Below the pieces are notes generated by a model that searched no databases, was not told the origin of the DNA, and was given only the letters and a program-made list of their open reading frames with translations. This document shows, in pieces, positions 1 through 64,000 of a stretch of 64,000 nucleotides of DNA. How positions within the stretch are numbered: the first letter of the stretch is position 1; the number at the start of each line of letters is the position of its first letter. Origin of the DNA: Pontiellaceae bacterium B12219 (GTDB taxonomy: Bacteria; Verrucomicrobiota; Kiritimatiellia; Kiritimatiellales; Pontiellaceae); NCBI GenBank assembly GCA_029432795.1, contig JARNMJ010000001.1, forward strand, positions 124,001 through 188,000, read 5' to 3'. The position numbers were made by a program, and so were the translations under genes.

Positions 1-153
1 GGCTTCCTGGCGGGTGTGAAACAAAAGCTTTCGAATGAAAATTTTGTAAACCGCGCTCCGAAAGAAGTGGTGGACGTGCAGAAAAAACGGCAGGAAGAGC
101 TGATTGAAAAAGCCGATAAACTGGCGAAGATGATTGAAACATTGAAAAACTGA
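1..153 (+). CDS. valS: Valyl-tRNA synthetase, C-terminal end (partial)
   Basis: Frame 1 is open from the window edge to a TGA at 151-153 and encodes 50 residues. The peptide begins GFLAGVKQKLSNENFV and continues with APKEVV and a lysine/glutamate-rich helix. This is the usual end of bacterial ValRS: the C-terminal coiled-coil arm that contacts the tRNA outer corner. The enzyme charges tRNA-Val in the cytoplasm. Only this tail is present, so the catalytic domain cannot be assessed. Identity rests on recognition of the conserved GFLxGVxxKLSNExFVxxAPxxVV pattern. Confidence 0.85.
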   Translation, partial: GFLAGVKQKLSNENFVNRAPKEVVDVQKKRQEELIEKADKLAKMIETLKN

Positions 154-155
154 TT

Positions 156-170
156 TTCCAACCCTTGGAA
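156..170. repeat. 15-bp palindrome copy 1 (intergenic)
   Basis: TTCCAACCCTTGGAA, just after the valS stop. The flanks extend the stem to nine pairs (ATTTTCCAA / TTGGAAAAT, 153-173). No T-run follows, so it is not a standard terminator. Confidence 0.8.
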
Positions 171-223
171 AATGTGTGAGTGATTACCGGGGTGGTTCAG
201 AGGTGAACTGGAGAGTATAGATT

Positions 224-1102
224 ATGAGCGAAACAACCGAAGCTGTAAGACCGGACCGCATTCCTGACTGGTTGCGTCGTCCGATTCAAACCGATAAGGC
301 CTATTCGGAAACGCATAATGCATTAAAAAAGAATGGGCTGAATACCGTTTGCGAAGATGCCAAATGTCCTAACCGCCACGAGTGCTGGAATGCCGGTACG
401 GCAACGGTAATGATTCTTGGTAATATCTGTACGCGCGATTGCCGTTTTTGCTCCATTGCCACCGGCAAGCCGGAAGGGCTGGATCTGGATGAACCGCAGC
501 GTGTTGCCGATGCCGTTGAAAAGATGAACCTGAAGCATGTCGTGATTACGAGTGTGACGCGGGATGACGTGCTTGATGGCGGCGCTGAAATTTTTGCGCA
601 GACCATCACTGCCGTGAAGGAGCGCGTGCCGGGGCTTACTGTTGAAGTGCTGACGCCGGATTTCTGGGGGCGGAAAGAGTCCCTCTATAAGGTGCTGGAT
701 GCCGGGCCGCTGGTATTCAACCACAATATGGAAACCGTAAAACGGTTGCAGCGTTCCATCCGGTCCGGTGCAACCTACGATCGCTCTCTTTCGATTTTGA
801 AGATGGCTTCCGAATACGGCGATCGATCGATTCGTGTGAAAACGGGAATTATGCTGGGATTGGGCGAAACCAACGAAGAAGTCCTGGAGTGTCTGCAGGA
901 TATTTATGACCACGGTGTTCGTCTGCTGACGATTGGGCAGTATATGGCGCCGACGCGCGACCATGCGCATACAAAACGTTTTGTGACGCCGGCCGAGTTT
1001 GTTGATCTGGAAGATGCGGCTTATGAAATCGGCTTTGATGCCGTGGCTTCCGGTCCGTTGGTACGCTCGTCGTATCGCGCCGATAAAATGATTAAAGCCT
1101 GA
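224..1102 (+). CDS. lipA: Lipoyl synthase
   Basis: 292 residues, the normal LipA length. This radical-SAM enzyme inserts two sulfurs into protein-bound octanoyl groups to make lipoate. The auxiliary-cluster cysteines are C43, C48 and C54 (CEDAKCPNRHEC), and the radical-SAM cluster cysteines are C69, C73 and C76 (CTRDCRFC). The C-terminal SSYRAD carries the serine that ligates the auxiliary cluster. The start is the first ATG after a purine-rich stretch (GGAGAG). Its product is needed by the glycine cleavage H protein, and gcvT/gcvPA/gcvPB lie about 50 kb downstream. No lipB or lplA is visible in the window. Confidence 0.97.
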   Translation: MSETTEAVRPDRIPDWLRRPIQTDKAYSETHNALKKNGLNTVCEDAKCPNRHECWNAGTATVMILGNICTRDCRFCSIATGKPEGLDLDEPQRVADAVEKMNLKHVVITSVTRDDVLDGGAEIFAQTITAVKERVPGLTVEVLTPDFWGRKESLYKVLDAGPLVFNHNMETVKRLQRSIRSGATYDRSLSILKMASEYGDRSIRVKTGIMLGLGETNEEVLECLQDIYDHGVRLLTIGQYMAPTRDHAHTKRFVTPAEFVDLEDAAYEIGFDAVASGPLVRSSYRADKMIKA

Positions 1103-1109
1103 TCGGGGT

Positions 1110-1124
1110 TTCCAACCTATGGAA
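1110..1124. repeat. 15-bp palindrome copy 2 (over a start codon)
   Basis: TTCCAACCTATGGAA. The ATG inside the right arm (1119-1121) is the predicted start of the glycosyltransferase gene, so the palindrome occupies its translation-initiation region. Confidence 0.8.
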
Positions 1125-1847
1125 CAGGCATCCAGCACGGCATTGAAAAGTTTCTGTGTGCTGATTTGCGCCTTTAATGAGGCGAAGCATATTGAAGCGG
1201 TCATACAAGGTGTACTGCTTCAGAAACCGGATGTGGTGCTGGTGGTCGACGACTGCTCGACTGATGGTACCGCCGAGATTGCCCGGCAGGCCGGTGCGGT
1301 TGTTTTGCAAAATCCGGTGAATACGGGCAAGGGTGCTTCGTTGCAGAAGGGCTTTGAATGGATTCGTTCGAGGGACCTCGAGGCGGTGGTTGTGCTGGAT
1401 GGCGACGGTCAGCACGATCCCGCTGAAATTCCCCGTTTTCTGGATGCCTATCAGCGTACCGGAATTCCGGTGCTGGTCGGCAATCGTATGTCGGATACAA
1501 GCGGGATGCCGATTGAACGGCGATATACCAACCGGTTTATGGCCTGGGTGCTGAATCGGCTGGTTAAAATCTATGTGGCCGATCCGCCATGCGGATATCG
1601 TTTTTACCGAGCCGATGTGTTGCCGTTTATCACAAGCAAAGAACAGCGGTTTGCCTTTGAATTCGATGTGCTGATTCATGCGGCATTGCGCCGCGTACGA
1701 ATTGATTCAGTTCGTATCTCAACGATCTACACACGGTCGCGCCGGAGTCATGTGGAGCCGCTGCGCGATGCGTGGTTGCTGTTCAAAGTGGTGAAACACC
1801 ACTTTTTTGCTGTTCGAAATGATGAAGCGCACTACACCCCGCGTTAG
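1119..1847 (+). CDS. Family 2 glycosyltransferase (polyprenol-phosphate sugar transferase-like)
   Basis: 242 residues with a GT-A fold signature: a nucleotide-binding N-terminus (VLICAFNEAKHIEAVI), VDDCSTDGT near residue 44, the metal/nucleotide site DGDGQHD near residue 97, and a C-terminal arginine-rich stretch. No membrane segments are evident, as in soluble DPM1-type enzymes that load a sugar onto a polyprenyl phosphate. The donor and acceptor are not deducible. It follows lipA by 16 bp, and its start lies inside palindrome copy 2 with no good Shine-Dalgarno. It converges with the DUF368 gene, overlapping it by 4 bp. Confidence 0.85.
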   Translation: MEQASSTALKSFCVLICAFNEAKHIEAVIQGVLLQKPDVVLVVDDCSTDGTAEIARQAGAVVLQNPVNTGKGASLQKGFEWIRSRDLEAVVVLDGDGQHDPAEIPRFLDAYQRTGIPVLVGNRMSDTSGMPIERRYTNRFMAWVLNRLVKIYVADPPCGYRFYRADVLPFITSKEQRFAFEFDVLIHAALRRVRIDSVRISTIYTRSRRSHVEPLRDAWLLFKVVKHHFFAVRNDEAHYTPR

Positions 1848-2758
1848 TCTTCTTTCATTTTTCCGGCCATGGTTTCCACCAGGGCAATAATGACAACGCC
1901 GGCGAGCATAATGGCCAGGGCAATGCCGGTTTCGGCGTTCAGCTCGGGTAGAGCGTAGTCGTAGCCAATCACTTTTTCTTTCATCTCATCGCCCTTTTCA
2001 AAGAGCTGAATAACAGCGTCTTTCCACGGCCAGAGGATGGCGAGAGACCCGAAGATAAAGCCGGTTAAGAGAGCAATAGTCTGATCGTGAAACTTTTTGA
2101 AGATCCACGACAGGAAGCGGGAGAAAACAACAAGCCCGCCGACTGCGCCGATACCCATTGGAATGATGACCTTCAGGTTGAAGGTATTCACCGCTTCGAT
2201 CATGACGAGTTCGTAGTTGCCCATAAGCAAAAGCACGAAAGAGCCGGAGAGGCCGGGCAGGATCATGCTGCACATGGCGACTGCGCCGCAAAGGATGAGA
2301 TAGGGGATGGAATCGTTTTGTGCGGCGGGTTCCATAAAGGCAATCGCAACGGCGATCGCCGTGCCCAGCGCAAACAGCAGGATAACTGGCAGGGTGCGCT
2401 TGCTGATTTTTTTTCCGACAAAATAGACGGAAGCCAGAATCAGCCCGAAGAAAAAAGCCCACACGTAGAGTGCGTGGTGCTCAAAGAGGTATTCAAGGAT
2501 ACGGGCCACCGTCAGAATGCTGCCGATTACACCGATCCCGATAGCCGATAGAAACCTGATATCGATGTGCTCGAACAGTTCCTTGAACTTAAAGGTGCAG
2601 GCCAGCCTGATGGCGGTAAGGTCGAACGCTTTAATGGAATTGATGAGCTTTTCAAAAATACCGGTGAGCAGGGCCATGGTACCGCCGGACACGCCCGGAA
2701 TCACATTTGCGGCCCCCATAAGTGCGCCTTTGAAGATGTTGAGGATGTATCCGATCAT
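1844..2758 (-). CDS. DUF368 membrane protein (polyprenyl-phosphate translocase family)
   Basis: 304 residues, mostly hydrophobic, with about eight membrane segments. It opens with IFKGALMGAANVIPGVSGGT, the diagnostic DUF368 signature; a second half-repeat contains CSMILPGLSGSFVLLLMG. DUF368 proteins (PopT) have been implicated in returning undecaprenyl phosphate across the inner membrane for reuse in envelope synthesis; applying that role here is by family. The two internal PGxSG motifs fit an inverted-repeat fold. The gene is divergent from the NifU-like gene and convergent with the glycosyltransferase, whose substrate may also be a polyprenyl phosphate. Confidence 0.9.
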   Translation of the reverse strand: MIGYILNIFKGALMGAANVIPGVSGGTMALLTGIFEKLINSIKAFDLTAIRLACTFKFKELFEHIDIRFLSAIGIGVIGSILTVARILEYLFEHHALYVWAFFFGLILASVYFVGKKISKRTLPVILLFALGTAIAVAIAFMEPAAQNDSIPYLILCGAVAMCSMILPGLSGSFVLLLMGNYELVMIEAVNTFNLKVIIPMGIGAVGGLVVFSRFLSWIFKKFHDQTIALLTGFIFGSLAILWPWKDAVIQLFEKGDEMKEKVIGYDYALPELNAETGIALAIMLAGVVIIALVETMAGKMKED

Positions 2759-2850
2759 AAATTGCCGCCCCTTTGCTTGTTAAAGTCGATGGAAAGTAGT
2801 AGGGATTACACACAGTTAAGTCAATTTCATCTAAAGAAAAGGAAACAATC

Positions 2851-3099
2851 ATGACCGATCAGGAAATTCTGGAAGCCGTTATTGTCGTAATGGACGAAGA
2901 GGTTTCTCCTGCGCTGGCTTCTCATGGGGGTGGCGGAGTCGTTACAAAAGTAGAGAATGGCGTGGTCTTCATTGAACTCGAAGGCGGGTGCAAAGGCTGT
3001 CCCGGAGCCCGCATGACTATGAAAAACGGAATCGAAACCTTACTGAAGGAAAAGGTTCCGGCGGTGAAGGAAGTCATCGACGACACAATTCACATGTAG
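2851..3099 (+). CDS. NifU-like Fe-S scaffold/carrier protein
   Basis: 82 residues forming a single NifU C-terminal (Nfu) domain. The Fe-S ligand motif CKGCPGA is near residue 47, preceded by the typical GGGVVTKVENGVVFIELEG strand region. Nfu proteins carry 4Fe-4S clusters to client enzymes in the cytoplasm; LipA is a typical client and lies nearby. A good ribosome site (AAAGGAAA) sits about 5 bp before the ATG. It is transcribed away from DUF368 and ends just before an intrinsic terminator, so it is probably monocistronic. Confidence 0.92.
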   Translation: MTDQEILEAVIVVMDEEVSPALASHGGGGVVTKVENGVVFIELEGGCKGCPGARMTMKNGIETLLKEKVPAVKEVIDDTIHM

Positions 3100-3128
3100 T
3101 CTGCTTACAAACTCTGGAAGCTGCGTTC

Positions 3129-3160
3129 AAACGTCCTGCGAGTCTGCAGGGCGTTTTTTT
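3129..3160 (+). terminator. Intrinsic terminator after the NifU-like gene
   Basis: A ten-pair stem, AACGTCCTGC / GCAGGGCGTT (one G-T pair), with loop GAGTCT, is followed by a run of seven T. It lies 30 bp after the stop codon. Confidence 0.9.
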
Positions 3161-3281
3161 ACTTTGTTGATGGTTCTTAAAAACAATTGAACCGTTTTCC
3201 GCGATTTGCAACTATCCCGTGAAATAGGGACTGTTGTTATATCTTTTTTTTGCATTATACCTCCCTCCTGGAGATCTCTAC

Positions 3282-5531
3282 ATGAAGATTCTGATTGCCG
3301 AGGACAACGCGTTTTCTCGTACGCTGTTGAAAAAAACGCTGACCAAGGCGGGTTATGAAGTATTTGCGGCCGAGAACGGGCAAGTGGCCTGGGATATTCT
3401 TCAGCAGGATGACGCTCCTAAGCTGGCCTTGATCGATTGGATGATGCCTGGATTGAGCGGAATTGAGCTCTGCCGGAAAATCAGAGAAATTGACAGTGCC
3501 ATCCCGGTCTACATGATTCTGCTTACGGCCAAGACCGATAAAGAGGATGTGCTGGAAGGTTTTTCCGCCGGCGCTGATGATTTTATCAAGAAACCCTTTG
3601 ATAGCGGCGAGTTGCTTGCCCGTATTCAGGTGGGGCGCCGTCTGGTTGAACAGCAGGCTCTGTTGTACTGCCTGATTGATTCGATTCCTGATCCGATCTA
3701 TGTGAAAGACAGTCGGGGGTTCTATCTGGGGTGCAATTCGGCGTATGCCCGTTTTGTGGGCACCGATGCCGATGCAATTTTTGCGCGGTCCGCATCCGAT
3801 GTTTTACCGGCCGATCAGGCCAAACGCAGCCATATGGAAGACCTCCGGGTGCTGGCGAACGGCACGGAAACAAAGTCAGAAGGCTGGGTCTCCGGTGCTG
3901 ATGGCGAACAGGTCTATCATGAAACCGTTAAGATTCCGTACCTGGAATCCGCGGCCGGCTCAACCGGTATGATTGGCATTAGCCGCGATCTCACTCAGCG
4001 TATGGAGATGGAACAGAAAATGCGCCGGTTGGCTGTGGCGGTTGAACAGTCGAGTGAATCCATCATGATCACCGATATGGATGGGAATATTCAGTACGTC
4101 AATGCGGCCTTCGAAGAAACGACCGGGTATTCCTCCAAGGAGATTATAGGTAAAAAACCGGATGTGCTGAAAAGCGGGAAGCACGATAAGGCCTTTTTCG
4201 AAAAATTGTGGAAAACGATTTCAAGCGGAAAAAGCTGGGCCGGCGAACTGACCAATAAGAAGAAGGACGGAAATCTTTACGTTGAAGAAGCGGTTATTTA
4301 TCCCATCCACGGCGATACCGATAAAATGTATAACTATGTGGCTATCAGCCGCGATATTACGCAGGAACGGGAAATTGAAAAGCATCTCCGCCAGCAGCAG
4401 AAAATGAATGCAATCGGCGAACTTGCTGGAGGGGTGTCGCACGACTTCAATAATATTCTTACGGCCATACTCGGCTATGTTGCGCTTTGCATGAATTCGG
4501 TTGATGAGGACAGCAAGGTTTTCAGTTATCTCAAGGAGATCGTGAAGGCCGGAGACCGGGCCACCAAATTGGTACGGCAGATTCTTACGTTCAGCCGGCA
4601 GGAGGAGCAGGAGTTCCAATCCATGGAACTGCAGCCTGTGATTGAAGATTCGCTCAGTATGGTGCAGACCACGATACGAAAGAGCATTGCCGTGAATCTG
4701 GATGTTGATCCCGCGTGCGGGCCTATTCTGGGCGACATCACCCAGCTTCAGCAGGTGATGATTAATCTGTGCACGAATGCGGCGCATGCGCTCGGAAATC
4801 AACGGCAGGGATCGTTGAATGTATCGCTGAAACAAATTGAAATTGAGGGGAGCGGTCCGGAGGAACAGCCTGCGGAGCTGGACCCTGGACATTATGCATG
4901 TGTCACCGTAACAGATACCGGATGCGGCATGCCGCCCGAGGTGGTCGAACGTATTTTTGAACCCTACTACACGACCAAGAAAAAGGGGGAGGGCACCGGA
5001 TTCGGACTCTCCATTGTGCACGGCATTGTTCGAAAGCACCGCGGTCAGATTACGGTGGAAAGCGAAGTGGATAAGGGCACCACCTTTACCCTCTATTTCC
5101 CCGTGCTGATGAAAGCGGCGGTGGTGCAAAAACAAAAGGTGGAAGAGCCGTCCGTTTCGAAGGGCTTTGGCCGCGTTCTTTTTGTTGATGATGATGCAAC
5201 GGTTCTTTCGATGGGACGGGAAATTCTTGAATCGTTCGGCTATACTGTGGTGACGGCTAGGAACGGTCGCCGTGCGCTGGAAACCTTTAAGCGGAATCCG
5301 GCCGATTTTGATGTATTGGTGACCGACTACAGTATGCCGGAAATGAATGGGCATGAGCTGATTAAGGCCACCTTGAATGTCCGCAACGATATTCCGACGA
5401 TTCTCTGCAGTGGGTATATGGAAAAGGTGGATGGCGAAGACCTGCAGGCCCTGGGTCATGCGGCCTATATCGCCAAGCCGACCGATTGGAAAGAGCTGAA
5501 CCGAACCATTCAGAAACAGATCAATGCCTGA
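3282..5531 (+). CDS. Hybrid sensor histidine kinase with N- and C-terminal receiver domains
   Basis: 749 residues. Domain order: receiver 1 (1-120, phosphoacceptor D52 in IDWMMPG, K103/K104), PAS 1 (about 125-240), PAS 2 (about 250-365), HisKA with H387 in [11 protein letters not shown], HATPase_c (DTGCGMP, then [15 protein letters not shown]), and receiver 2 (631-749, D682 in [10 protein letters not shown]). There are no membrane segments, so it senses a cytoplasmic cue or an upstream phosphoryl donor. I chose ATG 3282 because CTGGAG lies just upstream and MKILIAEDN starts a canonical receiver; an upstream ATG at 3234 would add 16 hydrophobic residues. No cognate output gene is adjacent, but pilT follows. 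Confidence 0.93.
4614..4628. repeat. 15-bp palindrome copy 3 (in kinase gene)
   Basis: TTCCAATCCATGGAA, codon phase 1, read as F-Q-S-M-E. Confidence 0.75.
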
Positions 5532-5613
5532 CCTTAATTTGTGCGGGTGATCAGTTGCGCAGAGAGTGGCATCGAAGTTGCTTGAGATTGCTGTGAATTT
5601 TTGAGGAATCTAT

Positions 5614-7098
5614 ATGAAACAAATTGATCAGTATCTTGAAGACATGCTGGAAAAAGGTGCCAGCGATATCCACTTATCCACGAATCACCAGCCCTGTTTT
5701 CGCATTGATGGGGAAATGCAGTTTCAGCGTGGCTCTGAAAAGTTTTCGGCAGAAGAGCTGCGGGAGCTGCTCTATGAATTCACGCCGGACCGCAATATTG
5801 AGGAATTGGAAGAAACCTGGGATACTGACTTTGCCTACGAAATTCCCGGAACCGCCCGTTTTCGTGTAAATATTTTTAACGACCACGAAGGAATCGGATG
5901 CGTTATGCGTCAGATTCCTTCCCGAGTTCCCACCTTTGAGGAATTGAACATTCCGGAAGGGGTTCGCTCATTCTGTTTTCTGCAAAAAGGACTGGTGATT
6001 GTCACGGGGCCGACCGGAAGCGGTAAATCCACAACACTTGCGGCAATGGTGGATCTGATCAATCGGACGCGCCGTCAGCATTTGATCACGGTTGAAGACC
6101 CGGTGGAATTCAAGCATCGTTCGCTGGGTTGTCTGGTGAATCAGCGCGAGGTGCATGTTCATACTAAAAGTTTTTCGAATGCGTTGCGTGCTGCGCTGCG
6201 CGAAGATCCGGATATTGTGCTGGTCGGGGAATTGCGCGATCTTGAAACGATGGAAATTGCCATTGAAACCGCGGAAACGGGCCACCTGGTTTTCGGTACG
6301 TTGCATACCAACACCGCCGCAACTACCGTCGATCGAATCATCGATAAGTTTCCGGCCGATCGGCAGAATCAGATTCGCAGTATGCTTGCAGACTCGTTGA
6401 AAGGTGTAATTGCGCAAACGCTCTGTAAGAAAATCGGCGGCGGGCGAATTGCCGCCTGTGAAATTCTGGTGGTTACTCCGGCGGTATCGGCCAACATTCG
6501 CGAAGGAAAAACGCATCAGATTCCATCCATTATGCAGACCGGAAGAAATGTCGGTATGTGCACCTTCGCCGATGACCTGTTAAAATTGGTCCTGACAGGC
6601 ATCATTACTCCGGAAGAGGCGTATGCGAATGCCATTGATAAGACATTTCTTCAGAAAAAGTTTAAGGAAGAGAAGATCGAGCTCGATCTCTCGCTGACCG
6701 CGCTCGACGATATGGATATGCATATGGAAGAGGGCGAAAATGTGTCAAAAAGTGAAAAAGCGCTGAAGAAACTGCATGTGAATCCGCGCGATATCGCTGC
6801 GTTGCGCGAATTGATTAAAATTCTGGCAAGCGATGAAAATCCGGATGAACGCAATGGCCATGATGCATTGGAATATTCGCAGAAGCTGCTCGATCTTACC
6901 GGACAGAATGATGCCCAGACTCTGATGTTGATCAGTGCTTCCTACGCCGAACTCTCTCATTTCGGAGAAGCGACGGAATGGGCTAAAAAAGCTGTGAAAG
7001 TGGCTAAATCGAATCGGCAGAAAGAAATGCTGGTGGATATTCAGCGGTATATCAATCTGTACAAACGGGGAATTCCGCTGCGCGGTGAGTCTCTTTAA
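5614..7098 (+). CDS. pilT: PilT-type twitching ATPase with C-terminal TPR-like extension
   Basis: 494 residues. Residues 1-365 match PilT/PilU retraction ATPases: MLEKGASDIHLSTNHQP at the N-terminus, Walker A GPTGSGKST at 132-140, VEDPVEF, and the family hallmark GHLVFGTLHTNTA with FPADRQNQIRSMLADSL. PilT hydrolyses ATP at the pilus base to depolymerise type IV pili, powering twitching and DNA uptake. Typical PilT is about 345-370 residues. The remaining 120 residues here are helical, with an LDLTGQNDAQTLMLISASYAEL pattern resembling a TPR pair. Minor pilins are encoded at 36-39 kb. The gene ends before a palindrome-containing terminator. Confidence 0.9.
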   Translation: MKQIDQYLEDMLEKGASDIHLSTNHQPCFRIDGEMQFQRGSEKFSAEELRELLYEFTPDRNIEELEETWDTDFAYEIPGTARFRVNIFNDHEGIGCVMRQIPSRVPTFEELNIPEGVRSFCFLQKGLVIVTGPTGSGKSTTLAAMVDLINRTRRQHLITVEDPVEFKHRSLGCLVNQREVHVHTKSFSNALRAALREDPDIVLVGELRDLETMEIAIETAETGHLVFGTLHTNTAATTVDRIIDKFPADRQNQIRSMLADSLKGVIAQTLCKKIGGGRIAACEILVVTPAVSANIREGKTHQIPSIMQTGRNVGMCTFADDLLKLVLTGIITPEEAYANAIDKTFLQKKFKEEKIELDLSLTALDDMDMHMEEGENVSKSEKALKKLHVNPRDIAALRELIKILASDENPDERNGHDALEYSQKLLDLTGQNDAQTLMLISASYAELSHFGEATEWAKKAVKVAKSNRQKEMLVDIQRYINLYKRGIPLRGESL

Positions 7099-7102
7099 TC
7101 AG

Positions 7103-7117
7103 TTCCAGTCTTCGGAA
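7103..7117. repeat. 15-bp palindrome copy 4 (intergenic)
   Basis: TTCCAGTCTTCGGAA, immediately after the pilT stop and 16 bp before copy 5. Confidence 0.78.
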
Positions 7118-7121
7118 ATAT

Positions 7122-7161
7122 AAACACACGGTTTTCCAGCCTTTGGAAACCGTGTTTTTTT
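7122..7161 (+). terminator. Intrinsic terminator built around palindrome copy 5
   Basis: AACACACGGTTTTCCA pairs with TGGAAACCGTGTT; the innermost part of the stem is the palindrome TTCCAGCCTTTGGAA (7134-7148). An eight-T run follows. The dispersed palindrome thus forms the apex of the pilT terminator. Confidence 0.88.
7134..7148. repeat. 15-bp palindrome copy 5 (terminator apex)
   Basis: TTCCAGCCTTTGGAA, embedded in the pilT terminator hairpin. Confidence 0.8.
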
Positions 7162-7242
7162 TGTGTCTTTTTAAAAATGTATTTACTGAAAAGATGATCA
7201 TGAATATACTGTTTAGTGGATTATAAAATGGAGATCTTAGGC

Positions 7243-9195
7243 ATGGCTGATCAGTTGAATGAGAATACATTTGTTCCTCCGGAGCGGGTAAGCAACGGTG
7301 CATTTTTTACAGACCTTGGAAGTTATCAGGAACAGTATGCGCAAAGTATACAGGATCCGGAGGCATTCTGGGGGAGTCAGGGTGCGGAACAAATTGAGTG
7401 GTTTCATGAATTTACTCAGGTCAGCGATTGCGATTTTTCCAATGGAATGGTGGCCTGGTTTCTCGGTGGAAAACTGAATGTATGCCATAACTGTGTCGAT
7501 CGCCATTTGGCTGCGCGCGGGGATAAGGTTGCCATTATCTGGGAAGGGGACGAACCCGGGAATGTCCGCCGGATCACCTATCGCGAGCTGCATCGCGAAG
7601 TTTGCCGGTTGGCCAATGTTCTCCGTCATAATGGAATTCGTAAAGGGGATCGGGTTGCCATTTATATGCCGATGATTCCGGAGGCGGCTTTTGCCATGCT
7701 GGCCTGCGCACGGATCGGCGCGGTTCACAATGTTGTTTTTGCCGGATTCAGTGCCGAGGCACTGCGCGACCGAATTCAGGACGCCCGCTGTCGGGCTGTG
7801 ATTACGGCGGACGAAGGCCTGCGCGGCCGGAAAGTGATTCCGCTGAAGCGTCCGGTTGATGAGGCCGTCATGGCCTGTCCCACGGTGAAGCATGTATTTA
7901 TGGTGCGCCACACCGGTGCAAAGGTTCCGTTTTATGAACCGCGCGATATTGATCTGGGTGCTGCCATGGCCAGCGAGCGCCCTTATTGCCCGATTGAACA
8001 TATGGGAAGCGAGGATACGCTGTTCCTGCTTTACACTTCGGGTTCAACCGGAAAGCCGAAAGGAATTTCCCACACCAGTGCAGGCTATCTGCTCTACTGC
8101 ATGCTGACGCATCGCTATGTTTTTGATTATCGTGAGGACGATGTGTATGCCTGTGTTGCCGACATCGGATGGATTACCGGGCACAGTTATGTGGTTTACG
8201 GGCCGTTGGCCAATGGAGCAACCACGATGATGTTCGAGTCCATTCCAACGTATCCCGATGCCGGACGCTATTGGGATATGGTGGAACGCCATAAGATCAC
8301 CCAGTTTTATACCGCGCCCACGGCCATTCGCGCCATTGCGCGTCTTGGCGATGAATTTGTGAAAAAATATGACCGTTCCAGCTTGCGAGTACTCGGCAGC
8401 GTTGGAGAACCGATCAATCCGGAAAGCTGGCACTGGTACCACGATGTGGTCGGGGAGGGGCGGTGTAATATTGTTGATACCTGGTGGCAGACTGAAACCG
8501 GTGGAATCATGATTACGCCGCTGCCGGGGGCAACGCCCACCAAACCCGGGTCGGCAACCTTTCCGTTCTTTGGAATTGAACCGGTCCTGCTTGATGAGCA
8601 GGGCAATGAAGTTTCCGGCAACGGTGTTTCCGGGCTTCTGGCCATCAAGAGTCCTTGGCCGGCCATGGCACGAACCATTCAGGGCGACCATCAGCGTTTT
8701 GAGCAAACCTATCTCGATCCGTTTCCCGGATATTATCTCACCGGCGACGGCTGCCGTCGCGATGAAGATGGCTACTATTGGATTACCGGTCGTGTGGATG
8801 ATGTGATCAATGTTTCCGGGCATCGGATGGGTACGGCGGAAGTTGAGAGTGCATTGGTCAGCCATCCGGGCTGTGCGGAAGCGGCGGTCGTCGGTTTCCC
8901 GCACGAAGTGAAAGGGCAGGGCATCTTTGCCTATGTTCTGTTGAAGGACGGGTTTGATGACGATGCCGAACTGATCGGGGAATTGCGCAATGAAGTCCGG
9001 ACGCATATCGGCCCGATTGCTGTGCCTGACCAGATTCTGATTGCGCCGGGGCTGCCGAAAACGCGGTCCGGAAAAATCATGCGTCGACTCCTTCGGAAAA
9101 TTGCGAGTCAGGAGACGGATAACCTTGGAGATATTTCAACACTGGCTGATCCTTCAATTGTTGAGCTGCTGATCGAGAAGCGGAAGGAGCTCTGA
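7243..9195 (+). CDS. acs: Acetyl-CoA synthetase
   Basis: 650 residues, the same size as E. coli Acs (652). It activates acetate to acetyl-AMP and then acetyl-CoA in the cytoplasm. Visible motifs are the phosphate loop [20 protein letters not shown], the hinge region [22 protein letters not shown], and the C-terminal [11 protein letters not shown] whose lysine (about K611) is the conserved acetylation-controlled residue. I chose ATG 7243 because GGAG ends 9 bp upstream; a GTG at 7216 and an ATG at 7228 are in frame but poorly placed. The pilT terminator ends upstream, so it has its own promoter. Confidence 0.97.
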
Positions 9196-9279
9196 ATCTG
9201 TAAAAGGACTAATCCTTAGGGTTGCAAACGGATTTTAAGCGTGTAGCATTCTCGGCTTGTAAATTTTAAGGAGATTTTT

Positions 9280-9501
9280 ATGGCTAAAGAGGAATCAATC
9301 GAGGCTGAAGGCGTAGTGAAAAAAGTACTGCCGGCCACCATGTATCGTGTTGAGCTGGAAAACGGGCACGAGATTCTTGCGCATATTTCCGGAAAAATGC
9401 GCAAGCATTTTATTCGTATCGCTGTGGGCGACAAAGTAACAGTAGAGATTTCCCCCTACGATCTGGAAAAAGGCCGCATTACCTTCCGTCACCGTAACTA
9501 G
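9280..9501 (+). CDS. infA: Translation initiation factor IF-1
   Basis: 73 residues forming a single S1/OB fold. It starts [18 protein letters not shown] and ends [11 protein letters not shown], both close to the IF-1 consensus, with [13 protein letters not shown] in the rRNA-binding loop. IF-1 occupies the ribosomal A site during initiation. A strong ribosome site (AAGGAG) precedes the ATG. The transporter gene starts 11 bp after its stop and may share the transcript. Confidence 0.97.
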
Positions 9502-9512
9502 CGTAAAAAGCG

Positions 9513-11051
9513 ATGGCTAAGCGGAGTCTTTGGGGCAGTAAAATCGGTTTTCTTTTGGCCGCCATCGGATCGGCGGTCGGACTCGGAAATATCTGGCGCT
9601 TTGGCTATATGGCCTATGAAAACGGGGGCGGAGCTTTTCTCGTCCCCTATGCCGTCGCGCTTGTGCTTGCCGGTATTCCGTTGATGATTCTCGAGTATAC
9701 GCTCGGGCATCGGGAAAAAGCAGCCCCGCCTCTGGCTTTTGCACGCATCAGCCGAAAGTGGGAAACCATTGGCTGGTGGATGCCCACCATCGCCTTTTTC
9801 GGCATCAATCTTTTTTATGCCGCCGTGATCGGCTGGTGCATGAATTATTTCTGTTTTTCGTTCAACCAGGCCTGGGGAGCGGACACCGCCGATTTTTTCA
9901 TGAATACGTTTCTGCAGGTGTCGGATTCGCCTTTTGATCTGGGCGGTATACGCTGGCCCATTCTTGCAGGAACGGTGCTGACCTGGGTCATCAGCTGGGC
10001 CATTTGTTTCCGGGAAGTGAATCACGGCATCGAAAAGGCCAGTATGATTTTTATGCCGTTGCTGGTGGTGCTCACGTTTGTGCTGATCGGCTGGTCGCTG
10101 CAGCTTCCGGGCGCGTGGGACGCGATTCGGGAAAACTATCTCACGGCCCGCTGGGAAAAAATAAACCCGCTTTCCGCCGCCGGAAGTAAAGTCTGGGTGG
10201 CGGCTTTCGGGCAGATCTTTTTCACTCTCTCTCTGGGTTTCGGCATCATGATTACCTACGCCAGCTACCTGCCGAAAAAGACCGATATTGTCGGCAACGC
10301 ACTCATCACCTCGGTGCTCAACTGCCTTTATTCTTTCATAACCGGTTTTGCCGTGTTCGGCACCATCGGATTCATGGCAGCCTCCAAAGGCGTTCCCTTT
10401 GCAGAAGCGATTGCGAGCGGCCCCGGTCTGGCTTTTGTGGTCTATCCCGAAGCCATCAACCAGCTGCCGGCGGGACAGACGATCTTCGGTTTGCTCTTCT
10501 TTCTTGTGCTGATTATGGCGGGGCTTTCGTCGGCCATTTCATTGGTGGAAGCCTTTTGCTGCTCATTGATCGATAAGTTTAATTTTGACCGAAAGAAGAC
10601 CGTCACCACGGTGTGTACACTGGGCTGCCTGGGCAGTGTAATCTTTACGACGCGCGCGGGACTGTGGATTCTCGATATCGTCGACCACTTTGTAAATAAC
10701 TATGGTTTGGTGACCGGCGGAATTTTTGAATGTCTGCTGATCGGTTGGGTGCTTAAGGCGGCGATTGCCCGAAGATATGTGAATCAGGTCGGCGGTGTGA
10801 AACTCCACAAAGGCTGGGAGGTGCTGATTAAATTTATCACGCCCATCATCCTGATCATCGTGATCGGCTTTGCGCTTTACAGCGAATTTTCCGGAAACTA
10901 TGGCGACTATTCAACCAAAGCGCTGCTTTGTTTCGGGGTGGGCTGGTTGCTGGCTGCAACGGTTATTTCAGTCGTCCTGATGCGCTACCCATGGAGTGAG
11001 TCCAAACTTTCGCACGACCATGAACCGGAAGAGGATCACCTTCTGGTTTAG
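9513..11051 (+). CDS. Neurotransmitter:sodium symporter family transporter
   Basis: 512 residues with about twelve membrane helices. The N-terminus W-SKIGFLLAAIGSAVGLGNIWRFGYM is the NSS/SLC6 signature, where the unwound TM1 binds sodium and substrate. FTLSLGFGIMITYASY marks TM6, and LSSAISLVEAF lies in TM8, where bacterial members bind the second sodium. Bacterial members import amino acids with sodium; the substrate cannot be named from the sequence. It follows infA by 11 bp. It converges with the AstE-like gene and overlaps it by 4 bp. Confidence 0.93.
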   Translation: MAKRSLWGSKIGFLLAAIGSAVGLGNIWRFGYMAYENGGGAFLVPYAVALVLAGIPLMILEYTLGHREKAAPPLAFARISRKWETIGWWMPTIAFFGINLFYAAVIGWCMNYFCFSFNQAWGADTADFFMNTFLQVSDSPFDLGGIRWPILAGTVLTWVISWAICFREVNHGIEKASMIFMPLLVVLTFVLIGWSLQLPGAWDAIRENYLTARWEKINPLSAAGSKVWVAAFGQIFFTLSLGFGIMITYASYLPKKTDIVGNALITSVLNCLYSFITGFAVFGTIGFMAASKGVPFAEAIASGPGLAFVVYPEAINQLPAGQTIFGLLFFLVLIMAGLSSAISLVEAFCCSLIDKFNFDRKKTVTTVCTLGCLGSVIFTTRAGLWILDIVDHFVNNYGLVTGGIFECLLIGWVLKAAIARRYVNQVGGVKLHKGWEVLIKFITPIILIIVIGFALYSEFSGNYGDYSTKALLCFGVGWLLAATVISVVLMRYPWSESKLSHDHEPEEDHLLV

Positions 11052-12100
11052 CCCACCACCGGCGGTTCATCGCTGTCAGAGGTGCCCGTCAGTGGATCAA
11101 ATTCATCCTGAAAACTTTCAACCGCTTCTGCGGCTTCCAGTGTTTGAGAAAACTTTGCGATGTGGAAAATGGCTTCACCTTCATGCACCAGCGGCATTTT
11201 GGTTCGGCCAATCACAATGCCGGAAACCGGACTGGTGAGCTCTTCCTCGTTCCCTCCGAAGGTATCACTGATGAAGGCGAGGGTTTCATTGGCCCGGACG
11301 CGTGCGCCCAGCGGAATAAGGGAGCGGATGACGCCGCTTTGTGATGCGCGTACCCAGGAGGAACCTTTGGCAATGATCGGGCTGTGAGCGCGTTTGAGGG
11401 TTCGTTTGCGTGTGATGTTCAGGTAGCTCATCACATTCAGGATTCCGGTAACGCCGGCCCGGATGGAAACTTCGTTAAAGCGCAAGGCTTCGCCGGCTTC
11501 ATAGACCAGCGAAGAAATTCCCAGTGCATGAGCCGACTGCCGGAAGGTTCCGGGCCGAACCGAGGCGTCGAGCACGACCGGCGCGCTGAAGGCCATGGCC
11601 ATTTCTTTGAGTTCTTCCGAGCCGGTTTCGAGGGTGGCCCGAATCTGGGGAAGATTTTCCCGACCAATCGCTCCGGTGTGTAAATCGATCACGTGGGTGC
11701 ACTGCGGCAGAATGTCCGTCATGATCAGGTCGGCAAGCCGGGCCGCCATGGAGCCGGTGGGGGAACCGGGGAAGGACCGGTTCAGATCCCGCCGGTCGGG
11801 AAGATAGCGGGACTGGTTCATAAATCCGAACACGTTTACAACAGGGATAAGAATCAAGGTGCCTTTGATGCTCGAGAGCGATTTGTGCCCCATCAGCCGC
11901 CGGATAATTTCTATGCCGTTGAGTTCATCGCCATGAATGGCGGACGTGATCAGCAGGCAGGGACCGGCGCGCCGGCCGTGGATGACGTGCACCGGCAAGG
12001 TTGTCGGCTGATGGGTGTATAAAAAGGGCAGGGGAAGTTCCAGGGTCTTCTGGCTGCCGGGAGGAATCTCATTGCCGGCAATGAATAGCGAGGGCTGCAT
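11048..12100 (-). CDS. Succinylglutamate desuccinylase/aspartoacylase family protein
   Basis: 350 residues. This M14-like zinc hydrolase has metal ligands visible in AIHGDELNG (H and E) and DLHTGA (H). Family members cleave N-acyl or side-chain amide bonds of amino acids. The C-terminal third (SGIVIGRTKMPLVHEGEAIFHI) resembles the beta-barrel lobe of AstE/AspA. The start at 12100 (MQPSLFIAG) is preferred over 12154, which lies inside rimK. It is the last gene of a set with a RimK-like ligase and a RimB-like protease, which suggests it acts on amino-acyl or polyglutamyl modifications made by the ligase. Confidence 0.85.
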   Translation of the reverse strand: MQPSLFIAGNEIPPGSQKTLELPLPFLYTHQPTTLPVHVIHGRRAGPCLLITSAIHGDELNGIEIIRRLMGHKSLSSIKGTLILIPVVNVFGFMNQSRYLPDRRDLNRSFPGSPTGSMAARLADLIMTDILPQCTHVIDLHTGAIGRENLPQIRATLETGSEELKEMAMAFSAPVVLDASVRPGTFRQSAHALGISSLVYEAGEALRFNEVSIRAGVTGILNVMSYLNITRKRTLKRAHSPIIAKGSSWVRASQSGVIRSLIPLGARVRANETLAFISDTFGGNEEELTSPVSGIVIGRTKMPLVHEGEAIFHIAKFSQTLEAAEAVESFQDEFDPLTGTSDSDEPPVVG

Positions 12101-12104
12101 AATT

Positions 12105-13010
12105 CTATCCCTGTCCTTTGGTTTTTGTATTGCCCGGCTTTCCGTTTTTTTCAATGTATTCGATGATCATGCCGGCAATATCTTTGCCGGTCGCATTTTC
12201 AATGCCTTCCAGACCCGGGCTGGAATTAACTTCCATTACCACCGGACCATGGTTGGAGCGGAGCAGGTCCACACCGGCAACATTCAATCCCATAATTCTG
12301 GCGGCTCGAACGGCCGTGGAACGCTCTTCCGGTGTAATTCGAATCAAGGTGGCGGATCCTCCGCGATGCAGGTTGGAACGGAATTCACCGGCAACAGCCT
12401 GCCGTTTCATGGCGGCCACAACTTTTCCGCCAATCACCAGACAGCGGATGTCCGCGCCTTTGGCTTCTTTGATGTATTCCTGTACGAGAATATTGGCTTT
12501 CACGCCCATGAAGCCTTCAATCACACTTTCGGCCGCTTTCTGTGTTTCGGCCAGCACAACACCAATGCCCTGCGTTCCTTCCAGCAGTTTCACAACGAGC
12601 GGAGCTCCGCCGACCATTTTGATCATATCCTTGATGTCGTCCGGTTTATTGGCGAAACCGGTGATCGGCAGGCCGATCCCTTTGCGGGAGAGCAACTGGA
12701 GCGAACGCAGTTTATCCCGTGAACGCGTGATGGCAACGGATTCATTCAGGGGGTAAACCCCCATCATTTCAAACTGGCGAAGTACGGAAGAACCGTAAAA
12801 AGTGACGGAGGCTCCGATACGCGGAATCACGGCATCAAACCCTTCGAGAATTTCACCTTTGTAATGAATGGTCGGGTTATGTGATGCAATGTTCATATAG
12901 GCCCGCAGCACATCAATAACCTTGATTTCATGGCCGCGTTCTTCAGCAGCCTCTTTTAAGCGGCGCGTCGAATACAACCTCGAGTTTCGGGAAAGCAGTG
13001 CAATTTTCAT
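12105..13010 (-). CDS. rimK: RimK-type ATP-grasp glutamate ligase
   Basis: 301 residues, the length of E. coli RimK (300). It starts [18 protein letters not shown] like RimK. ATP-grasp elements are visible: [17 protein letters not shown], the substrate-loop RSNLHRGG, and the metal-binding [14 protein letters not shown]. RimK adds glutamates to the C-terminus of ribosomal protein S6 and makes polyglutamate. The start at 13010 is chosen because it matches family N-termini; an ATG 30 bp upstream overlaps rimB. The neighbours are a RimB-like protease upstream (4 bp gap) and an AstE-like hydrolase downstream (4 bp gap). Confidence 0.92.
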
Positions 13011-13014
13011 AAAT

Positions 13015-13485
13015 TTATCTCTTTGGTTTAGCCAATCCATACAGGGACCGGGCCATAAGTCTTCCGTTCAGATAGGAGGATGAGGGTTCAACGATTGTGT
13101 TGTCAGTCATGGCACGCCGCCCGAGCAGCATACGGAAACGCATCGTATCCCGGTTGGTGAGCGACATCTCTATCAGCCGACTCTTATCGCCAATTACCAC
13201 TTGGGTTTCAATGATATAGCGCAGTTCTTTGTGCCCCCCGGAATCGCTGACCATCCGCTTGTCTTTCACCACCGCTTCACAGGTGAGCTCCAGCGTTTCA
13301 TTTTTCTGAAGCGGGTGAACCTTAAAACGGACGAACTCGACGCCGTTCTGCATAAAAGGCTCAACACTGAAGGTATGCAGGCACGAGGTCTTTGCACCGG
13401 TATCAATTTTGGCTTTGATGGCCGGAATTCCAAGGTCTGGAAGAGCGCACCATTCCCTCCACCCGAGTTTTAATGAAGTATTCAT
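13015..13485 (-). CDS. RimB-like ATP-dependent zinc protease family (retropepsin-like)
   Basis: 156 residues of the Zn_protease/RimB family. The aspartyl-protease-like motif [11 protein letters not shown] is near residue 28, with LLGRRAM further on as the conserved GR element. In Pseudomonas, RimB cleaves polyglutamate chains added by RimK to ribosomal protein S6. The start ATG at 13485 is preceded on the minus strand by TTGGAAAA, the right arm of palindrome copy 7, which may stand in for a Shine-Dalgarno. It is the first gene of the RimB-RimK-AstE-like set and lies 17 bp after purN. Confidence 0.85.
13428..13442. repeat. 15-bp palindrome copy 6 (in rimB-like gene)
   Basis: TTCCAAGGTCTGGAA, read on the minus strand in phase 2 as L-P-D-L-G. 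Confidence 0.75.
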
Positions 13486-13487
13486 TT

Positions 13488-13502
13488 TTCCAATCATTGG
13501 AA
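13488..13502. repeat. 15-bp palindrome copy 7 (fills purN-rimB gap)
   Basis: TTCCAATCATTGGAA fills almost the whole 17-bp gap between the purN stop and the rimB-like ATG. Confidence 0.8.
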
Positions 13503-14111
13503 TTAGTTGATGGTGATCCGCCGCCCGTCGCGCAGAATCCGCCCCTCGGCGATCCATTGCAGGGCTTCGGGATAGGCGATGTGCTCCTGCGCATGCAGCT
13601 TGGCCATCATCGAATCAAGCGTATCGTCATTTTCAATGGTGATGCATTTCTGGTTAATGATGGCACCCGTGTCCACACCCGCATCCACAAAATGAACCGT
13701 ACATCCCGTATATTTTACGCCATATTCAAAGGCTTGTTTACCACCGTCGAGCCCGGGAAAGCTGGGAAGCAGCGACGGATGAATGTTGATCATTCTTCCT
13801 TCGTAGGCTTTGAGTAACCCGTCTTTCACAATCCGCATGAATCCGGCCAGGGCGATAAAGTTGACATCGTGTTCTTCCAGAGCCCGAAGAACGCGCTGCT
13901 CGGCCTCGCCGTCGAGCTTCGATTTAAACGGGGTACAATCGAAATAGATCGCCGGAATGTTATGTTTGCGGGCGCGTTCAAGAATATAGGCATCTTCCTT
14001 GTCGGCCAGAACACACTTGATTTCAGCATCCAGCGTTCCTGCTTCAATAGCATCAATAATGGCCTGACAGTTTGTTCCGGAACCCGATCCGAAAATGGCT
14101 AACTTCAACAT
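13503..14111 (-). CDS. purN: Phosphoribosylglycinamide formyltransferase
   Basis: 202 residues, a standard PurN. It transfers a formyl group from 10-formyl-THF to GAR in purine synthesis. Motifs are the N-terminal FGSGSGTNCQAII phosphate loop, catalytic N and H in INIHPSLLPSFPG, and catalytic D in FVDAGVDTGAII. The folate cofactor is supplied by FolD, encoded at 55.8 kb. It begins the minus-strand run purN-rimB-rimK-astE-like and is divergent from dut. Confidence 0.96.
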   Translation of the reverse strand: MLKLAIFGSGSGTNCQAIIDAIEAGTLDAEIKCVLADKEDAYILERARKHNIPAIYFDCTPFKSKLDGEAEQRVLRALEEHDVNFIALAGFMRIVKDGLLKAYEGRMINIHPSLLPSFPGLDGGKQAFEYGVKYTGCTVHFVDAGVDTGAIINQKCITIENDDTLDSMMAKLHAQEHIAYPEALQWIAEGRILRDGRRITIN

Positions 14112-14189
14112 GCATCTGCTCCTTGTCGTGTGAGGTTTGAAAAGATACTATGCTCCGAATTTTTAAACAACTAAAGACAGGGAATGAAC

Positions 14190-14627
14190 ATGAATTTGAA
14201 AATCAAGCCGCTCAACGAAACCGCCCGTGAAATCTATTCCGACCACGGACATTTTCATGAAGGCGATGCCGGCCTCGACCTCTATGTGCTCGAAGACATC
14301 ACCATCGAGCCGGGCGAGACCAAAGCCATCAAGCTCGGTATCGCCTGCGAACCGGAAGATGGCCGCGCCTATTTTCTGATGCCGCGCTCCAGCATCTCCA
14401 AAACTCCGCTGCGTTTGGCCAACTCGCTCGGACTGATCGACGGCGGCTATCGCGGAGAGCTGATGGCGATGTGCGATAATATTAAAAAAGAATCCTACAC
14501 CGCCGAAAAAGGGCAGCGCCTTTTCCAAATCGTCTCATACAACTGCTCGCCCATTTTTTATACCATGGTCGACGAACTCTCCGACACCACACGCGGGACC
14601 GGCGGGTTTGGAAGTACGGGTAAATAA
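14190..14627 (+). CDS. dut: Deoxyuridine triphosphatase
   Basis: 145 residues. All five dUTPase motifs are visible: DAGLDL, PRSSISKTPL, LIDGGYRGELM, RLFQIV and RGTGGFGSTG. The trimeric enzyme hydrolyses dUTP to dUMP, keeping uracil out of DNA and feeding dTMP synthesis. I preferred ATG 14190 because GGGA lies 6 bp upstream; ATG 14184 would leave only about 1 bp between that site and the start. It is divergent from purN and followed by the accessory block starting with the DUF1016 nuclease. Confidence 0.93.
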   Translation: MNLKIKPLNETAREIYSDHGHFHEGDAGLDLYVLEDITIEPGETKAIKLGIACEPEDGRAYFLMPRSSISKTPLRLANSLGLIDGGYRGELMAMCDNIKKESYTAEKGQRLFQIVSYNCSPIFYTMVDELSDTTRGTGGFGSTGK

Positions 14628-14678
14628 GTGGGGTAAAGTATTGAGCGAGTGATGTTGTTTTAGGACACTATTTGCTCA

Positions 14679-15776
14679 ATGAAAAAAGACCGTCGTCAGC
14701 TTGATCCTTCCGAATTGTTCGGGCGTGTTGTTTCGATTCTCGAAACCGCCCGGATCAATGTCATACGTACCGTCAATTCCGAAATGGTCACCGCCTACTG
14801 GCTCATCGGGCGCGAGATTGTGGAGGAGATTCAGGAGGGAGAAGAGCGGGCAGAATATGGACGTTCTTCAATTAAAGTGCTTTCGGCTAAGCTTAATGAG
14901 CGTTTTGGAAAGGGTTTCTCTGTTCAGAATCTAGAGCTGTTCCGCAGATTCTATTTAGCCTTTCAGGATCGGGAATCCACTGAGTTGGTCGGGCTGAATG
15001 AAAATCCTACACAGTGTGTAGGATATTCGGCAGGATTCATGCCATCGCTTGGTTGGTCGCATTACCGGGCTCTGATGCGGGTGGATCATCCCGCGGCACG
15101 GGCTTATTACGAACGCGAGGCCGCTTCCAATGGTTGGAGCGTCCGTCAGCTGGAGCGCCAGATCCATTCGTTATTCTTCGACCGCCTGCTCAAGAGCAAG
15201 GAGCAGGAAAAGATGCAGGCCTGTCTGGAGGCAGAACCGGGGGCGCTGAGGCCGATCGATATCATCAAGGATCCTTATGTCCTCGAATTCCTTGACTTGC
15301 CGGAATCCCACGAGCTCTCTGAGACTGCATTAGAAAATGCGTTGATTTCAACCCTGCAGCAATTCCTGCTGGAACTGGGGCAGGGCTTTGCATTCGTCGC
15401 CCGCCAAATGCGGATTACATTGGATGGGGATCATTTCTATCCCGACCTGACCTTCTATCACATCCGTCTGAAGTGCTACGTGGTGGTGGATTTGAAAACA
15501 GAGAAATTGACGCATGGCGATGTGGGGCAGATGCAGCTTTATGTGAATTATTTTGACCGGGAGATCCGAGGGGAAGACGACAATCCGACTGTAGGCCTAT
15601 TGCTTTGTACCGAAAAGAACGATGCGGTCGTGCGCTACATTCTCGGCGAAGAGAATGAACAGATTTTTGCAGCCAAATATCAGTTGGCGCTCCCTACCAA
15701 GGAGCAGCTGGAGGCGGAACTGCGCAAGGAACGGTTGCTGATCGAAGAGTGTGTTTCCAACTATATAACGAGGTAG
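14679..15776 (+). CDS. DUF1016 PDDEXK nuclease family protein (YhcG-like)
   Basis: 365 residues. The N-terminal half carries the DUF1016_N pattern (TAYWLIGREIVEE-Q-G-RAEYGRSSIKVLSAKL). The C-terminal half is a PDDEXK nuclease core with FYPDLTFYHIRLKCYVVVDLKTEKL, giving the D-x-D-x-K catalytic set, and then GDVGQMQLYVNYFD. Such proteins are scattered in accessory regions and linked to mobile DNA or defence, but the function of this one is not established. No toxin or methylase partner is adjacent. It is followed by radC with an 8-bp gap. Confidence 0.88.
   Translation: MKKDRRQLDPSELFGRVVSILETARINVIRTVNSEMVTAYWLIGREIVEEIQEGEERAEYGRSSIKVLSAKLNERFGKGFSVQNLELFRRFYLAFQDRESTELVGLNENPTQCVGYSAGFMPSLGWSHYRALMRVDHPAARAYYEREAASNGWSVRQLERQIHSLFFDRLLKSKEQEKMQACLEAEPGALRPIDIIKDPYVLEFLDLPESHELSETALENALISTLQQFLLELGQGFAFVARQMRITLDGDHFYPDLTFYHIRLKCYVVVDLKTEKLTHGDVGQMQLYVNYFDREIRGEDDNPTVGLLLCTEKNDAVVRYILGEENEQIFAAKYQLALPTKEQLEAELRKERLLIEECVSNYITR
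15125..15139. repeat. Near-match of the 15-bp palindrome (in DUF1016 gene)
   Basis: TTCCAATGGTTGGAG, 14 of 15, phase 3, read as S-N-G-W-S. Confidence 0.5.
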
Positions 15777-15779
15777 AAC

Positions 15780-15794
15780 TTCCAATGTCTGGAA
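15780..15794. repeat. 15-bp palindrome copy 8 (over the radC start)
   Basis: TTCCAATGTCTGGAA. The ATG inside it (15785-15787) is the likely radC start, as at copy 2. Confidence 0.8.
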
Positions 15795-16537
15795 AGCCCG
15801 AACAACTTAGATATTCCACGAAACACGAAACCTTCCGCGTCTGCGACATGCCGGCGCAACTTCGACCGCGGGAAGAGTTCGAGCGGGTGGGAGCGGAGAA
15901 TGTTTCTGATGCGGTTCTGCTGGCGCTGATTCTTCGGACGGGCACCAAAGGCATGAATGTGGTTGAAGTTTCCCAGCGCCTGCTTTCCGCCTTCGGTTCG
16001 TTGACGGCTTTGGCCAAGGCGTCGGTAAAAGAGATTCAAGCGATCAATAGCATCGGGCCGGTGAAAGCTCAAATGATCAAAGCGGCGATGGAGCTGGCAC
16101 AACGACTCACCAGGGAAAGTGTCGGCGAAAGCCCCATGGTGGTTACACCCGAGCAGGCGGCGGCCGTGCTCAGGGAAAGGGCGCGTGTTTTACAGAAGGA
16201 AGTATTCTGGGCGTTGATGCTCGATGCCAAAAACCGTTTGATCGGCGAACCCCAGAAAATCAGCGAAGGCACACTGACCAGCAGTCTCGTGCATCCGCGT
16301 GAGCTGTTTAAAAAGGCCCTCGAACTTTCCTGCGCCTCCATGATTCTCGCCCATAACCATCCCTCCGGCGATCCCACCCCGTCGTCCGAAGATATCAAGG
16401 TGACCAAGCAGCTCATCGGAGCGGGGCAAGTCATGGGCATCAAAGTCCTCGACCACATCGTCATCGGGCACCGGCGAACGAATTCGAACACAGATTTTCT
16501 GAGCCTGCGAGAAGCCGGCTTGGTTCGGTTCAGTTAA
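15785..16537 (+). CDS. radC: RadC/MPN domain DNA-repair-associated protein
   Basis: 250 residues with an N-terminal helix-hairpin-helix region (INSIGPVKAQMIKAAMEL) and a C-terminal JAB/MPN+ metalloprotease-like domain. The metal motif H190-x-H192 with S and D203 is intact in HNHPSGDPTPSSED. Biochemical function is unknown; family members are often linked to mobile DNA and to competence regulons. I chose ATG 15785 (MSGKPEQL) because the upstream ATG at 15749 lies inside the nuclease gene and reads MCFQLYNEV. The start is embedded in palindrome copy 8. Confidence 0.92.
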   Translation: MSGKPEQLRYSTKHETFRVCDMPAQLRPREEFERVGAENVSDAVLLALILRTGTKGMNVVEVSQRLLSAFGSLTALAKASVKEIQAINSIGPVKAQMIKAAMELAQRLTRESVGESPMVVTPEQAAAVLRERARVLQKEVFWALMLDAKNRLIGEPQKISEGTLTSSLVHPRELFKKALELSCASMILAHNHPSGDPTPSSEDIKVTKQLIGAGQVMGIKVLDHIVIGHRRTNSNTDFLSLREAGLVRFS

Positions 16538-16546
16538 GAAAGCGAT

Positions 16547-16573
16547 GTAGGGCGGGGGCCGCGACCCCGCTAC
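16547..16573 (+). repeat. REP-like element type A upstream of the RAYT
   Basis: GTAGGGCGGGGGC-CGCGACCCCGCTAC forms a GC-rich imperfect hairpin between radC and the transposase. It is the same unit found in the array downstream of the transposase. Confidence 0.85.
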
Positions 16574-16587
16574 TGCGAAGGAGAAGC

Positions 16588-17049
16588 ATGCCGGAACGAA
16601 AACATCTGAAAAGACTCGGTTGTGTTTATCAAAGCCATCCCCGGTATTTCATTACGACCTGCACATACCATCGCCGCAACCTCCTCACTAATCCCGTTGT
16701 CCATGAAATTCTTCGCCGACATTGGGCGAAATCACTCAATCTCTACGGCTGGGCGATTGGTTCGTATGTCGTTATGCCGGATCATGTCCATTTCTTTTGT
16801 GCCGATGCAGAAAGCCGAACAACCCTTTCCAGAATGATAGGATCGTGGAAACAATGGACGGCAAAAGAGATGTGTCCTCTGCTCGGGGTTAACGTGCCAG
16901 TTTGGCAGAAGGAATTCTTTGACCACCTGATTCGTTCCAACGAATCCTATTCCGAGAAATGGGAATATGTTCGGCAGAATCCGGTACGGGCTGGGTTGGT
17001 TAATGATTCCAATGATTGGAACTATTCCGGGCATATTGATTATATCTGA
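16588..17049 (+). CDS. REP-associated tyrosine transposase (RAYT, Y1_Tnp family)
   Basis: 153 residues. This single-domain HUH transposase has the HUH motif H66-V-H68 within VVMPDHVHFF. The catalytic tyrosine is Y127 in EYVRQNPVRAGLV, a phrase typical of RAYTs. RAYTs nick and rejoin single-stranded DNA at REP hairpins and are thought to spread REP elements; they are usually single-copy domesticated genes. It is flanked on both sides by the same GC-rich hairpin unit, as expected for a RAYT and its REPs. The reading frame is intact, so it may be active. Confidence 0.92.
   Translation: MPERKHLKRLGCVYQSHPRYFITTCTYHRRNLLTNPVVHEILRRHWAKSLNLYGWAIGSYVVMPDHVHFFCADAESRTTLSRMIGSWKQWTAKEMCPLLGVNVPVWQKEFFDHLIRSNESYSEKWEYVRQNPVRAGLVNDSNDWNYSGHIDYI
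17007..17021. repeat. 15-bp palindrome copy 9 (in RAYT gene)
   Basis: TTCCAATGATTGGAA, phase 3, read as S-N-D-W-N. Confidence 0.75.
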
Positions 17050-17075
17050 GTTTCCGCGATCACGCATGGGCACCT

Positions 17076-17450
17076 GTAGGGCGGGGACCGTGACCCCGCC
17101 GTTCGGAGGAATGGCTTTGCGGGCGGATCGAGGTCGGGGACCTCGGCAACATGGGTTGTGTAGGGCGGGGGCCGAGACCCCGCCGTTCGGTGGAATGGTT
17201 TTACGGGTGAATTGCGAGGTCGAGGACCTCGGCTACACGGATTGGAAATTGTAGGGCGGGGGCCGTGACCCCGCTGTTCGGCGGAATGGCTTTGCGTGCG
17301 GATCGAGGTCGAGGACCTCGGCTACATGGGTTGTGTAGGGCGGGGGCCGCGACCCCGCCGTTTGGTGGAATGGCTTTGCGTCTGCACCGAGGTCGAGGAC
17401 CTCGGCTACATGAATTCGGACATTGTAGGGCGGGGCGGGACATCGCCTGC
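17076..17450 (+). repeat. REP array, alternating A and B hairpins
   Basis: Five type A units (GTAGGGCGGGG...CCCCGCC) start at about 17076, 17160, 17251, 17335 and 17425. They alternate with four type B palindromes (CGAGGTCGAGGACCTCGGC) near 17129, 17214, 17303 and 17389. Spacing is 84, 91, 84 and 90 bp. The linker between A and B is also conserved (GTTCGG-GGAATGGCTTTGCG). The last A unit is degenerate. The array fills the non-coding gap between the RAYT and the giant gene, and I see no ORF there that looks like a gene. Confidence 0.9.
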
Positions 17451-17476
17451 AGGATCCGCGCCCCTCAGTCGGTGGA

Positions 17477-20400
17477 TTATAAATTTAACTCGGCTTCGAA
17501 CTGGTAGAAGGCGTTGGTGACGCCGGATTGATCGTTCAGTTCGATGTGATCCGCTGTTTTGTTTACGAACGCGGGAATCGTGCCGGAGGAACTCGAGGTC
17601 GGTCCATCATAGCGGTAGACCTCCACAAACGGATCGGTTACGAGATTTTGCGAACGTTTAATGATCCACACCGTATGTTCTTCCGCGTCGAGATTAATCC
17701 CGAATACAACCCCGCCATCCGGATGGGCGACCAAATTAGCACTGTTGGTTCCATCGGCAATATTCCAATCGGTACCAAGAGCAAACTCCACACCGAAGGC
17801 TTGGCCATCGCCGTCGGCATCGGTTGACCAGAGGGAGGTAAGTATCAAAGAGGAATCCGAGCTATCTTGTATTTCGACCGCACCAATATCGACGGTGCCC
17901 ACCACACGCGCAAAACCGCGCTGGTCGTTGGTGAAGGTGGTTATGCCCCCGGCATCGATGGCCGGAGAGCCGGGAAGCGGCGGCATGGTCTGCGTCGGGC
18001 CGCCATAGTCACCGAGCGGGGCGAGCTGGGGGACGCCGTTGGTGAGATTGTTGAAACCGTTTGTGATCGCACCATTGAGGTTCGGGTTTTGGTCGGCCAT
18101 ATTCCCCGCGATGATGGAGTTAGTGCTGTTGAATGTGCCTCCGCCCACGCCACCACCAATGCCCCTAGCGGTATTTCCTGAAATGGTCGCATTTCCCAGT
18201 GTAAGAGAGCCGGATTCATTGTAGATCCCGCCGCCACCGCCGTCATCGCCGTCTGCGAAATCGCCGTAGTCGCCTCTGCCCGTGGAGTTCCCCGAGACGG
18301 TTGAGTTTTTCAGTGTAAGGAAGCCGGACCCATTGTAGACCCCGCCGCCGTCGCCGCCGTCACCGCCGAATCCGAAAGCGTAGCCGCCACTGCCCGTGGA
18401 GTTTCCCGAGACGGTTGAGTTATCCAGCGTAAGGGAGCCGTCACGATTGTAGACCCCGCCGCCGTCGCCGCCGCGGTAGCCTACTGCGAAAATGCCGTAG
18501 CCGCCACTGCCCGCGGAGTTTCCCGAGACGGTTGAGTTTTCCAGCGTAAAGGACCCGGTATCGTTGTAGACCCCGCCGCCATAGCCGCCGTCACCGCCAC
18601 TGCCTGTAGAGTTTTCTGAGACAGTTGAGTTTTCAAGCGTAAGGGAGCCGTCACGATTGTAGACTCCTCCGCCGAAGCCACCGTAACCGCTGTAGCCGCC
18701 GGAGTCGAAATCGCCGTCGCCTCCGTTACCTGTGGAGTTCCCTGAGACGGTTGAGCTTCCCAGCGTAAGGGATCCGGAATCATTGTAGACCCCACCGCCG
18801 TGGCCGCCGTGGCCCCCGTCGCCGTGGCCGCTGTGGCCCCCGAAATCGCCGTGGCCGCCTCTGCCCGTGGCATTATTGGTAACGCTGCAGTTGAGTAGGG
18901 TGAGATGACCGTCATTCAGAATTCCGCCTCCATTTTCCGCATCGGAACCGTTACTTCCATCTGCGGTTCGTCCTCCAGTGATGGTGAGGCCGTTGAGGAT
19001 ATTGGTCGTTCCGGCAGTAAACTCAAAAACCCGATTACTGGTGACTAATCCATTTGCATCGATGGTAAGGCCGCCGGGCAGGGCGGAGGCATCGATGGAG
19101 ATACTTCGATCAATGAAGAGCTGGCCGCTGGCCAACAGGATGGTCTGGCCGTCGAGGGTGTTGGTGAAGGTGATGGTGGTTCCAGGGCTGGCCTGAAGGG
19201 TGATCTCGCGCAATGAGCCCTGTCCTGAATCGGCAACATTCCGGACCACCGATTGGAACTCGACGGCACCGATGTCGGAAATGCCGTTGTCGCGCGGAGC
19301 GCCACGCTGGTCGGTTGCTAAGGTGGTCGATCCGCCCGCATCAATCGCCGGAGAACCGGGCAGTGGCGGCATGGTGGATGTCGGCCCGCCATAGTTACCC
19401 AGTGGTGCAAGCTGAGGATCGGCGTCGATCAGATTGTTGGATCCTGAAGAGACCGCTCCGGACAAATTTGGCTCGGTGTTGGCCGTATTACCGGCGATGA
19501 TGGAGCTGAAGCTGTTAAGCGTACTGCTACTTATGAGGATCCCGCCTCCATTGCCGCGGATTCCATTGCCTCCATTACCGAAACCTGCATTTCCGGTGTG
19601 ATTGTCTGAAATGGTGGAGTTTTGCAGCGTAACAGTGCCGGAACTGTAGATGCCGGCAGCGCCGCCGCTGTTTCCTCCTGTTCCGCCGGGATACCCGCCT
19701 GCACCGCCGGATCCGGTGGCGTTGCCCGCGATGGTACAGTTTTGCAGGAAGAGATTGCCGAGATTATGAATGCCACCGCCGAAACCACTGAGACCTCCGT
19801 TGGCTCCATCACCACCGTTTCCGCCGTTCCCGGTGGCATTTCCGGATACTGTGCAGTTGAGCAGGGTGAGATGGCTGGCATTCCAAATGCCGCCGCCATG
19901 GTCGCCGTTGCTCCCGTTGTTTCCGGTTGCTCCGTTGTTTCCATCCGCCGTTCGTCCGCCGCTGATGGTGAGGCCTTTGAGCAGGTTGGTGGTTCCTGCA
20001 GTAAACTCAAAAACCCTTTGGCCGGTGACAGATCCGTTGCCGTCGATGGTGATGCCACCGGGCAGGGTAGAGGCATCAACGGCTAGATTCTTATCAATCA
20101 GGATCTGACCGCTCGTGAGGATGATCGTTCCACCGGAGAGCGCATTGGTGAAGATTACCGTAGTACCGCTGTCGGAAAAGTTAATGACATCGCGTAGGGA
20201 ACCATATCCGGAATCGGCTAGATTTAAAACAATCGGCAATTGTCTTTCCACCGCACCGATATCCACGGTGCCGTTTACGATGCGGGTCAAACCGCGCTGA
20301 TCAGTAAAAAAGTCAGCCGTTCCGCCCGCATCAATGGCTGGAGATCCTGCCATTGGAGGCATAGTCGGTGTGAATCCGCCATAATCACCGAGCGGAGCAA

Positions 20401-22021
20401 GCAGGGGATTGGCTATAATTGGCGCCGTGCCTGAGTTGATCGTGTATCCACTTGCGTTGCCCACGATATTCTCCCCTACGGTGTGGGTGGGGCCATTGTC
20501 GGCATTGTCGTAGATGTCCGCCCCGGCAAGTGCCGTGTTTCCTGCCACAATGGAGTTGTTCAGCGTGACCGAACTGGCGGAGCTGACGGAGTAAATCCCT
20601 CCTCCATTATTGGGTGCACTATTCCCGGCGATTGTCGAGTTGTTGAACGTGGCGTTGCCAAAGTTTTGGATACCGCCCCCTTCATTGCCAGCCACGTTGT
20701 TTGCGAGCGTGCTGTTGTTGGCGGTGATAATGCCGGAACCGTAGTTGTAAATGGCTGCCCCAAGTTGAGCCGAGTTCCCTGTAAGCGTACAATTGCTGAC
20801 CGTGGTCGTTCCGTCGTTAAAGATTCCGCCGCCGTAGCTCCTTCCATCATTTCCTGTGATAATGGCATTATCCAGGGCCAAATAGGCGCCGGATCGAATA
20901 TAGATTCCGCCTCCTTTATCGCCAGGGACCGAGCCGGACGCCAATCCGTTTGTGATGGTCAAACCGCTTAGGGCGCTGGTCGCTCCGGACGCAATTTCAA
21001 AAATACGTCCGTTGGCATTGCCGTCAATGCTGATGCCGCCGATGGCGGAGGCATCGATGGAGAGGCTTTTGTTGATCTGGATTTGTCCGTTGGTGAGCAG
21101 GATGGTCTGGCCGGAAAGGGCGGGATCGAATGTGATGATGGAACCTCCAGCACTGTATTTGACGGCCTCCCGCAGTGAGGTTTCAGAACCGGCACCGGGT
21201 GAGTCGTCTTCGTCGGTCAGGGTGGTAACGAGCGTTGGGCCGGTCGCGAGTTGATCTATTTCCTGCGTTGTGAGTTCGCGCTCCCAGACGGCCAGTTCGT
21301 CGATCAGGCCGGGGAACCAGCGCGCGTTTGAAATGCGGTAGGTGCCGATATGAAAATCACCAAAGACCTGAAAGTCGGAAACATCGGCCTCAAAGGTGGC
21401 GGTTGCGTCGATGTGATTATTCACGCGGATGGTGAGGGATTCGGAACCACCGGCATCGTGCGAAAGCGTCATTAGGGCATGCACCCATTGTCCGGCAATC
21501 TCGCTATCGGGAATTTCAACCGATGTGAATGGGTCGGTTCCGGTTAGCAGATCGCTGTAGACCTGTACTTTTGTGTTGGCGGTATTGGAGCCTTCCCGGA
21601 GGCCCAGAGAAAGAGTGAAATTCGGTGCGGTTTCATAGACCATGTATCGGGCGGTGCCGGACGGGGCACTGTCGGCCTTGAACCAGACGGAAATAGTGGT
21701 GGTGGCTGGAAGGGGATCATCCTCTACAACTTCTCCGGCCGGGGCACCCGTAAGTTGCAGATAGTCGTCGATTCCATCGAAGTGGGCCGCCTGGCCGAAC
21801 AGGCCGTTGAGTTCGAATCCGGTTCCGCCGCCTGCGGTCAGGTTCAGGTTAGAGGGATTGGCCGGAGACGTGTTGCCCGAAGCCAGCGTTGAATTATCCA
21901 GATTTCCGTCAAAACTCCAGTGGGCGGTGAGGCCGTTGGTGGGAATGTTCTGCGCGGAAGCGGTGAGAGCCGCAATCAGGATGAGCCAGAAAACAGTGAA
22001 AAAACGGTTATCATTCTTCAT
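17477..22021 (-). CDS. Giant secreted beta-helix protein with LamG-like domain
   Basis: 1514 residues. A signal peptide (about 1-23, FFTVFWLILIAALTASAQ) is followed by a concanavalin/LamG-like domain (about 25-265, LTAHWSFDGNLDN...LIDELAVWERELT). Three parabeta-helix modules follow, each opening with a phrase like GQTILLTNGQIQINKSLSID and ending GSPAIDAGG...DQRG...DIGAVE, the choice-of-anchor-Q style. The third module (about 1040-1280) contains tandem glycine-rich repeats of the type SLTLENSTVSGNSTGSGG. The end has a DADGDGQAFGVEFALGTD stretch but no recognisable sorting tail. It is probably a surface or extracellular protein; glycan binding is an inference. REP elements flank it on both sides, and no 15-bp palindrome occurs in its 4.5 kb. 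Confidence 0.85.
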   Translation of the reverse strand: MKNDNRFFTVFWLILIAALTASAQNIPTNGLTAHWSFDGNLDNSTLASGNTSPANPSNLNLTAGGGTGFELNGLFGQAAHFDGIDDYLQLTGAPAGEVVEDDPLPATTTISVWFKADSAPSGTARYMVYETAPNFTLSLGLREGSNTANTKVQVYSDLLTGTDPFTSVEIPDSEIAGQWVHALMTLSHDAGGSESLTIRVNNHIDATATFEADVSDFQVFGDFHIGTYRISNARWFPGLIDELAVWERELTTQEIDQLATGPTLVTTLTDEDDSPGAGSETSLREAVKYSAGGSIITFDPALSGQTILLTNGQIQINKSLSIDASAIGGISIDGNANGRIFEIASGATSALSGLTITNGLASGSVPGDKGGGIYIRSGAYLALDNAIITGNDGRSYGGGIFNDGTTTVSNCTLTGNSAQLGAAIYNYGSGIITANNSTLANNVAGNEGGGIQNFGNATFNNSTIAGNSAPNNGGGIYSVSSASSVTLNNSIVAGNTALAGADIYDNADNGPTHTVGENIVGNASGYTINSGTAPIIANPLLAPLGDYGGFTPTMPPMAGSPAIDAGGTADFFTDQRGLTRIVNGTVDIGAVERQLPIVLNLADSGYGSLRDVINFSDSGTTVIFTNALSGGTIILTSGQILIDKNLAVDASTLPGGITIDGNGSVTGQRVFEFTAGTTNLLKGLTISGGRTADGNNGATGNNGSNGDHGGGIWNASHLTLLNCTVSGNATGNGGNGGDGANGGLSGFGGGIHNLGNLFLQNCTIAGNATGSGGAGGYPGGTGGNSGGAAGIYSSGTVTLQNSTISDNHTGNAGFGNGGNGIRGNGGGILISSSTLNSFSSIIAGNTANTEPNLSGAVSSGSNNLIDADPQLAPLGNYGGPTSTMPPLPGSPAIDAGGSTTLATDQRGAPRDNGISDIGAVEFQSVVRNVADSGQGSLREITLQASPGTTITFTNTLDGQTILLASGQLFIDRSISIDASALPGGLTIDANGLVTSNRVFEFTAGTTNILNGLTITGGRTADGSNGSDAENGGGILNDGHLTLLNCSVTNNATGRGGHGDFGGHSGHGDGGHGGHGGGVYNDSGSLTLGSSTVSGNSTGNGGDGDFDSGGYSGYGGFGGGVYNRDGSLTLENSTVSENSTGSGGDGGYGGGVYNDTGSFTLENSTVSGNSAGSGGYGIFAVGYRGGDGGGVYNRDGSLTLDNSTVSGNSTGSGGYAFGFGGDGGDGGGVYNGSGFLTLKNSTVSGNSTGRGDYGDFADGDDGGGGGIYNESGSLTLGNATISGNTARGIGGGVGGGTFNSTNSIIAGNMADQNPNLNGAITNGFNNLTNGVPQLAPLGDYGGPTQTMPPLPGSPAIDAGGITTFTNDQRGFARVVGTVDIGAVEIQDSSDSSLILTSLWSTDADGDGQAFGVEFALGTDWNIADGTNSANLVAHPDGGVVFGINLDAEEHTVWIIKRSQNLVTDPFVEVYRYDGPTSSSSGTIPAFVNKTADHIELNDQSGVTNAFYQFEAELNL
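18180..18900 (-). repeat. Intragenic tandem repeats in the giant gene
   Basis: Five or more direct repeats of about 84-126 bp share a GAGACGGTTGAG core (plus-strand reading, near 18293, 18407, 18521, 18609 and 18738; the fourth copy reads GAGACAGTTGAG). They encode the glycine-rich STVSGNSTG repeats. Near-identity at DNA level implies recent expansion or recombination. Confidence 0.8.
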
Positions 22022-22154
22022 AGGGAGCCCTTTTGTTTAAAAGTGACAATGATGATCATGATATAAATGTAAAGTGTTTTTGTGTTAGTATTGCCGGTGT
22101 GGTTTTGGAAAAGCACGAGTTCCGGCGGGGGAAATGTTACCGAACGGCTTTGTG

Positions 22155-22215
22155 GGCGGGGCGAGGTCGGGGACCTCGGCTACACGGGTTGTGTAGGGCG
22201 GGGCGTGACTCCGCC
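22155..22215 (+). repeat. REP elements upstream of larC
   Basis: One type B palindrome (CGAGGTCGGGGACCTCGGC) is followed by one type A unit (GTAGGGCGGGGCGTGACTCC), in the same order and orientation as the array at 17.1-17.45 kb. It lies in the 288-bp gap between the giant gene and larC. Frame-open DNA upstream of larC is just translation through these repeats. Confidence 0.85.
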
Positions 22216-22309
22216 TGCGGTGGATAGGTCACTGCGTTGCGTACGATCAAGTATCTCAGCTACATCACTCTTGGCGCGGAAAACAAAACCTGCCATGCTC
22301 CCCGCCATT

Positions 22310-23641
22310 ATGAAAACATTGCATTTCGAAAGTATCGGCGGGGCGAGCGGGGATATGATTCTCGGGGCGCTGGTGAGTCTGGGTGTTTCGGTGGATGAGC
22401 TGAATGAAGAGCTCAAATCGCTGAAGGTGGATCCCTTTGAAATTGTGGTTGATGAAGTGGTGGAACAGGGCATGAGCGGCGTGCGCGGCAAAGTGAAGCT
22501 GCACGACCATCATCATCACCACCATCATGACCATGACCACTCTCACCATCATGACCATGGGCACGCGCACGATCATCATCATCATCATCATCATCATGAT
22601 CATGACCATGGGCACAAAACGGGCCACGACCATCACCACGATCACGGGCGGCATTTGAGCACGATTAAAAAACTGATTGAAGCGAGCAAACTTCCAGATG
22701 CTGTAAAGTTCCAGGCTTTGGATGTTTTTCAGAAAATCGGCGAGGCCGAAGCTGCGATTCACGGCATTGATATCGAGGAGATTCATTTCCATGAAGTCGG
22801 CGCAATGGACTCGATTGTGGATATTGTCGGAAGCTGTCTGGCGCTGCATAAGCTGGGGGTGGACGAGGTCTCTATCCGTAATCTTCCGCAGGGGCATGGA
22901 ACGATTGAGTGTGCGCATGGAACCTATCCGAATCCGGCTCCGGCCACATTGAGGATTCTCGAAGGTTTCCCGGTGCAGGATGTGGATGAACCGTTTGAGC
23001 TGGTGACGCCGACGGGGGCGGCATTGATCGCCACGTGGCGGACGGCGGACGTTCCAATGGTTGGAAGCCGCGCCGTGAAAACAGCCTATAGTTTCGGACA
23101 TCGTAAATTAAACGGACGGCCGAATCTGCTGCGGGCGACTCTTTATGAGTCCGATGGAGGGCGACGCTCTGTCGGAGCCGGTGGAGCAAGCGGCTCGGAT
23201 GAAACCTCGCCCTCCACTGAGGTACTGATTTTAGAATGCAACCTGGACGATACGACACCGGAATTAGTGGGTTGCCTCTTTGACTCGTTACTGGAAGCCG
23301 GTGCGCTAGACGTATTCACGACACCGGTTCAGATGAAGAAGCAGCGGCCGGGAATTTTGCTGACGGTGCTCTGTCTTCCATCCGATCGCGAGCAGATGCT
23401 GGATCTCATTTTTGCTGAGTCCACCACCTTTGGTGTGCGGGAACATCTGTCTAAACGGACGGTCTTGGCGCGCAGTTTCCAATCCTTGGAAACGCCGTTT
23501 GGCACGATTCGACTCAAGGTCGGCAAGCGAAATGGAACGATTGTTACTGTGTCGCCTGAAATTGAGGATTGTCGAGCCGCCGCAAAAATACACGGTGTTC
23601 CGGTTCTCGATGTATATAACGCCGCCGTTAAGGAGATATGA
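22310..23641 (+). CDS. larC: LarC-type nickel-pincer cofactor cyclometallase with histidine-rich insert
   Basis: 443 residues. It begins MKTLHFESIGGASGDMILGAL, the LarC N-terminus. LarC installs nickel into the pyridinium dithiocarboxylate pincer cofactor used by lactate racemase and related enzymes. Residues 65-115 hold 33 histidines in 51 positions, interrupted mainly by aspartate and glycine, suiting nickel storage or delivery. The C-terminal half (VLILECNLDDTTPELVGCL) is fused in one frame, whereas some Lactobacillus homologues need a frameshift. No larA, larB or larE is in the window. ATG 22310 is preferred; ATG 22295 is also possible. It carries two palindrome copies and overlaps the RNB gene by 1-4 bp. 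Confidence 0.93.
   Translation: MKTLHFESIGGASGDMILGALVSLGVSVDELNEELKSLKVDPFEIVVDEVVEQGMSGVRGKVKLHDHHHHHHHDHDHSHHHDHGHAHDHHHHHHHHDHDHGHKTGHDHHHDHGRHLSTIKKLIEASKLPDAVKFQALDVFQKIGEAEAAIHGIDIEEIHFHEVGAMDSIVDIVGSCLALHKLGVDEVSIRNLPQGHGTIECAHGTYPNPAPATLRILEGFPVQDVDEPFELVTPTGAALIATWRTADVPMVGSRAVKTAYSFGHRKLNGRPNLLRATLYESDGGRRSVGAGGASGSDETSPSTEVLILECNLDDTTPELVGCLFDSLLEAGALDVFTTPVQMKKQRPGILLTVLCLPSDREQMLDLIFAESTTFGVREHLSKRTVLARSFQSLETPFGTIRLKVGKRNGTIVTVSPEIEDCRAAAKIHGVPVLDVYNAAVKEI
23052..23066. repeat. 15-bp palindrome copy 10 (in larC)
   Basis: TTCCAATGGTTGGAA, phase 2, read as V-P-M-V-G-S. Confidence 0.75.
23477..23491. repeat. 15-bp palindrome copy 11 (in larC)
   Basis: TTCCAATCCTTGGAA, phase 1, read as F-Q-S-L-E. 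Confidence 0.75.
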
Positions 23642-25533
23642 TGTCGGAATCGTTTCGCGCGAATAATTTAGTATTGTTTAAAAACGCTCCGGCCATTGTG
23701 GAAGAGGTGGGCGATAAGATTTCCATTCAGCGTGCGGGCGGCAAGCAGGTGAAGGTGCGGCCCAAAGATATTGAGCTGTTGCATGAAGGACCGATCAAAG
23801 GTCTTCATGAATTGGATGCCGAGCCATCGGGGAATATTGAAGAGGCGTGGGAATTGTTGCAGGGGGAAACGGTTTCGCTGGTGGAGCTGGCGGAGTTTAT
23901 TTATGGCGGCGCAACGCCGGCTGCAGTCTGGTTCGCGTGGCAGGCCCTGCAGGAGAATCTCTATTTTTCGGGAACGGTGGAGGCGGTGACGGCACGGTCG
24001 GAAGAGGATGTAACCGAAACGCGGAACAGGCAGCGCGAAAAAGAAGAAGAGGCCGCGCGTTGGCAGGCTTACATCGAACGTGTTGAGTCGGCCTCAGTGG
24101 GACCGGAAGATTTCGAGCAGTTGAGTGAAGTGGAACGGTTGGCTTATGGACAGGCGGTAACGAATCAGACCTTGAAAGCATTGGGCATCGAAGTCTTGCC
24201 GGAAAAGGCACATCGCTTGTTGTTGCGGTTGGGTGTTTGGGACGAAACGGTGAATCCGTATCCGGCGCGTGAAGGGTGTGCGGTGGTTGAGCCCGAACTG
24301 GAGGTTCCGCCATTGCCCGATGAAGAGCGTGAGGATTTGACGGCTCTGGCAAGTTACGCGATTGATGACGACAACTGCAGTGACCCCGACGACGCGATCA
24401 GTCTGGACGGCGATTCCATTTGGGTTCATGTGGCGGATGCGGCAGCGCTGATTGCGCCTGATTCGCCGCTCGACCTTGAAGCGCGCGCCCGTGGTGCAAA
24501 TCTTTATCTGCCCGAAACAACCCTTCATATGCTGCCGGAAGGTGTAACGGAAGTGCTTGGGTTGGGGCTGGCGGAACGCTCGCCGGCGCTTTCGTTTAAA
24601 ATTACGCGCGATGATGACGGAACGCCTCGCTGCGAAAAAATGGTGCCGAGCTGGGTGGCGGTGCAGCGATTGAGCTATGCCGAGGTGGACGAGCGAATGG
24701 ATGAATCGCCCTTTGTGGATCTTCTCACGTTTACGGAGAGTTATCGGGCGCGGCGCGTGGCGAATGGAGCCACCGTGATTGATCTGCCGGAAGTGAAGCT
24801 TTCGGCTTCGGTTGAGGGCGAGTTGTACAATTTGTCGGGAACACACGAACTTGGACTGAAAAAGCCCGTGGAGTATTCGGTGGAGGTAAAAGATTTGCCG
24901 CGCCTGAAAAGCCGCGATCTGGTTACCGATGCCATGCTGATGGCGGGGGAAGCCATTGCGCTGTTTTTAGTTGAAAACCAAATTCCGGCGCCTTTTGCAT
25001 CGCAGCCCCCGCCGGATGAACCGTCGACACCGGAGACGATGGCGGAAAAATTTGCATATCGGAAAAAGTTCAAGCGTTCGAAGCTGTCGCTTGAGTCGGA
25101 CCTGCACGCAGGGCTCGGTATTGAAAATTATGCGCGGGTCACCAGCCCGCTGCGTCGTTATTCGGATCTGCTGGTGCATCAGCAGTTGCGTGCCTGGTTG
25201 CGCGGCGAGGAGCTGATTGACGAAACGGAAATGCTTTCGCGCGTGGCACAGGCGGACCTCGGAGGCGGCAGCACGGCGCGGGCGGAGCGGTCGAGCAATC
25301 GGCACTGGACCCTTCTGTATATGCAGCAGCATCCGGACAAGGTGTATCGCGGAATTCTGGTGGATAAACGGGATGACCGCGGAACGGTGCTGATTCCGGA
25401 GCTGGCCATTGATGTGAAACTTCGCCGCATGGCAGATGAGCAGCTCGATCAGGAAATCTTTGTGCAACTCACTCGTATTGATCTGTCAGATTTGTCGTTC
25501 TCCTGTCGGCAGGTGGCACCGGTTTCTGAATAG
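23641..25533 (+). CDS. RNB-domain exoribonuclease (RNase II/R family)
   Basis: 630 residues. The N-terminal region includes a small beta-barrel-like segment ([20 protein letters not shown]) instead of the double cold-shock domains of RNase R. The RNB catalytic core has the metal-binding aspartates in [17 protein letters not shown], then [12 protein letters not shown] and the conserved [20 protein letters not shown]. The C-terminus is S1-like. It degrades single-stranded RNA 3' to 5'. An AGGAG lies 5 bp before ATG 23641; ATG 23638 is also in frame. Translation is probably coupled to larC, whose TGA overlaps the start region. Confidence 0.9.
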
Positions 25534-25554
25534 GGGGAAAACCCGTTTGCGTTT

Positions 25555-25569
25555 TTCCAATGGCTGGAA
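25555..25569. repeat. 15-bp palindrome copy 12 (RNB-hisF gap)
   Basis: TTCCAATGGCTGGAA in the 71-bp gap before hisF. Confidence 0.8.
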
Positions 25570-25604
25570 TATCGTCTGCATCTTTCGAATTTAGGGATAT
25601 TTCT

Positions 25605-26363
25605 ATGCTGGCAAAACGAATAATACCCTGTCTGGATGTGACGGGCGGGCGAGTGGTGAAGGGCGTGAATTTTGTGGATCTGCGCGATGCAGGCGACCCG
25701 GTGGAATGCGCCAAAGCCTATGAAGCGCAGGGGGCAGATGAACTGACGTTTCTGGACATTACCGCGTCGAGCGACGGGCGTGATACGATGGTGGATATTG
25801 TACGCCGCTGTGCGGAGCAGGTGTTTATGCCGCTGACCGTTGGCGGCGGAATCCGTACGCCCGCCGATGTGCGCCGCATGCTGAATGCGGGCGCGGATAA
25901 AGTTTCGTTTAATACGGCGGCCATCAGCAATCCCGATATTCTCAACCAATGTTCGGAATCATTTGGTTCCCAGTGCACCGTGTTGGCAATTGATGCGCGG
26001 CGTAAGGGTGACGGAACCTGGGGTGTTTATACGCACGGCGGACGTAACCCGACGGAACTCGATGCGATTGAGTGGGCCATTGAAGGAACACAGCGCGGTG
26101 CCGGCGAAATCCTGCTGACGAGTATGGATTGTGATGGCTGTCGGGATGGCTACGATCTCGAACTGACCCGTGCGATTTCCGAAGCGGTCGGTGTGCCGGT
26201 GATTGCTTCCGGCGGTGCCGGGACGAAAGATCATTTTGTGGAGGCGGTTACTGAAGGGAAAGCGGATGCGGTTTTGGCGGCATCACTCTTCCATTTTGGG
26301 GAACTCACGGTGGGTGAGCTTAAAGAATATATGAAATCAAAAGGTATTGAGGTGAGACTATGA
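25605..26363 (+). CDS. hisF: Imidazole glycerol phosphate synthase cyclase subunit
   Basis: 252 residues. It starts [20 protein letters not shown], with catalytic D11 in CLDV and the second catalytic aspartate in [14 protein letters not shown]. HisF forms IGP and AICAR from PRFAR with ammonia from HisH, in histidine synthesis. The true start is 25605; an upstream in-frame ATG at 25560 reads through the palindrome spacer. It overlaps hisI by 4 bp (ATGA). hisH and hisA are not in the window. Confidence 0.97.
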
Positions 26364-26776
26364 GCAAGGAATTGGAAGAAGGATTGGAACTGGCGCTGGA
26401 TTGGAACAAGCTGGAAAAGGCCGTTGAAGGAACAAAGGGCATTATTCCGGTTGCCGTTCAGCATGCCGATACCAAGGAAGTCATTCTCGTGGCTTACATT
26501 AATCAGATTGCCTTCGAAGAATCGCTCAAGCGCAAGATGCTGGTGCTGTGGAGCAGCTCGCGTCAGGAACTTTGGATTAAAGGGCTGACGTCCGGCGAAA
26601 CCTTTGAACTGCTGGAAGCTTATGTGAACTGCGAACAGAATTCACTGTTGTTTGTAGTGCGCCCGAACCGCGGCGGTATCTGCCACACCAAAAATAAAAA
26701 CGGCGAGCCGCGCAACTGCTACTACCGTAAGATTGATCTGGATAATCCAACCCAGCTCAAAAATATCGACGCGTAA
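26360..26776 (+). CDS. hisI: Phosphoribosyl-AMP cyclohydrolase
   Basis: 138 residues, a stand-alone HisI without the HisE domain. The signature [17 protein letters not shown] is followed by [12 protein letters not shown] and GGICHT, whose cysteines bind zinc. It opens the adenine ring of PR-AMP in histidine synthesis. It is translationally coupled to hisF through a 4-bp overlap. It is followed by a repeat-filled gap rather than another his gene. Confidence 0.96.
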
Positions 26777-26783
26777 AAATAAC

Positions 26784-26911
26784 GGGTAATTCGTAATGCG
26801 TAATTTCAGCTTGGCAAGTTAGTAAGGCCATTCGCACCTTTACGCAATACGCAATACGCAATACGCAATACGCAATACGCAATACGCAATACGCATTACG
26901 CAATACGCATT
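26784..26911. repeat. Heptanucleotide repeat locus A (tandem plus inverted)
   Basis: Ten tandem heptamers, mostly ACGCAAT with two ACGCATT, run from 26842 to 26911. About 37 bp upstream are three inverted-sense heptamers (GGTAAT-TCGTAAT-GCGTAAT, 26784-26805). The two arms can pair into a long imperfect hairpin. The tandem block ends 19 bp before the phosphohexomutase ATG, so copy-number change could alter its expression. Confidence 0.9.
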
Positions 26912-26930
26912 AGTGTATTTGGAGATAACC

Positions 26931-28388
26931 ATGAATATTAAAATCAACGATCTGATGCAGCAGAGCGGCGTGAAGTTCGGTACGAGCGGGGCGCGGGGGC
27001 TGGCGGTCGAAATGACTGACCAGGTTTGCTACACCTATGCGAAAGGTTTTTTTCAATATCTGGAAGTCTCGGGCGAGCTGAAAAAAAACGGCGAATCGGT
27101 TGCGATTGCCGGCGACCTGCGGCCGAGCACCGCACGCATCATGGCTGCGGTTGCAAAAGCGGCTTCTGATATGGGATATATCCCGATCAACTGCGGGTTC
27201 ATTCCGTCCCCGGCGGTTGCACTCTATGGCATCACCAATGCCTGTCCGTCCGTTATGGTGACGGGCTCGCATATTCCTGCCGATCGCAACGGGATTAAAT
27301 TCAATAAGTGCTCCGGCGAAATTCTGAAGTACGACGAGGAGCAAATTCGCGAACAGATTGTTGAAGTGGATGAATCCATTTTTTCGGGGGCGGAGTTCCT
27401 GCTTCCGGAAGAAAATATCGATGCGCGTATCGAATATGTGCGGCGCTATCTGCGAGCATTTCCTGCCGACTGTTTGCAGGGAAAGAAGATCGGGATCTAT
27501 CAGCATTCGGCGGTGGGGCGTGATGTGCTGATTGAAATCTTTTCCGGACTGGGTGCTGATGTTACGCCGCTCGGATTTTCGAATATCTTTGTGCCGGTGG
27601 ATACCGAAGCGATTCGGGACGAAGATTATGAACTGGCAAAACAGTGGTCTGCGGAAAACGGGTTTGATGTGATCATTTCAACGGACGGCGACAGCGATCG
27701 CCCGTTGATCAGCGATGAAAACGGGGTCTGGCTGCGGGGCGATGTGGCGGGCATTCTTGCGGCAAAATATCTCGGTGCGGACTCGGTCAGCACCCCGGTC
27801 AGTTGCAATACGGCATTGGAAAAAACCGGATGGTTCAGCGATATCCGCCGCACGATGATTGGTTCTCCGTTTGTGGTGGCTTCGATGATTGAGGCATCGT
27901 ATGCAGGGAAAAAGGGCGTTGTCGGCTACGAAGCCAATGGCGGGTTTCTGACGAATTCCGATTTTCCAGTGTTTGGAAAAGAGTTGCGGGCACTGCCGAC
28001 GCGCGATGCCGTTCTTCCGGTGCTGGCCATTATTCTGCTTTCCATTAAAGAGCGCAAACCGATCTCCGCTCTGGTGGCCGGTTTGCCGCAGCGTTTTACG
28101 GCCAGCGACCGTATTCAGGATTTTCCCACGGAAGAAAGTGCCAAGATTTTAGAGGGGTTCAAGGAGACGAGTGCTATCGAGGCGGCATTCGGTGAAGCGT
28201 TCGGAAAAATCGAGTCGATCGACCGCACCGACGGGCTGCGTGTGACCTTCCAATCTTCGGAAGTTCTGCATATGCGTCCCTCCGGAAATGCTCCTGAATT
28301 TCGATGTTATAATGAGGCGGGATCAGAAGACCGGGTTATTGAGATGCAGAAGATTTCGATGGGAATTCTGCTTAATTTGAAAGGATAG
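26931..28388 (+). CDS. Phosphohexomutase (phosphomannomutase/phosphoglucomutase family)
   Basis: 485 residues of the alpha-D-phosphohexomutase superfamily. The active phosphoserine is S113 in VTGSHIPADRNG, where many relatives have TGSHNP. The metal-binding loop DGDSDR is at 252-257, the sugar loop region EANGG follows, and the phosphate-binding site is in RPSGNAPEFR. It interconverts hexose 1- and 6-phosphates; the exact sugar is uncertain. The start ATG 26931 follows GGAG by 6 bp. An alternative GTG at 26913 runs into the heptamer repeat. It has two palindrome copies. Confidence 0.88.
   Translation: MNIKINDLMQQSGVKFGTSGARGLAVEMTDQVCYTYAKGFFQYLEVSGELKKNGESVAIAGDLRPSTARIMAAVAKAASDMGYIPINCGFIPSPAVALYGITNACPSVMVTGSHIPADRNGIKFNKCSGEILKYDEEQIREQIVEVDESIFSGAEFLLPEENIDARIEYVRRYLRAFPADCLQGKKIGIYQHSAVGRDVLIEIFSGLGADVTPLGFSNIFVPVDTEAIRDEDYELAKQWSAENGFDVIISTDGDSDRPLISDENGVWLRGDVAGILAAKYLGADSVSTPVSCNTALEKTGWFSDIRRTMIGSPFVVASMIEASYAGKKGVVGYEANGGFLTNSDFPVFGKELRALPTRDAVLPVLAIILLSIKERKPISALVAGLPQRFTASDRIQDFPTEESAKILEGFKETSAIEAAFGEAFGKIESIDRTDGLRVTFQSSEVLHMRPSGNAPEFRCYNEAGSEDRVIEMQKISMGILLNLKG
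27964..27978. repeat. 15-bp palindrome copy 13 (in phosphohexomutase gene)
   Basis: TTCCAGTGTTTGGAA, phase 2, read as F-P-V-F-G-K. Confidence 0.75.
28248..28262. repeat. 15-bp palindrome copy 14 (in phosphohexomutase gene)
   Basis: TTCCAATCTTCGGAA, phase 1, read as F-Q-S-S-E. Confidence 0.72.
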
Positions 28389-28444
28389 TGTTGCGCCGGC
28401 GGGCGTAATGACTACCATTCATCGTTTTAACCACGAGAAAAACC

Positions 28445-29971
28445 ATGGCGATTTTACCGGATAGAAAAACATTTTTAGAAAAAGCGAAACAGGGAAATCT
28501 GGTTCCGGTCTGGAAAGAGCTTCTGGCCGACCAGGAAACTCCGGTTTCCGCGTATAAGCGGGTGCGGAAGTATTTGCGTGAGCGCAACGATGCATCGCAT
28601 ACCTATCTGCTGGAGAGTGTGGAAGGCGGCGAAAATATCGGGCGCTACTCGTTCATTGGCGGTACCCCGCGCACGATTATCCGGGCCTTCGGCCGGCGGG
28701 TGGAAATTGAAACCATCGGCGGCGATACGCAGATTATTGAAGATATTGATCCGCTTGAAGCCCTGAAAAATCATATGCAGCAGTTTGTGCCCATCGTGGA
28801 CGATCCGGCGCTGCCCCGCTTCATCGGCGGCGCGGTCGGTTTTCTGGGATATGATGTGGTTTCGCAGTTTGAACCGCGAATTCCAATCATTGGAAACGAT
28901 GAAATCGGAAATCCGGACATGGTGTTTATGGTCACGGATGGGCTGATTGTTTTTGATCGGGTGAACCACAACTTAAAAATCGTGGCCAATGCGCACATTG
29001 ATGGCGATGCCAACGCAGCCTACGATAAAGCACTTGAGCAAATTGCGGAATTGTCACAGGCGTTGATGACTCCAATCGGCCGTGTGATGATTGATACGCA
29101 TCAGGAAGTTGAACCGCTTGAGCCTAAATCGAATACCTCTAAAGAAGAGTTTCTGGGCATGGTGGATAAGATTCAGGAATACATTCTTTCCGGGGATGTG
29201 ATTCAAACGGTGATCTCGCAGCGCTTTGAAGTGGAAAATGAAGCGGATTCGCTGGATGTGTATCGTGCCCTGCGATCGATTAATCCATCACCTTATATGT
29301 TCTGTCTTGATTTGGGCGAAAGTGCCATTGTCGGTACCTCGCCTGAAATTCTGGTTCGTTGCGAAGACCGTAAGGTGGAGGTTCGGCCGATTGCCGGAAC
29401 ACGTCCGCGTGGTGCCACGCCAACGGAGGATCTGGCACTGGAGAAGGATTTGCTGGCCGATCCGAAAGAGCGTGCTGAACATATTATGTTAGTCGATCTG
29501 GGCCGGAATGATATCGGCCGCGTCTGTGATTTTAAATCGGTGGAAGTTCCCGATCTGATGGTGATCGAACGCTACAGCCACGTGATGCATATTGTTTCGG
29601 ATGTCACCGGAAACCTTTCAGCCGATCATGATGAATATGATCTCGTTCGGGCCACCTTCCCGGCCGGTACGGTGAGCGGTGCTCCGAAAGTGCGGGCCAT
29701 GGAAATTATTGCTGAACTGGAAAAGAGCAAGCGCGGTCCGTATGCAGGGGCCGTCGGTTATTTTAACTATGACGGAAACTTTGATTCCGCGATTACGATC
29801 CGCACGGTCATCCTCGATAAAAACAAAGCGTATGTGCAGGCCGGTGCCGGAATTGTTGCTGATTCGGTGGCGATCAACGAATATGAGGAAACCCGCAATA
29901 AAGCCCGGGGGATGATGAAGGCCCTTGCACTTGCCAAGCACTACCATGCCGCCCGCACGGGAGGAGAATAA
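28445..29971 (+). CDS. trpE: Anthranilate synthase component I
   Basis: 508 residues. The N-terminal region has the tryptophan feedback site [18 protein letters not shown]. The chorismate-binding core shows [39 protein letters not shown] and the end motif [19 protein letters not shown]. With TrpG it converts chorismate to anthranilate. The LLES motif supports TrpE rather than PabB. The downstream glutaminase gene starts 3 bp after its stop. No other trp gene is adjacent and I see no leader attenuator. Confidence 0.95.
28881..28895. repeat. 15-bp palindrome copy 15 (in trpE)
   Basis: TTCCAATCATTGGAA, phase 2, read as I-P-I-I-G-N; identical to copy 7. Confidence 0.75.
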
Positions 29972-29973
29972 CC

Positions 29974-30537
29974 ATGATTCTGGTCATCGATAACTACGAC
30001 TCTTTTACCTATAACCTCGTGCAGTACCTCGGAGAACTGGGGGCTGAAATGCGCGTTTTCCGGAACGATAAAATTACAGTGCAGGAAGCCATCGCACTCA
30101 ATCCGGAAAAAGTGCTGGTCAGTCCCGGCCCGTGTACGCCGAAAGAAGCCGGCGTTTCCTGCGATATCATCCGTGAATTCGGGCCGCGTCTGCCGTTGTT
30201 CGGTGTTTGTCTGGGGCATCAGGCGATCGGCGATGTGTACGGCGGAAACGTCATTCGTGCGGATCGGTTGATGCACGGAAAAACCTCGCCGATGATTCAC
30301 GAGGGGAAAAGTGTTTTTAAAGGACTGCCCAGTCCGTTCGATGCCACGCGGTATCATTCGCTGATTATTGAACGGGAATCGCTGCCGGATTGTCTGGAAA
30401 TTACCGCCTGGACGGCTGAAGGCGAAATCATGGGCGTGAAACACAAAGAGCATCCGGTACACGGGGTGCAGTTTCATCCGGAGTCGATTCTGACGCTGGA
30501 AGGTAAAAAGCTGCTCCAGAACTTTCTCGATTTGTAG
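29974..30537 (+). CDS. trpG: Anthranilate/aminodeoxychorismate synthase glutaminase
   Basis: 187 residues of class I glutamine amidotransferase. The triad is nucleophile C79 in [11 protein letters not shown] with H168 and E170 in [26 protein letters not shown] is the standard TrpG/PabA opening. It delivers ammonia to TrpE, and may also serve PabB for folate as in organisms with one shared glutaminase. It is coupled to trpE with a 2-bp gap and a GGAGG ribosome site inside the trpE end. Confidence 0.95.
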
Positions 30538-30643
30538 GAAAACCGCTTCCGCGGACTTTATCTAAAGTGCGGTATGCCAGCGGGTAAGTATCGAATTTTT
30601 CCTGATTTATGCATTAATTATATGCGTATACGGAGGAATCGAT

Positions 30644-31576
30644 ATGAAGACCTTACCGCTCTGCCCCGAAAGCAGTACCCGCCGTGGTTTTGTTAAGATG
30701 GGAACCGCCGGCACAACGCTTGCCATGGCCGCATCGGCCACTGAGGTGCTTGCCGCCGAAAATTCCGGTCCGGATGTCTGGATGCTTCATGGTTCCGATC
30801 CTCGGAAACTGATGCAGAAAGCGTTGGATATTATTCAGGAAAACGGAGGGTTCGGGCCGGATGCAAAAACGCTGGCACTGAAAGTTAATGCGGCCTGGGG
30901 GCGTACACCTGAAGAGGGGGCGAATACTCACCCCGATTTGGTGGATGTCTTTATTGAAGGGGTTAAAAAGGGCGGTATTAAAACTGTAGTGGTGCCTGAA
31001 AACCCGTGCAGTAATGCGAAGATTTCCTTCGACCGCAGTGGAATTGAAAGGGTGGTCAAATCGCATAAATGCAAAATGATCGACCTGAAAAGAAAAGATA
31101 AAAGTTTTCGGGAAGTTCAGATTCCAAAAGGGAAAAATCTTAAATCCGCCGAAGTGGCCGGGGAATTTCTGGATGCCGATGTGGTGGTGAATATGCCGGT
31201 GGCCAAACATCACAAAGGGTCGACGCTGTCCATGGCGATGAAGAACTGGATGGGTATTGTGAAAGATCGCCGGTTTTGGCATCAGAATGATTTGCCGCAG
31301 TGTATTGCAGATTTTTCCAGTTTTTTTCAGGCCACCTGGACGATTATCGATGCCACACGCTGTATGATGGATAGCGGGCCGCAAGGACCGGCGAAGGAAC
31401 TGAAACACCCGGATTTGCTGATTATCTCGCGCGATCAGGTGGCGGCCGACTCTGTGGCCTCCGCGATTTTTCATGATTCACCCTACGATATTACCTATCT
31501 GAAATATGCGGAAGAGATGGGCATCGGCGTGGTGGATCAGTCCCGGATGAATATCCATAAAATCGAAGTTTCATAA
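30644..31576 (+). CDS. Tat-exported DUF362 protein
   Basis: 310 residues. A twin-arginine signal (STRRGFVKMGTAGTTLAMAA, RR at 13-14) leads to the DUF362 domain, with VNAAWGRTPEEGANTHPDLV, VVPENPC and MPVAKHHKGSTLSMAMKNWMG. Some DUF362 proteins carry ferredoxin domains; this one does not, but the next gene (1 bp away) is a membrane polyferredoxin, so they probably act together. The Tat route suggests a folded or cofactor-loaded exported protein. The reaction is unknown. Confidence 0.9.
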   Translation: MKTLPLCPESSTRRGFVKMGTAGTTLAMAASATEVLAAENSGPDVWMLHGSDPRKLMQKALDIIQENGGFGPDAKTLALKVNAAWGRTPEEGANTHPDLVDVFIEGVKKGGIKTVVVPENPCSNAKISFDRSGIERVVKSHKCKMIDLKRKDKSFREVQIPKGKNLKSAEVAGEFLDADVVVNMPVAKHHKGSTLSMAMKNWMGIVKDRRFWHQNDLPQCIADFSSFFQATWTIIDATRCMMDSGPQGPAKELKHPDLLIISRDQVAADSVASAIFHDSPYDITYLKYAEEMGIGVVDQSRMNIHKIEVS

Positions 31577-31577
31577 A

Positions 31578-32864
31578 ATGATGAAGAACGGATTTTTTAA
31601 GCGGCACCGTTCGGTAATTCGGTGGGCGGTGCGATTATTCATTGTGGGACTCGCCGTTTTTCTTCTGATCGGAGGCCCGCTTCCCGAGTATGCTGCCCGG
31701 GTTCTTCCTTCTCTGAGTCCGCTGTCGGTTTTTTCCGCCGGATTGGCGCATCGGGCCTGGTATGTATCGTTGGTCTGGACGCTTCCCTCGGTGCTGATTA
31801 TTGGGTTGGCTCTTTGGAAAGGGCGCTTTTTCTGTCGGTGGATCTGTCCGTTGGGCACGCTCTATTCGATCCCGTCCAAGGTCAGTCTGAAACATCGCTT
31901 TTTTCCGTGGAGACTGAATGGTTTCTTTTTCTGGTTCATCATTTTTGCGGCATTGGCGGGACTCCCGCTGCTGCTGTTTCTTGATCCGCTCTCCACATTT
32001 ACGCGGCTGGGAGCACTTGGACAGGGCTCGGCGCATGCAATGGCCTGGATTCCCGGTTTGCTGATTCCGTTGATGTTACTCCTCAGTCTGGTCCAACCCG
32101 GTTTATGGTGCGCACAGCTTTGCCCGTTGGGTTACTTTTTTGAAAAGGTTAAAGTTCGGAAGGTTACTCCCGCCGGAAAAGTTCCTGCCGCCGGAAAACT
32201 AAGCCGGGGCCGGCGAGATCTTCTGGCAGGTTTGGCGTTCGGTGTACCGTTGGCGATGTTGTTTAAGCATACGGCCCGGGCCGAGAAGCTGCCGGTGCTG
32301 CCGCCGGGGGCAAAAAATATCGATGATTTTGCTGCCACCTGTATTCGATGTTATGCGTGCGTGGACGTCTGTTTAACCGGTGTTCTGACTGTTCGTAAAA
32401 AAGGAGGGGTTGCAGAGCTGTGTATTCCTGAAATGGACTTTGATCGTGTTGATGGCGGATTCTGTGAGCAGTATTGCAATGCCTGTTCGCAGGTTTGCCC
32501 AACCGGAGCTATTCAATCGATTCGTCTGGAAGAAAAGGAGAATCGAAAAATTGCAACGGCCAGTATCAAACGTGAAGCCTGTCTGGCATGGGAAGAGCGG
32601 CAGGAGTGTATGGCCTGCGATGAGTTCTGTGCCTACAATGCGATTGAGCATCGGACCGGACGCGATGGCATACCGAAGCCGATTGTGAATCCGAAAAAAT
32701 GCCGGGGATGCGGAGCCTGCCGGAATATCTGCCCGGCCATTCGCGAAGGCAACGCCGTTGAAATGGAAGCGGTGGCTGTGCAAACGCAGATTTCAAAAGC
32801 GGATGATGAATCCGAACTGCCGCGGGGTAATGGCCGGCGGCGGCGCGGTGCTCAGTTTCGGTAA
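31578..32864 (+). CDS. NapH/RnfB-like membrane polyferredoxin
   Basis: 428 residues. Four membrane helices are followed by two CxxxCP loops (FCRWICPLG and WCAQLCPLGYFFEK) as in NapH/CcoG-type proteins. After a second Arg-rich hydrophobic segment (RGRRDLLAGLAFGVPLAML) come four cysteine clusters: CIRCYACVDVC, CNACSQVCPTG, CMACDEFC and CRGCGACRNICP. It probably moves electrons between the membrane and the exported DUF362 partner. The direction of flow and the donor are unknown. It converges with nadE, overlapping it by 13 bp. Confidence 0.9.
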   Translation: MMKNGFFKRHRSVIRWAVRLFIVGLAVFLLIGGPLPEYAARVLPSLSPLSVFSAGLAHRAWYVSLVWTLPSVLIIGLALWKGRFFCRWICPLGTLYSIPSKVSLKHRFFPWRLNGFFFWFIIFAALAGLPLLLFLDPLSTFTRLGALGQGSAHAMAWIPGLLIPLMLLLSLVQPGLWCAQLCPLGYFFEKVKVRKVTPAGKVPAAGKLSRGRRDLLAGLAFGVPLAMLFKHTARAEKLPVLPPGAKNIDDFAATCIRCYACVDVCLTGVLTVRKKGGVAELCIPEMDFDRVDGGFCEQYCNACSQVCPTGAIQSIRLEEKENRKIATASIKREACLAWEERQECMACDEFCAYNAIEHRTGRDGIPKPIVNPKKCRGCGACRNICPAIREGNAVEMEAVAVQTQISKADDESELPRGNGRRRRGAQFR

Positions 32865-34486
32865 CGATTTGTGATCGGCATACGGCGATCGCGGTCGAAC
32901 GACTTCGGAGTGATTTTTACACCGGGCGGCGATTGGCGGCGTTTGTATTCGCTCAGTTCCACGGCATGCACAACCCGCCGGACAATAGCTTCGTCGTAGC
33001 CTTTGGCAATCAGACTTTGAATCCCCATGTCGTTTTCAACATAGTCTTCGAGAATCGGGTCCAGCACTTCGTAAGGAGGCAGCGAATCGGAATCTTTCTG
33101 ATCCGGCCGAAGTTCGGCGGAAGGGGGGCGGTCGATAATGCTTTGGGGCATGGCCGGGCTCTGTTCATTGCGCCAGCGACACAGATCAAATACGAGGGTT
33201 TTCGGGACGTCTTTAATGACGGCGAAACCGCCGGCCATATCGCCATAGATGGTGCAGTAGCCCATGGCCATTTCGCTTTTGTTTCCGGTGGTTAATACCA
33301 GCCATCCATATTCATTGGAAAGGGCCATGATAAGGTTTCCGCGAATCCGGGCCTGCAGGTTTTCTTCAGCCAGTCCTGGCTTTTTGTCAGAACCCCAGAC
33401 TTTGGAAAGTTCGCGGTCAAACTGATCGTATAATCCTTTGATGGGAACCTCGTGGAACTCGATATCCAGCATCTCCGCCATTTTATGGGAATCGCCCAGT
33501 GTTCCTGAAGAGGAGTATTGCGAAGGCATCGTGACGGCTGCAACCCGGTCTTTGCCCAGCGCATCCACTGCAATGGCCAGAACGAGGGCGGAATCGATTC
33601 CGCCGGAAAGGGCCACGACCACGCGTTTGAAACCGATTTTGTTGACGTAGTCTTTAAGGCCCAGTTTCAGAGCTTCGTAAACTTCTTCCAAATCAGGCAG
33701 GGGGTGTTCCTTGCGGGGGGCAGGCGAGAGTCCGGCAGTACCGGGCAGGCTGGAAGCCTGCGGTACGTAATAAAGGATGTCTTCTGTAAATTGTTTCGCA
33801 CGGGCAATACGGGACCCATTGGGAGCAAAGACCATGCTGGCTCCATCGAAGACCAGCTCGTCCTGTCCGCCGACCATATTGCAGTAGAGCAGGGTGGTGT
33901 TCAGTTTTTTTGCCGTCTGCGCGAGTACATCGATCCGGTGATTGATCAGTTTTCCGCGATGATAGGGCGAGGCGGAAAGGTTGATCAGCAGATCAAGATT
34001 TTGGCTTTCCAGAGTTTGGACGGCTGCTCCGTTCGGTTCCCATGAATCCTCGCAAATATGGACAGCGGCTTTCCGCCCATAGATATCAAAAATGAGCGGT
34101 TCTGTGCCTGCTTCGAAGAGGCGTTTCTCATCGAAGACACCATAGTTCGGGAGCAGTATTTTGTGGTATTCGCCGACGATTTCCGAGCCGTGGAAAACCA
34201 GTGCGCTGTTGTATTTTTTCCGATCTTTGGACGTCGGGGTTCCAACCACCACATACGCTTCTGTCGGAAGCTCTTCTCTCAGTCGCTGGACTTGGAGTGC
34301 GCAATCGTTACAGAAATGATCCTTCAGAATCAGATCTTCCGGGGGGTAGCCGGCAATGGCCAGTTCCGGAAAAACGATCAGACGGGCATCTTCTTTGAAT
34401 GCTTTCCAGGCATTGGAAATAATCAGGTCGGTGTTTGCTGCGAGCGCACCGACCGTGGGATTCATCTGAACAAGGGCAGTTTTCAT
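32852..34486 (-). CDS. nadE: Glutamine-dependent NAD+ synthetase
   Basis: 544 residues. The N-terminal nitrilase-like glutaminase domain (KTALVQMNPTVGAL, FPELAIAGYPPEDL, HICEDSWEP with the catalytic Cys) is followed by the NAD synthetase domain with P-loop VVALSGGIDSALVLAIAVDAL and VLTTGNKSEMAMGYCTIYGD. It amidates nicotinate adenine dinucleotide to NAD using glutamine. It lies 69 bp after guaB on the same strand, separated by heptamer locus B. Confidence 0.96.
   Translation of the reverse strand: MKTALVQMNPTVGALAANTDLIISNAWKAFKEDARLIVFPELAIAGYPPEDLILKDHFCNDCALQVQRLREELPTEAYVVVGTPTSKDRKKYNSALVFHGSEIVGEYHKILLPNYGVFDEKRLFEAGTEPLIFDIYGRKAAVHICEDSWEPNGAAVQTLESQNLDLLINLSASPYHRGKLINHRIDVLAQTAKKLNTTLLYCNMVGGQDELVFDGASMVFAPNGSRIARAKQFTEDILYYVPQASSLPGTAGLSPAPRKEHPLPDLEEVYEALKLGLKDYVNKIGFKRVVVALSGGIDSALVLAIAVDALGKDRVAAVTMPSQYSSSGTLGDSHKMAEMLDIEFHEVPIKGLYDQFDRELSKVWGSDKKPGLAEENLQARIRGNLIMALSNEYGWLVLTTGNKSEMAMGYCTIYGDMAGGFAVIKDVPKTLVFDLCRWRNEQSPAMPQSIIDRPPSAELRPDQKDSDSLPPYEVLDPILEDYVENDMGIQSLIAKGYDEAIVRRVVHAVELSEYKRRQSPPGVKITPKSFDRDRRMPITNRYRN
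34007..34021. repeat. Near-match of the 15-bp palindrome (in nadE)
   Basis: TTCCAGAGTTTGGAC, 14 of 15; on the minus strand phase 1, V-Q-T-L-E. Confidence 0.5.
34404..34418. repeat. 15-bp palindrome copy 16 (in nadE)
   Basis: TTCCAGGCATTGGAA, minus-strand phase 3, read as S-N-A-W-K. Confidence 0.75.
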
Positions 34487-34489
34487 AGT

Positions 34490-34555
34490 GCGTAATCCGT
34501 AATTTGTAATGCGTAACGGAAGGAGTTTACGTATTACTCGTTACGCAATTACGCT
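34490..34555. repeat. Heptanucleotide repeat locus B (guaB-nadE gap)
   Basis: Four heptamers, GCGTAAT, CCGTAAT, TTGTAAT and GCGTAAC (34490-34517), face an inverted arm TTACGTATTACTCGTTACGC-AATTACGC (34527-34554). The arms are nearly complementary with a 9-bp loop and fill the whole gap between guaB and nadE. Confidence 0.85.
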
Positions 34556-36043
34556 CTACCTTCTGTAGTTCGGCGCTTCTTTGGTGATTTTAATGTCGTG
34601 GGCATGTGCTTCAACGGCTCCGGCTCCGGATACGCGAACAAACTGACCATTGGCTTTCAGGGCTTCGATATTTTTTGTTCCGCAGTAGCCGAGGCTGGCC
34701 TGAAGCCCGCCACAGTATTGTTTCATCACTTTGCTTACGGTTCCGGAGTACGGAACCATTCCTTCAATGCCCTGCGGGACCAGATCGTCATCGTCGGAAA
34801 GCCCGTAGCGCTGGCGACTGCCTTCACGCGATTTCATGGCATCGAGCGAGCCCATGCCGCGGTAGATCACAAACTGACGGCCTTCATAAATAATTTTTTC
34901 GCCGGGACTTTCTTCGGTTCCGGCCAGGACCGAACCCATCATGACGGTGTCGGCGCCGGCAACGAGCGCTTTGGCAATGTCGCCGGAGTTGCGGATACCT
35001 CCATCCGCAATAATTGGAATTTCACCTTTCAGGGCTGAGGCAGCGGCATAGATGGCGGAGATCTGGGGAATGCCAACGCCTGCGACCACACGGGTGGTGC
35101 AGATGGATCCGGGGCCAATACCGACTTTAACGGCATCCGCACCGGCATCGCGCAGCGCAAGTGCCGCTTCGGCCGTGGCAATATTTCCGCCAACGACGTC
35201 GATATGGGGAAATTTATTTTTCACCCATGAAACCATATCGAGAACGCCTTTGGTATGTCCGTGAGCGGTGTCCACCACGAGTACATCGACTTCTTCCCGG
35301 CTGAGAATTTCAGCCCGTTCGTAATCGCCCGGTCCAACACCGGCGGCTACGCGCAACCGATGTTTGTCATCGCGGTTGAAAAGAGGTTCTTCATTTTCGA
35401 TGAGACGCCGGACGTCGGCGTAGGAATAGAGTCCGACCAGTTTTCCTTTTTTATCAAGCAGGGGCAGTTTCCCGATCTTATGCTGCTGCATAATGTCATA
35501 CGCCTGGCGGAGATTGGTATCCGGTTTGGCGGTCATGACGTTCGTGGTCATAATGTCAGTGACTGTGGCCCGTTTGGAGCGGGAAAAGCGGATGTCTTTA
35601 GAGGTTAAAATGCCCACCAGTTTTCCGTCGTCGTCAAGGATCGGGAAGCCGCTGAAACTGTAGCCTTTTTCTGCGCGGCGTATCGCGATGGTTTCGAGGG
35701 TGTCTTTTACATTGAAAACAATCGGGTCAGTGATCAGACCGTTCAGGTGGTGTTTCACACGACTGACCTGCAGGGCCTGAATTTCGGGGTCCAGATTTTT
35801 GTGAATCACGCCGATTCCGCCCATCATCGCCATGGAAATGGCCATGCGTCCTTCAGTTACAGTGTCCATCGCTGCGCTGAGAAAAGGGATTTTTACGCTT
35901 ACATTGCGGGTTAATCTGGATGAGATGTCAGTTTCCCCGGGCAGGAAGTCTGCGTACTGCGTGATCAGTGATACGTCGTCGAACGTCAGCCCCTCATACG
36001 GGAAGGTTTTCATGAAATTTTCGATGTATGGATTTTGGCTCAT
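34556..36043 (-). CDS. guaB: Inosine-5'-monophosphate dehydrogenase
   Basis: 495 residues, full length. The TIM barrel is interrupted by two CBS domains (about 100-215). The catalytic cysteine is C315 in [17 protein letters not shown], and the flap region is near the end ([19 protein letters not shown]). It oxidises IMP to XMP, the committed step to GMP. I prefer the start at 36043 ([10 protein letters not shown]) because AAGGAT lies 8 bp upstream, whereas the ATG nine bases earlier overlaps that site. It probably shares a transcript with nadE downstream. Confidence 0.95.
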
Positions 36044-36177
36044 ATTTTGCATCCTTTTGCCGAACCATTTTGTGCAGATTGGGGAAACGAGTCAAGCGCA
36101 GGAATGAAGGAATCGATGTGGCTGCTTTTTCGAAGGGGGATATAGTTGAAGATGTTTATCGGGAAACGGAGTTTTTT

Positions 36178-36618
36178 TTACCAGGGAAGGTCGCCGGATT
36201 CAATGAGTTCCCATTTTTCGGCCTCGCTTAAAGTATTGGAGCCGCCATTAAAGGAGCTACTGAACAGCATATCTTTAAACCCTTCTCGTGCTGCAAAATA
36301 ATTAAAACCCTCGGAGAGGGGAATCGGGCTTCCTGAATCGAGTCTTTTATCCCGTTCGCGTATGGCAATCAGTCGTTTTGCGTTTAAACTGAGGTAAGCG
36401 TCTTCCCGGGGCTGGGTTTCGACGACGTAGCTGATGGGTGAAGCGGGATTTTGGTCTTTCTGATTTGGAGAGAGGATATTGGAAGAGGAGCTTGCGGAAG
36501 CCGCAATGGGTTTCGAAGCGAGATGGTCCATTTTCTTTTTGGCACAACCGTGTTGCATTAAGCCGATTGAAAGGCTGAGCAGGCAGAGCCCAAGGAGTGT
36601 TTTGTCGGTTGTGCTCAT
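36178..36618 (-). CDS. Small exported protein of the pilin cluster, possible lipoprotein
   Basis: 146 residues. The N-terminus has a hydrophobic segment (LLGLCLLSLSIGLMQHGC) ending at a cysteine followed by AKKK, which could be a weak lipobox. The rest is polar with no family I recognise (LNAKRLIAIRERDKRLDSGS, EKWELIESGDLPW at the end). Its ATG overlaps the stop of the PilX-like gene (TGATG), so it is cotranslated with the pilin cluster and may assist pilus or pseudopilus assembly. Confidence 0.6.
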   Translation of the reverse strand: MSTTDKTLLGLCLLSLSIGLMQHGCAKKKMDHLASKPIAASASSSSNILSPNQKDQNPASPISYVVETQPREDAYLSLNAKRLIAIRERDKRLDSGSPIPLSEGFNYFAAREGFKDMLFSSSFNGGSNTLSEAEKWELIESGDLPW

Positions 36619-38093
36619 CAGTTTGCCACGATTTCCTGCCAGCTTTCATAGGTAAGGCCGCTTTGAAGCGGTGGAAAATAGGGGGGCGGTTTGCTTTCAA
36701 ATCTGGTGTCAAAGGTGTATTTCTTATCGTAACTGGCTGAGGTTTTTCCTGTCTTGGAATTGAATGAGCCCACTGCGCCGCGCTCTTCCTGGACGATACC
36801 GCCCAGCAGGTTGATATAGCCCCGTGGATCGTAATTTTTATAGTTATAGACATAAAAGCTTCCCTCATCCGAACTTTTTGCGCCGGTGGCCATAATGGTT
36901 GCATGAATATAGATGTCGTCCGGGGCGCTTCCGGTGATGATGACGTCATCTCCGCTGATGAGGCCCAAAGCATCGTTTACAACGGCATCTTTATCAAATT
37001 CGGTTCCGTTTGCGATAGCCTCGGCTTTCGCTTCGGCAATAGCTTCGTTGACGGCGTCTTCATCCAGAGGATCGAGGCTGTATACAATATGATCATTAAT
37101 AGAAATGTCATTTTCACTCACCAAGGTCAGCCTGCCATCCAGGGTTCCTCCATTTATAAATACTTCCCCTTCTCCTGTTACTTTTATAAATTTAGCGTTG
37201 TCCTTTCCTGTGAATCCAACATATTTATAGTCTCCATTATTCTTTATTTTATAGTCCCCGTTTCCTTCACCTACATTTATAAATTGTTGCTCGCCTGAAA
37301 TAGAGCCGCTCTGAACGTATATCATTTGCTCTTCACTGAGAGTTATCGCCTCTTTTTCCCACCCTTTGTCCGCATTGGTGATTAATACCTGTTCCCCATC
37401 AAATTCAATTGCGGTTTCGCCGGTGAGCAGAAGCGCATCATCCGGGTAGTTTTGGGCAAACGTTTTCATGCTGTCAAAATCCACATCCGCCATACTGCCC
37501 ATGTCCTTGTTGGTTTTAAATCCCTCTTTGAAGGTGACTGAGTTTGTTTCTCCCTCATAGCCATCGGCTTTGGTGGTGAAAATATCGTTAAAAATCGGAT
37601 CTCCAGAAAACCATGGAGTGGTATCGGTGTGGATATGTCCGAAAAATTCTTCGCCGGATTTAAAGTAAATAGAGCCGTTGTCTTCCGCAAAGAAAGCAAA
37701 CTTTGCATAGGTTGCACTGCGCACGCCTTCAAGTTCGATGCTTCTTTTTTTACCATTTACCTCGCCGGTGGCCACAATGTCGCACTCATAGAAATCAGTT
37801 TTTGTAATGGTATATTCAAAGCTTCCGTCTCCGACTGTCCCGCTGTCGGAATAAGAATTAGGCAGCAATGAGCCTATCTCGGTTACGTAGGAACAAGCGG
37901 CTTCAATGCCTGCCTCGGCCAAATAAAATGCCGCTTCAGAATCAATGATATGCTGCGTAGAATAAAAATACTGGGAAGAAAGGGTTAATAAACTGCCCAT
38001 CGTGATGGAGAGGATGAGCATTACCATCAGGATGGTAAGCAGAATGGACCCGTCTTTATCTGGACATTTCGGTGAGGGTATAAACTGTTTCAT
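36618..38093 (-). CDS. PilX-like minor pilus protein
   Basis: 491 residues. The N-terminus (MKQFIPSPKCPDKDGSILLT) leads into one hydrophobic helix (ILLTILMVMLILSITMGSLLTLSSQYF) with F/Y-LAEAGIEAA after it, the PilX_N pattern. The bulk is a beta-rich ectodomain with glycine/asparagine turns. PilX-type proteins lack the standard cleavage context and help assemble or prime type IV pili. The start 38093 follows AAAGGATATGCA; the ORF extends further upstream but into the next gene. It ends overlapping the small lipoprotein-like gene. Confidence 0.78.
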   Translation of the reverse strand: MKQFIPSPKCPDKDGSILLTILMVMLILSITMGSLLTLSSQYFYSTQHIIDSEAAFYLAEAGIEAACSYVTEIGSLLPNSYSDSGTVGDGSFEYTITKTDFYECDIVATGEVNGKKRSIELEGVRSATYAKFAFFAEDNGSIYFKSGEEFFGHIHTDTTPWFSGDPIFNDIFTTKADGYEGETNSVTFKEGFKTNKDMGSMADVDFDSMKTFAQNYPDDALLLTGETAIEFDGEQVLITNADKGWEKEAITLSEEQMIYVQSGSISGEQQFINVGEGNGDYKIKNNGDYKYVGFTGKDNAKFIKVTGEGEVFINGGTLDGRLTLVSENDISINDHIVYSLDPLDEDAVNEAIAEAKAEAIANGTEFDKDAVVNDALGLISGDDVIITGSAPDDIYIHATIMATGAKSSDEGSFYVYNYKNYDPRGYINLLGGIVQEERGAVGSFNSKTGKTSASYDKKYTFDTRFESKPPPYFPPLQSGLTYESWQEIVAN

Positions 38094-38103
38094 TGCATAT
38101 CCT

Positions 38104-38589
38104 TTAGGGGTTTCGGGGTTGTATGGTCGTATTAAACTCGCGTGAGCTTTTGTATTTACCTGTACCTGAAATGATGCTGATGGAAAGTTCCAGAAGGTTG
38201 CCGGTGGTCGGCGTTGCCGTGGAGCTGTCCACGTTGCTGATGAATACATTTCCTGCTAAATCCGAAATCGTTTGGTCCGTTGCTGAATAGGTAAATCCCT
38301 TGTTGACCCGTTCGTCGGTGATCGTCCAGTCGTCGTTAGAATAGGTCACATTCGTGTCCGCCAGGTGGAATTGGCGCAATCCCATGGTTTCTTCTGTTCC
38401 TCGAACCATACGGTCTATGGCCACGCTTGCATTGTTATCCGCATCTCTCCACACGGTTGCCGCTTCTGAGGAGCTGAGGAAGCTGATGAATACGGTCAGG
38501 AATCCGGCCATGGCCATCATGCCGATAAATAGTGCAACCATGACTTCTGTCAGAGTAAATGCCTGTTTGGATGGAGTTGCCGATACCAT
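38104..38589 (-). CDS. Type IV prepilin (PilW/GspJ-like)
   Basis: 161 residues. The leader MVSATPSKQA is followed by the methylated-pilin helix FTLTEVMVALFIGMMAMAGF with glutamate at position +5. Prepilin peptidase would cut between A10 and F11. The C-terminal domain is a short beta-rich globule. It lies between a second prepilin upstream (9 bp gap) and the PilX-like gene, forming a minor-pilin operon. Whether it joins a pilus or a type II pseudopilus is undecided. Confidence 0.82.
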   Translation of the reverse strand: MVSATPSKQAFTLTEVMVALFIGMMAMAGFLTVFISFLSSSEAATVWRDADNNASVAIDRMVRGTEETMGLRQFHLADTNVTYSNDDWTITDERVNKGFTYSATDQTISDLAGNVFISNVDSSTATPTTGNLLELSISIISGTGKYKSSREFNTTIQPRNP

Positions 38590-38598
38590 TTTGTAAAC

Positions 38599-39099
38599 CT
38601 ATTCCGAATGTAAGGGGGCTGAAATAATAGTAACCAGTTCGACCTGCCGAACCGCGTCGGAAAGCTCACTGGTCCAGTCGGTCCGAACGGTTATTTGCTT
38701 CAAGGCATCGTTACCGTCATACTCTGCGACATTATACCAAAAGGTCAGTCCGTTCACCGTTGGTGTGTAATTATTGATATCGAGTTTTTCCGAATCAAAA
38801 TCCAGCGACCGTACATATTCCATGGCTGTTCGTGCATTGTTCATCGCTTCGATGCGGTTGGAGGAGGATCGTAATATATCCCGGGAATAGGTAAGCAACA
38901 TGTAAGTTGACGAGACCGCCATGACGGAAATAAACATCGCAATCAGGACTTCGATTAATGTGAAAGCGGATTTAGATGTGTTTTTTCGGTGGCGGAAATC
39001 CAAAGCCGATGAGTCCAAGATCAAATTTTCTTGAAATTCAGGTGAGGTGTTTTTGTTGACCTCCTTCAGTTTTCGATATTGTTTTGCAGCTGTACTCAT
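38599..39099 (-). CDS. Type IV prepilin (PilV/GspI-like)
   Basis: 166 residues. An unusually long leader of about 44 residues (MSTAAKQYRKLKEVNKN...) precedes the pilin helix SAFTLIEVLIAMFISVMAVSS, cleaved before F. The C-terminal part has VELVTIISAPL at its end. The start 39099 is the first ATG that gives a plausible leader; the ORF extends to 39183 in frame with weaker evidence. First gene of the pilin cluster, so its promoter should lie in 39100-39300. Confidence 0.75.
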   Translation of the reverse strand: MSTAAKQYRKLKEVNKNTSPEFQENLILDSSALDFRHRKNTSKSAFTLIEVLIAMFISVMAVSSTYMLLTYSRDILRSSSNRIEAMNNARTAMEYVRSLDFDSEKLDINNYTPTVNGLTFWYNVAEYDGNDALKQITVRTDWTSELSDAVRQVELVTIISAPLHSE

Positions 39100-39519
39100 A
39101 TAATCACAATTTATAGTTTTACGGTGTAAATGAGTAAGCATGACATATGCCATAGTTTGTTGTGTCGGGTGAATTTCGGGCAAAATTTAGATACATTTTG
39201 AAATTATCAACAACGATGGGCTCGCAAGGGCTGCAAATGCTGGGCTATAGCTGTGTGTACGTTTCAGTCAGGGCCAAGTGACTTCATTCTGTAATGCGAA
39301 TGAATTCGAAAGGATATGAAGCTTGAACACTGTATTCATTCGTAATTTCTAAAAACTGAAAACGAATGCGCAACTTCAGCCTCAAATTGAGGTTGTGTGT
39401 ATTTTAATACAGCAGATGAAAACGGTAGTTTTGCATCAGAAAGCGGCTTCGGGTTTCAGTGAACGACGCGTTTATTTAGTAAATGCGGGGGGAAACAATC
39501 ACTGTAGGATTCATGTGGC
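39100..39519. other. Intergenic region with degenerate heptamer-like repeats
   Basis: No convincing gene. GTAATGCGAATGAATTCG (39291-39308) and TATTCATTCGTAATTTC (39333-39349) form an imperfect inverted repeat related to the ACGCAAT/ATTGCGT family. A smaller palindrome CCTCAAATTGAGG follows at about 39380. The minus-strand pilin promoter should lie here. Confidence 0.5.
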
Positions 39520-40665
39520 TTAGTAGAGCTCGTATTTGCAGAGCATGCCGTCTAGACCGCCGGCGGTGAGCGGATGTTTCCACTCGGGCTTAAGGCCGAG
39601 TTTTTTGACGAGCGTTTTATCGCCGTAGTAGATGAATGCGGTGGAACCCGTGCATTTCTGTTTCAGAAAATCACCGAACTCTTTGAGCAGGCCGGTCACT
39701 TCTTCGGTGTTACCGAGGCGGATGCCGTAGGGCGGGTTGGTGACGATGGTGGTATTGCTGAATCCTTCCAGGGATTGGAAGTCGGAGCGCCGCACTTTGA
39801 TGGTTCCAATGTCTGGAAGTTCGGCGCGGTTGGCGCGAACGGCTTTAACCGCATCTGCGCTGACATCGCTGCCTTTGATCAGATCGTCGGGCAGTTTCTG
39901 GATTTCGGCGTTGGCCCTGGTTTTAATCTGATTCCATGCAGTGGCGTCAAAATCGGGCAGGCGCAGAAATCCGAATTTTTTTCGCAAATAGGCCGAAGGC
40001 ACATTTCCGGCCCGCATCAATGCTTCGCAGAGAATGGTGCCGGAACCGCAAAAGGGGTCATACAGGGGGCGTTCGCTGTGCCAACCGCTCAGTTGAAGGA
40101 GGGTGGCCGCAAGGGTTTCCTGCATCGGTGCTTCGACCGATTCTATCCGATAGCCGCGTTTGTGCAGAGAGCCGCCGCCGAGATCGACGCTGATGCGTGC
40201 TTTATTCTCGTGAATATAAAGATTCAGCAGCAGGTCGGGAAAACGGGTGTCGACGTCGGGCCGTTTCGTGGTTTTTTCACGAAACTGGTCGACGATGGCA
40301 TCTTTCAGAAGCTGGCCGGCATACTGCGAGTTTCGGATGTTGCTTTTGGAAACATTGGTCGTAATGGCCAGTGTTTTGGTGAGGGTCAGGAAATCGGACC
40401 AGTCGATGTTTTGTGCGGTTTTATAAAGGTATTTGTCGGAATGGCAGTCGAACACCATCAAGGGAGCCAAAATGCGCGAAAAGATGCGGGTCTTATAAAC
40501 GATGGAATAAATAACGTCGGGTTCCGCACAGAAATACCAGCCGAGATAGGCTGGTTTGATGTTGGTTGCGCCGAGACGTTTTAATTCGGCTTCACCGGAC
40601 TTTTCCGCACCGCCGGCAAGCTGACCAAAGTACTGATGGGTCTTTTGGTAGAGGTAGTCGCTCAT
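39520..40665 (-). CDS. THUMP-domain RNA guanine-N2 methyltransferase (RlmL/YpsC type)
   Basis: 381 residues. An N-terminal THUMP RNA-binding region (about 60-160) precedes a Rossmann methyltransferase with [15 protein letters not shown] and the catalytic [10 protein letters not shown]. This is the m2G-type signature of 23S rRNA methyltransferases; the size is close to Bacillus YpsC. It modifies 23S rRNA in the cytoplasm; the exact base is not deducible. Its ATG overlaps the panD stop by 4 bp. Two palindrome copies lie 24 bp apart near its 3' end. Confidence 0.9.
39766..39780. repeat. 15-bp palindrome copy 17 (in methyltransferase gene)
   Basis: TTCCAGGGATTGGAA, minus-strand phase 1, read as F-Q-S-L-E. 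Confidence 0.75.
39804..39818. repeat. 15-bp palindrome copy 18 (in methyltransferase gene)
   Basis: TTCCAATGTCTGGAA, minus-strand phase 2, read as L-P-D-I-G. Confidence 0.75.
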
Positions 40666-41015
40666 TTCTGAACGCGGCGATTCTGATCGTCAACAAAGAC
40701 CACGACCGGGTTAAACTCTTTGGCTTCCTGATCTTCATAATTTCCGTAAGAAATGATGATGATTTTATCGCCAACCGCAGCCAGCCGGGCAGCAGGACCA
40801 TTCAGTTCAATGGCGCCGGAGCCGCGTTCTCCGCTAATGGTGTAGGTTACAAAGCGTTGTCCATTATTCAGGTTGACGATTTGAACCTGTTCGTTGGGAA
40901 GCAGGTCTGCTGCTTCCATCAGATCCCGGTCAATCGTGATGCTTCCTTCATAATACAATTCCAGTCCCGTGATGGTGGCTGTATGTATTTTAGATTTTTT
41001 CATGATCCGTTGCAT
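40662..41015 (-). CDS. panD: Aspartate 1-decarboxylase proenzyme
   Basis: 117 residues. The self-cleavage site G24-S25 is visible in [10 protein letters not shown]25 becomes the pyruvoyl cofactor. It makes beta-alanine for pantothenate and CoA. ATG 41015 ([16 protein letters not shown]) fits both the family N-terminus and a GAGG 7 bp upstream; an ATG 6 bp earlier sits too close to that site. It is followed with a 4-bp overlap by the methyltransferase gene. Confidence 0.96.
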
Positions 41016-41107
41016 GGACATACCTCGTTTAAAAGTCGCGCATATTGTTCCGGGTCATGGCGTCCGTCAACACCTGATTTGAGTCGATTTCCATAAGGAA
41101 TGTTGAA

Positions 41108-41122
41108 TTCCAATGGTTGGAA
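41108..41122. repeat. 15-bp palindrome copy 19 (divergent promoter region)
   Basis: TTCCAATGGTTGGAA in the gap between divergent panD and the SNF2 gene. Confidence 0.8.
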
Positions 41123-41194
41123 AATCGAAATGTTCGTATTGCGTCAGTGTAATAAACTAAATTTTTTATCGATTTCTCCATCCAAGAAGCCAAA

Positions 41195-44100
41195 ATGGGT
41201 TCTATTTTACGACGCATTTACCAAATGACCCATATGAATGAACTACTTCCATACACTGAAAAGAAACTGAAAGACTGGGCGGGCTGGAGAGCATTCCGCG
41301 ACGGTAAAGCCCTGTTTGAACGCGGGGTTGTGGAGAAAGTGTCCTTTGAAGAACCGTTCATTACCGGTCAGCTGAATCTCGGACCGCGCGGTATGCGCAG
41401 TAAATTTGAAATTCTGAAAAACGGTTTGGTTGAGAACCACTGTCCCTGCCGCGACAATCAGGAGCGGGGATTGATCTGTTCGCATTTGGTGGCCATGGGG
41501 CTCGAAGTGCTGAAGCAGCATTCTGATCCATCGCGGAAGCAAAAGGCTTCGGCAGAAAAAAGTCGAATTGATCGTATTGCAAAAGCGGCCGAAGGGAACC
41601 GGATTCAACGCGTTCGCCAGGATACACCCGGTGCGGTGAAGGCTCAGTTGGTTATTGAACTGGCAGCCGATTGGCAGAATCAGCTGAACGGCGAAAAAAT
41701 CGGCATTCATGTTTCTGTTGATTATGATAAATACCGAAAACCGGCAGCCGATGTGCCGGGAGATATTCCATTTTCATTTCCCCGCAGAGACGAAAATCTG
41801 CTCTATGTGCTGGAGGATATCTGCGGGGGGGCTCTCAAGAGCGATATACAGATTTCTGTGTATGATCTGATCAATATTCTGCGCTTGCATCACGGTAAGG
41901 TGATTCTTTATCGGGGCTATAAAAAAGGCTGTCCGGTAAATAAGGAAATGCTGGATTCCAAGTTGGAAATGGACATGGATCGGGAGAACGGAGAGCTGAT
42001 CCTGAAGCTTTCCACGGAACTGCCTAATGGCGAAGTGGACCTCTTTCCTGTTTATATCATCGGGCAGAATACCGGTTGGATTTTCAGTGGCGGAGAGTTT
42101 TGGCCGCTGAGCAGTATTCTTCCGAAATCCATGCAGGAAATTTACAGCAACAGTATTGTTATTCCCCGCGAATCGGTTCCGTCGTTTATTATGACGGAGC
42201 TTCCGCAGGTTGAAAAGGTGATGGGGGTTCGGACAGACATTACTCCCGATCTGTTTTTCATGAAACCGGCCAAACCGGAATTCCGCCTTGTGGTTAAAGG
42301 CAGCCCGGCTTCGCTGGCCGCCACGCTTTATGCCCGTTATGAAGGCGAGGTGGAATTGGTGGCCGGTCGCGCTGATATGCGCGGCAATTTTGCCATACCG
42401 GACCCACGGGACCTTTTGAAATATCGTATTCGTAACATGGCCGCTGAAAAGAAGGCGGTCGAGCGTCTGCATGTGGTCGGTTTCGATGGCCGCGCCGGTG
42501 ATACGCTGAAAAATATTGTGGGCCCGCGCGAGGTGCTGAACTTTCTGGGAACCGGCGTGCCGCAAATCCGCCGTTTCGGCTGGAAGGTGGAGCTGGAAGG
42601 TCGGGTGAAGCCATTTGCAGAAAAAGCCGACTATATTACGCCGATCGTTCATGTGGATGAATCGGAGGAAGGCAACTATTTCGACGTAAGCTATGAATAT
42701 GAAGTCGGAACCGGAAGCATTTCGGAACGTGATATTCAGCGGGCGTTGATGAAAGGCGATTCGTTCATTGAACGGAACGGCCGCACGATTCTGCTCGACG
42801 GCGACGCCATTCTGCAGGCCCGCGAAGTGTTTGAAGATTGTGCGATAGGCACCGGAACCAAGCCGGGTTCGTTCAAAATGAGCGGTATCTACGGCAGCTA
42901 TGTGGAAGCCTCGCTGAATGCGCTCGATGGCATCAGCATTGAGGCCACGCCGAACTGGATGGAGCGGGCAAAGCTGCAGAATGAACAGGTGTCGGTTGAA
43001 GATGTCGAGCTGCATCCGGAGTTAAAAGCCACCCTGCGTTCGTATCAGCAGGAAGGGGTTAATTGGCTCCGTTTTCTGGAAAATCGCGGGTTTTGCGGTG
43101 TGCTTGCCGATGAAATGGGGCTGGGTAAAACCCTGCAAACATTGGCCTGGATTCAGTTGGGCCGGACGGATGAACGGCATCAGGGGAAACCGGCTCTCAT
43201 CATCTGTCCGACCAGTCTGGTTGAAAACTGGTTGGAAGAAGCGGCCAAATTCACTCCCAATTTAAAAGCATTGACGCTTCATGGAACCGATCGTCATCGC
43301 AAATGGAAAAATGTGCCGAAGGTGGATTTGGTCATCACTTCCTATGCATTGATGCGTCGCGATATTGAAAAGCATCTGGAGTTCACCTATTCCATCGCGA
43401 TTCTTGACGAAGCGCAGCACATTAAAAACCGCACCACACAAAACTCCTTGGCTGCGAAAAAAATTATTGCAGACCATAAGCTGGTGCTCACCGGCACTCC
43501 GATCGAAAACGGGGTCACCGATCTCTGGTCGATTATGGATTATCTGATGCCCGGTTATCTGGGGAGTCACAAAGATTTCCGAGAGCACTATGAGCTCCCG
43601 ATTCTTAATGGCGGAGCTGACGGTGAGCTGGCTCAGATCAAGCTCCGTCGGAAACTGCATCCGTTCCTTTTGCGCCGCCTGAAGAAACATGTGGCCAAAG
43701 ATCTGCCCGAAAAAATTGAGCGTATTGCTCCCTGTAAACTCACTCAGGATCAGCACAGGGTTTATCGACAGCTGCTCGAAGATTCCAAGGCCCGGATCAA
43801 CGATATGGTGGAGAAAGAAGGCTTTAATAAAAGTCGGATGGAAATTCTTAAAACGCTGTTGCGCCTTCGTCAGACCTGTAACCATATTGATTTGCTGAAA
43901 CTGGATGGTGTGAAGAGTAAGCACCCATCAGCCAAAATGGAATTGTTCTTTGAACTGCTCGGAGAAGCGATCGATAGTAAGCACCGTGTTTTGGTCTTCA
44001 GTCAGTTCACGAGCATGCTGGGCATTCTTAAAGAAGAAATGGCTGAACGGAAAATTAAATATACCTATCTCGACGGCAGTACGAAAGATCGTCAGGATGT

Positions 44101-44437
44101 TGTACGCAAATTCAACCAGGACCACAGTATTCCGGTATTCCTGATGAGTTTGAAAGCCGGCGGAACCGGCTTGAACCTGACGGGTGCGGATATGGTGATT
44201 CACTTCGATCCCTGGTGGAATCCGGCGGTTGAAGATCAGGCCACCGACCGCGCGCATCGTATCGGACAGAAACGCACCGTTTATTCCGTCAAACTGATCT
44301 CTAAAGGCACTGTGGAAGAAAAGGTGGTTGAGATGCAGGAACGTAAAAAAGGCATCATCGACGCCACGCTCACCACCGACGAACAGGTTATGCAGAAGCT
44401 CACCTGGGAAGATGTTCAGGAACTGCTGAGTCTTTAA
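41195..44437 (+). CDS. SWIM zinc-finger SNF2-family helicase
   Basis: 1080 residues. Near the N-terminus is a SWIM zinc finger (CPCRDNQERGLICSHLVAMG, C-x-C...C-x-H). The middle is a long beta-rich region. The C-terminal 450 residues are the SNF2 ATPase: DEMGLGKTLQTLAW, LDEAQHIKN, and helicase C with SLKAGGTGLNLTGADMVIHFDPWWNP and DRAHRIGQ. Bacterial SNF2/RapA relatives act on RNA polymerase or DNA; this one's target is unknown. The start is uncertain: ATG 41195, 41225 or 41234 lack a Shine-Dalgarno. Confidence 0.9.
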   Translation: MGSILRRIYQMTHMNELLPYTEKKLKDWAGWRAFRDGKALFERGVVEKVSFEEPFITGQLNLGPRGMRSKFEILKNGLVENHCPCRDNQERGLICSHLVAMGLEVLKQHSDPSRKQKASAEKSRIDRIAKAAEGNRIQRVRQDTPGAVKAQLVIELAADWQNQLNGEKIGIHVSVDYDKYRKPAADVPGDIPFSFPRRDENLLYVLEDICGGALKSDIQISVYDLINILRLHHGKVILYRGYKKGCPVNKEMLDSKLEMDMDRENGELILKLSTELPNGEVDLFPVYIIGQNTGWIFSGGEFWPLSSILPKSMQEIYSNSIVIPRESVPSFIMTELPQVEKVMGVRTDITPDLFFMKPAKPEFRLVVKGSPASLAATLYARYEGEVELVAGRADMRGNFAIPDPRDLLKYRIRNMAAEKKAVERLHVVGFDGRAGDTLKNIVGPREVLNFLGTGVPQIRRFGWKVELEGRVKPFAEKADYITPIVHVDESEEGNYFDVSYEYEVGTGSISERDIQRALMKGDSFIERNGRTILLDGDAILQAREVFEDCAIGTGTKPGSFKMSGIYGSYVEASLNALDGISIEATPNWMERAKLQNEQVSVEDVELHPELKATLRSYQQEGVNWLRFLENRGFCGVLADEMGLGKTLQTLAWIQLGRTDERHQGKPALIICPTSLVENWLEEAAKFTPNLKALTLHGTDRHRKWKNVPKVDLVITSYALMRRDIEKHLEFTYSIAILDEAQHIKNRTTQNSLAAKKIIADHKLVLTGTPIENGVTDLWSIMDYLMPGYLGSHKDFREHYELPILNGGADGELAQIKLRRKLHPFLLRRLKKHVAKDLPEKIERIAPCKLTQDQHRVYRQLLEDSKARINDMVEKEGFNKSRMEILKTLLRLRQTCNHIDLLKLDGVKSKHPSAKMELFFELLGEAIDSKHRVLVFSQFTSMLGILKEEMAERKIKYTYLDGSTKDRQDVVRKFNQDHSIPVFLMSLKAGGTGLNLTGADMVIHFDPWWNPAVEDQATDRAHRIGQKRTVYSVKLISKGTVEEKVVEMQERKKGIIDATLTTDEQVMQKLTWEDVQELLSL

Positions 44438-44459
44438 AGCTGAATTGGGGGGGGATTAT

Positions 44460-44503
44460 GGAATGGATGGACGGCCGTTAAAACAGGCTCGTTCCATCAT
44501 TCC
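44460..44503. terminator. Possible bidirectional hairpin between SNF2 and kdsA
   Basis: GGAATGGATGGAC and GTTCCATCATTCC are near-complementary with one bulge, in the gap between two convergent genes. The loop is long (about 18 bases) and T-runs are weak, so this is tentative. Confidence 0.35.
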
Positions 44504-44519
44504 GTTTATCCAACGACCA

Positions 44520-45335
44520 TTATTTAATCTGATCGATGGCGTCCAGCTTTTCCCAGAGTTTGGAAAGATCATTCAGCGGGATCATATTCGGACCGTCAGA
44601 AAGGGCTTCCGCCGGATTGGGGTGGGTTTCAATGAACATGCCGTCCACACCAACTGCCGCAGCTGCTTTGGCCAGATACGGTGCAAATCGTCCGTCACCA
44701 CCGGAGGTGTCGCCCTGTCCGCCCGGTGATTGCACAGAGTGGGTTGCATCAAAAATTACGGGATAGCCGAGTTCGGCCATAATAATCAGACTGCGCATGT
44801 CGGCGACGAGTGTATTGTAGCCGAAGGAGGCGCCGCGTTCAGTCAGCAGAATATTTGTGTTGCCGGTGGATTCAATTTTTTTCACCACGTTGGCCATATC
44901 CCAGGGAGCGGCAAACTGGGCTTTTTTCACATTCACCACAGCACCGCTTTCTCCGGCGGCCACCACAAAGTCGGTCTGCCGAATCATGAAGGCCGGAAGC
45001 TGGATGATGTCGACGACCTGAGAAGCAATCTTCACTTCTTCCACACTGTGGACATCAGTCAGCACGGGAATGTTATATTTTTCCTTAATCTCGGCCAGAA
45101 TCTCCAGGCCTTTTTCAATGCCGGGACCGCGATAGGAATGGATGGAGGTGCGATTGGCTTTGTCGTAGGATGCCTTGAACACAAAGGGAATATTTTGTTT
45201 TTCAGAAAGTTTTACCAGTCGGTCGGCAATTTCCATGCATCCCTCACGACTCTCAATCACGCAGGGGCCTGCAATCATTGCCAGTGGATTTTCCCCGCCG
45301 AACTTTACACCGTTTACCTGAACTGTTTTTGCCAT
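44520..45335 (-). CDS. kdsA: 3-deoxy-8-phosphooctulonate synthase
   Basis: 271 residues. It condenses PEP and arabinose 5-phosphate to KDO 8-phosphate for lipopolysaccharide, which implies an LPS-bearing outer membrane. C25 in AGPCVIES is the metal ligand of the metal-dependent class; E. coli-type enzymes have Asn there. Also visible are KASYDKANRTS and SPGGQGDTSGGDGRFAP. Monocistronic-looking, with TAAGAGG just upstream of its ATG on the minus strand. Confidence 0.95.
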   Translation of the reverse strand: MAKTVQVNGVKFGGENPLAMIAGPCVIESREGCMEIADRLVKLSEKQNIPFVFKASYDKANRTSIHSYRGPGIEKGLEILAEIKEKYNIPVLTDVHSVEEVKIASQVVDIIQLPAFMIRQTDFVVAAGESGAVVNVKKAQFAAPWDMANVVKKIESTGNTNILLTERGASFGYNTLVADMRSLIIMAELGYPVIFDATHSVQSPGGQGDTSGGDGRFAPYLAKAAAAVGVDGMFIETHPNPAEALSDGPNMIPLNDLSKLWEKLDAIDQIK

Positions 45336-45430
45336 CTTATAATCCTCTTAAAAATTGAAAATGAACACAGACTATCAACTGTGTTCATTCCGTTGCCAAA
45401 TGCAAAAGCACTCAATTTCAAGTAAAGTGC

Positions 45431-45973
45431 TTATTTGCCGATCAGTTTCAGGAATTCATTACGGGTGGATGAATCCTTGCGGAAGCTTCCGAGCATGGCG
45501 GAGGTGACCATGCAGGAGTTTTGTTTTTCAACACCACGCATCATCATACAGAGATGCTGAGCTTCGATAACAACGCCGACGCCTTCGGGCGTGACGGTTT
45601 CCATCAGCGTGGTGGCCACCTGGTTGGTGAGGCGCTCCTGAATCTGAAGTCGCCGGGCAAAGTGGTCGACAATACGTGCAAGTTTACTGACGCCGAGCAC
45701 TTTGCCTTCGGGGATGTAGCCGATGTGGCATTTTCCAAAAAATGGAAGCATGTGGTGCTCGCAGAGGCTGTAGAGTTCGATATCTTTCACAATAATCATG
45801 TGGTTGTCTTCAACGGTGAAAACAGCGTTATTGATGACATCTTCGAGTTTTTCGCGATAGCCTTTGGTGAGGAAGTCCATGGCTTTTGCGGCACGTTGCG
45901 GGGTGTCGAGCAGGCCCTCGCGTTCGGGGTTTTCGCCGATACGTGTGAGGATGTCTTTATAGAGTTCGTTCAT
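45431..45973 (-). CDS. folE: GTP cyclohydrolase I
   Basis: 180 residues of the zinc-dependent type. Zinc ligands are in [20 protein letters not shown] (C and H) and HLCMMMRG (C). It makes dihydroneopterin triphosphate, the first step of folate synthesis; folD at 55.8 kb uses the final cofactor. It is followed downstream on the same strand by cstA's opposite end, separated by heptamer locus C upstream of the folE ATG. Palindrome copy 20 overlaps the LPFFGKC codons near the zinc ligands. Confidence 0.96.
45733..45747. repeat. 15-bp palindrome copy 20 (in folE)
   Basis: TTCCAAAAAATGGAA, minus-strand phase 2, read as L-P-F-F-G-K. Confidence 0.72.
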
Positions 45974-45994
45974 GAAAAATCTCCGTTTCTATTG

Positions 45995-46070
45995 CGTATT
46001 ACATAATGCGTAACTTTTAATGCATGAAGACTCCGAATTCCGGAAGCAATACGCAATACGCAATACGCAC
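45995..46070. repeat. Heptanucleotide repeat locus C (cstA-folE gap)
   Basis: GCGTATT, ACATAAT and GCGTAAC (45995-46015) face three inverted-sense ACGCAAT units (46048-46070). The intervening 32 bp includes GAATTCCGGAAGC. It lies between the folE start and the cstA stop, which are on the same strand. Confidence 0.8.
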
Positions 46071-47764
46071 TAATTTCGTTTCAGTCGTGCGAGTACGATG
46101 ATGCCTTCGAGAATCATCCAGAGTTGAAGGATGGTGATGAGGATCCCGATGCCGAAGAGCAGCCAATTTCCGCCTGCAAAGAAGCTGACAAGGTTGATTT
46201 TCATCGCCCAGGTGGTCATGACAATCATAAACACCATCGGGAGTGCGGTGTAGATGATGTTTATTTTTTTGCGGGCCAGCCAGACGGTGATGACGAGCAG
46301 GGCAAGGCCGCCGAGCAACTGATTGACCGCACCGAAAAGCGGCCATAGCGAAAGTGCGCCTTTTCCATCGCCACCGCTGGAGAAGGCAAGCAGGAGGGCG
46401 GTGGCGACAGCGATGAAGGTGGCGGGGTGTTTCTTTCCAAGGGCTGGAACATTGCAGGTTTCGGCAATCTCGGAAATGATATAGCGTTGCAGTCGGGTGG
46501 CGGTGTCGAGCGTGGTGGCGGCGAAGGACGCCACAAAAACACCCATGAGTGTCAGGATGACGCCTTTAGGCAGGCCGAGCCCGGCGATCATATTGGAAGA
46601 ACCGATCACAAATGCATCGATTTTGGCGGCGAGCCCGCCGGCGGAAGACCAGCTTGCATATTGCTGGTTGAAGGCTTCCAATCCCTGGAAAACGGTTCCG
46701 TCTTTCTCCAGCCCGAGCCCAATGCCGGCACCGCAGGCAATGCTGACGATGATGGCCAGCATGCCTTCGAGCAGCATACCGCCATAGCTGATGGGCTGGG
46801 CGCTGGTTTCCTGATCGCATTGTTTGGACGAGGTGCCGGAGGAAACCAGACAGTGGAATCCGGAAATGGCTCCGCAGGCTACGGTGATGAACAGAAGCGG
46901 AATGAGCGAGGGGGCTCCTTCGACTGCAAAGTTGGTGGCGGGGGCAACCATGGGCGGATGGGTGACAAGAATGCCTAGAAATAGAAGGACCATGGCGATA
47001 CAGAGCTGGAAGGCATTGATATAGTCACGCGGTTGCAGCAATACGGTGACGGGCAGAGTTGAGGCCACGTAGGCATAAATCAGCAGGGCAATTACCCAGA
47101 TCCCGACATTGGAGAGACTTCCAAGGTCTGGAAGTATGATCGGGAACCGGGCACCGATCACAATCGTGGCATACATCAGAATGGTTGCTATGATGCCGTA
47201 GGTGATGTGCGATTTCCCTTTTTTGTACACCATGAATCCGAGCCAGATGGCAATGGGCAGCTGCAGCCAGACCGGGATGACGGATTCAGGGAAAATGGCG
47301 AAAACGGCGGCAATCACTACGCCGAATATGGCGATGACCAGCCAGAGCGCGAAGAAGATGATGAGCATGAAGAGCGATTTTACGCGCGGGTTGATGATGG
47401 TGCCGGCAATGTCGCCGATGGTCCGGCCTTCGTGCCGAAGGGAAATCATCATGGAACCGAAGTCGTGTACGGCTCCCATGAAAACGGAGCCGATGAGGAT
47501 CCAGATCAGTGCAGGAACCCAGCCCCAGATGATGGCGATGGCCGGGCCGACGATCGGGCCGGTTCCAGCGATGGAGGTGAAGTGATGACCGAAGAGGACG
47601 AGTTTGTCGGTGGCCACAAAATCGATGCCGTCCCGATGGGTTTCGCTGGGGCATTTTGCATGAGGGTCGACCTTGAAGATTCGGCGTCCGAGAAAGCGCC
47701 CATAGGTATGGTATGCAATGATATAGAGAATGGCTGCACCGGCGGCAATGATGAGAGAATTCAT
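46070..47764 (-). CDS. cstA: CstA-family carbon starvation/pyruvate transporter
   Basis: 564 residues with about 16 membrane helices. CstA hallmarks are AYHTYGRFLGRRIF, ATDKLVLFGHHFTSIAGTGPIVGPAIA and HDFGSMMISLRHEGRTIGDIAG. CstA/BtsT proteins import pyruvate or peptides. It lies 42 bp downstream of three tandem sensor-kinase-like genes on the same strand, suggesting common regulation. Three palindrome copies lie inside it. Confidence 0.93.
   Translation of the reverse strand: MNSLIIAAGAAILYIIAYHTYGRFLGRRIFKVDPHAKCPSETHRDGIDFVATDKLVLFGHHFTSIAGTGPIVGPAIAIIWGWVPALIWILIGSVFMGAVHDFGSMMISLRHEGRTIGDIAGTIINPRVKSLFMLIIFFALWLVIAIFGVVIAAVFAIFPESVIPVWLQLPIAIWLGFMVYKKGKSHITYGIIATILMYATIVIGARFPIILPDLGSLSNVGIWVIALLIYAYVASTLPVTVLLQPRDYINAFQLCIAMVLLFLGILVTHPPMVAPATNFAVEGAPSLIPLLFITVACGAISGFHCLVSSGTSSKQCDQETSAQPISYGGMLLEGMLAIIVSIACGAGIGLGLEKDGTVFQGLEAFNQQYASWSSAGGLAAKIDAFVIGSSNMIAGLGLPKGVILTLMGVFVASFAATTLDTATRLQRYIISEIAETCNVPALGKKHPATFIAVATALLLAFSSGGDGKGALSLWPLFGAVNQLLGGLALLVITVWLARKKINIIYTALPMVFMIVMTTWAMKINLVSFFAGGNWLLFGIGILITILQLWMILEGIIVLARLKRN
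46435..46449. repeat. 15-bp palindrome copy 21 (in cstA)
   Basis: TTCCAAGGGCTGGAA, minus-strand phase 2, read as V-P-A-L-G-K. Confidence 0.75.
46676..46690. repeat. 15-bp palindrome copy 22 (in cstA)
   Basis: TTCCAATCCCTGGAA, minus-strand phase 1, read as F-Q-G-L-E. Confidence 0.75.
47119..47133. repeat. 15-bp palindrome copy 23 (in cstA)
   Basis: TTCCAAGGTCTGGAA, minus-strand phase 2, read as L-P-D-L-G; identical to copy 6. Confidence 0.75.
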
Positions 47765-47806
47765 GGTTTTGTTGTAGCGCTCACCATCAAGCCGGGAAAA
47801 GCTTTT

Positions 47807-48820
47807 TTAGCATGATTCTTCAGAGTTGACGGGAAGGTTGCAGGAGGTGCGCGTCAGATTCGTTGGGGTTGTTCCAATGGAAATGGTGCCTCCGATTTTT
47901 CCGGCGCGGTATCGCATCAGGGGTAAACCCATGCCTTCTATTCTGCCGGACATGAAAGGTTTTCCGTCGTTTTCAATGTAAACGATGGTTTCCGTTGCGG
48001 TTTTCTCCAAACCGATGGTGATTGCTGCGGGCTGAGCATGTCGGACGGCATTGGTGACCGCTTCGAATATAATTTCGTAAATTCCTGATTTTTTATCCGA
48101 GGGAATTTTATCCCATTCCGGGGTTTCCTGATATTGAATTTTTGCAGAGGAAATCGGTTGAATTTGTCGCGCCATTTCGGAAATTGCATTTTGCAGGCGG
48201 TCGACCGAAACGATGTTTAGCGTTGCGTGTTGGTTTATGGTCTCCAGTTGATCTAGGCAGGTGTTAATGATCTTTCCGATTGTTTGGGCATCAGTGGCGC
48301 GGGGATGATTTTCAGCGCTTAATTTTTTTTCCAGCATCTCGTTGGTTCTCAGCATGCCTTGTAGTTTTTCATAGGGCAGTTCCAGCAGACTGGTGTTTAA
48401 TTCTTTGTTTTCTATGTGCCGGGCATCGATGAGATGGTTGGCCAGGTTTTTAAGGTCCCGAGTTCGCTCTTCCACGGTTTCTTCGAGCGTTTCGTTGAGA
48501 CGTTTATATTTGTTTTGCGAGGATTTCAGCAGAGCGGTGCAGCAGGAGAATAAGACCTGAGAGCCGATACCGAACGGATTCAGTGTTTCGGTGATGATGG
48601 CCGGATCGTCGGTATAGTACGAGAGCAGCAGATAGTGGATGGGGATGGTGGCCAGTGTGGTGTACAGCGCCCCGCGATAGAGAAAAAGCCAGCCGCCCAG
48701 CATGGTCAGCGGGATGGAAAAAAGCATGACGGTGATTTTCAGGGTGGGAAACAAGGCGAAAATGAATGCCAGATAAAGCAACCATGCGGTGAAGTAGATT
48801 ATTTTTTCAGTGCATTTCAT
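47807..48820 (-). CDS. Sensor kinase paralogue 3: ATP-binding boxes kept, HDGxGQ motif absent
   Basis: 337 residues. About four membrane helices (1-98) and a coiled coil (100-130) match the two genes upstream. Where those have E-L-H-D-G-I-G-Q, this one reads ELNTSLLELPYEKLQG: no phosphoacceptor histidine motif. The HATPase domain looks intact: N-box EAVTNAVRH (E253, N257, H261), G1 IENDGKPF and G2 EGMGLPLMRYRAG (295-307). It could supply the ATPase half to its paralogues. Last of a three-gene operon (4-bp overlap with the gene upstream), 42 bp before cstA. Confidence 0.82.
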   Translation of the reverse strand: MKCTEKIIYFTAWLLYLAFIFALFPTLKITVMLFSIPLTMLGGWLFLYRGALYTTLATIPIHYLLLSYYTDDPAIITETLNPFGIGSQVLFSCCTALLKSSQNKYKRLNETLEETVEERTRDLKNLANHLIDARHIENKELNTSLLELPYEKLQGMLRTNEMLEKKLSAENHPRATDAQTIGKIINTCLDQLETINQHATLNIVSVDRLQNAISEMARQIQPISSAKIQYQETPEWDKIPSDKKSGIYEIIFEAVTNAVRHAQPAAITIGLEKTATETIVYIENDGKPFMSGRIEGMGLPLMRYRAGKIGGTISIGTTPTNLTRTSCNLPVNSEESC

Positions 48821-49824
48821 AGTGATGATGAGATTTCGAGTTTAGGAACAGTAAAAGTAATCATTGGGCGGTTGTCGATAGTGGCCGAAACCTTTTGTGA
48901 TCCGCCCACCTGCTTTAATCGGTATTGGATGAGATCGGTTAATGCATGGGGGTGGTTTGCGGAGGCTGATCCGTTGTGAATAATTTCCACACTATAATCT
49001 CTGAGGGAGGGGCGGCGTATGCAGATTTCGAGTTGATCGGCCTTGCATAAATCGATGAAGTTGATGCAGCTCTCCTGGCAGACTCGGAAGAGTTGCAGGC
49101 TTTCGTTTTCCGGAAGAACCGAGGGGGATGAAAGGTCTTTGAATATGACCTGGGCCGGTCGGATTTTGCTCAGGCACTCGGCCAGCTCGTCCAAGGCGGC
49201 TGCGAGGCCAACCTGTGCAATTCGAATGGGAAACAGAGTTCGGGCAATTTCGCGAATTTGATTGTGAACGGTATTGCATGAGTTCATCAAGGAAGTGCAA
49301 AATTGGCTGAGACTGTGCTTTTCAAGTTCCAATTGGTGAGCAAGGGAGGAGGTGAGGAGCTGTATTCCGGTTAATTGCTGTCCTATTCCGTCGTGTAATT
49401 CCTGCCCCTGAATCATCCGGCGTGTTTCTGCATCATCGATCAGCTGGTCTGTTAGGACCTGTAATTCGGTCTCCCGCTCGCGAATTCGTTTGTCGAGTTC
49501 CCGGTTTAATGCACGTATGCCATGGTAGTTTTTTCGCAATTCCCCGAATAGGAATATGATTGTGAAAAAGAGAAGCGGGCCTGTTGCCCTGTCCATATAA
49601 TAGATATATTCATCGCCATGAATCTGACTCAGCAAAAACGTGATGAAAGAGAAAAACAGCGCCAGTAAAAGTCCTGTTGTTGTGCCGAATAACCAAACGC
49701 CTAAGGCCAAAAGTGGAAGGGATGGAATGGCAACATTTGAATTCAGCTCTGGAAAGAAATAGAAGCAGCACGTCACATAAATAACGCAGAGCAACGGATA
49801 TAAAATGATTTCCAGCTTCTTCAT
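48817..49824 (-). CDS. Sensor kinase paralogue 2: HDGIGQ kept, ATP-binding boxes degenerate
   Basis: 335 residues. Four to five membrane helices (1-95) lead into a coiled coil and a HisKA_3 domain with H144 in QELHDGIGQQLTGIQL. The HATPase region keeps E251 and N255 (CQESCINFIDLCKADQ) but has lost the K/R-H pair, and the G-boxes are absent (HNGSASANHPHALTDLIQYRL). It probably cannot bind ATP normally. No response regulator is adjacent. It overlaps paralogue 3 by 4 bp and lies 3 bp after paralogue 1. Confidence 0.82.
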   Translation of the reverse strand: MKKLEIILYPLLCVIYVTCCFYFFPELNSNVAIPSLPLLALGVWLFGTTTGLLLALFFSFITFLLSQIHGDEYIYYMDRATGPLLFFTIIFLFGELRKNYHGIRALNRELDKRIRERETELQVLTDQLIDDAETRRMIQGQELHDGIGQQLTGIQLLTSSLAHQLELEKHSLSQFCTSLMNSCNTVHNQIREIARTLFPIRIAQVGLAAALDELAECLSKIRPAQVIFKDLSSPSVLPENESLQLFRVCQESCINFIDLCKADQLEICIRRPSLRDYSVEIIHNGSASANHPHALTDLIQYRLKQVGGSQKVSATIDNRPMITFTVPKLEISSSL

Positions 49825-49827
49825 ATT

Positions 49828-50835
49828 TTATTCTGGATCGGTAGGCTGAACCGGAATGATAAACTGTACAGTGCGTGTACTTGTCGTTTCTGGCAGAATT
49901 CTCAATTTTCCCCGTAGCATGCGTAGTCGATGCTGAATTAAATTAAAGGAAGCATTTCTTAGCGTAGCATCGGGAAAGTTGCCGTTATGTGTTACGGAAA
50001 TTGTGATTCTGGCTTCATCGCCACAAACTGCTAAGCAAACTTGGTCAGCTTTAAGACTGTCAATCGAATAGAGGGCTGATTCCTGACAAATACGGTAAGT
50101 TTGCAACATGAGCGGTACCGGAACCTGCGGAAGTTTTTTCGTTTCAGAAGTTACAGATTTGACTGGTTTTACATCCTGCAGGCAGGAAGACAGCTCATTG
50201 ATTGCTGAAACTAGACCAACCTGTTCCATGCGAACAGGGAACAATAAACGTGATATTTTGCGGAGATGATTGTGCAGCTTGATGGTTTGGTTTTGCAGAT
50301 GATGCGCGTTGGATGCAATCGGATTCTTTTCCTGTAGAAGTTGATCGGCAAGAGATGCTGAAATCAGCTGAATTCCCGTCAACTGCTGCCCGATTCCATC
50401 ATGCAAGAGCTGAGCTTGTTTAATTTTGATAGTTTCATAGTTTTCCAATAATTTTTCAGTTAATTCCGAAAGCTCCCGATTACGTTCCAAAACCAATTGG
50501 TCGAGCCGAAGGTTAGTTTTTTTTATATTGAGATATTGATCTCTAAGCGATCCCGTTAAGAACGCAACAGCGATTAAAAGAAGGTATCCAGTGAATTTAT
50601 ATTCATAGAAAACCAATACATCCGGATATATAAAACTGGTTAGCAAGCTCAAGTGGGTTATTGAGATGAGGATCAGCAGCAGTCCAACCGTGCGGCCAAA
50701 AAGCCATGAGCCCAGACTAAGAAGAAAGAAAACGGGAATGGCACAGGAAATTCTAAGTTGAGGGAATGCCACAACAGTGAAAATGACGTAAATAATCCAG
50801 AGTAAGCTATACAGATAGATGGTTATGGGCTTCAT
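49828..50835 (-). CDS. Sensor kinase paralogue 1: HDGIGQ kept, ATP-binding boxes degenerate
   Basis: 335 residues, the same architecture as paralogue 2. H145 lies in AQLLHDGIGQQLTGIQLISA. In the HATPase region the N-box reads ICQESALYSIDSLKADQ, with the Asn position replaced by Y256, and the G2 box is lost (NASFNLIQHRLRMLRGK). First gene of the trio; its promoter must lie between 50836 and the divergent gcvT start at 50961. The N-terminal motif PQLRISCAIPVFFLLSLGSWLFG aligns with both siblings, indicating tandem duplication. Confidence 0.82.
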   Translation of the reverse strand: MKPITIYLYSLLWIIYVIFTVVAFPQLRISCAIPVFFLLSLGSWLFGRTVGLLLILISITHLSLLTSFIYPDVLVFYEYKFTGYLLLIAVAFLTGSLRDQYLNIKKTNLRLDQLVLERNRELSELTEKLLENYETIKIKQAQLLHDGIGQQLTGIQLISASLADQLLQEKNPIASNAHHLQNQTIKLHNHLRKISRLLFPVRMEQVGLVSAINELSSCLQDVKPVKSVTSETKKLPQVPVPLMLQTYRICQESALYSIDSLKADQVCLAVCGDEARITISVTHNGNFPDATLRNASFNLIQHRLRMLRGKLRILPETTSTRTVQFIIPVQPTDPE

Positions 50836-50960
50836 GAGAATCGTGACTTCTTTCTTGATAAATCTATGGCATAGCCAGTTTAAAAATACACGATTTAAAG
50901 ATTAATAAGATCAAATTCAAATTGCGGCGCTTTCTCGGTTTTTGTAGACTGCACCTCATT

Positions 50961-52040
50961 ATGAAAATAACTCCGCTGCACGCGCAGCATCAAAAAGTCG
51001 GGGCCAGGATGGGGGAGTTCGGCGGATGGGATATGCCGATTCAATATGCCGGAATCCTGGATGAACATGAGCAAACCCGGCGGCATGCCTCGGTGTTTGA
51101 TATCTGTCACATGGGCGAGTTTGAACTCTACGGAAAAACGGCGCTCCAGGATCTTGAAAATTTGCTCACCTGCAATATCCGTTCCCTGAAAATCGGGCAG
51201 GTTCGCTACGGGTTTATGCTCAATGAACAGGGTGGGGTAATCGACGATTTAACCTGCTACCGTCTCGATCATGATCGCTATATGCTCGTGGTGAATGCCG
51301 GAACCGCCGAAAAAGACGCCCGTTGGATTCAGGACCATATTTCCTCCGAAACCATCTTCGTTGATCTCTCGGAGCATACGGCCAAGCTGGATATTCAGGG
51401 GCCTGAATCGCGCGATGTGCTCGAAGCCGTTTTCGGTTGCACTCTCCCGGACCTTGGATATTTCCGCTTCCGCGAGTTTCAGGCATTGGAAGCTTCAACC
51501 ATTATCAGCCGCACCGGATACACCGGGGAACTGGGTTATGAAGTCTATCTGCCGAACGACGCCGCTGTACGGCTTTGGGATAAAATTGCGGCGCATCCCT
51601 ATTGCGAGCCCGGAGGACTGGGTGCGCGCGACACGCTCCGCCTGGAAATGGGCTATCCGCTTTATGGCCATGAATTGACCGACGTGCGTTCTCCGGCCGC
51701 GTATTCCCGCGGACTGTTTATTGACCGGAACAAGGAATTTATCGGTAAAAAACAGGTTATGAACGATCTGGAAATTCCCGATGTGCTATTGGTGGGGCTT
51801 AAATTCAGTTCCAAACGAGCCGCCAGAGCGCATGATAAAATTTTTGCGGGCGATATCGAAATCGGAGAAATCACCAGTGGTTCGCTGGCACCCAGCCTCG
51901 GAGTTGCCGTTGCCATGGCCTATGTGAAAGCCGATTTTTCCAAGGTTGGGAATATGCTCGATGTGGAAATCCGCGGAAAACGATTCCCTGCCGAAATTGT
52001 CGATCTGCCGTTTTACAAAAACGGCACTGCCCGAGGATAG
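50961..52040 (+). CDS. gcvT: Glycine cleavage system T protein (aminomethyltransferase)
   Basis: 359 residues. It starts MKITPLHAQHQKVGARMGEFGGWDMPIQY and ends with the C-terminal barrel RFPAEIVDLPFYK. It releases ammonia from the aminomethyl-H protein and passes the one-carbon unit to tetrahydrofolate. I chose ATG 50961; the frame extends to a TTG at 50922 but that part is unlike GcvT. First of gcvT-gcvPA-gcvPB; no gcvH gene lies in this run. Confidence 0.95.
   Translation: MKITPLHAQHQKVGARMGEFGGWDMPIQYAGILDEHEQTRRHASVFDICHMGEFELYGKTALQDLENLLTCNIRSLKIGQVRYGFMLNEQGGVIDDLTCYRLDHDRYMLVVNAGTAEKDARWIQDHISSETIFVDLSEHTAKLDIQGPESRDVLEAVFGCTLPDLGYFRFREFQALEASTIISRTGYTGELGYEVYLPNDAAVRLWDKIAAHPYCEPGGLGARDTLRLEMGYPLYGHELTDVRSPAAYSRGLFIDRNKEFIGKKQVMNDLEIPDVLLVGLKFSSKRAARAHDKIFAGDIEIGEITSGSLAPSLGVAVAMAYVKADFSKVGNMLDVEIRGKRFPAEIVDLPFYKNGTARG
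51948..51962. repeat. Near-match of the 15-bp palindrome (in gcvT)
   Basis: TTCCAAGGTTGGGAA, 14 of 15, phase 3, read as S-K-V-G-N. Confidence 0.45.
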
Positions 52041-52087
52041 TTCAGGCCACGGAGCTCCGTGGTAATAAAAAAATAAAGGTTGGAATA

Positions 52088-53437
52088 ATGAAAAAAACGC
52101 CCTTTTGCGCAACCAGTCAAAAAGATCAGGAGGTGATGTTCCAAACCTTGGGCATTTCCGACTTCGACGATCTCTTTGCCGCGATTCCCGATCATCTGCG
52201 TTCGGCAGAACTCAATATGCCCGACGGTCTCTCGGAAATGGAGATGATGCAGCATATTCGAAAACTGGCCCGGAAAAATTCAACGAACCTGGTAAATTTC
52301 TGCGGGGCGGGTTTTTACGATCATTATATTCCTGCGGCCGTGAATGCGCTGGCCAGCCGTGGCGAATTTTATACCGCCTACACGCCGTATCAGCCCGAAG
52401 CCTCGCAAGGTACGCTGCAGGCGGCCTTTGAATACCAGACCGCCATCTGCCGGCTCACAGGAATGGAAGTGGCCAACGCCTCGCTGTTCGATGGCGGTAC
52501 GGCATTGATCGAAGGTATCATGATGGCGTTGCGCCACACCCGGCGCAACAAGGTATTGGTTGATGAAGGCGTGAGTCCGATCTACCGAAAAATGCTGCGG
52601 TGCTACACCCAGAACCTTTCCGTCGACTATCAGGAAATTCCAATGTCCGGAAAAGGTATTGCGGATCGGGCGGCGATTACTGCGCAGCTGGACGCCGCCG
52701 TCGGAGCCGTTGTGTTGCAGAATCCCAACTTTTTCGGGTGTCTTGATAATCTGACCGATCTCATTGAGCAGATTCATTCCGTTAAAGCGCTGGCCGTGAT
52801 GTCGGCCTATCCGATTGCGCTGTCGCAGGTGGAAACGCCCGGAGCCATGGGAGCGGATATTGTGACCGGCGAAGGGCAGAGCCTCGGGCTCCCGCTGAAT
52901 TTCGGCGGCCCGTATCTCGGTTTTATGGCTACCCGGAAAAGTCTGGTGCGTAAAATGCCCGGCCGAATTGTCGGTGAAACAGAAGATGCGCAGGGGCGTC
53001 GCGGTTATGTGCTGACCCTGCAGGCCCGCGAGCAGCATATCCGCCGGGAAAAGGCGACCTCGAACATCTGTTCCAACGTGCAGCTTTGTGCGCTGCGCGC
53101 CATCATTTATCTTTCGCTGATCGGCCGTGAAGGTTTTCTGGAAGTCGGCCGCGAGTGCATGGACCGGGCGAGCTATGCCTGGCATAAACTTACAAAAATT
53201 GAAGGGGTGGAACCCGCCTTCAATCGCCGCTTTTTTAACGAGTTCGCCATTCGGCTTCCGAAAGATGCCACAGAGGTGGTCAGCTCGCTGGTCGATCAGG
53301 GATTTGCAGCCGGTTTCCCGGTCGGCCGCTATTATAAAGGTATGGAAAATGTCCTCCTGCTGGCCTTCACGGAAAAGCGTACCAAAGAGGAAATAGACAT
53401 TCTGGTTGCCAAACTCGAAAGCGCCCTGAAGGCTTAA
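52088..53437 (+). CDS. gcvPA: Glycine dehydrogenase (decarboxylating) subunit 1
   Basis: 449 residues, the N-terminal half of the split P protein. Visible are IPAAVNALASRGEFYTAYTPYQPEASQGTLQ, GMEVANASLFDGGTALIEG and GEGQSLGLPLNFGGPYLGFMA. With GcvPB it decarboxylates glycine on the lipoyl arm of GcvH. A 47-bp gap separates it from gcvT, and gcvPB starts 12 bp after it. Confidence 0.96.
   Translation: MKKTPFCATSQKDQEVMFQTLGISDFDDLFAAIPDHLRSAELNMPDGLSEMEMMQHIRKLARKNSTNLVNFCGAGFYDHYIPAAVNALASRGEFYTAYTPYQPEASQGTLQAAFEYQTAICRLTGMEVANASLFDGGTALIEGIMMALRHTRRNKVLVDEGVSPIYRKMLRCYTQNLSVDYQEIPMSGKGIADRAAITAQLDAAVGAVVLQNPNFFGCLDNLTDLIEQIHSVKALAVMSAYPIALSQVETPGAMGADIVTGEGQSLGLPLNFGGPYLGFMATRKSLVRKMPGRIVGETEDAQGRRGYVLTLQAREQHIRREKATSNICSNVQLCALRAIIYLSLIGREGFLEVGRECMDRASYAWHKLTKIEGVEPAFNRRFFNEFAIRLPKDATEVVSSLVDQGFAAGFPVGRYYKGMENVLLLAFTEKRTKEEIDILVAKLESALKA
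52638..52652. repeat. 15-bp palindrome copy 24 (in gcvPA)
   Basis: TTCCAATGTCCGGAA, phase 2, read as I-P-M-S-G-K. Confidence 0.72.
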
Positions 53438-53449
53438 GGAGATTTTGAT

Positions 53450-54898
53450 ATGAAACTGATTTATGAAAAATCGTCGCCGGGTCGGCCCGGGATTCGGATG
53501 TCTTCACTCAAAATTTCGGAAACGGAGGAAATTCCTACTAAATATCTGCGGAGCAAGCCGGCGGAATTACCGGAGGTTTCGGAAGCGGAAGTCGTGCGCC
53601 ATTTCACGGCACTTTCGCGGATGAATTTTTCGGTGGACACACACTTTTATCCGCTGGGTTCCTGTACCATGAAATACAATCCGAAGGCCTGTGAAGCGGC
53701 GGCAAATCTTCCGGAATTGACGGATGTGCATCCGCTCTGGCCGCAGTTGCGCGGCGGGGGAATGCTGACGCAGGGCTCGCTGGCCATTCTGTACAATACG
53801 GAACGTCTGCTTTCTGAGGCAACGGGTTTGGCGGAGTTCACGTTGCAGCCGATGGCGGGAGCGCATGGCGAACTGACGGGCGTTATGATCATGGCAGCCT
53901 ATCACAAGGATCAGGGAAATCCGGAGAAGGATCATATCATTATTCCCGATTCGGCTCATGGAACCAATCCGGCGAGTGCGCGGGTGGCGGGGTATAACGT
54001 GGTTACGGTTCCATCCGATGAAAACGGAGTGATGGATTTTGATCTGTTTATGGAAACGCTGAATGAAAAAACGGCGGGTGTAATGCTGACGAGTCCGAAT
54101 ACGCTGGGTGTTTTCAATCCGCGGATTAAGGAGATCTGCGATGCCGTTCATGCGGTGGATGGATTGATGTATTATGATGGTGCCAATTTTAATGCGATTA
54201 TGGGGCGGTATCGTCCGGGCGATATGGGCTTTGATATCTGCCATTTGAATCTGCACAAATCCTTTGCGACGCCGCACGGCGGTGGCGGACCGGGGTCGGG
54301 CCCGGTGGGCGTTGTTGAAAAACTGCGGCCTTATCTGCCGATTTCCCGTGTGGAAAAAACAAAGGACGGGACTTTTGCGCTGAACTATGATGAGCCAAAA
54401 AGTATTGGGTATATTGCCCCGTTTTACGGGAACTTCGGTATGATTTCCCGAGCTTATGCCTACATTCTTTCATTGGGTAAAGACGGGATGCTGGGCACGA
54501 GCAACCGCGCGGTTTTGAATGCCAACTATCTGCAGGAAAAACTGCGACCGTTATTTAATACGGAATACAACGGTCGGTGCATGCATGAATTTGTCTATTC
54601 CGGCGATGTTTTGAAGCAATACGGAGTGCATACGCTGGATCTGGCGAAGGGCATGATCGATCGGGGGATTCATCCGCCGACGGTTTATTTCCCGCTCAAT
54701 GTGTCTGAGGCGATTATGGTGGAACCGACGGAGTCGGAGGATCTGGATACGCTGGACCACTTTGTGGATGTGATGGAAGAGCTCTTCGAAATCGCAAAAA
54801 CTGATCCGGATCAATTGCATGCCGCGCCGGTTACAACGCCGGTCGGTCGTTTGGATGAAGTGAAGGCGGCCAGGGATATGCGCCTCAGCTATACCTGA
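53450..54898 (+). CDS. gcvPB: Glycine dehydrogenase (decarboxylating) subunit 2
   Basis: 482 residues, the C-terminal half of the split P protein. The PLP lysine is in CHLNLHKSFATPHGGGGPGSG. Also visible are FYPLGSCTMKYNPK and HGTNPASARVAGY. The split PA/PB form is typical of Gram-positives, Thermotoga and many PVC bacteria. A GGAG ribosome site precedes the ATG. Its partner lipoyl-GcvH depends on lipA at the start of the window. Confidence 0.96.
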   Translation: MKLIYEKSSPGRPGIRMSSLKISETEEIPTKYLRSKPAELPEVSEAEVVRHFTALSRMNFSVDTHFYPLGSCTMKYNPKACEAAANLPELTDVHPLWPQLRGGGMLTQGSLAILYNTERLLSEATGLAEFTLQPMAGAHGELTGVMIMAAYHKDQGNPEKDHIIIPDSAHGTNPASARVAGYNVVTVPSDENGVMDFDLFMETLNEKTAGVMLTSPNTLGVFNPRIKEICDAVHAVDGLMYYDGANFNAIMGRYRPGDMGFDICHLNLHKSFATPHGGGGPGSGPVGVVEKLRPYLPISRVEKTKDGTFALNYDEPKSIGYIAPFYGNFGMISRAYAYILSLGKDGMLGTSNRAVLNANYLQEKLRPLFNTEYNGRCMHEFVYSGDVLKQYGVHTLDLAKGMIDRGIHPPTVYFPLNVSEAIMVEPTESEDLDTLDHFVDVMEELFEIAKTDPDQLHAAPVTTPVGRLDEVKAARDMRLSYT

Positions 54899-55015
54899 GG
54901 TGGGTGAAATAAGTTGTTCGTGACATTTTAATATTTTCCGATAGGATGCTGGAATAAATCAGACCAGATTAGTCATCTATTTTAAACTGGTTGATCAAAT
55001 AATAGGAGCTACACC

Positions 55016-55222
55016 ATGAAAAGAATGATGAGTATCGCTGCAATTGCATTATTTATGGCCGGTTCATCTGCGTTGGCATGCGACAGTTGCGGATGTACAG
55101 CTAAGAAAGCTGAAAAGAAAACGGAATGTACGACCTGTTCGAAAGACAAAAAAGCGGAAACCAAATGCGGTGCTGACTGCAAAAAAGCCTGTTGCACCAA
55201 GACGACTGAAGCTAAGAAATAA
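55016..55222 (+). CDS. Small secreted cysteine-rich peptide
   Basis: 68 residues. A signal peptide (MKRMMSIAAIALFMAGSSALA, cleaved after ALA) precedes a 47-residue mature part with nine cysteines and about fifteen lysines: CDSCGC, then CTTC, CGADC and KKACC. The pattern resembles metallothionein-like metal binders, with no named family I can assign. A ribosome site (AGGAG) and a strong intrinsic terminator frame it, so it looks like an independent, well-expressed gene. Confidence 0.8.
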   Translation: MKRMMSIAAIALFMAGSSALACDSCGCTAKKAEKKTECTTCSKDKKAETKCGADCKKACCTKTTEAKK

Positions 55223-55241
55223 TCTGCTGTCAGTCTGTATG

Positions 55242-55271
55242 AAAAACCTCTCCCTTCGGAGGGGTTTTTTT
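55242..55271 (+). terminator. Intrinsic terminator after the cysteine-rich gene
   Basis: AACCTCTCC / GGAGGGGTT stem (one G-T pair) with a CTTC loop and a seven-T run. Confidence 0.92.
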
Positions 55272-55273
55272 GT

Positions 55274-55288
55274 TTCCAGCCTTCGGAG
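55274..55288. repeat. Near-match of the 15-bp palindrome (first of a cluster)
   Basis: TTCCAGCCTTCGGAG, 14 of 15, directly after the terminator. Confidence 0.55.
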
Positions 55289-55289
55289 C

Positions 55290-55304
55290 TTCCAGAGTTT
55301 GGAA
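55290..55304. repeat. 15-bp palindrome copy 25 (cluster)
   Basis: TTCCAGAGTTTGGAA, 1 bp after the near-match. Confidence 0.8.
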
Positions 55305-55347
55305 AAAGTAAAATCGGGTTTGCCGCTCTGGATGGCCAAGGGTAGTA

Positions 55348-55362
55348 TTCCAATCCTTGGAA
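55348..55362. repeat. 15-bp palindrome copy 26 (cluster)
   Basis: TTCCAATCCTTGGAA, 13 bp before the DUF4870 gene; identical to copy 11. Confidence 0.8.
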
Positions 55363-55375
55363 ATCGGGAAAGAAA

Positions 55376-55780
55376 ATGGAAAACGACGAAATGAAAAGTG
55401 CAGAGGGAATCATTGAAAAAACAACGCCTGCTCCGTTGGGAAAGAACGAGCGCCAGTGGGGCATGGCATGTCATTTGTCGGCTTTGATTGGTTATCTGCT
55501 TCCCGTTCCTTCCGCAAATTTTATCGGCCCGCTGGTTATTTGGTTGATGAAGCGGGAAGAGGGCGCATTTGTGGATGAACAAGGTAGGGAATCGCTTAAT
55601 TTCCAGCTGAGTATTTTGATTTATGTGATCGGTTGCGGGATTCTTATGCTTATCGGGATCGGGATGCTGCTGATTTTTCCTTTAGTTGTTTTCGGCTTTG
55701 TTTGTCCAATCATTGGAGCAATTAAAGCGAGCAATGGCATCGCCTATCGCTATCCCTTATGCATACGTTTTATTAAATAG
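55376..55780 (+). CDS. DUF4870 small membrane protein
   Basis: 134 residues with a cytoplasmic N-terminus and about three membrane segments. The DUF4870 pattern is visible in WGMACHLSALIGYLLP, FIGPLVIWLMKREEGAFVDEQGRESLNFQLS and FPLVVFGFVCPIIGAIKASNG. Function is unknown. It lies between the palindrome cluster and folD. Confidence 0.88.
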   Translation: MENDEMKSAEGIIEKTTPAPLGKNERQWGMACHLSALIGYLLPVPSANFIGPLVIWLMKREEGAFVDEQGRESLNFQLSILIYVIGCGILMLIGIGMLLIFPLVVFGFVCPIIGAIKASNGIAYRYPLCIRFIK

Positions 55781-55802
55781 ATTTAAAGTGGAGTCAGAAG
55801 AT

Positions 55803-56690
55803 ATGTCGGCAAAGATTATTGATGGAAAACAGATCGCAGCGGAAATCCGGGAGGAATTGAAGGCGGAAGTTGCTGAGTTAAAGGAGCAGGGCGTTGTTCC
55901 CGGTCTGGGTGTTATTCTCGTGGGAGAAGATCCCGCATCCCAATCCTATGTAACAGCCAAAGAACGCGCCTGCGAAACGATCGGAATTTTTTCCGATGAT
56001 AACCGACTGCCGGCCGATACCACGCAGGAAGAGTTGCTGAAACTCGTAAACCGGATGAATGACGATCCGAAAATCAATGGGATTCTGGTTCAGCTTCCGT
56101 TGCCGAAGCACATTGATGAAGCTGCGGTTCTTTTGGCAATTGATCCGGATAAAGATGTGGATGGTTTTCATCCGATGAACGTCGGGAAAATGATGGTGGG
56201 TGAAAAGGCCTTTCTCCCCTGCACACCGAACGGGGTGGTTCAGCTGTTGCTCCGCAGTGGTGTTGAAACTGCCGGCGCGCATGTGGTGGTGGTCGGGCGC
56301 AGTAACATCGTCGGGAAACCGGTTGCAAATATGCTGTTGCAGAAGAAGGAGGGGGCGAATGCCACAGTAACGCTCTGCCATACCCGCACGAAGGATCTCG
56401 CCTTTCATACCCGCCAGGCAGACATCATTATTGCCGCTTCCGGATGGCCGAATACGATTACGGCCGATATGGTGAAAGATGGCGTGGTTGTTATTGATGT
56501 CGGCGTGAACCGCGTGGAAGATGCCTCCCGCGAGCGGGGATATCGCCTGGTTGGTGATGTGGATTTTGAAGAAGTCAAAGAGAAGGCAGCCTTGATTACG
56601 CCGGTGCCGGGCGGGGTCGGACCGATGACGATTACGATGTTGTTGTTTAATACGGTTGAGTCTGCGCGGCGGGCACACGGATTAGCATAA
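55803..56690 (+). CDS. folD: Methylenetetrahydrofolate dehydrogenase/cyclohydrolase
   Basis: 295 residues. It starts MSAKIIDGKQIAAEIREEL, with the catalytic lysine in SYVTAKERACETIGI and the FolD signatures QLPLPKHI and PVPGGVGPMTITMLL. It interconverts methylene- and 10-formyl-THF, linking glycine cleavage to purine synthesis. The start is ATG 55803; an upstream frame at 55686 overlaps the DUF4870 gene. Confidence 0.96.
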   Translation: MSAKIIDGKQIAAEIREELKAEVAELKEQGVVPGLGVILVGEDPASQSYVTAKERACETIGIFSDDNRLPADTTQEELLKLVNRMNDDPKINGILVQLPLPKHIDEAAVLLAIDPDKDVDGFHPMNVGKMMVGEKAFLPCTPNGVVQLLLRSGVETAGAHVVVVGRSNIVGKPVANMLLQKKEGANATVTLCHTRTKDLAFHTRQADIIIAASGWPNTITADMVKDGVVVIDVGVNRVEDASRERGYRLVGDVDFEEVKEKAALITPVPGGVGPMTITMLLFNTVESARRAHGLA

Positions 56691-56736
56691 ATTACCCGGG
56701 GTGGGTTAACTAATAAACAATACAGGAGATAATGAG

Positions 56737-57252
56737 ATGATTTCAGAAAAAATGCAGGTGGAACTGAATGAACAGGTGAATAAGGAATTTTATTCCGCAT
56801 ATATGTATCTGGCCATGTCGGCGTATTGCAACACCATTGGGTTGACTGGATTTGCGCATTGGATGCGCATGCAATACGAAGAAGAAAGCATGCATGTTAC
56901 CAAGATGTATGACTACATTCTCGGGCAGGGCGGTGCAGTTCATCTGAAGGCGATTGAAGAACCGCCTCAGGAGTACGGTACACCGATGGAAATCTTCAAG
57001 ATGACACTGGAGCATGAGCAGTTTATTACCCGTATGATTCATAAGCTCATGGACCTGGCGATAAAAGAGAAGGATTACGCCACGCAGACCTTCCTTCAGT
57101 GGTATGTCACGGAGCAGGTTGAAGAAGAAGCGAATGTGAACGATATTCTCGCGCCGCTTAAAATGGTCGGTGACGATAAAGGCGGCCTGATGATGATTGA
57201 CCAGCAGTTGGCAAAGCGCGTGAAACCTGCGCCGTTGCCAACGAAAAACTAG
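56737..57252 (+). CDS. ftnA: Ferritin
   Basis: 171 residues. This four-helix, non-heme ferritin has ferroxidase ligands E17, E50 and H53 visible (NEQVNKEFYSAYMYL, YEEESMH) and EQVEEEANV later. It stores iron as a 24-mer in the cytoplasm. A ribosome site (AGGAG) precedes the ATG. It lies 11 bp before an unknown exported protein gene. Confidence 0.95.
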   Translation: MISEKMQVELNEQVNKEFYSAYMYLAMSAYCNTIGLTGFAHWMRMQYEEESMHVTKMYDYILGQGGAVHLKAIEEPPQEYGTPMEIFKMTLEHEQFITRMIHKLMDLAIKEKDYATQTFLQWYVTEQVEEEANVNDILAPLKMVGDDKGGLMMIDQQLAKRVKPAPLPTKN

Positions 57253-57263
57253 GAGAAACCTGA

Positions 57264-58034
57264 ATGCGAAAAGTAATGATTTTATGGGTGGGCGTTCTGT
57301 GTATCAGCGCCGCGGTGCAGGCATCGCGTACCGATGAAGTGACACTGGTTATGGTTCCGCGGAACGATGATGCGGTTCGCGTGGGTATGGATATTGCAAC
57401 GCGCTATCCCACACTGTTGATCAGCTATAAACTACTCCCGAATAATTCAGCTTCGCTGCATGGATGGAACGGGAAGGAATGGGTGAACATCACACTGGAA
57501 GATTTCCATGAAGGTAACTTTTTCCGAACCGGACCTGATTCTGCATTGATCGTGGAAGAAGAGGGAATTTCCGTTCCGGAACTGGTGATTCCGCCGGCTG
57601 GTTGGTGTACTTCCGCCTATAAAATCACGACAGATGAAGTGCGCCCGATGCTGCATCTGTTCGGACAGTATTATGACTTCTCGTATAAAGACTGGAAATG
57701 GTTTTCCGAAAACTATCGGATGTCGATGGCTGCAATTAATCCGGAAAACCTGAATGTGTCCTGGTATCATAAGCGCTTAGGCGACAATTTAAAGAGCGGG
57801 CCGCTGGCTGCGGATGACCTTCAGTATTGGGTGGCTATTCGTCATCCGGTCACGATTACGGAAGCAGTTGTTGTTGAAACAGAGGAAGTTGTTGAGGAGG
57901 AGCCGGTGATGGAACTTCCGGATGATCCCGAGGTGAACCCCTTTGCGCAGGCTGCTCCGGAAGCTGTGGTGCTGGGCGCAGGTGATGCTGAGGAATCCCA
58001 TTTACCAGTTCAAGACATTCCGGTGAAACCATGA
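57264..58034 (+). CDS. Unknown exported protein
   Basis: 256 residues. A signal peptide (MRKVMILWVGVLCISAAVQA) precedes a domain I do not recognise, with NGKEWVNITLEDFHEGNFF and WCTSAYKITTDEVRPML. The C-terminus is acidic and valine-rich (VVETEEVVEEEP) and may be unstructured. It is coupled to the next lipoprotein gene by an ATGA overlap and follows ferritin closely. The two may form a periplasmic pair. Confidence 0.65.
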   Translation: MRKVMILWVGVLCISAAVQASRTDEVTLVMVPRNDDAVRVGMDIATRYPTLLISYKLLPNNSASLHGWNGKEWVNITLEDFHEGNFFRTGPDSALIVEEEGISVPELVIPPAGWCTSAYKITTDEVRPMLHLFGQYYDFSYKDWKWFSENYRMSMAAINPENLNVSWYHKRLGDNLKSGPLAADDLQYWVAIRHPVTITEAVVVETEEVVEEEPVMELPDDPEVNPFAQAAPEAVVLGAGDAEESHLPVQDIPVKP

Positions 58035-58357
58035 TGAAGACGATTTTTAAAAACTTGAGTTTGTTGGCGGTGTTGGCGGTGCTGACTGCCGGGTGTGCAT
58101 CGAAAGCGATGGAGCCCGAGCATCGGCCTAAGCTTGGTGTGGCGCAGAACAGCGATGGCATCGTTACGTTTGCGATTACCACACATCCTGGATATACGTA
58201 TGCTATTTACTACGAAGATCCGAAGGCCAAGGTGTGGAAACTGGTGCCGGACTGCGGTTCCATCAAAGGAAGCGGTGAACAGGTTGAAATTAAGAAGAAG
58301 TTTAATAATCGGGGACCCCTTCCGGCGTTCACGGTGCGGCATACAAAAATAAACTAA
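58031..58357 (+). CDS. Small lipoprotein of unknown function
   Basis: 108 residues. The lipobox is LTAGC, giving lipidation at C22 in LLAVLAVLTAGCASKAM. The mature part has a short beta-rich pattern (VTFAITTHPGYTYAIYYEDP) and ends KKKFNNRGPLPAFTVRHTKIN. No family is recognised. It overlaps the stop of the preceding exported protein by 4 bp and converges with the EEP gene. Confidence 0.7.
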   Translation: MMKTIFKNLSLLAVLAVLTAGCASKAMEPEHRPKLGVAQNSDGIVTFAITTHPGYTYAIYYEDPKAKVWKLVPDCGSIKGSGEQVEIKKKFNNRGPLPAFTVRHTKIN

Positions 58358-59241
58358 TCGGTTTTAAACGTAACCAATATCGGACGGTGGTCGGAAGCTT
58401 CATAGGTGAGCGGGTTTCTGATCACCGTTGATTTTTCCGGGATGGCATCGCCCAGCATTTCCGCATTCGAAAAAATATAATCAAACCGGGTGTGAAGCTC
58501 TGCCGATGCTTCGTAATAGGTCCAGGCATCGCCGCCCGCTTCGGCAGGGCGAAGGTCAAAAAGGTTTTTGCGCGATTTTCCGGTCACTTCCCGAATCGCC
58601 GCTGAATTCGGGTTGTCGTTCATATCGCCGGCAACGATCAGTTTGCATCCGGGGTTTTCTTTCAGTATGCCCCGCACGGTTTTATTGAGCAGCCGGGCTT
58701 CGTTTCTGCGCATTTCTGTTTGACCGAGCCGATTGTAGACCTTCGATTTCAGATGCGCATTGATCAGATGGAAGGAGTAGTTTTCGGTTACCTGAATCTC
58801 AGTTTCCAGAAACCCGCGCGCCACGGCAAGCCTCGCCTGTCCAATTGTGTACCATTCGTTGGTGTGGTGTGTGGTTCCAATGATTGGAAACATGCTGAGA
58901 ACCGCCAGATTGTTTTTCCGATTTCCACGCTGCAGCATTTCCACATGGGCATAGTTCACGCCTTCGGTTTTGAGCCAGGCTTGAAGCGCATTCAGAAATG
59001 ATGAACCGCCGATTTCCTGCACGGCGAGCACATCCGGGCGGGCTGAGGCAATCACGCGGGCGAGTGCGCGGCATTCATGGTCAGGCTTGGCATCATCTTC
59101 GCGCCCGTCATGGTCGCGGTCGGCCAGAGCAAACTGGTGCAGATTATAGGTCATGACCGAAAATTCGCGGGCATACCCGGAAGCACTCAGCGCAACAATG
59201 AGGCTACTGATCAGCAGGTTTTTCAATTCGGTCAGCCACAT
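58354..59241 (-). CDS. Exported endonuclease/exonuclease/phosphatase (EEP) family protein
   Basis: 295 residues. A signal peptide (LKNLLISSLIVALSASGYA) precedes an EEP fold: VMTYNLHQF, DVLAVQEIGG, NAHLKSKVYN, VAGDMNDNPNS and DHRPILVTF. Members hydrolyse phosphodiesters (DNA, sphingolipid or inositol phosphates); the substrate is unknown. The start at 59241 (MWLTELKNLL) is preferred; it overlaps the TPR gene by 38 bp. It carries palindrome copy 27. Confidence 0.82.
   Translation of the reverse strand: MWLTELKNLLISSLIVALSASGYAREFSVMTYNLHQFALADRDHDGREDDAKPDHECRALARVIASARPDVLAVQEIGGSSFLNALQAWLKTEGVNYAHVEMLQRGNRKNNLAVLSMFPIIGTTHHTNEWYTIGQARLAVARGFLETEIQVTENYSFHLINAHLKSKVYNRLGQTEMRRNEARLLNKTVRGILKENPGCKLIVAGDMNDNPNSAAIREVTGKSRKNLFDLRPAEAGGDAWTYYEASAELHTRFDYIFSNAEMLGDAIPEKSTVIRNPLTYEASDHRPILVTFKTD
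58875..58889. repeat. 15-bp palindrome copy 27 (in EEP gene)
   Basis: TTCCAATGATTGGAA, minus-strand phase 2, read as F-P-I-I-G-T; identical to copy 9. Confidence 0.75.
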
Positions 59242-60532
59242 CGCGGTATCCAATATCACAGGCATAGATTTCATGTAGGTAACGTTTGGCCTGCTCATTG
59301 TTTCCTGATTTTTCACAAAGCATGCCCAGGCGGTATAAGACCTCTTTTCGGGTGTTATCCATGGTTGGAAGTTCGCTAAGTGCAGATGTCAGTTGGTCTT
59401 CAGCAATCTTAAGCTGCCCCTTCTGCTCGAATGCGCTTGAGAGATAGATCAACGACCGAACCCGGCGCTGTGGATTCTTTTGCGCCTGCTGAAACTGCTG
59501 TACGGCTTCAGTCAGTCGGTTTGCTTCGAGCAATAGTTTTCCAAATTCAAACTTCAGCTGCAGGTCGTTCGGATAGCGCTCCACCCGATGCGCGGCGTGT
59601 TCAATACGCATATTCGACAGTTTTTCCCGAAGGTTGGAAATCTCGGCATCGTTCTGCTCATCTTCAGCGGCGGCCAGACGGAATGTAAGCTGACGTTCTT
59701 TTGCGGTTAAGAGCTTTTGGGTCAGGCGGGGATCGGCGGTGCCGGACTCGTTCCGGGCTTTTTCCAGAGTTTGGATGGCATCCTCAAATAAGCGGTTTTT
59801 CAGGTAATAATCCGCAAGGGCCAGCCATCCGTTTATGTCGGCCGGATTTGTCTTGGCTCGTTCTTTGAGTGTTTCGAGTTCTCCGGACTGTGTTGCCGCT
59901 GAGTTTTCTTCAGATCGAATCACATCCCGGAAGCTTTCGGCTTTCTGCCAGCCGGCCTTTCCCATGGTCAGGCGGGCGGCGGAATCTTTCATGGCTTTCA
60001 ATGCTGCTGTGTCCGTCGGACTGAGGAGGACGATCTGTTCGCGGCAGGCATATTCCGCATCGAATTGCTCTGTGTTTTGGTAGAGTTCTGCAAGGGGAGC
60101 GAGAATCGCGAGGCTGGGCGGGCAGTTTGCTTTCAGGATTTCCAGACATTGGATGGCAATTTCCGGCAGCTCTGCCGCTGTGGCTGCACTGCATTGCAGT
60201 TTTGCAAATTTAAGGTTGAGCGGATCGATTCTGAGCAGTTTCTCGGAGAGTTCAATTGCCAGCATCGGATTCTTTTTAACCGCCGCGGAGGCTTTCATGA
60301 AATCGCCGATGGTACGGGCAAGCGCCAGTTTTCCCGGAGGCTTGAGTTTTGCATTTTTAACCGCGGCAGCCCGCAGCAGTTTTCGAACCTGCAGCAGGCG
60401 GGGTTCAACCTGCAGTGCGGCTGCGAACATATCCATGGCATAGTCGAGATTATTACGCTCCAGTGCGGCGATGCCTTTGTCGTAATAGGTCCGGACGCCT
60501 GATGGCGCATCTGCGAGCTCAACTTCTGCCAT
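59204..60532 (-). CDS. TPR-repeat protein
   Basis: 442 residues, helical throughout, with about seven TPR-like motifs (NNLDYAMDMFAAALQVEPRL, DINGWLALADYYLKNRLFEDAI, PNDLQLKFEFGKLLLEANRLTEA, NNEQAKRYLHEIYACDIGY). No signal peptide is seen, so it is probably a cytoplasmic scaffold. Two near-matches of the palindrome lie inside it in phase 1. It lies just upstream of the EEP gene with a 38-bp overlap. Confidence 0.78.
   Translation of the reverse strand: MAEVELADAPSGVRTYYDKGIAALERNNLDYAMDMFAAALQVEPRLLQVRKLLRAAAVKNAKLKPPGKLALARTIGDFMKASAAVKKNPMLAIELSEKLLRIDPLNLKFAKLQCSAATAAELPEIAIQCLEILKANCPPSLAILAPLAELYQNTEQFDAEYACREQIVLLSPTDTAALKAMKDSAARLTMGKAGWQKAESFRDVIRSEENSAATQSGELETLKERAKTNPADINGWLALADYYLKNRLFEDAIQTLEKARNESGTADPRLTQKLLTAKERQLTFRLAAAEDEQNDAEISNLREKLSNMRIEHAAHRVERYPNDLQLKFEFGKLLLEANRLTEAVQQFQQAQKNPQRRVRSLIYLSSAFEQKGQLKIAEDQLTSALSELPTMDNTRKEVLYRLGMLCEKSGNNEQAKRYLHEIYACDIGYRDVADRIEKPADQ
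59764..59778. repeat. Near-match of the 15-bp palindrome (in TPR gene)
   Basis: TTCCAGAGTTTGGAT, 14 of 15, minus-strand phase 1, I-Q-T-L-E. Confidence 0.45.
60140..60154. repeat. Near-match of the 15-bp palindrome (in TPR gene)
   Basis: TTCCAGACATTGGAT, 14 of 15, minus-strand phase 1, I-Q-C-L-E. Confidence 0.45.
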
Positions 60533-60564
60533 ATAATTCTGCCTCGTGAATAAGGTTCATAGTA

Positions 60565-60579
60565 TTCCGGACCTTGGAA
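60565..60579. repeat. 15-bp palindrome variant copy 28 (cls-TPR gap)
   Basis: TTCCGGACCTTGGAA, the G-at-position-5 variant, in the 59-bp gap between two same-strand genes. Confidence 0.7.
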
Positions 60580-60591
60580 AATGCAATGCGT

Positions 60592-62088
60592 TTAAAGGAT
60601 GGGTGTCATCAGCGAGCAGAGATTTTCGCCCAGTTTCTGAATGGCAGGGCGCATGAGCCAGTCGTTCAGGACAATCTCGTTGCTCTCCGCAATGTCGTCG
60701 CGAATCATTTGTTTGAGCGTGCTGACGGCATCCGGCTCGGCAAATAGCACGGTGGTTTCATAGTTCAGTTCGAGACTTCGGATGTCCAGATTGGCGGTTC
60801 CGACGAGCGCGATGCTGTTATCAACCACCATGGCTTTGGCATGTATGAAGGGCGGTTTACGCTGGAAGATGCGCACTCCGGCCTGCAGTAAATCCTCAAA
60901 TAAGGCTTTGGATGCCATGCCTGCATATTTGTGGTTATTGTGTTGGGGGAGAACGATTCGGATGTCGACGCCCCGTCGGGCGGCAGATTGAATGGCCTTG
61001 ATGATATCGGGTGTGGGTACAAAGTAGGGGGTGACCAGCAGTACTTGTTCCCGGGCTAATATGAGGGCGTTAAAGAAGGTTTCGCCCACCAGTCCCGGAG
61101 GGGAGGAGGGGCCGCTGTCGATCAGTCGGGCGCGTACCTTGCCGATGGAGAGCACTTTCGGGAAAAAGTTGGCAGAGAGCAGGGTGTCGATCGATTCGCG
61201 TGTCATGAAATACCAGTCGCTCAAAAACGACAGCTGCAGCTCGTGGACCATTGGGCCTTCGACTTTAAAGTGGTAATCGCGGATGGCTTTCCGATCTTTG
61301 GAAGTACGGTTTGCCGCGGAAATATTCACGCCGCCGAAAAAGGCGACCCGGCCGTCGACCACCAGATTTTTCCGGTGGTTTCGCAGATTAACCTGAAACT
61401 GGGCTTTGAGTGGATTGGCCTGGGTCCATCCGCAGATTTCAAGATTTGGCACCTTTCGGTATTTACGAAACATACCGCCCAGATAGGCGTGGGTGGAACC
61501 GAAACGATCGAAGAGGAGCCGGACGTGTACGCCTTCCAGCGCTTTTTCCTTCAGGGCTTCGAGAAACTGCCGGCCGATTTCATCGTTATGAATGATAAAG
61601 CTTTGGATATGAATGTGGTCTGTTGCAGTTCGGATTGCCTGCAGCATCGCCGGATAGGCGGCATCGCCATTGACCAGCGGGAGGATGGAATTGGCTCCCA
61701 GCAAAGGGTGTTCCGGATTGATTTTATCGAGTACCATATTTAATTTTCGGCTTACCCGGTTTTCCAGATCCTCCGAGTGGGTGAGGTATTCAAGGTGCCA
61801 GGCTTTGAGTGCGTTGTTCTGGACGAGCCGTTCATCGCGCTGCTGCATAAGCAGTTGATTGGTGATCTGGCGTTCCAGCCCTTTCAACGTGACGCGGTCA
61901 ACTCCGAAAGAAAGGTAGAGCAGGGGGCCGAAGAAGGGAAAGGACCAGGCCACAAAGATCCAGAGAATCGTTGCGCTTGCATTTCTGCGTCGGCGAAGGG
62001 CATGCAAAATCACGCCGATAAAAGCAATAATATGCAGTGCCGTGCTGAACACGACCCAGAATGTCAGGCCATAGGTTGTTTCGTTCAT
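60592..62088 (-). CDS. cls: Cardiolipin synthase (PLD family)
   Basis: 498 residues. Two N-terminal membrane helices precede two PLD domains with intact HKD motifs: HRKNLVVDG and HAKAMVVDN. It condenses two phosphatidylglycerols, or PG and another lipid, into cardiolipin. It is divergent from an EEP-family gene, reminiscent of the E. coli ybhP-clsB pair. No palindrome overlaps its start, but the variant at 61289 is inside it. Confidence 0.93.
   Translation of the reverse strand: MNETTYGLTFWVVFSTALHIIAFIGVILHALRRRRNASATILWIFVAWSFPFFGPLLYLSFGVDRVTLKGLERQITNQLLMQQRDERLVQNNALKAWHLEYLTHSEDLENRVSRKLNMVLDKINPEHPLLGANSILPLVNGDAAYPAMLQAIRTATDHIHIQSFIIHNDEIGRQFLEALKEKALEGVHVRLLFDRFGSTHAYLGGMFRKYRKVPNLEICGWTQANPLKAQFQVNLRNHRKNLVVDGRVAFFGGVNISAANRTSKDRKAIRDYHFKVEGPMVHELQLSFLSDWYFMTRESIDTLLSANFFPKVLSIGKVRARLIDSGPSSPPGLVGETFFNALILAREQVLLVTPYFVPTPDIIKAIQSAARRGVDIRIVLPQHNNHKYAGMASKALFEDLLQAGVRIFQRKPPFIHAKAMVVDNSIALVGTANLDIRSLELNYETTVLFAEPDAVSTLKQMIRDDIAESNEIVLNDWLMRPAIQKLGENLCSLMTPIL
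61289..61303. repeat. 15-bp palindrome variant copy 29 (in cls)
   Basis: TTCCGATCTTTGGAA, minus-strand phase 3, read as S-K-D-R-K. Confidence 0.65.
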
Positions 62089-62180
62089 GCGTCGGATGCT
62101 AGTTGGAGCCGGTTTAAATTAACAGGTAAAAGTAGTCAGCCAAGGTTGCCATATTTTTGAGAGTGATTACATTTAGGGAT

Positions 62181-62918
62181 ATGAAATTTTTGCTTTATAA
62201 TATTTGTTACGGAACGCACGGAAATCAGAAAAAACTCCCCTTGCTGGGGCTTTTAGGTCATACGCAGGACCATCTGGATGAGATTATTAACTTTATGCGG
62301 GAGGTTGATCCGGATGTGATCGGCCTGATTGAGGTGGACAATGGATCCTACCGATCGGGACGGAAATGTCAGGTGGAGAGAATTGCCGAGAAGCTGGGGC
62401 ATTTTCATTCCTATCGCTCGAAATATGCCATCGATTCCCGATGGCAGCATATCCCGATTTACAACAAGCAGGGGAATGCCTTTCTGGCCAAGAACTCGAT
62501 TCAGAATGAGAAATTTCATTATTTTGAACGGGGCATGAAGAAGATGGTGTTCGAGCTGGAGCTCGAACAGGTCACAATTTTTCTGGTTCATCTGGCGCTC
62601 AGTTTTAAAGTGCGCCAGAAGCAGATTCTTCACCTGTATGATCTGATTGACCAGACGGAGCGTCCCTACATTCTTGCGGGAGATTTTAACGCTTTCATGG
62701 GGGAGGACGAAATTAAGCTGCTTATGTCGGCCACCGGATTGCAGAATGCCGATAAGCTGATGCAGCCGTCGTATCCCAGTAAAAAGCCGAAACGCCATCT
62801 GGACTTCATTCTTCACAGTCCGGAAATCAAAGTTAAAGAGTTCTGCATGCCCCGGGTTGAGCTGTCCGATCACTTGCCGCTGTGGATTGATTTCGATGTG
62901 CTGCCCGCCTCCGATTAA
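62181..62918 (+). CDS. Endonuclease/exonuclease/phosphatase (YbhP-like)
   Basis: 245 residues with an EEP fold: LLYNICYGTHG, DVIGLIEVDNGSYRS, RPYILAGDFNAFMG and LSDHLPLWIDF. No signal peptide is obvious, so it may be cytoplasmic. The start is ATG 62181 after AGGGAT; a TTG at 62157 is in frame. Divergent from cls, as in the YbhP-ClsB arrangement of E. coli. Confidence 0.85.
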   Translation: MKFLLYNICYGTHGNQKKLPLLGLLGHTQDHLDEIINFMREVDPDVIGLIEVDNGSYRSGRKCQVERIAEKLGHFHSYRSKYAIDSRWQHIPIYNKQGNAFLAKNSIQNEKFHYFERGMKKMVFELELEQVTIFLVHLALSFKVRQKQILHLYDLIDQTERPYILAGDFNAFMGEDEIKLLMSATGLQNADKLMQPSYPSKKPKRHLDFILHSPEIKVKEFCMPRVELSDHLPLWIDFDVLPASD

Positions 62919-62923
62919 GACGT

Positions 62924-62938
62924 TTCCGGGAGTTGGAA
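62924..62938. repeat. 15-bp palindrome variant copy 30 (intergenic)
   Basis: TTCCGGGAGTTGGAA, just after the EEP gene stop. Confidence 0.65.
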
Positions 62939-62994
62939 AAACCTGTACTTGGAATGGCCAAAGCACTAGCCTTCCGGTTTGTTGAGGAGATGAT

Positions 62995-63681
62995 ATGACT
63001 GAATTTTTGATTGGTATGGTGGTGATGCTCATTTTGATGGGCGCGCTTTGGATTTGGTTGAAATCGCGTAAGAAGCAATCCGTCAAAGAAGTCCGGGTGT
63101 TTTCCAGTATTGAACAACTCAAGGCCATTGGGCAGTTATCCGTTTATAAAGTGCTGACCAAAGAGATTGTAACCGAGACGGATCACACCTGGGGTGATTT
63201 CGGGAATCGCTATTTGAGCTGGGTGCTCAGCAGGAAGAAGATGGCGATGATCTTCGAATTTGAGATCGATTTCCGCTACAATCTGCAAAGTCCTCGGTTT
63301 CAAATTGCTGAAGTGAGCGAAAATAATTATACGGTGGAGATGCCGCCCTGCGATTATGAAGTGCATATTCGCGATATTCGTTTTTACGATGAGCAGGGGT
63401 CGAAGCTGCTTCCCTGGTTATTGCCCGATCTGTTGAACGGATTCATCAGTGGCGGATTTTCGGAAGACGATAAAAACAGACTGGTCGATGCCGCTAAAAA
63501 GCATGCGGAAAAACAGGCGTTGGAATTGATCAACAACATCCGGTCCGAAGTGCAGAAATCGGCCAAGTCCACGTTGGAATCCATCAGCCGTGCGTTTGGT
63601 GCATCTAAAATCGACTTTAAATTTTCAACGCAGACCGCAACGCAGGTCGATGTTGAGGTTTCAGAGAAAATCGCCTCTTAG
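62995..63681 (+). CDS. DUF4230 membrane-anchored protein
   Basis: 228 residues. One N-terminal membrane helix ([18 protein letters not shown]) precedes a DUF4230 domain with [26 protein letters not shown] and [28 protein letters not shown]-terminal helix ([20 protein letters not shown]) follows. Function is unknown. It converges with deoC, overlapping by 4 bp. Confidence 0.82.
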
Positions 63682-64000
63682 TAGGCGGTCTGCGATATAC
63701 CACCTTCAAGAACGGTCTGAGTGGATCCAATGCCCAAACGCGTTGCACCTTGATCAAGATAGGCTACCGCCTGATCCCACGAACGGATACCGCCGGAGGC
63801 TTTAATGCCCAGTTTTCCACCGACGGTATCAACCATCGCCTGAACAATTTCCGGTGTTGCGGAAGAGGGGCCGAAGCCGGTTGAAGTTTTAACAAAATCC
63901 GCTCCGGCTTCTTCTGTAATTCGGCAGGCCAGAGCAACTTCTTCCAGGGTCAGAAAACAGCTTTCCTGTATAACTTTCAACAGAACGCCTGCACTATGGG
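63678..64000 (-). CDS. deoC: Deoxyribose-phosphate aldolase, C-terminal part (partial)
   Basis: The frame is open to the right window edge; only about 107 residues are present. The Schiff-base lysine lies in [15 protein letters not shown] and phosphate binding in [13 protein letters not shown] and LGIGSTQTV. DeoC splits deoxyribose 5-phosphate to glyceraldehyde 3-phosphate and acetaldehyde in nucleoside catabolism. Its 5' end lies beyond the window. Confidence 0.93.

Follow-up and report, generated by a model that had tools for sequence, protein, structure and literature searches.

Tandem sensor-kinase paralogues in Pontiellaceae as a candidate split HisKA_3 histidine kinase

Histidine kinases are normally homodimers with all functions on one chain, and to our knowledge few natural split kinases have been described, most of them of the CheA type. 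In Rhodobacter sphaeroides, the acceptor and ATP-binding functions of CheA3 and CheA4 reside on separate, mutually dependent proteins, and the acceptor protein is also a phosphatase; according to theory, separating the kinase from the phosphatase can yield switch-like signalling (PMC3591291). The closest parallel to the locus described here is FasB/FasC of group A Streptococcus, a pair of tandem paralogous membrane sensor kinases that form heterodimers, in which the acceptor histidine is located on FasC, the kinase domain of FasC is dispensable and that of FasB is active (PMC12675982). A split histidine kinase with one regulator was also proposed for Hik36 and Hik43 of Synechocystis (PMC7656254). 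The ChrS pseudokinase (PMC9491836), DivL and RetS are kinase-like proteins that act via partners. In a genomic survey, 1.7% of HisKA proteins had no HATPase domain but carried a phosphatase motif, and such proteins could be split.

The window analysed here is a 64,000-nucleotide stretch of the 4.7-Mb assembly of Pontiellaceae bacterium B12219. It contains three tandem sensor-kinase genes on the reverse strand (positions 47807–50835). Paralogue A (49828–50835) is of the acceptor type and consists of a four-helix transmembrane (TM) sensor, a coiled coil, a DHp region with the HDGIGQ motif and a degenerate CA domain. Paralogue B (48817–49824), also of the acceptor type, contains the DHp motif H144-D145-G-I-G-Q149 and a degenerate CA domain without the G-x-G loop. 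Paralogue C (47807–48820) is of the catalytic type: its sensor resembles that of A and B, its DHp region has no His, Asp or Gln, and its CA domain carries an N-box (E253/N257/H261) and a G-box (G296/G298). A and B are separated by 3 bp, and B and C overlap by 4 bp, exactly as in the sequence-only reading of this DNA, which had described three nearly fused sensor-kinase genes with a shared membrane sensor of four to five helices. Its remark that no response regulator is adjacent is likewise correct; a conserved orphan regulator is encoded elsewhere in the genome.

The Pfam profile HisKA_3 (cut-off of 24 bits) was matched by B above the cut-off (32.6 bits) and by A under it (20.1 bits), and C matched HATPase_c with 31.1 bits, above the Pfam cut-off. 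No HATPase match was found by Pfam in A or B and no HisKA_3 match in C; thus, no single protein is a complete HisKA_3 kinase. The motifs are also as the earlier reading gave them, with the HDGIGQ histidine in A and B and no HDGxGQ motif in C. The top NCBIfam matches were UhpB, NarQ and MctS, all of which are HisKA_3-type kinases. The Hpt domain of CheA-type proteins was not matched by Pfam, and the acceptor lies in a HisKA_3 DHp helix. Profile alignment to solved structures of the DesK/NarX type placed the motifs on known catalytic residues: the histidine of the acceptor-type proteins (AB proteins below) corresponds to His188 of DesK, and the boxes of C align with the N- and G-boxes of DesK and VraS.

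To evaluate the distribution of the locus, 28 genomes of the genus (Pontiella/Kiritimatiellales) were compared, and the kinase locus was readable in 19 of them. The array was present in all 19 and had the same organization throughout, with one to three AB genes followed on the same strand by exactly one C gene, which is always the last. Kinase fragments at contig ends in two further genomes (G002 and G023) bring the total with the kinase to 21. Of the 14 AB–C junctions measured, 13 are spaced by about 10 bp or less (−8 to +10), often with a 4-bp overlap. The number of AB copies varies, with two or three in four or five genomes, and C is single in every case. AB remnants, mostly consisting of the sensor only, were found in G001 (87 aa) and G027 (152 aa), at L056 9086-9349 and L058 9657-10115, and these are evidence of copy turnover. 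Extra paralogues considered in G005 and G012 were rejected, the reading frames there looking like spurious ones over the adjoining gcvT. A search of 346 genomes of the class gave no full-length C-type protein beyond the genus; among the matches listed outside the genus, alignments start at about residue 79 or later and cover the kinase core only.

When 26 AB and 19 C proteins were aligned, a complementary pattern of conservation emerged. The phosphoacceptor histidine is present in 26/26 AB and 0/19 C proteins, and the phosphatase glutamine in all 26 AB proteins; the HisKA_3 motif H-D-x-x-x-Q was found in 25 of the 26 AB proteins, with one AB protein having HN in place of HD, and C alone does not contain it. 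Residues N257, H261, G286, G296, G298 and T323 are invariant among the C proteins (19/19), and E253 is retained in 18. Among the AB proteins, the second glycine of G-x-G (G298) is never found (0/26) and the N-box asparagine occurs in two, one of which is B. Thus, the earlier statement that A and B have lost their ATP-binding boxes holds overall but not residue by residue, since B retains the N-box asparagine while having neither the N-box histidine nor G-x-G. The companion statement that C keeps its N- and G-boxes stands, with E253, N257, H261 and EGMGLPLMRYRAG all present. The invariant columns were reproduced by alignments made with separate tools. Mean pairwise identity, calculated with one AB and one C protein per genome, was 0.59 for the H-box helix of AB vs. 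0.29 for that of C, and 0.245 for the CA domain of AB vs. 0.37 for that of C.

By sequence, the acceptor and ATP-binding functions are distributed between separate proteins, a pattern which recurs in 19/19 genomes with a readable locus and is far beyond chance. The sequence-only reading held that the paralogues together could form one working kinase; in that case, selection across species should preserve the function proper to each half and let the other one degenerate. The alignments agree with this, and neither an intact ATP site among the 26 AB proteins nor an acceptor histidine among the 19 C proteins was found in them.

Compared with the N-box, G1 (D-x-G-x-G) and G2 boxes of GHKL ATP-binding domains, C has an intact N-box and G-x-G, and the aspartate of the G1 box that contacts adenine is replaced by asparagine in all 19 C proteins. 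Few kinases from outside the genus share this asparagine, which makes ATP binding by C less than certain. AgrC-type kinases also have an asparagine at this position, and the presence of the same residue in some other kinases means that C may still bind ATP.

AlphaFold modeling of B (pLDDT 83) gave four TM helices (residues 2–22, 32–46, 48–68 and from 81 onwards) that run into the DHp region. In the model of C (pLDDT 82), the CA domain fits the ATP domains of VraS and DesK. Both models comprise a helical membrane part, a long helix leading into the DHp region, a hairpin and an alpha/beta CA-like domain; the nearest solved structures were those of DesK, and the CA parts match VraS with TMt values of 0.77 (B) and 0.76 (C). 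Each protein was modelled as a monomer, and with pTM values of 0.57 (B) and 0.40 (C), which are low to moderate, the models support the fold and not a complex.

A maximum likelihood tree united the AB and C proteins in one clade (support 99/97), nested within a clade (98/96) together with intact kinases of other families of the class and an intact kinase of the genus. The latter type (G000:C205:7106-8376 in this genome; about 440–480 aa) is conserved, has an adjoining NarL-type regulator and is present in most of the genus; of the intact kinases in this genome, it is the one most closely related to the proposed split kinase. Read most simply, the tree implies a single tandem duplication and then complementary loss. 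AB and C are each recovered as one group with moderate support only (58/20 and 76/91), and a more complicated history may apply.

The orphan NarL-type regulator (G000:C206:31489-32148) was found in 23 of the 28 genomes, including 21/21 of those with the kinase. Residues D12, D13, D58 and K108 of its receiver do not vary, and no kinase was found beside its gene. The regulator clade groups (99/99) with regulators that adjoin the intact kinases closest to AB and C; both the kinase and the regulator thus share ancestry with intact kinase–regulator pairs. The regulator occurs without a detected kinase in G009 (59% complete) and G013 (85% complete), and neither was found in G010, G014, G015, G019 and G022. 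Absence of the regulator from five of the seven kinase-less genomes gives a Fisher p of 2e-4, a value not corrected for phylogeny. Four of the five double-negative genomes are small, so most of the weight is borne by G014 (3.4 Mb, 94% complete), and co-occurrence within a single genus is partly a matter of the two being inherited together. In G008 (93% complete), no HisKA_3 protein other than AB and no NarL-type regulator other than the orphan one was detected; the remaining GerE match in this genome belongs to a sigma-factor-like protein.

All these characteristics allow us to assume, with a probability of about 0.73, that the locus encodes a split, obligately heteromeric HisKA_3 sensor kinase similar to DesK, NarX and UhpB, with the orphan NarL-type regulator as its likeliest partner. 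The AB subunits (A and B) would supply the phosphoacceptor histidine, the neighbouring aspartate and the phosphatase glutamine, and C would supply the ATP-binding domain. Pairing of AB with C could proceed via the sensor, coiled coil and DHp region, because all subunits carry the same four-TM sensor and coiled coil; the tight spacing of the genes likewise favours a complex. C would then phosphorylate the AB histidine, and AB would hand the phosphate to the regulator encoded elsewhere, probably at Asp58 of the orphan protein, while free AB, with Gln149 retained, would be expected to act as the phosphatase. Extension of this scheme to an obligate heteromer throughout the genus, in which complementary loss after tandem duplication left one shared C that drives one to three acceptor/phosphatase AB subunits and one orphan regulator receives several sensor inputs, is held with less assurance, though we incline slightly towards it.

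The neighbouring genes provide some indication of a possible role. Divergent from the kinases in nearly all loci is a gcvT-gcvPA-gcvPB-like operon (50922–54898), a steadier neighbour of the array than cstA; its first gene (50922–52040, forward strand) presumably encodes the glycine cleavage T protein and is followed by the gcvPA- and gcvPB-like genes. Located 3' of the kinases on the same strand is cstA (46070–47764; PF02554, 458 bits), encoding a CstA/BtsT-type pyruvate or peptide transporter; it is the next downstream gene in most genomes of the genus and is not beside the array in G017, G018 and G020. A folE-like gene (45431–45973, reverse strand), whose product we take to be GTP cyclohydrolase I, is a further conserved neighbour 3' of the kinases. 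In G016, the array-side cstA (G016:C151:234457-235767; L055 10455-11897) is a distant, shorter member of the CstA family (the others have roughly 564 aa), and the transporter has apparently been replaced in place. In G025 and G003, the array-side cstA seems truncated or broken (L057 9465-9782 and L068 9915-10316), due to either pseudogene formation or an assembly error.

The intergenic region 50836–50990 contains an element (around GCCGCAANNGGAATTTGATCTTATTAG) conserved in many genomes of the genus just 5' of the apparent gcvT promoter. In the window, it corresponds to GAATTTGATCTTATTA (50902–50918, reverse strand) on the gcvT side and is a candidate regulator-binding site. With up to three mismatches (<=3), the element occurs in about 8 of the 19 kinase–gcvT intervals, compared with 0.6 expected per 64 kb of shuffled sequence. 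This motif was not found near the orphan regulator gene, which shares no promoter motif with the kinase locus, and an Rfam scan of positions 44000–56000 revealed neither a glycine riboswitch nor another RNA. The likeliest targets would be the neighbours gcvT-gcvPA-gcvPB, cstA and folE. CstA-family proteins of E. coli import pyruvate (PMC5847655, PMC7730263), and btsT is under the control of BtsS, a pyruvate-sensing kinase (PMC10653868). Together with the gcv, cstA and folE neighbours, this link makes control of glycine cleavage and of one-carbon or pyruvate metabolism plausible; the signal and the targets themselves are guesses.

In another explanation, the AB proteins would be pseudokinases that serve as phosphatases or bind the regulator, C would be a DivL- or RetS-like partner with an inhibitory or allosteric effect, and any phosphate on AB would come from another intact kinase, for example that of the C205 type. 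The phosphatase glutamine retained in every AB protein, the C205-type kinase as the nearest intact relative in the genome and the precedents of DivL-like proteins and RetS/GacS (structure match 7n0e) speak for it, but a purely allosteric C would need no invariant ATP-site residues and no other HisKA_3 kinase was detected in G008. Moreover, the acceptor histidine is invariant in AB, although phosphatase activity in this family does not need it, as for NarX (cited in PMC5231405). Hence, we regard this explanation as unlikely. Still less probable is a split kinase that serves a different partner, such as the regulator adjoining the C205-type kinase or several regulators at once: the C205 partner is the next closest regulator and cross-talk is possible among NarL-type kinases, but the C205 regulator already has its own adjoining intact kinase and G008 has no other detected NarL-type regulator. 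Independent decay, in which an originally intact kinase left several degenerating copies that do nothing together, is very improbable, for although the remnants in G001 and G027 indicate that copies die, the complementary residues are invariant over 19 genomes with the same halves lost each time, the reading frames remain open, a single C is kept in every case, and such mirror-image constraint with near-absolute complementarity would not be produced by decay.

The split, heteromeric HisKA_3 kinase thus proposed would be a compact, full-length and conserved membrane example of a candidate two-part sensor with a named candidate regulator. Since G008 has one kinase pair and one regulator, the idea is directly testable with a few purified proteins. 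No earlier report of the locus was found in the literature searched. Split kinases are already known from CheA3/CheA4 and FasBC, and what appears to be new here, as judged from the sequences, is the HisKA_3 membrane variant. CheA3 and CheA4 have the CheA/HPt architecture, belong to a cytoplasmic cluster and have whole domains missing, whereas the present proteins are HisKA_3 membrane sensors whose domains are full-length and seem to have been inactivated in a complementary fashion. Hik36 and Hik43 are CheA-type proteins as well, and their genes are far apart in the genome (PMC7656254). DesK, VraS, NarX, UhpB and MctS belong to the same DHp and CA families according to profile and fold matches but are homodimers with both functions on one chain, and the partner of ChrS (PMC9491836), DivL or RetS is itself a complete kinase. 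FasB retains candidate DHp histidines (H241 and H284), and its ComE-type regulator FasA is encoded in the same operon (PMC12675982); in the present locus, by contrast, C has no acceptor histidine in 19/19 genomes, the acceptor gene has multiplied and the regulator gene lies elsewhere.
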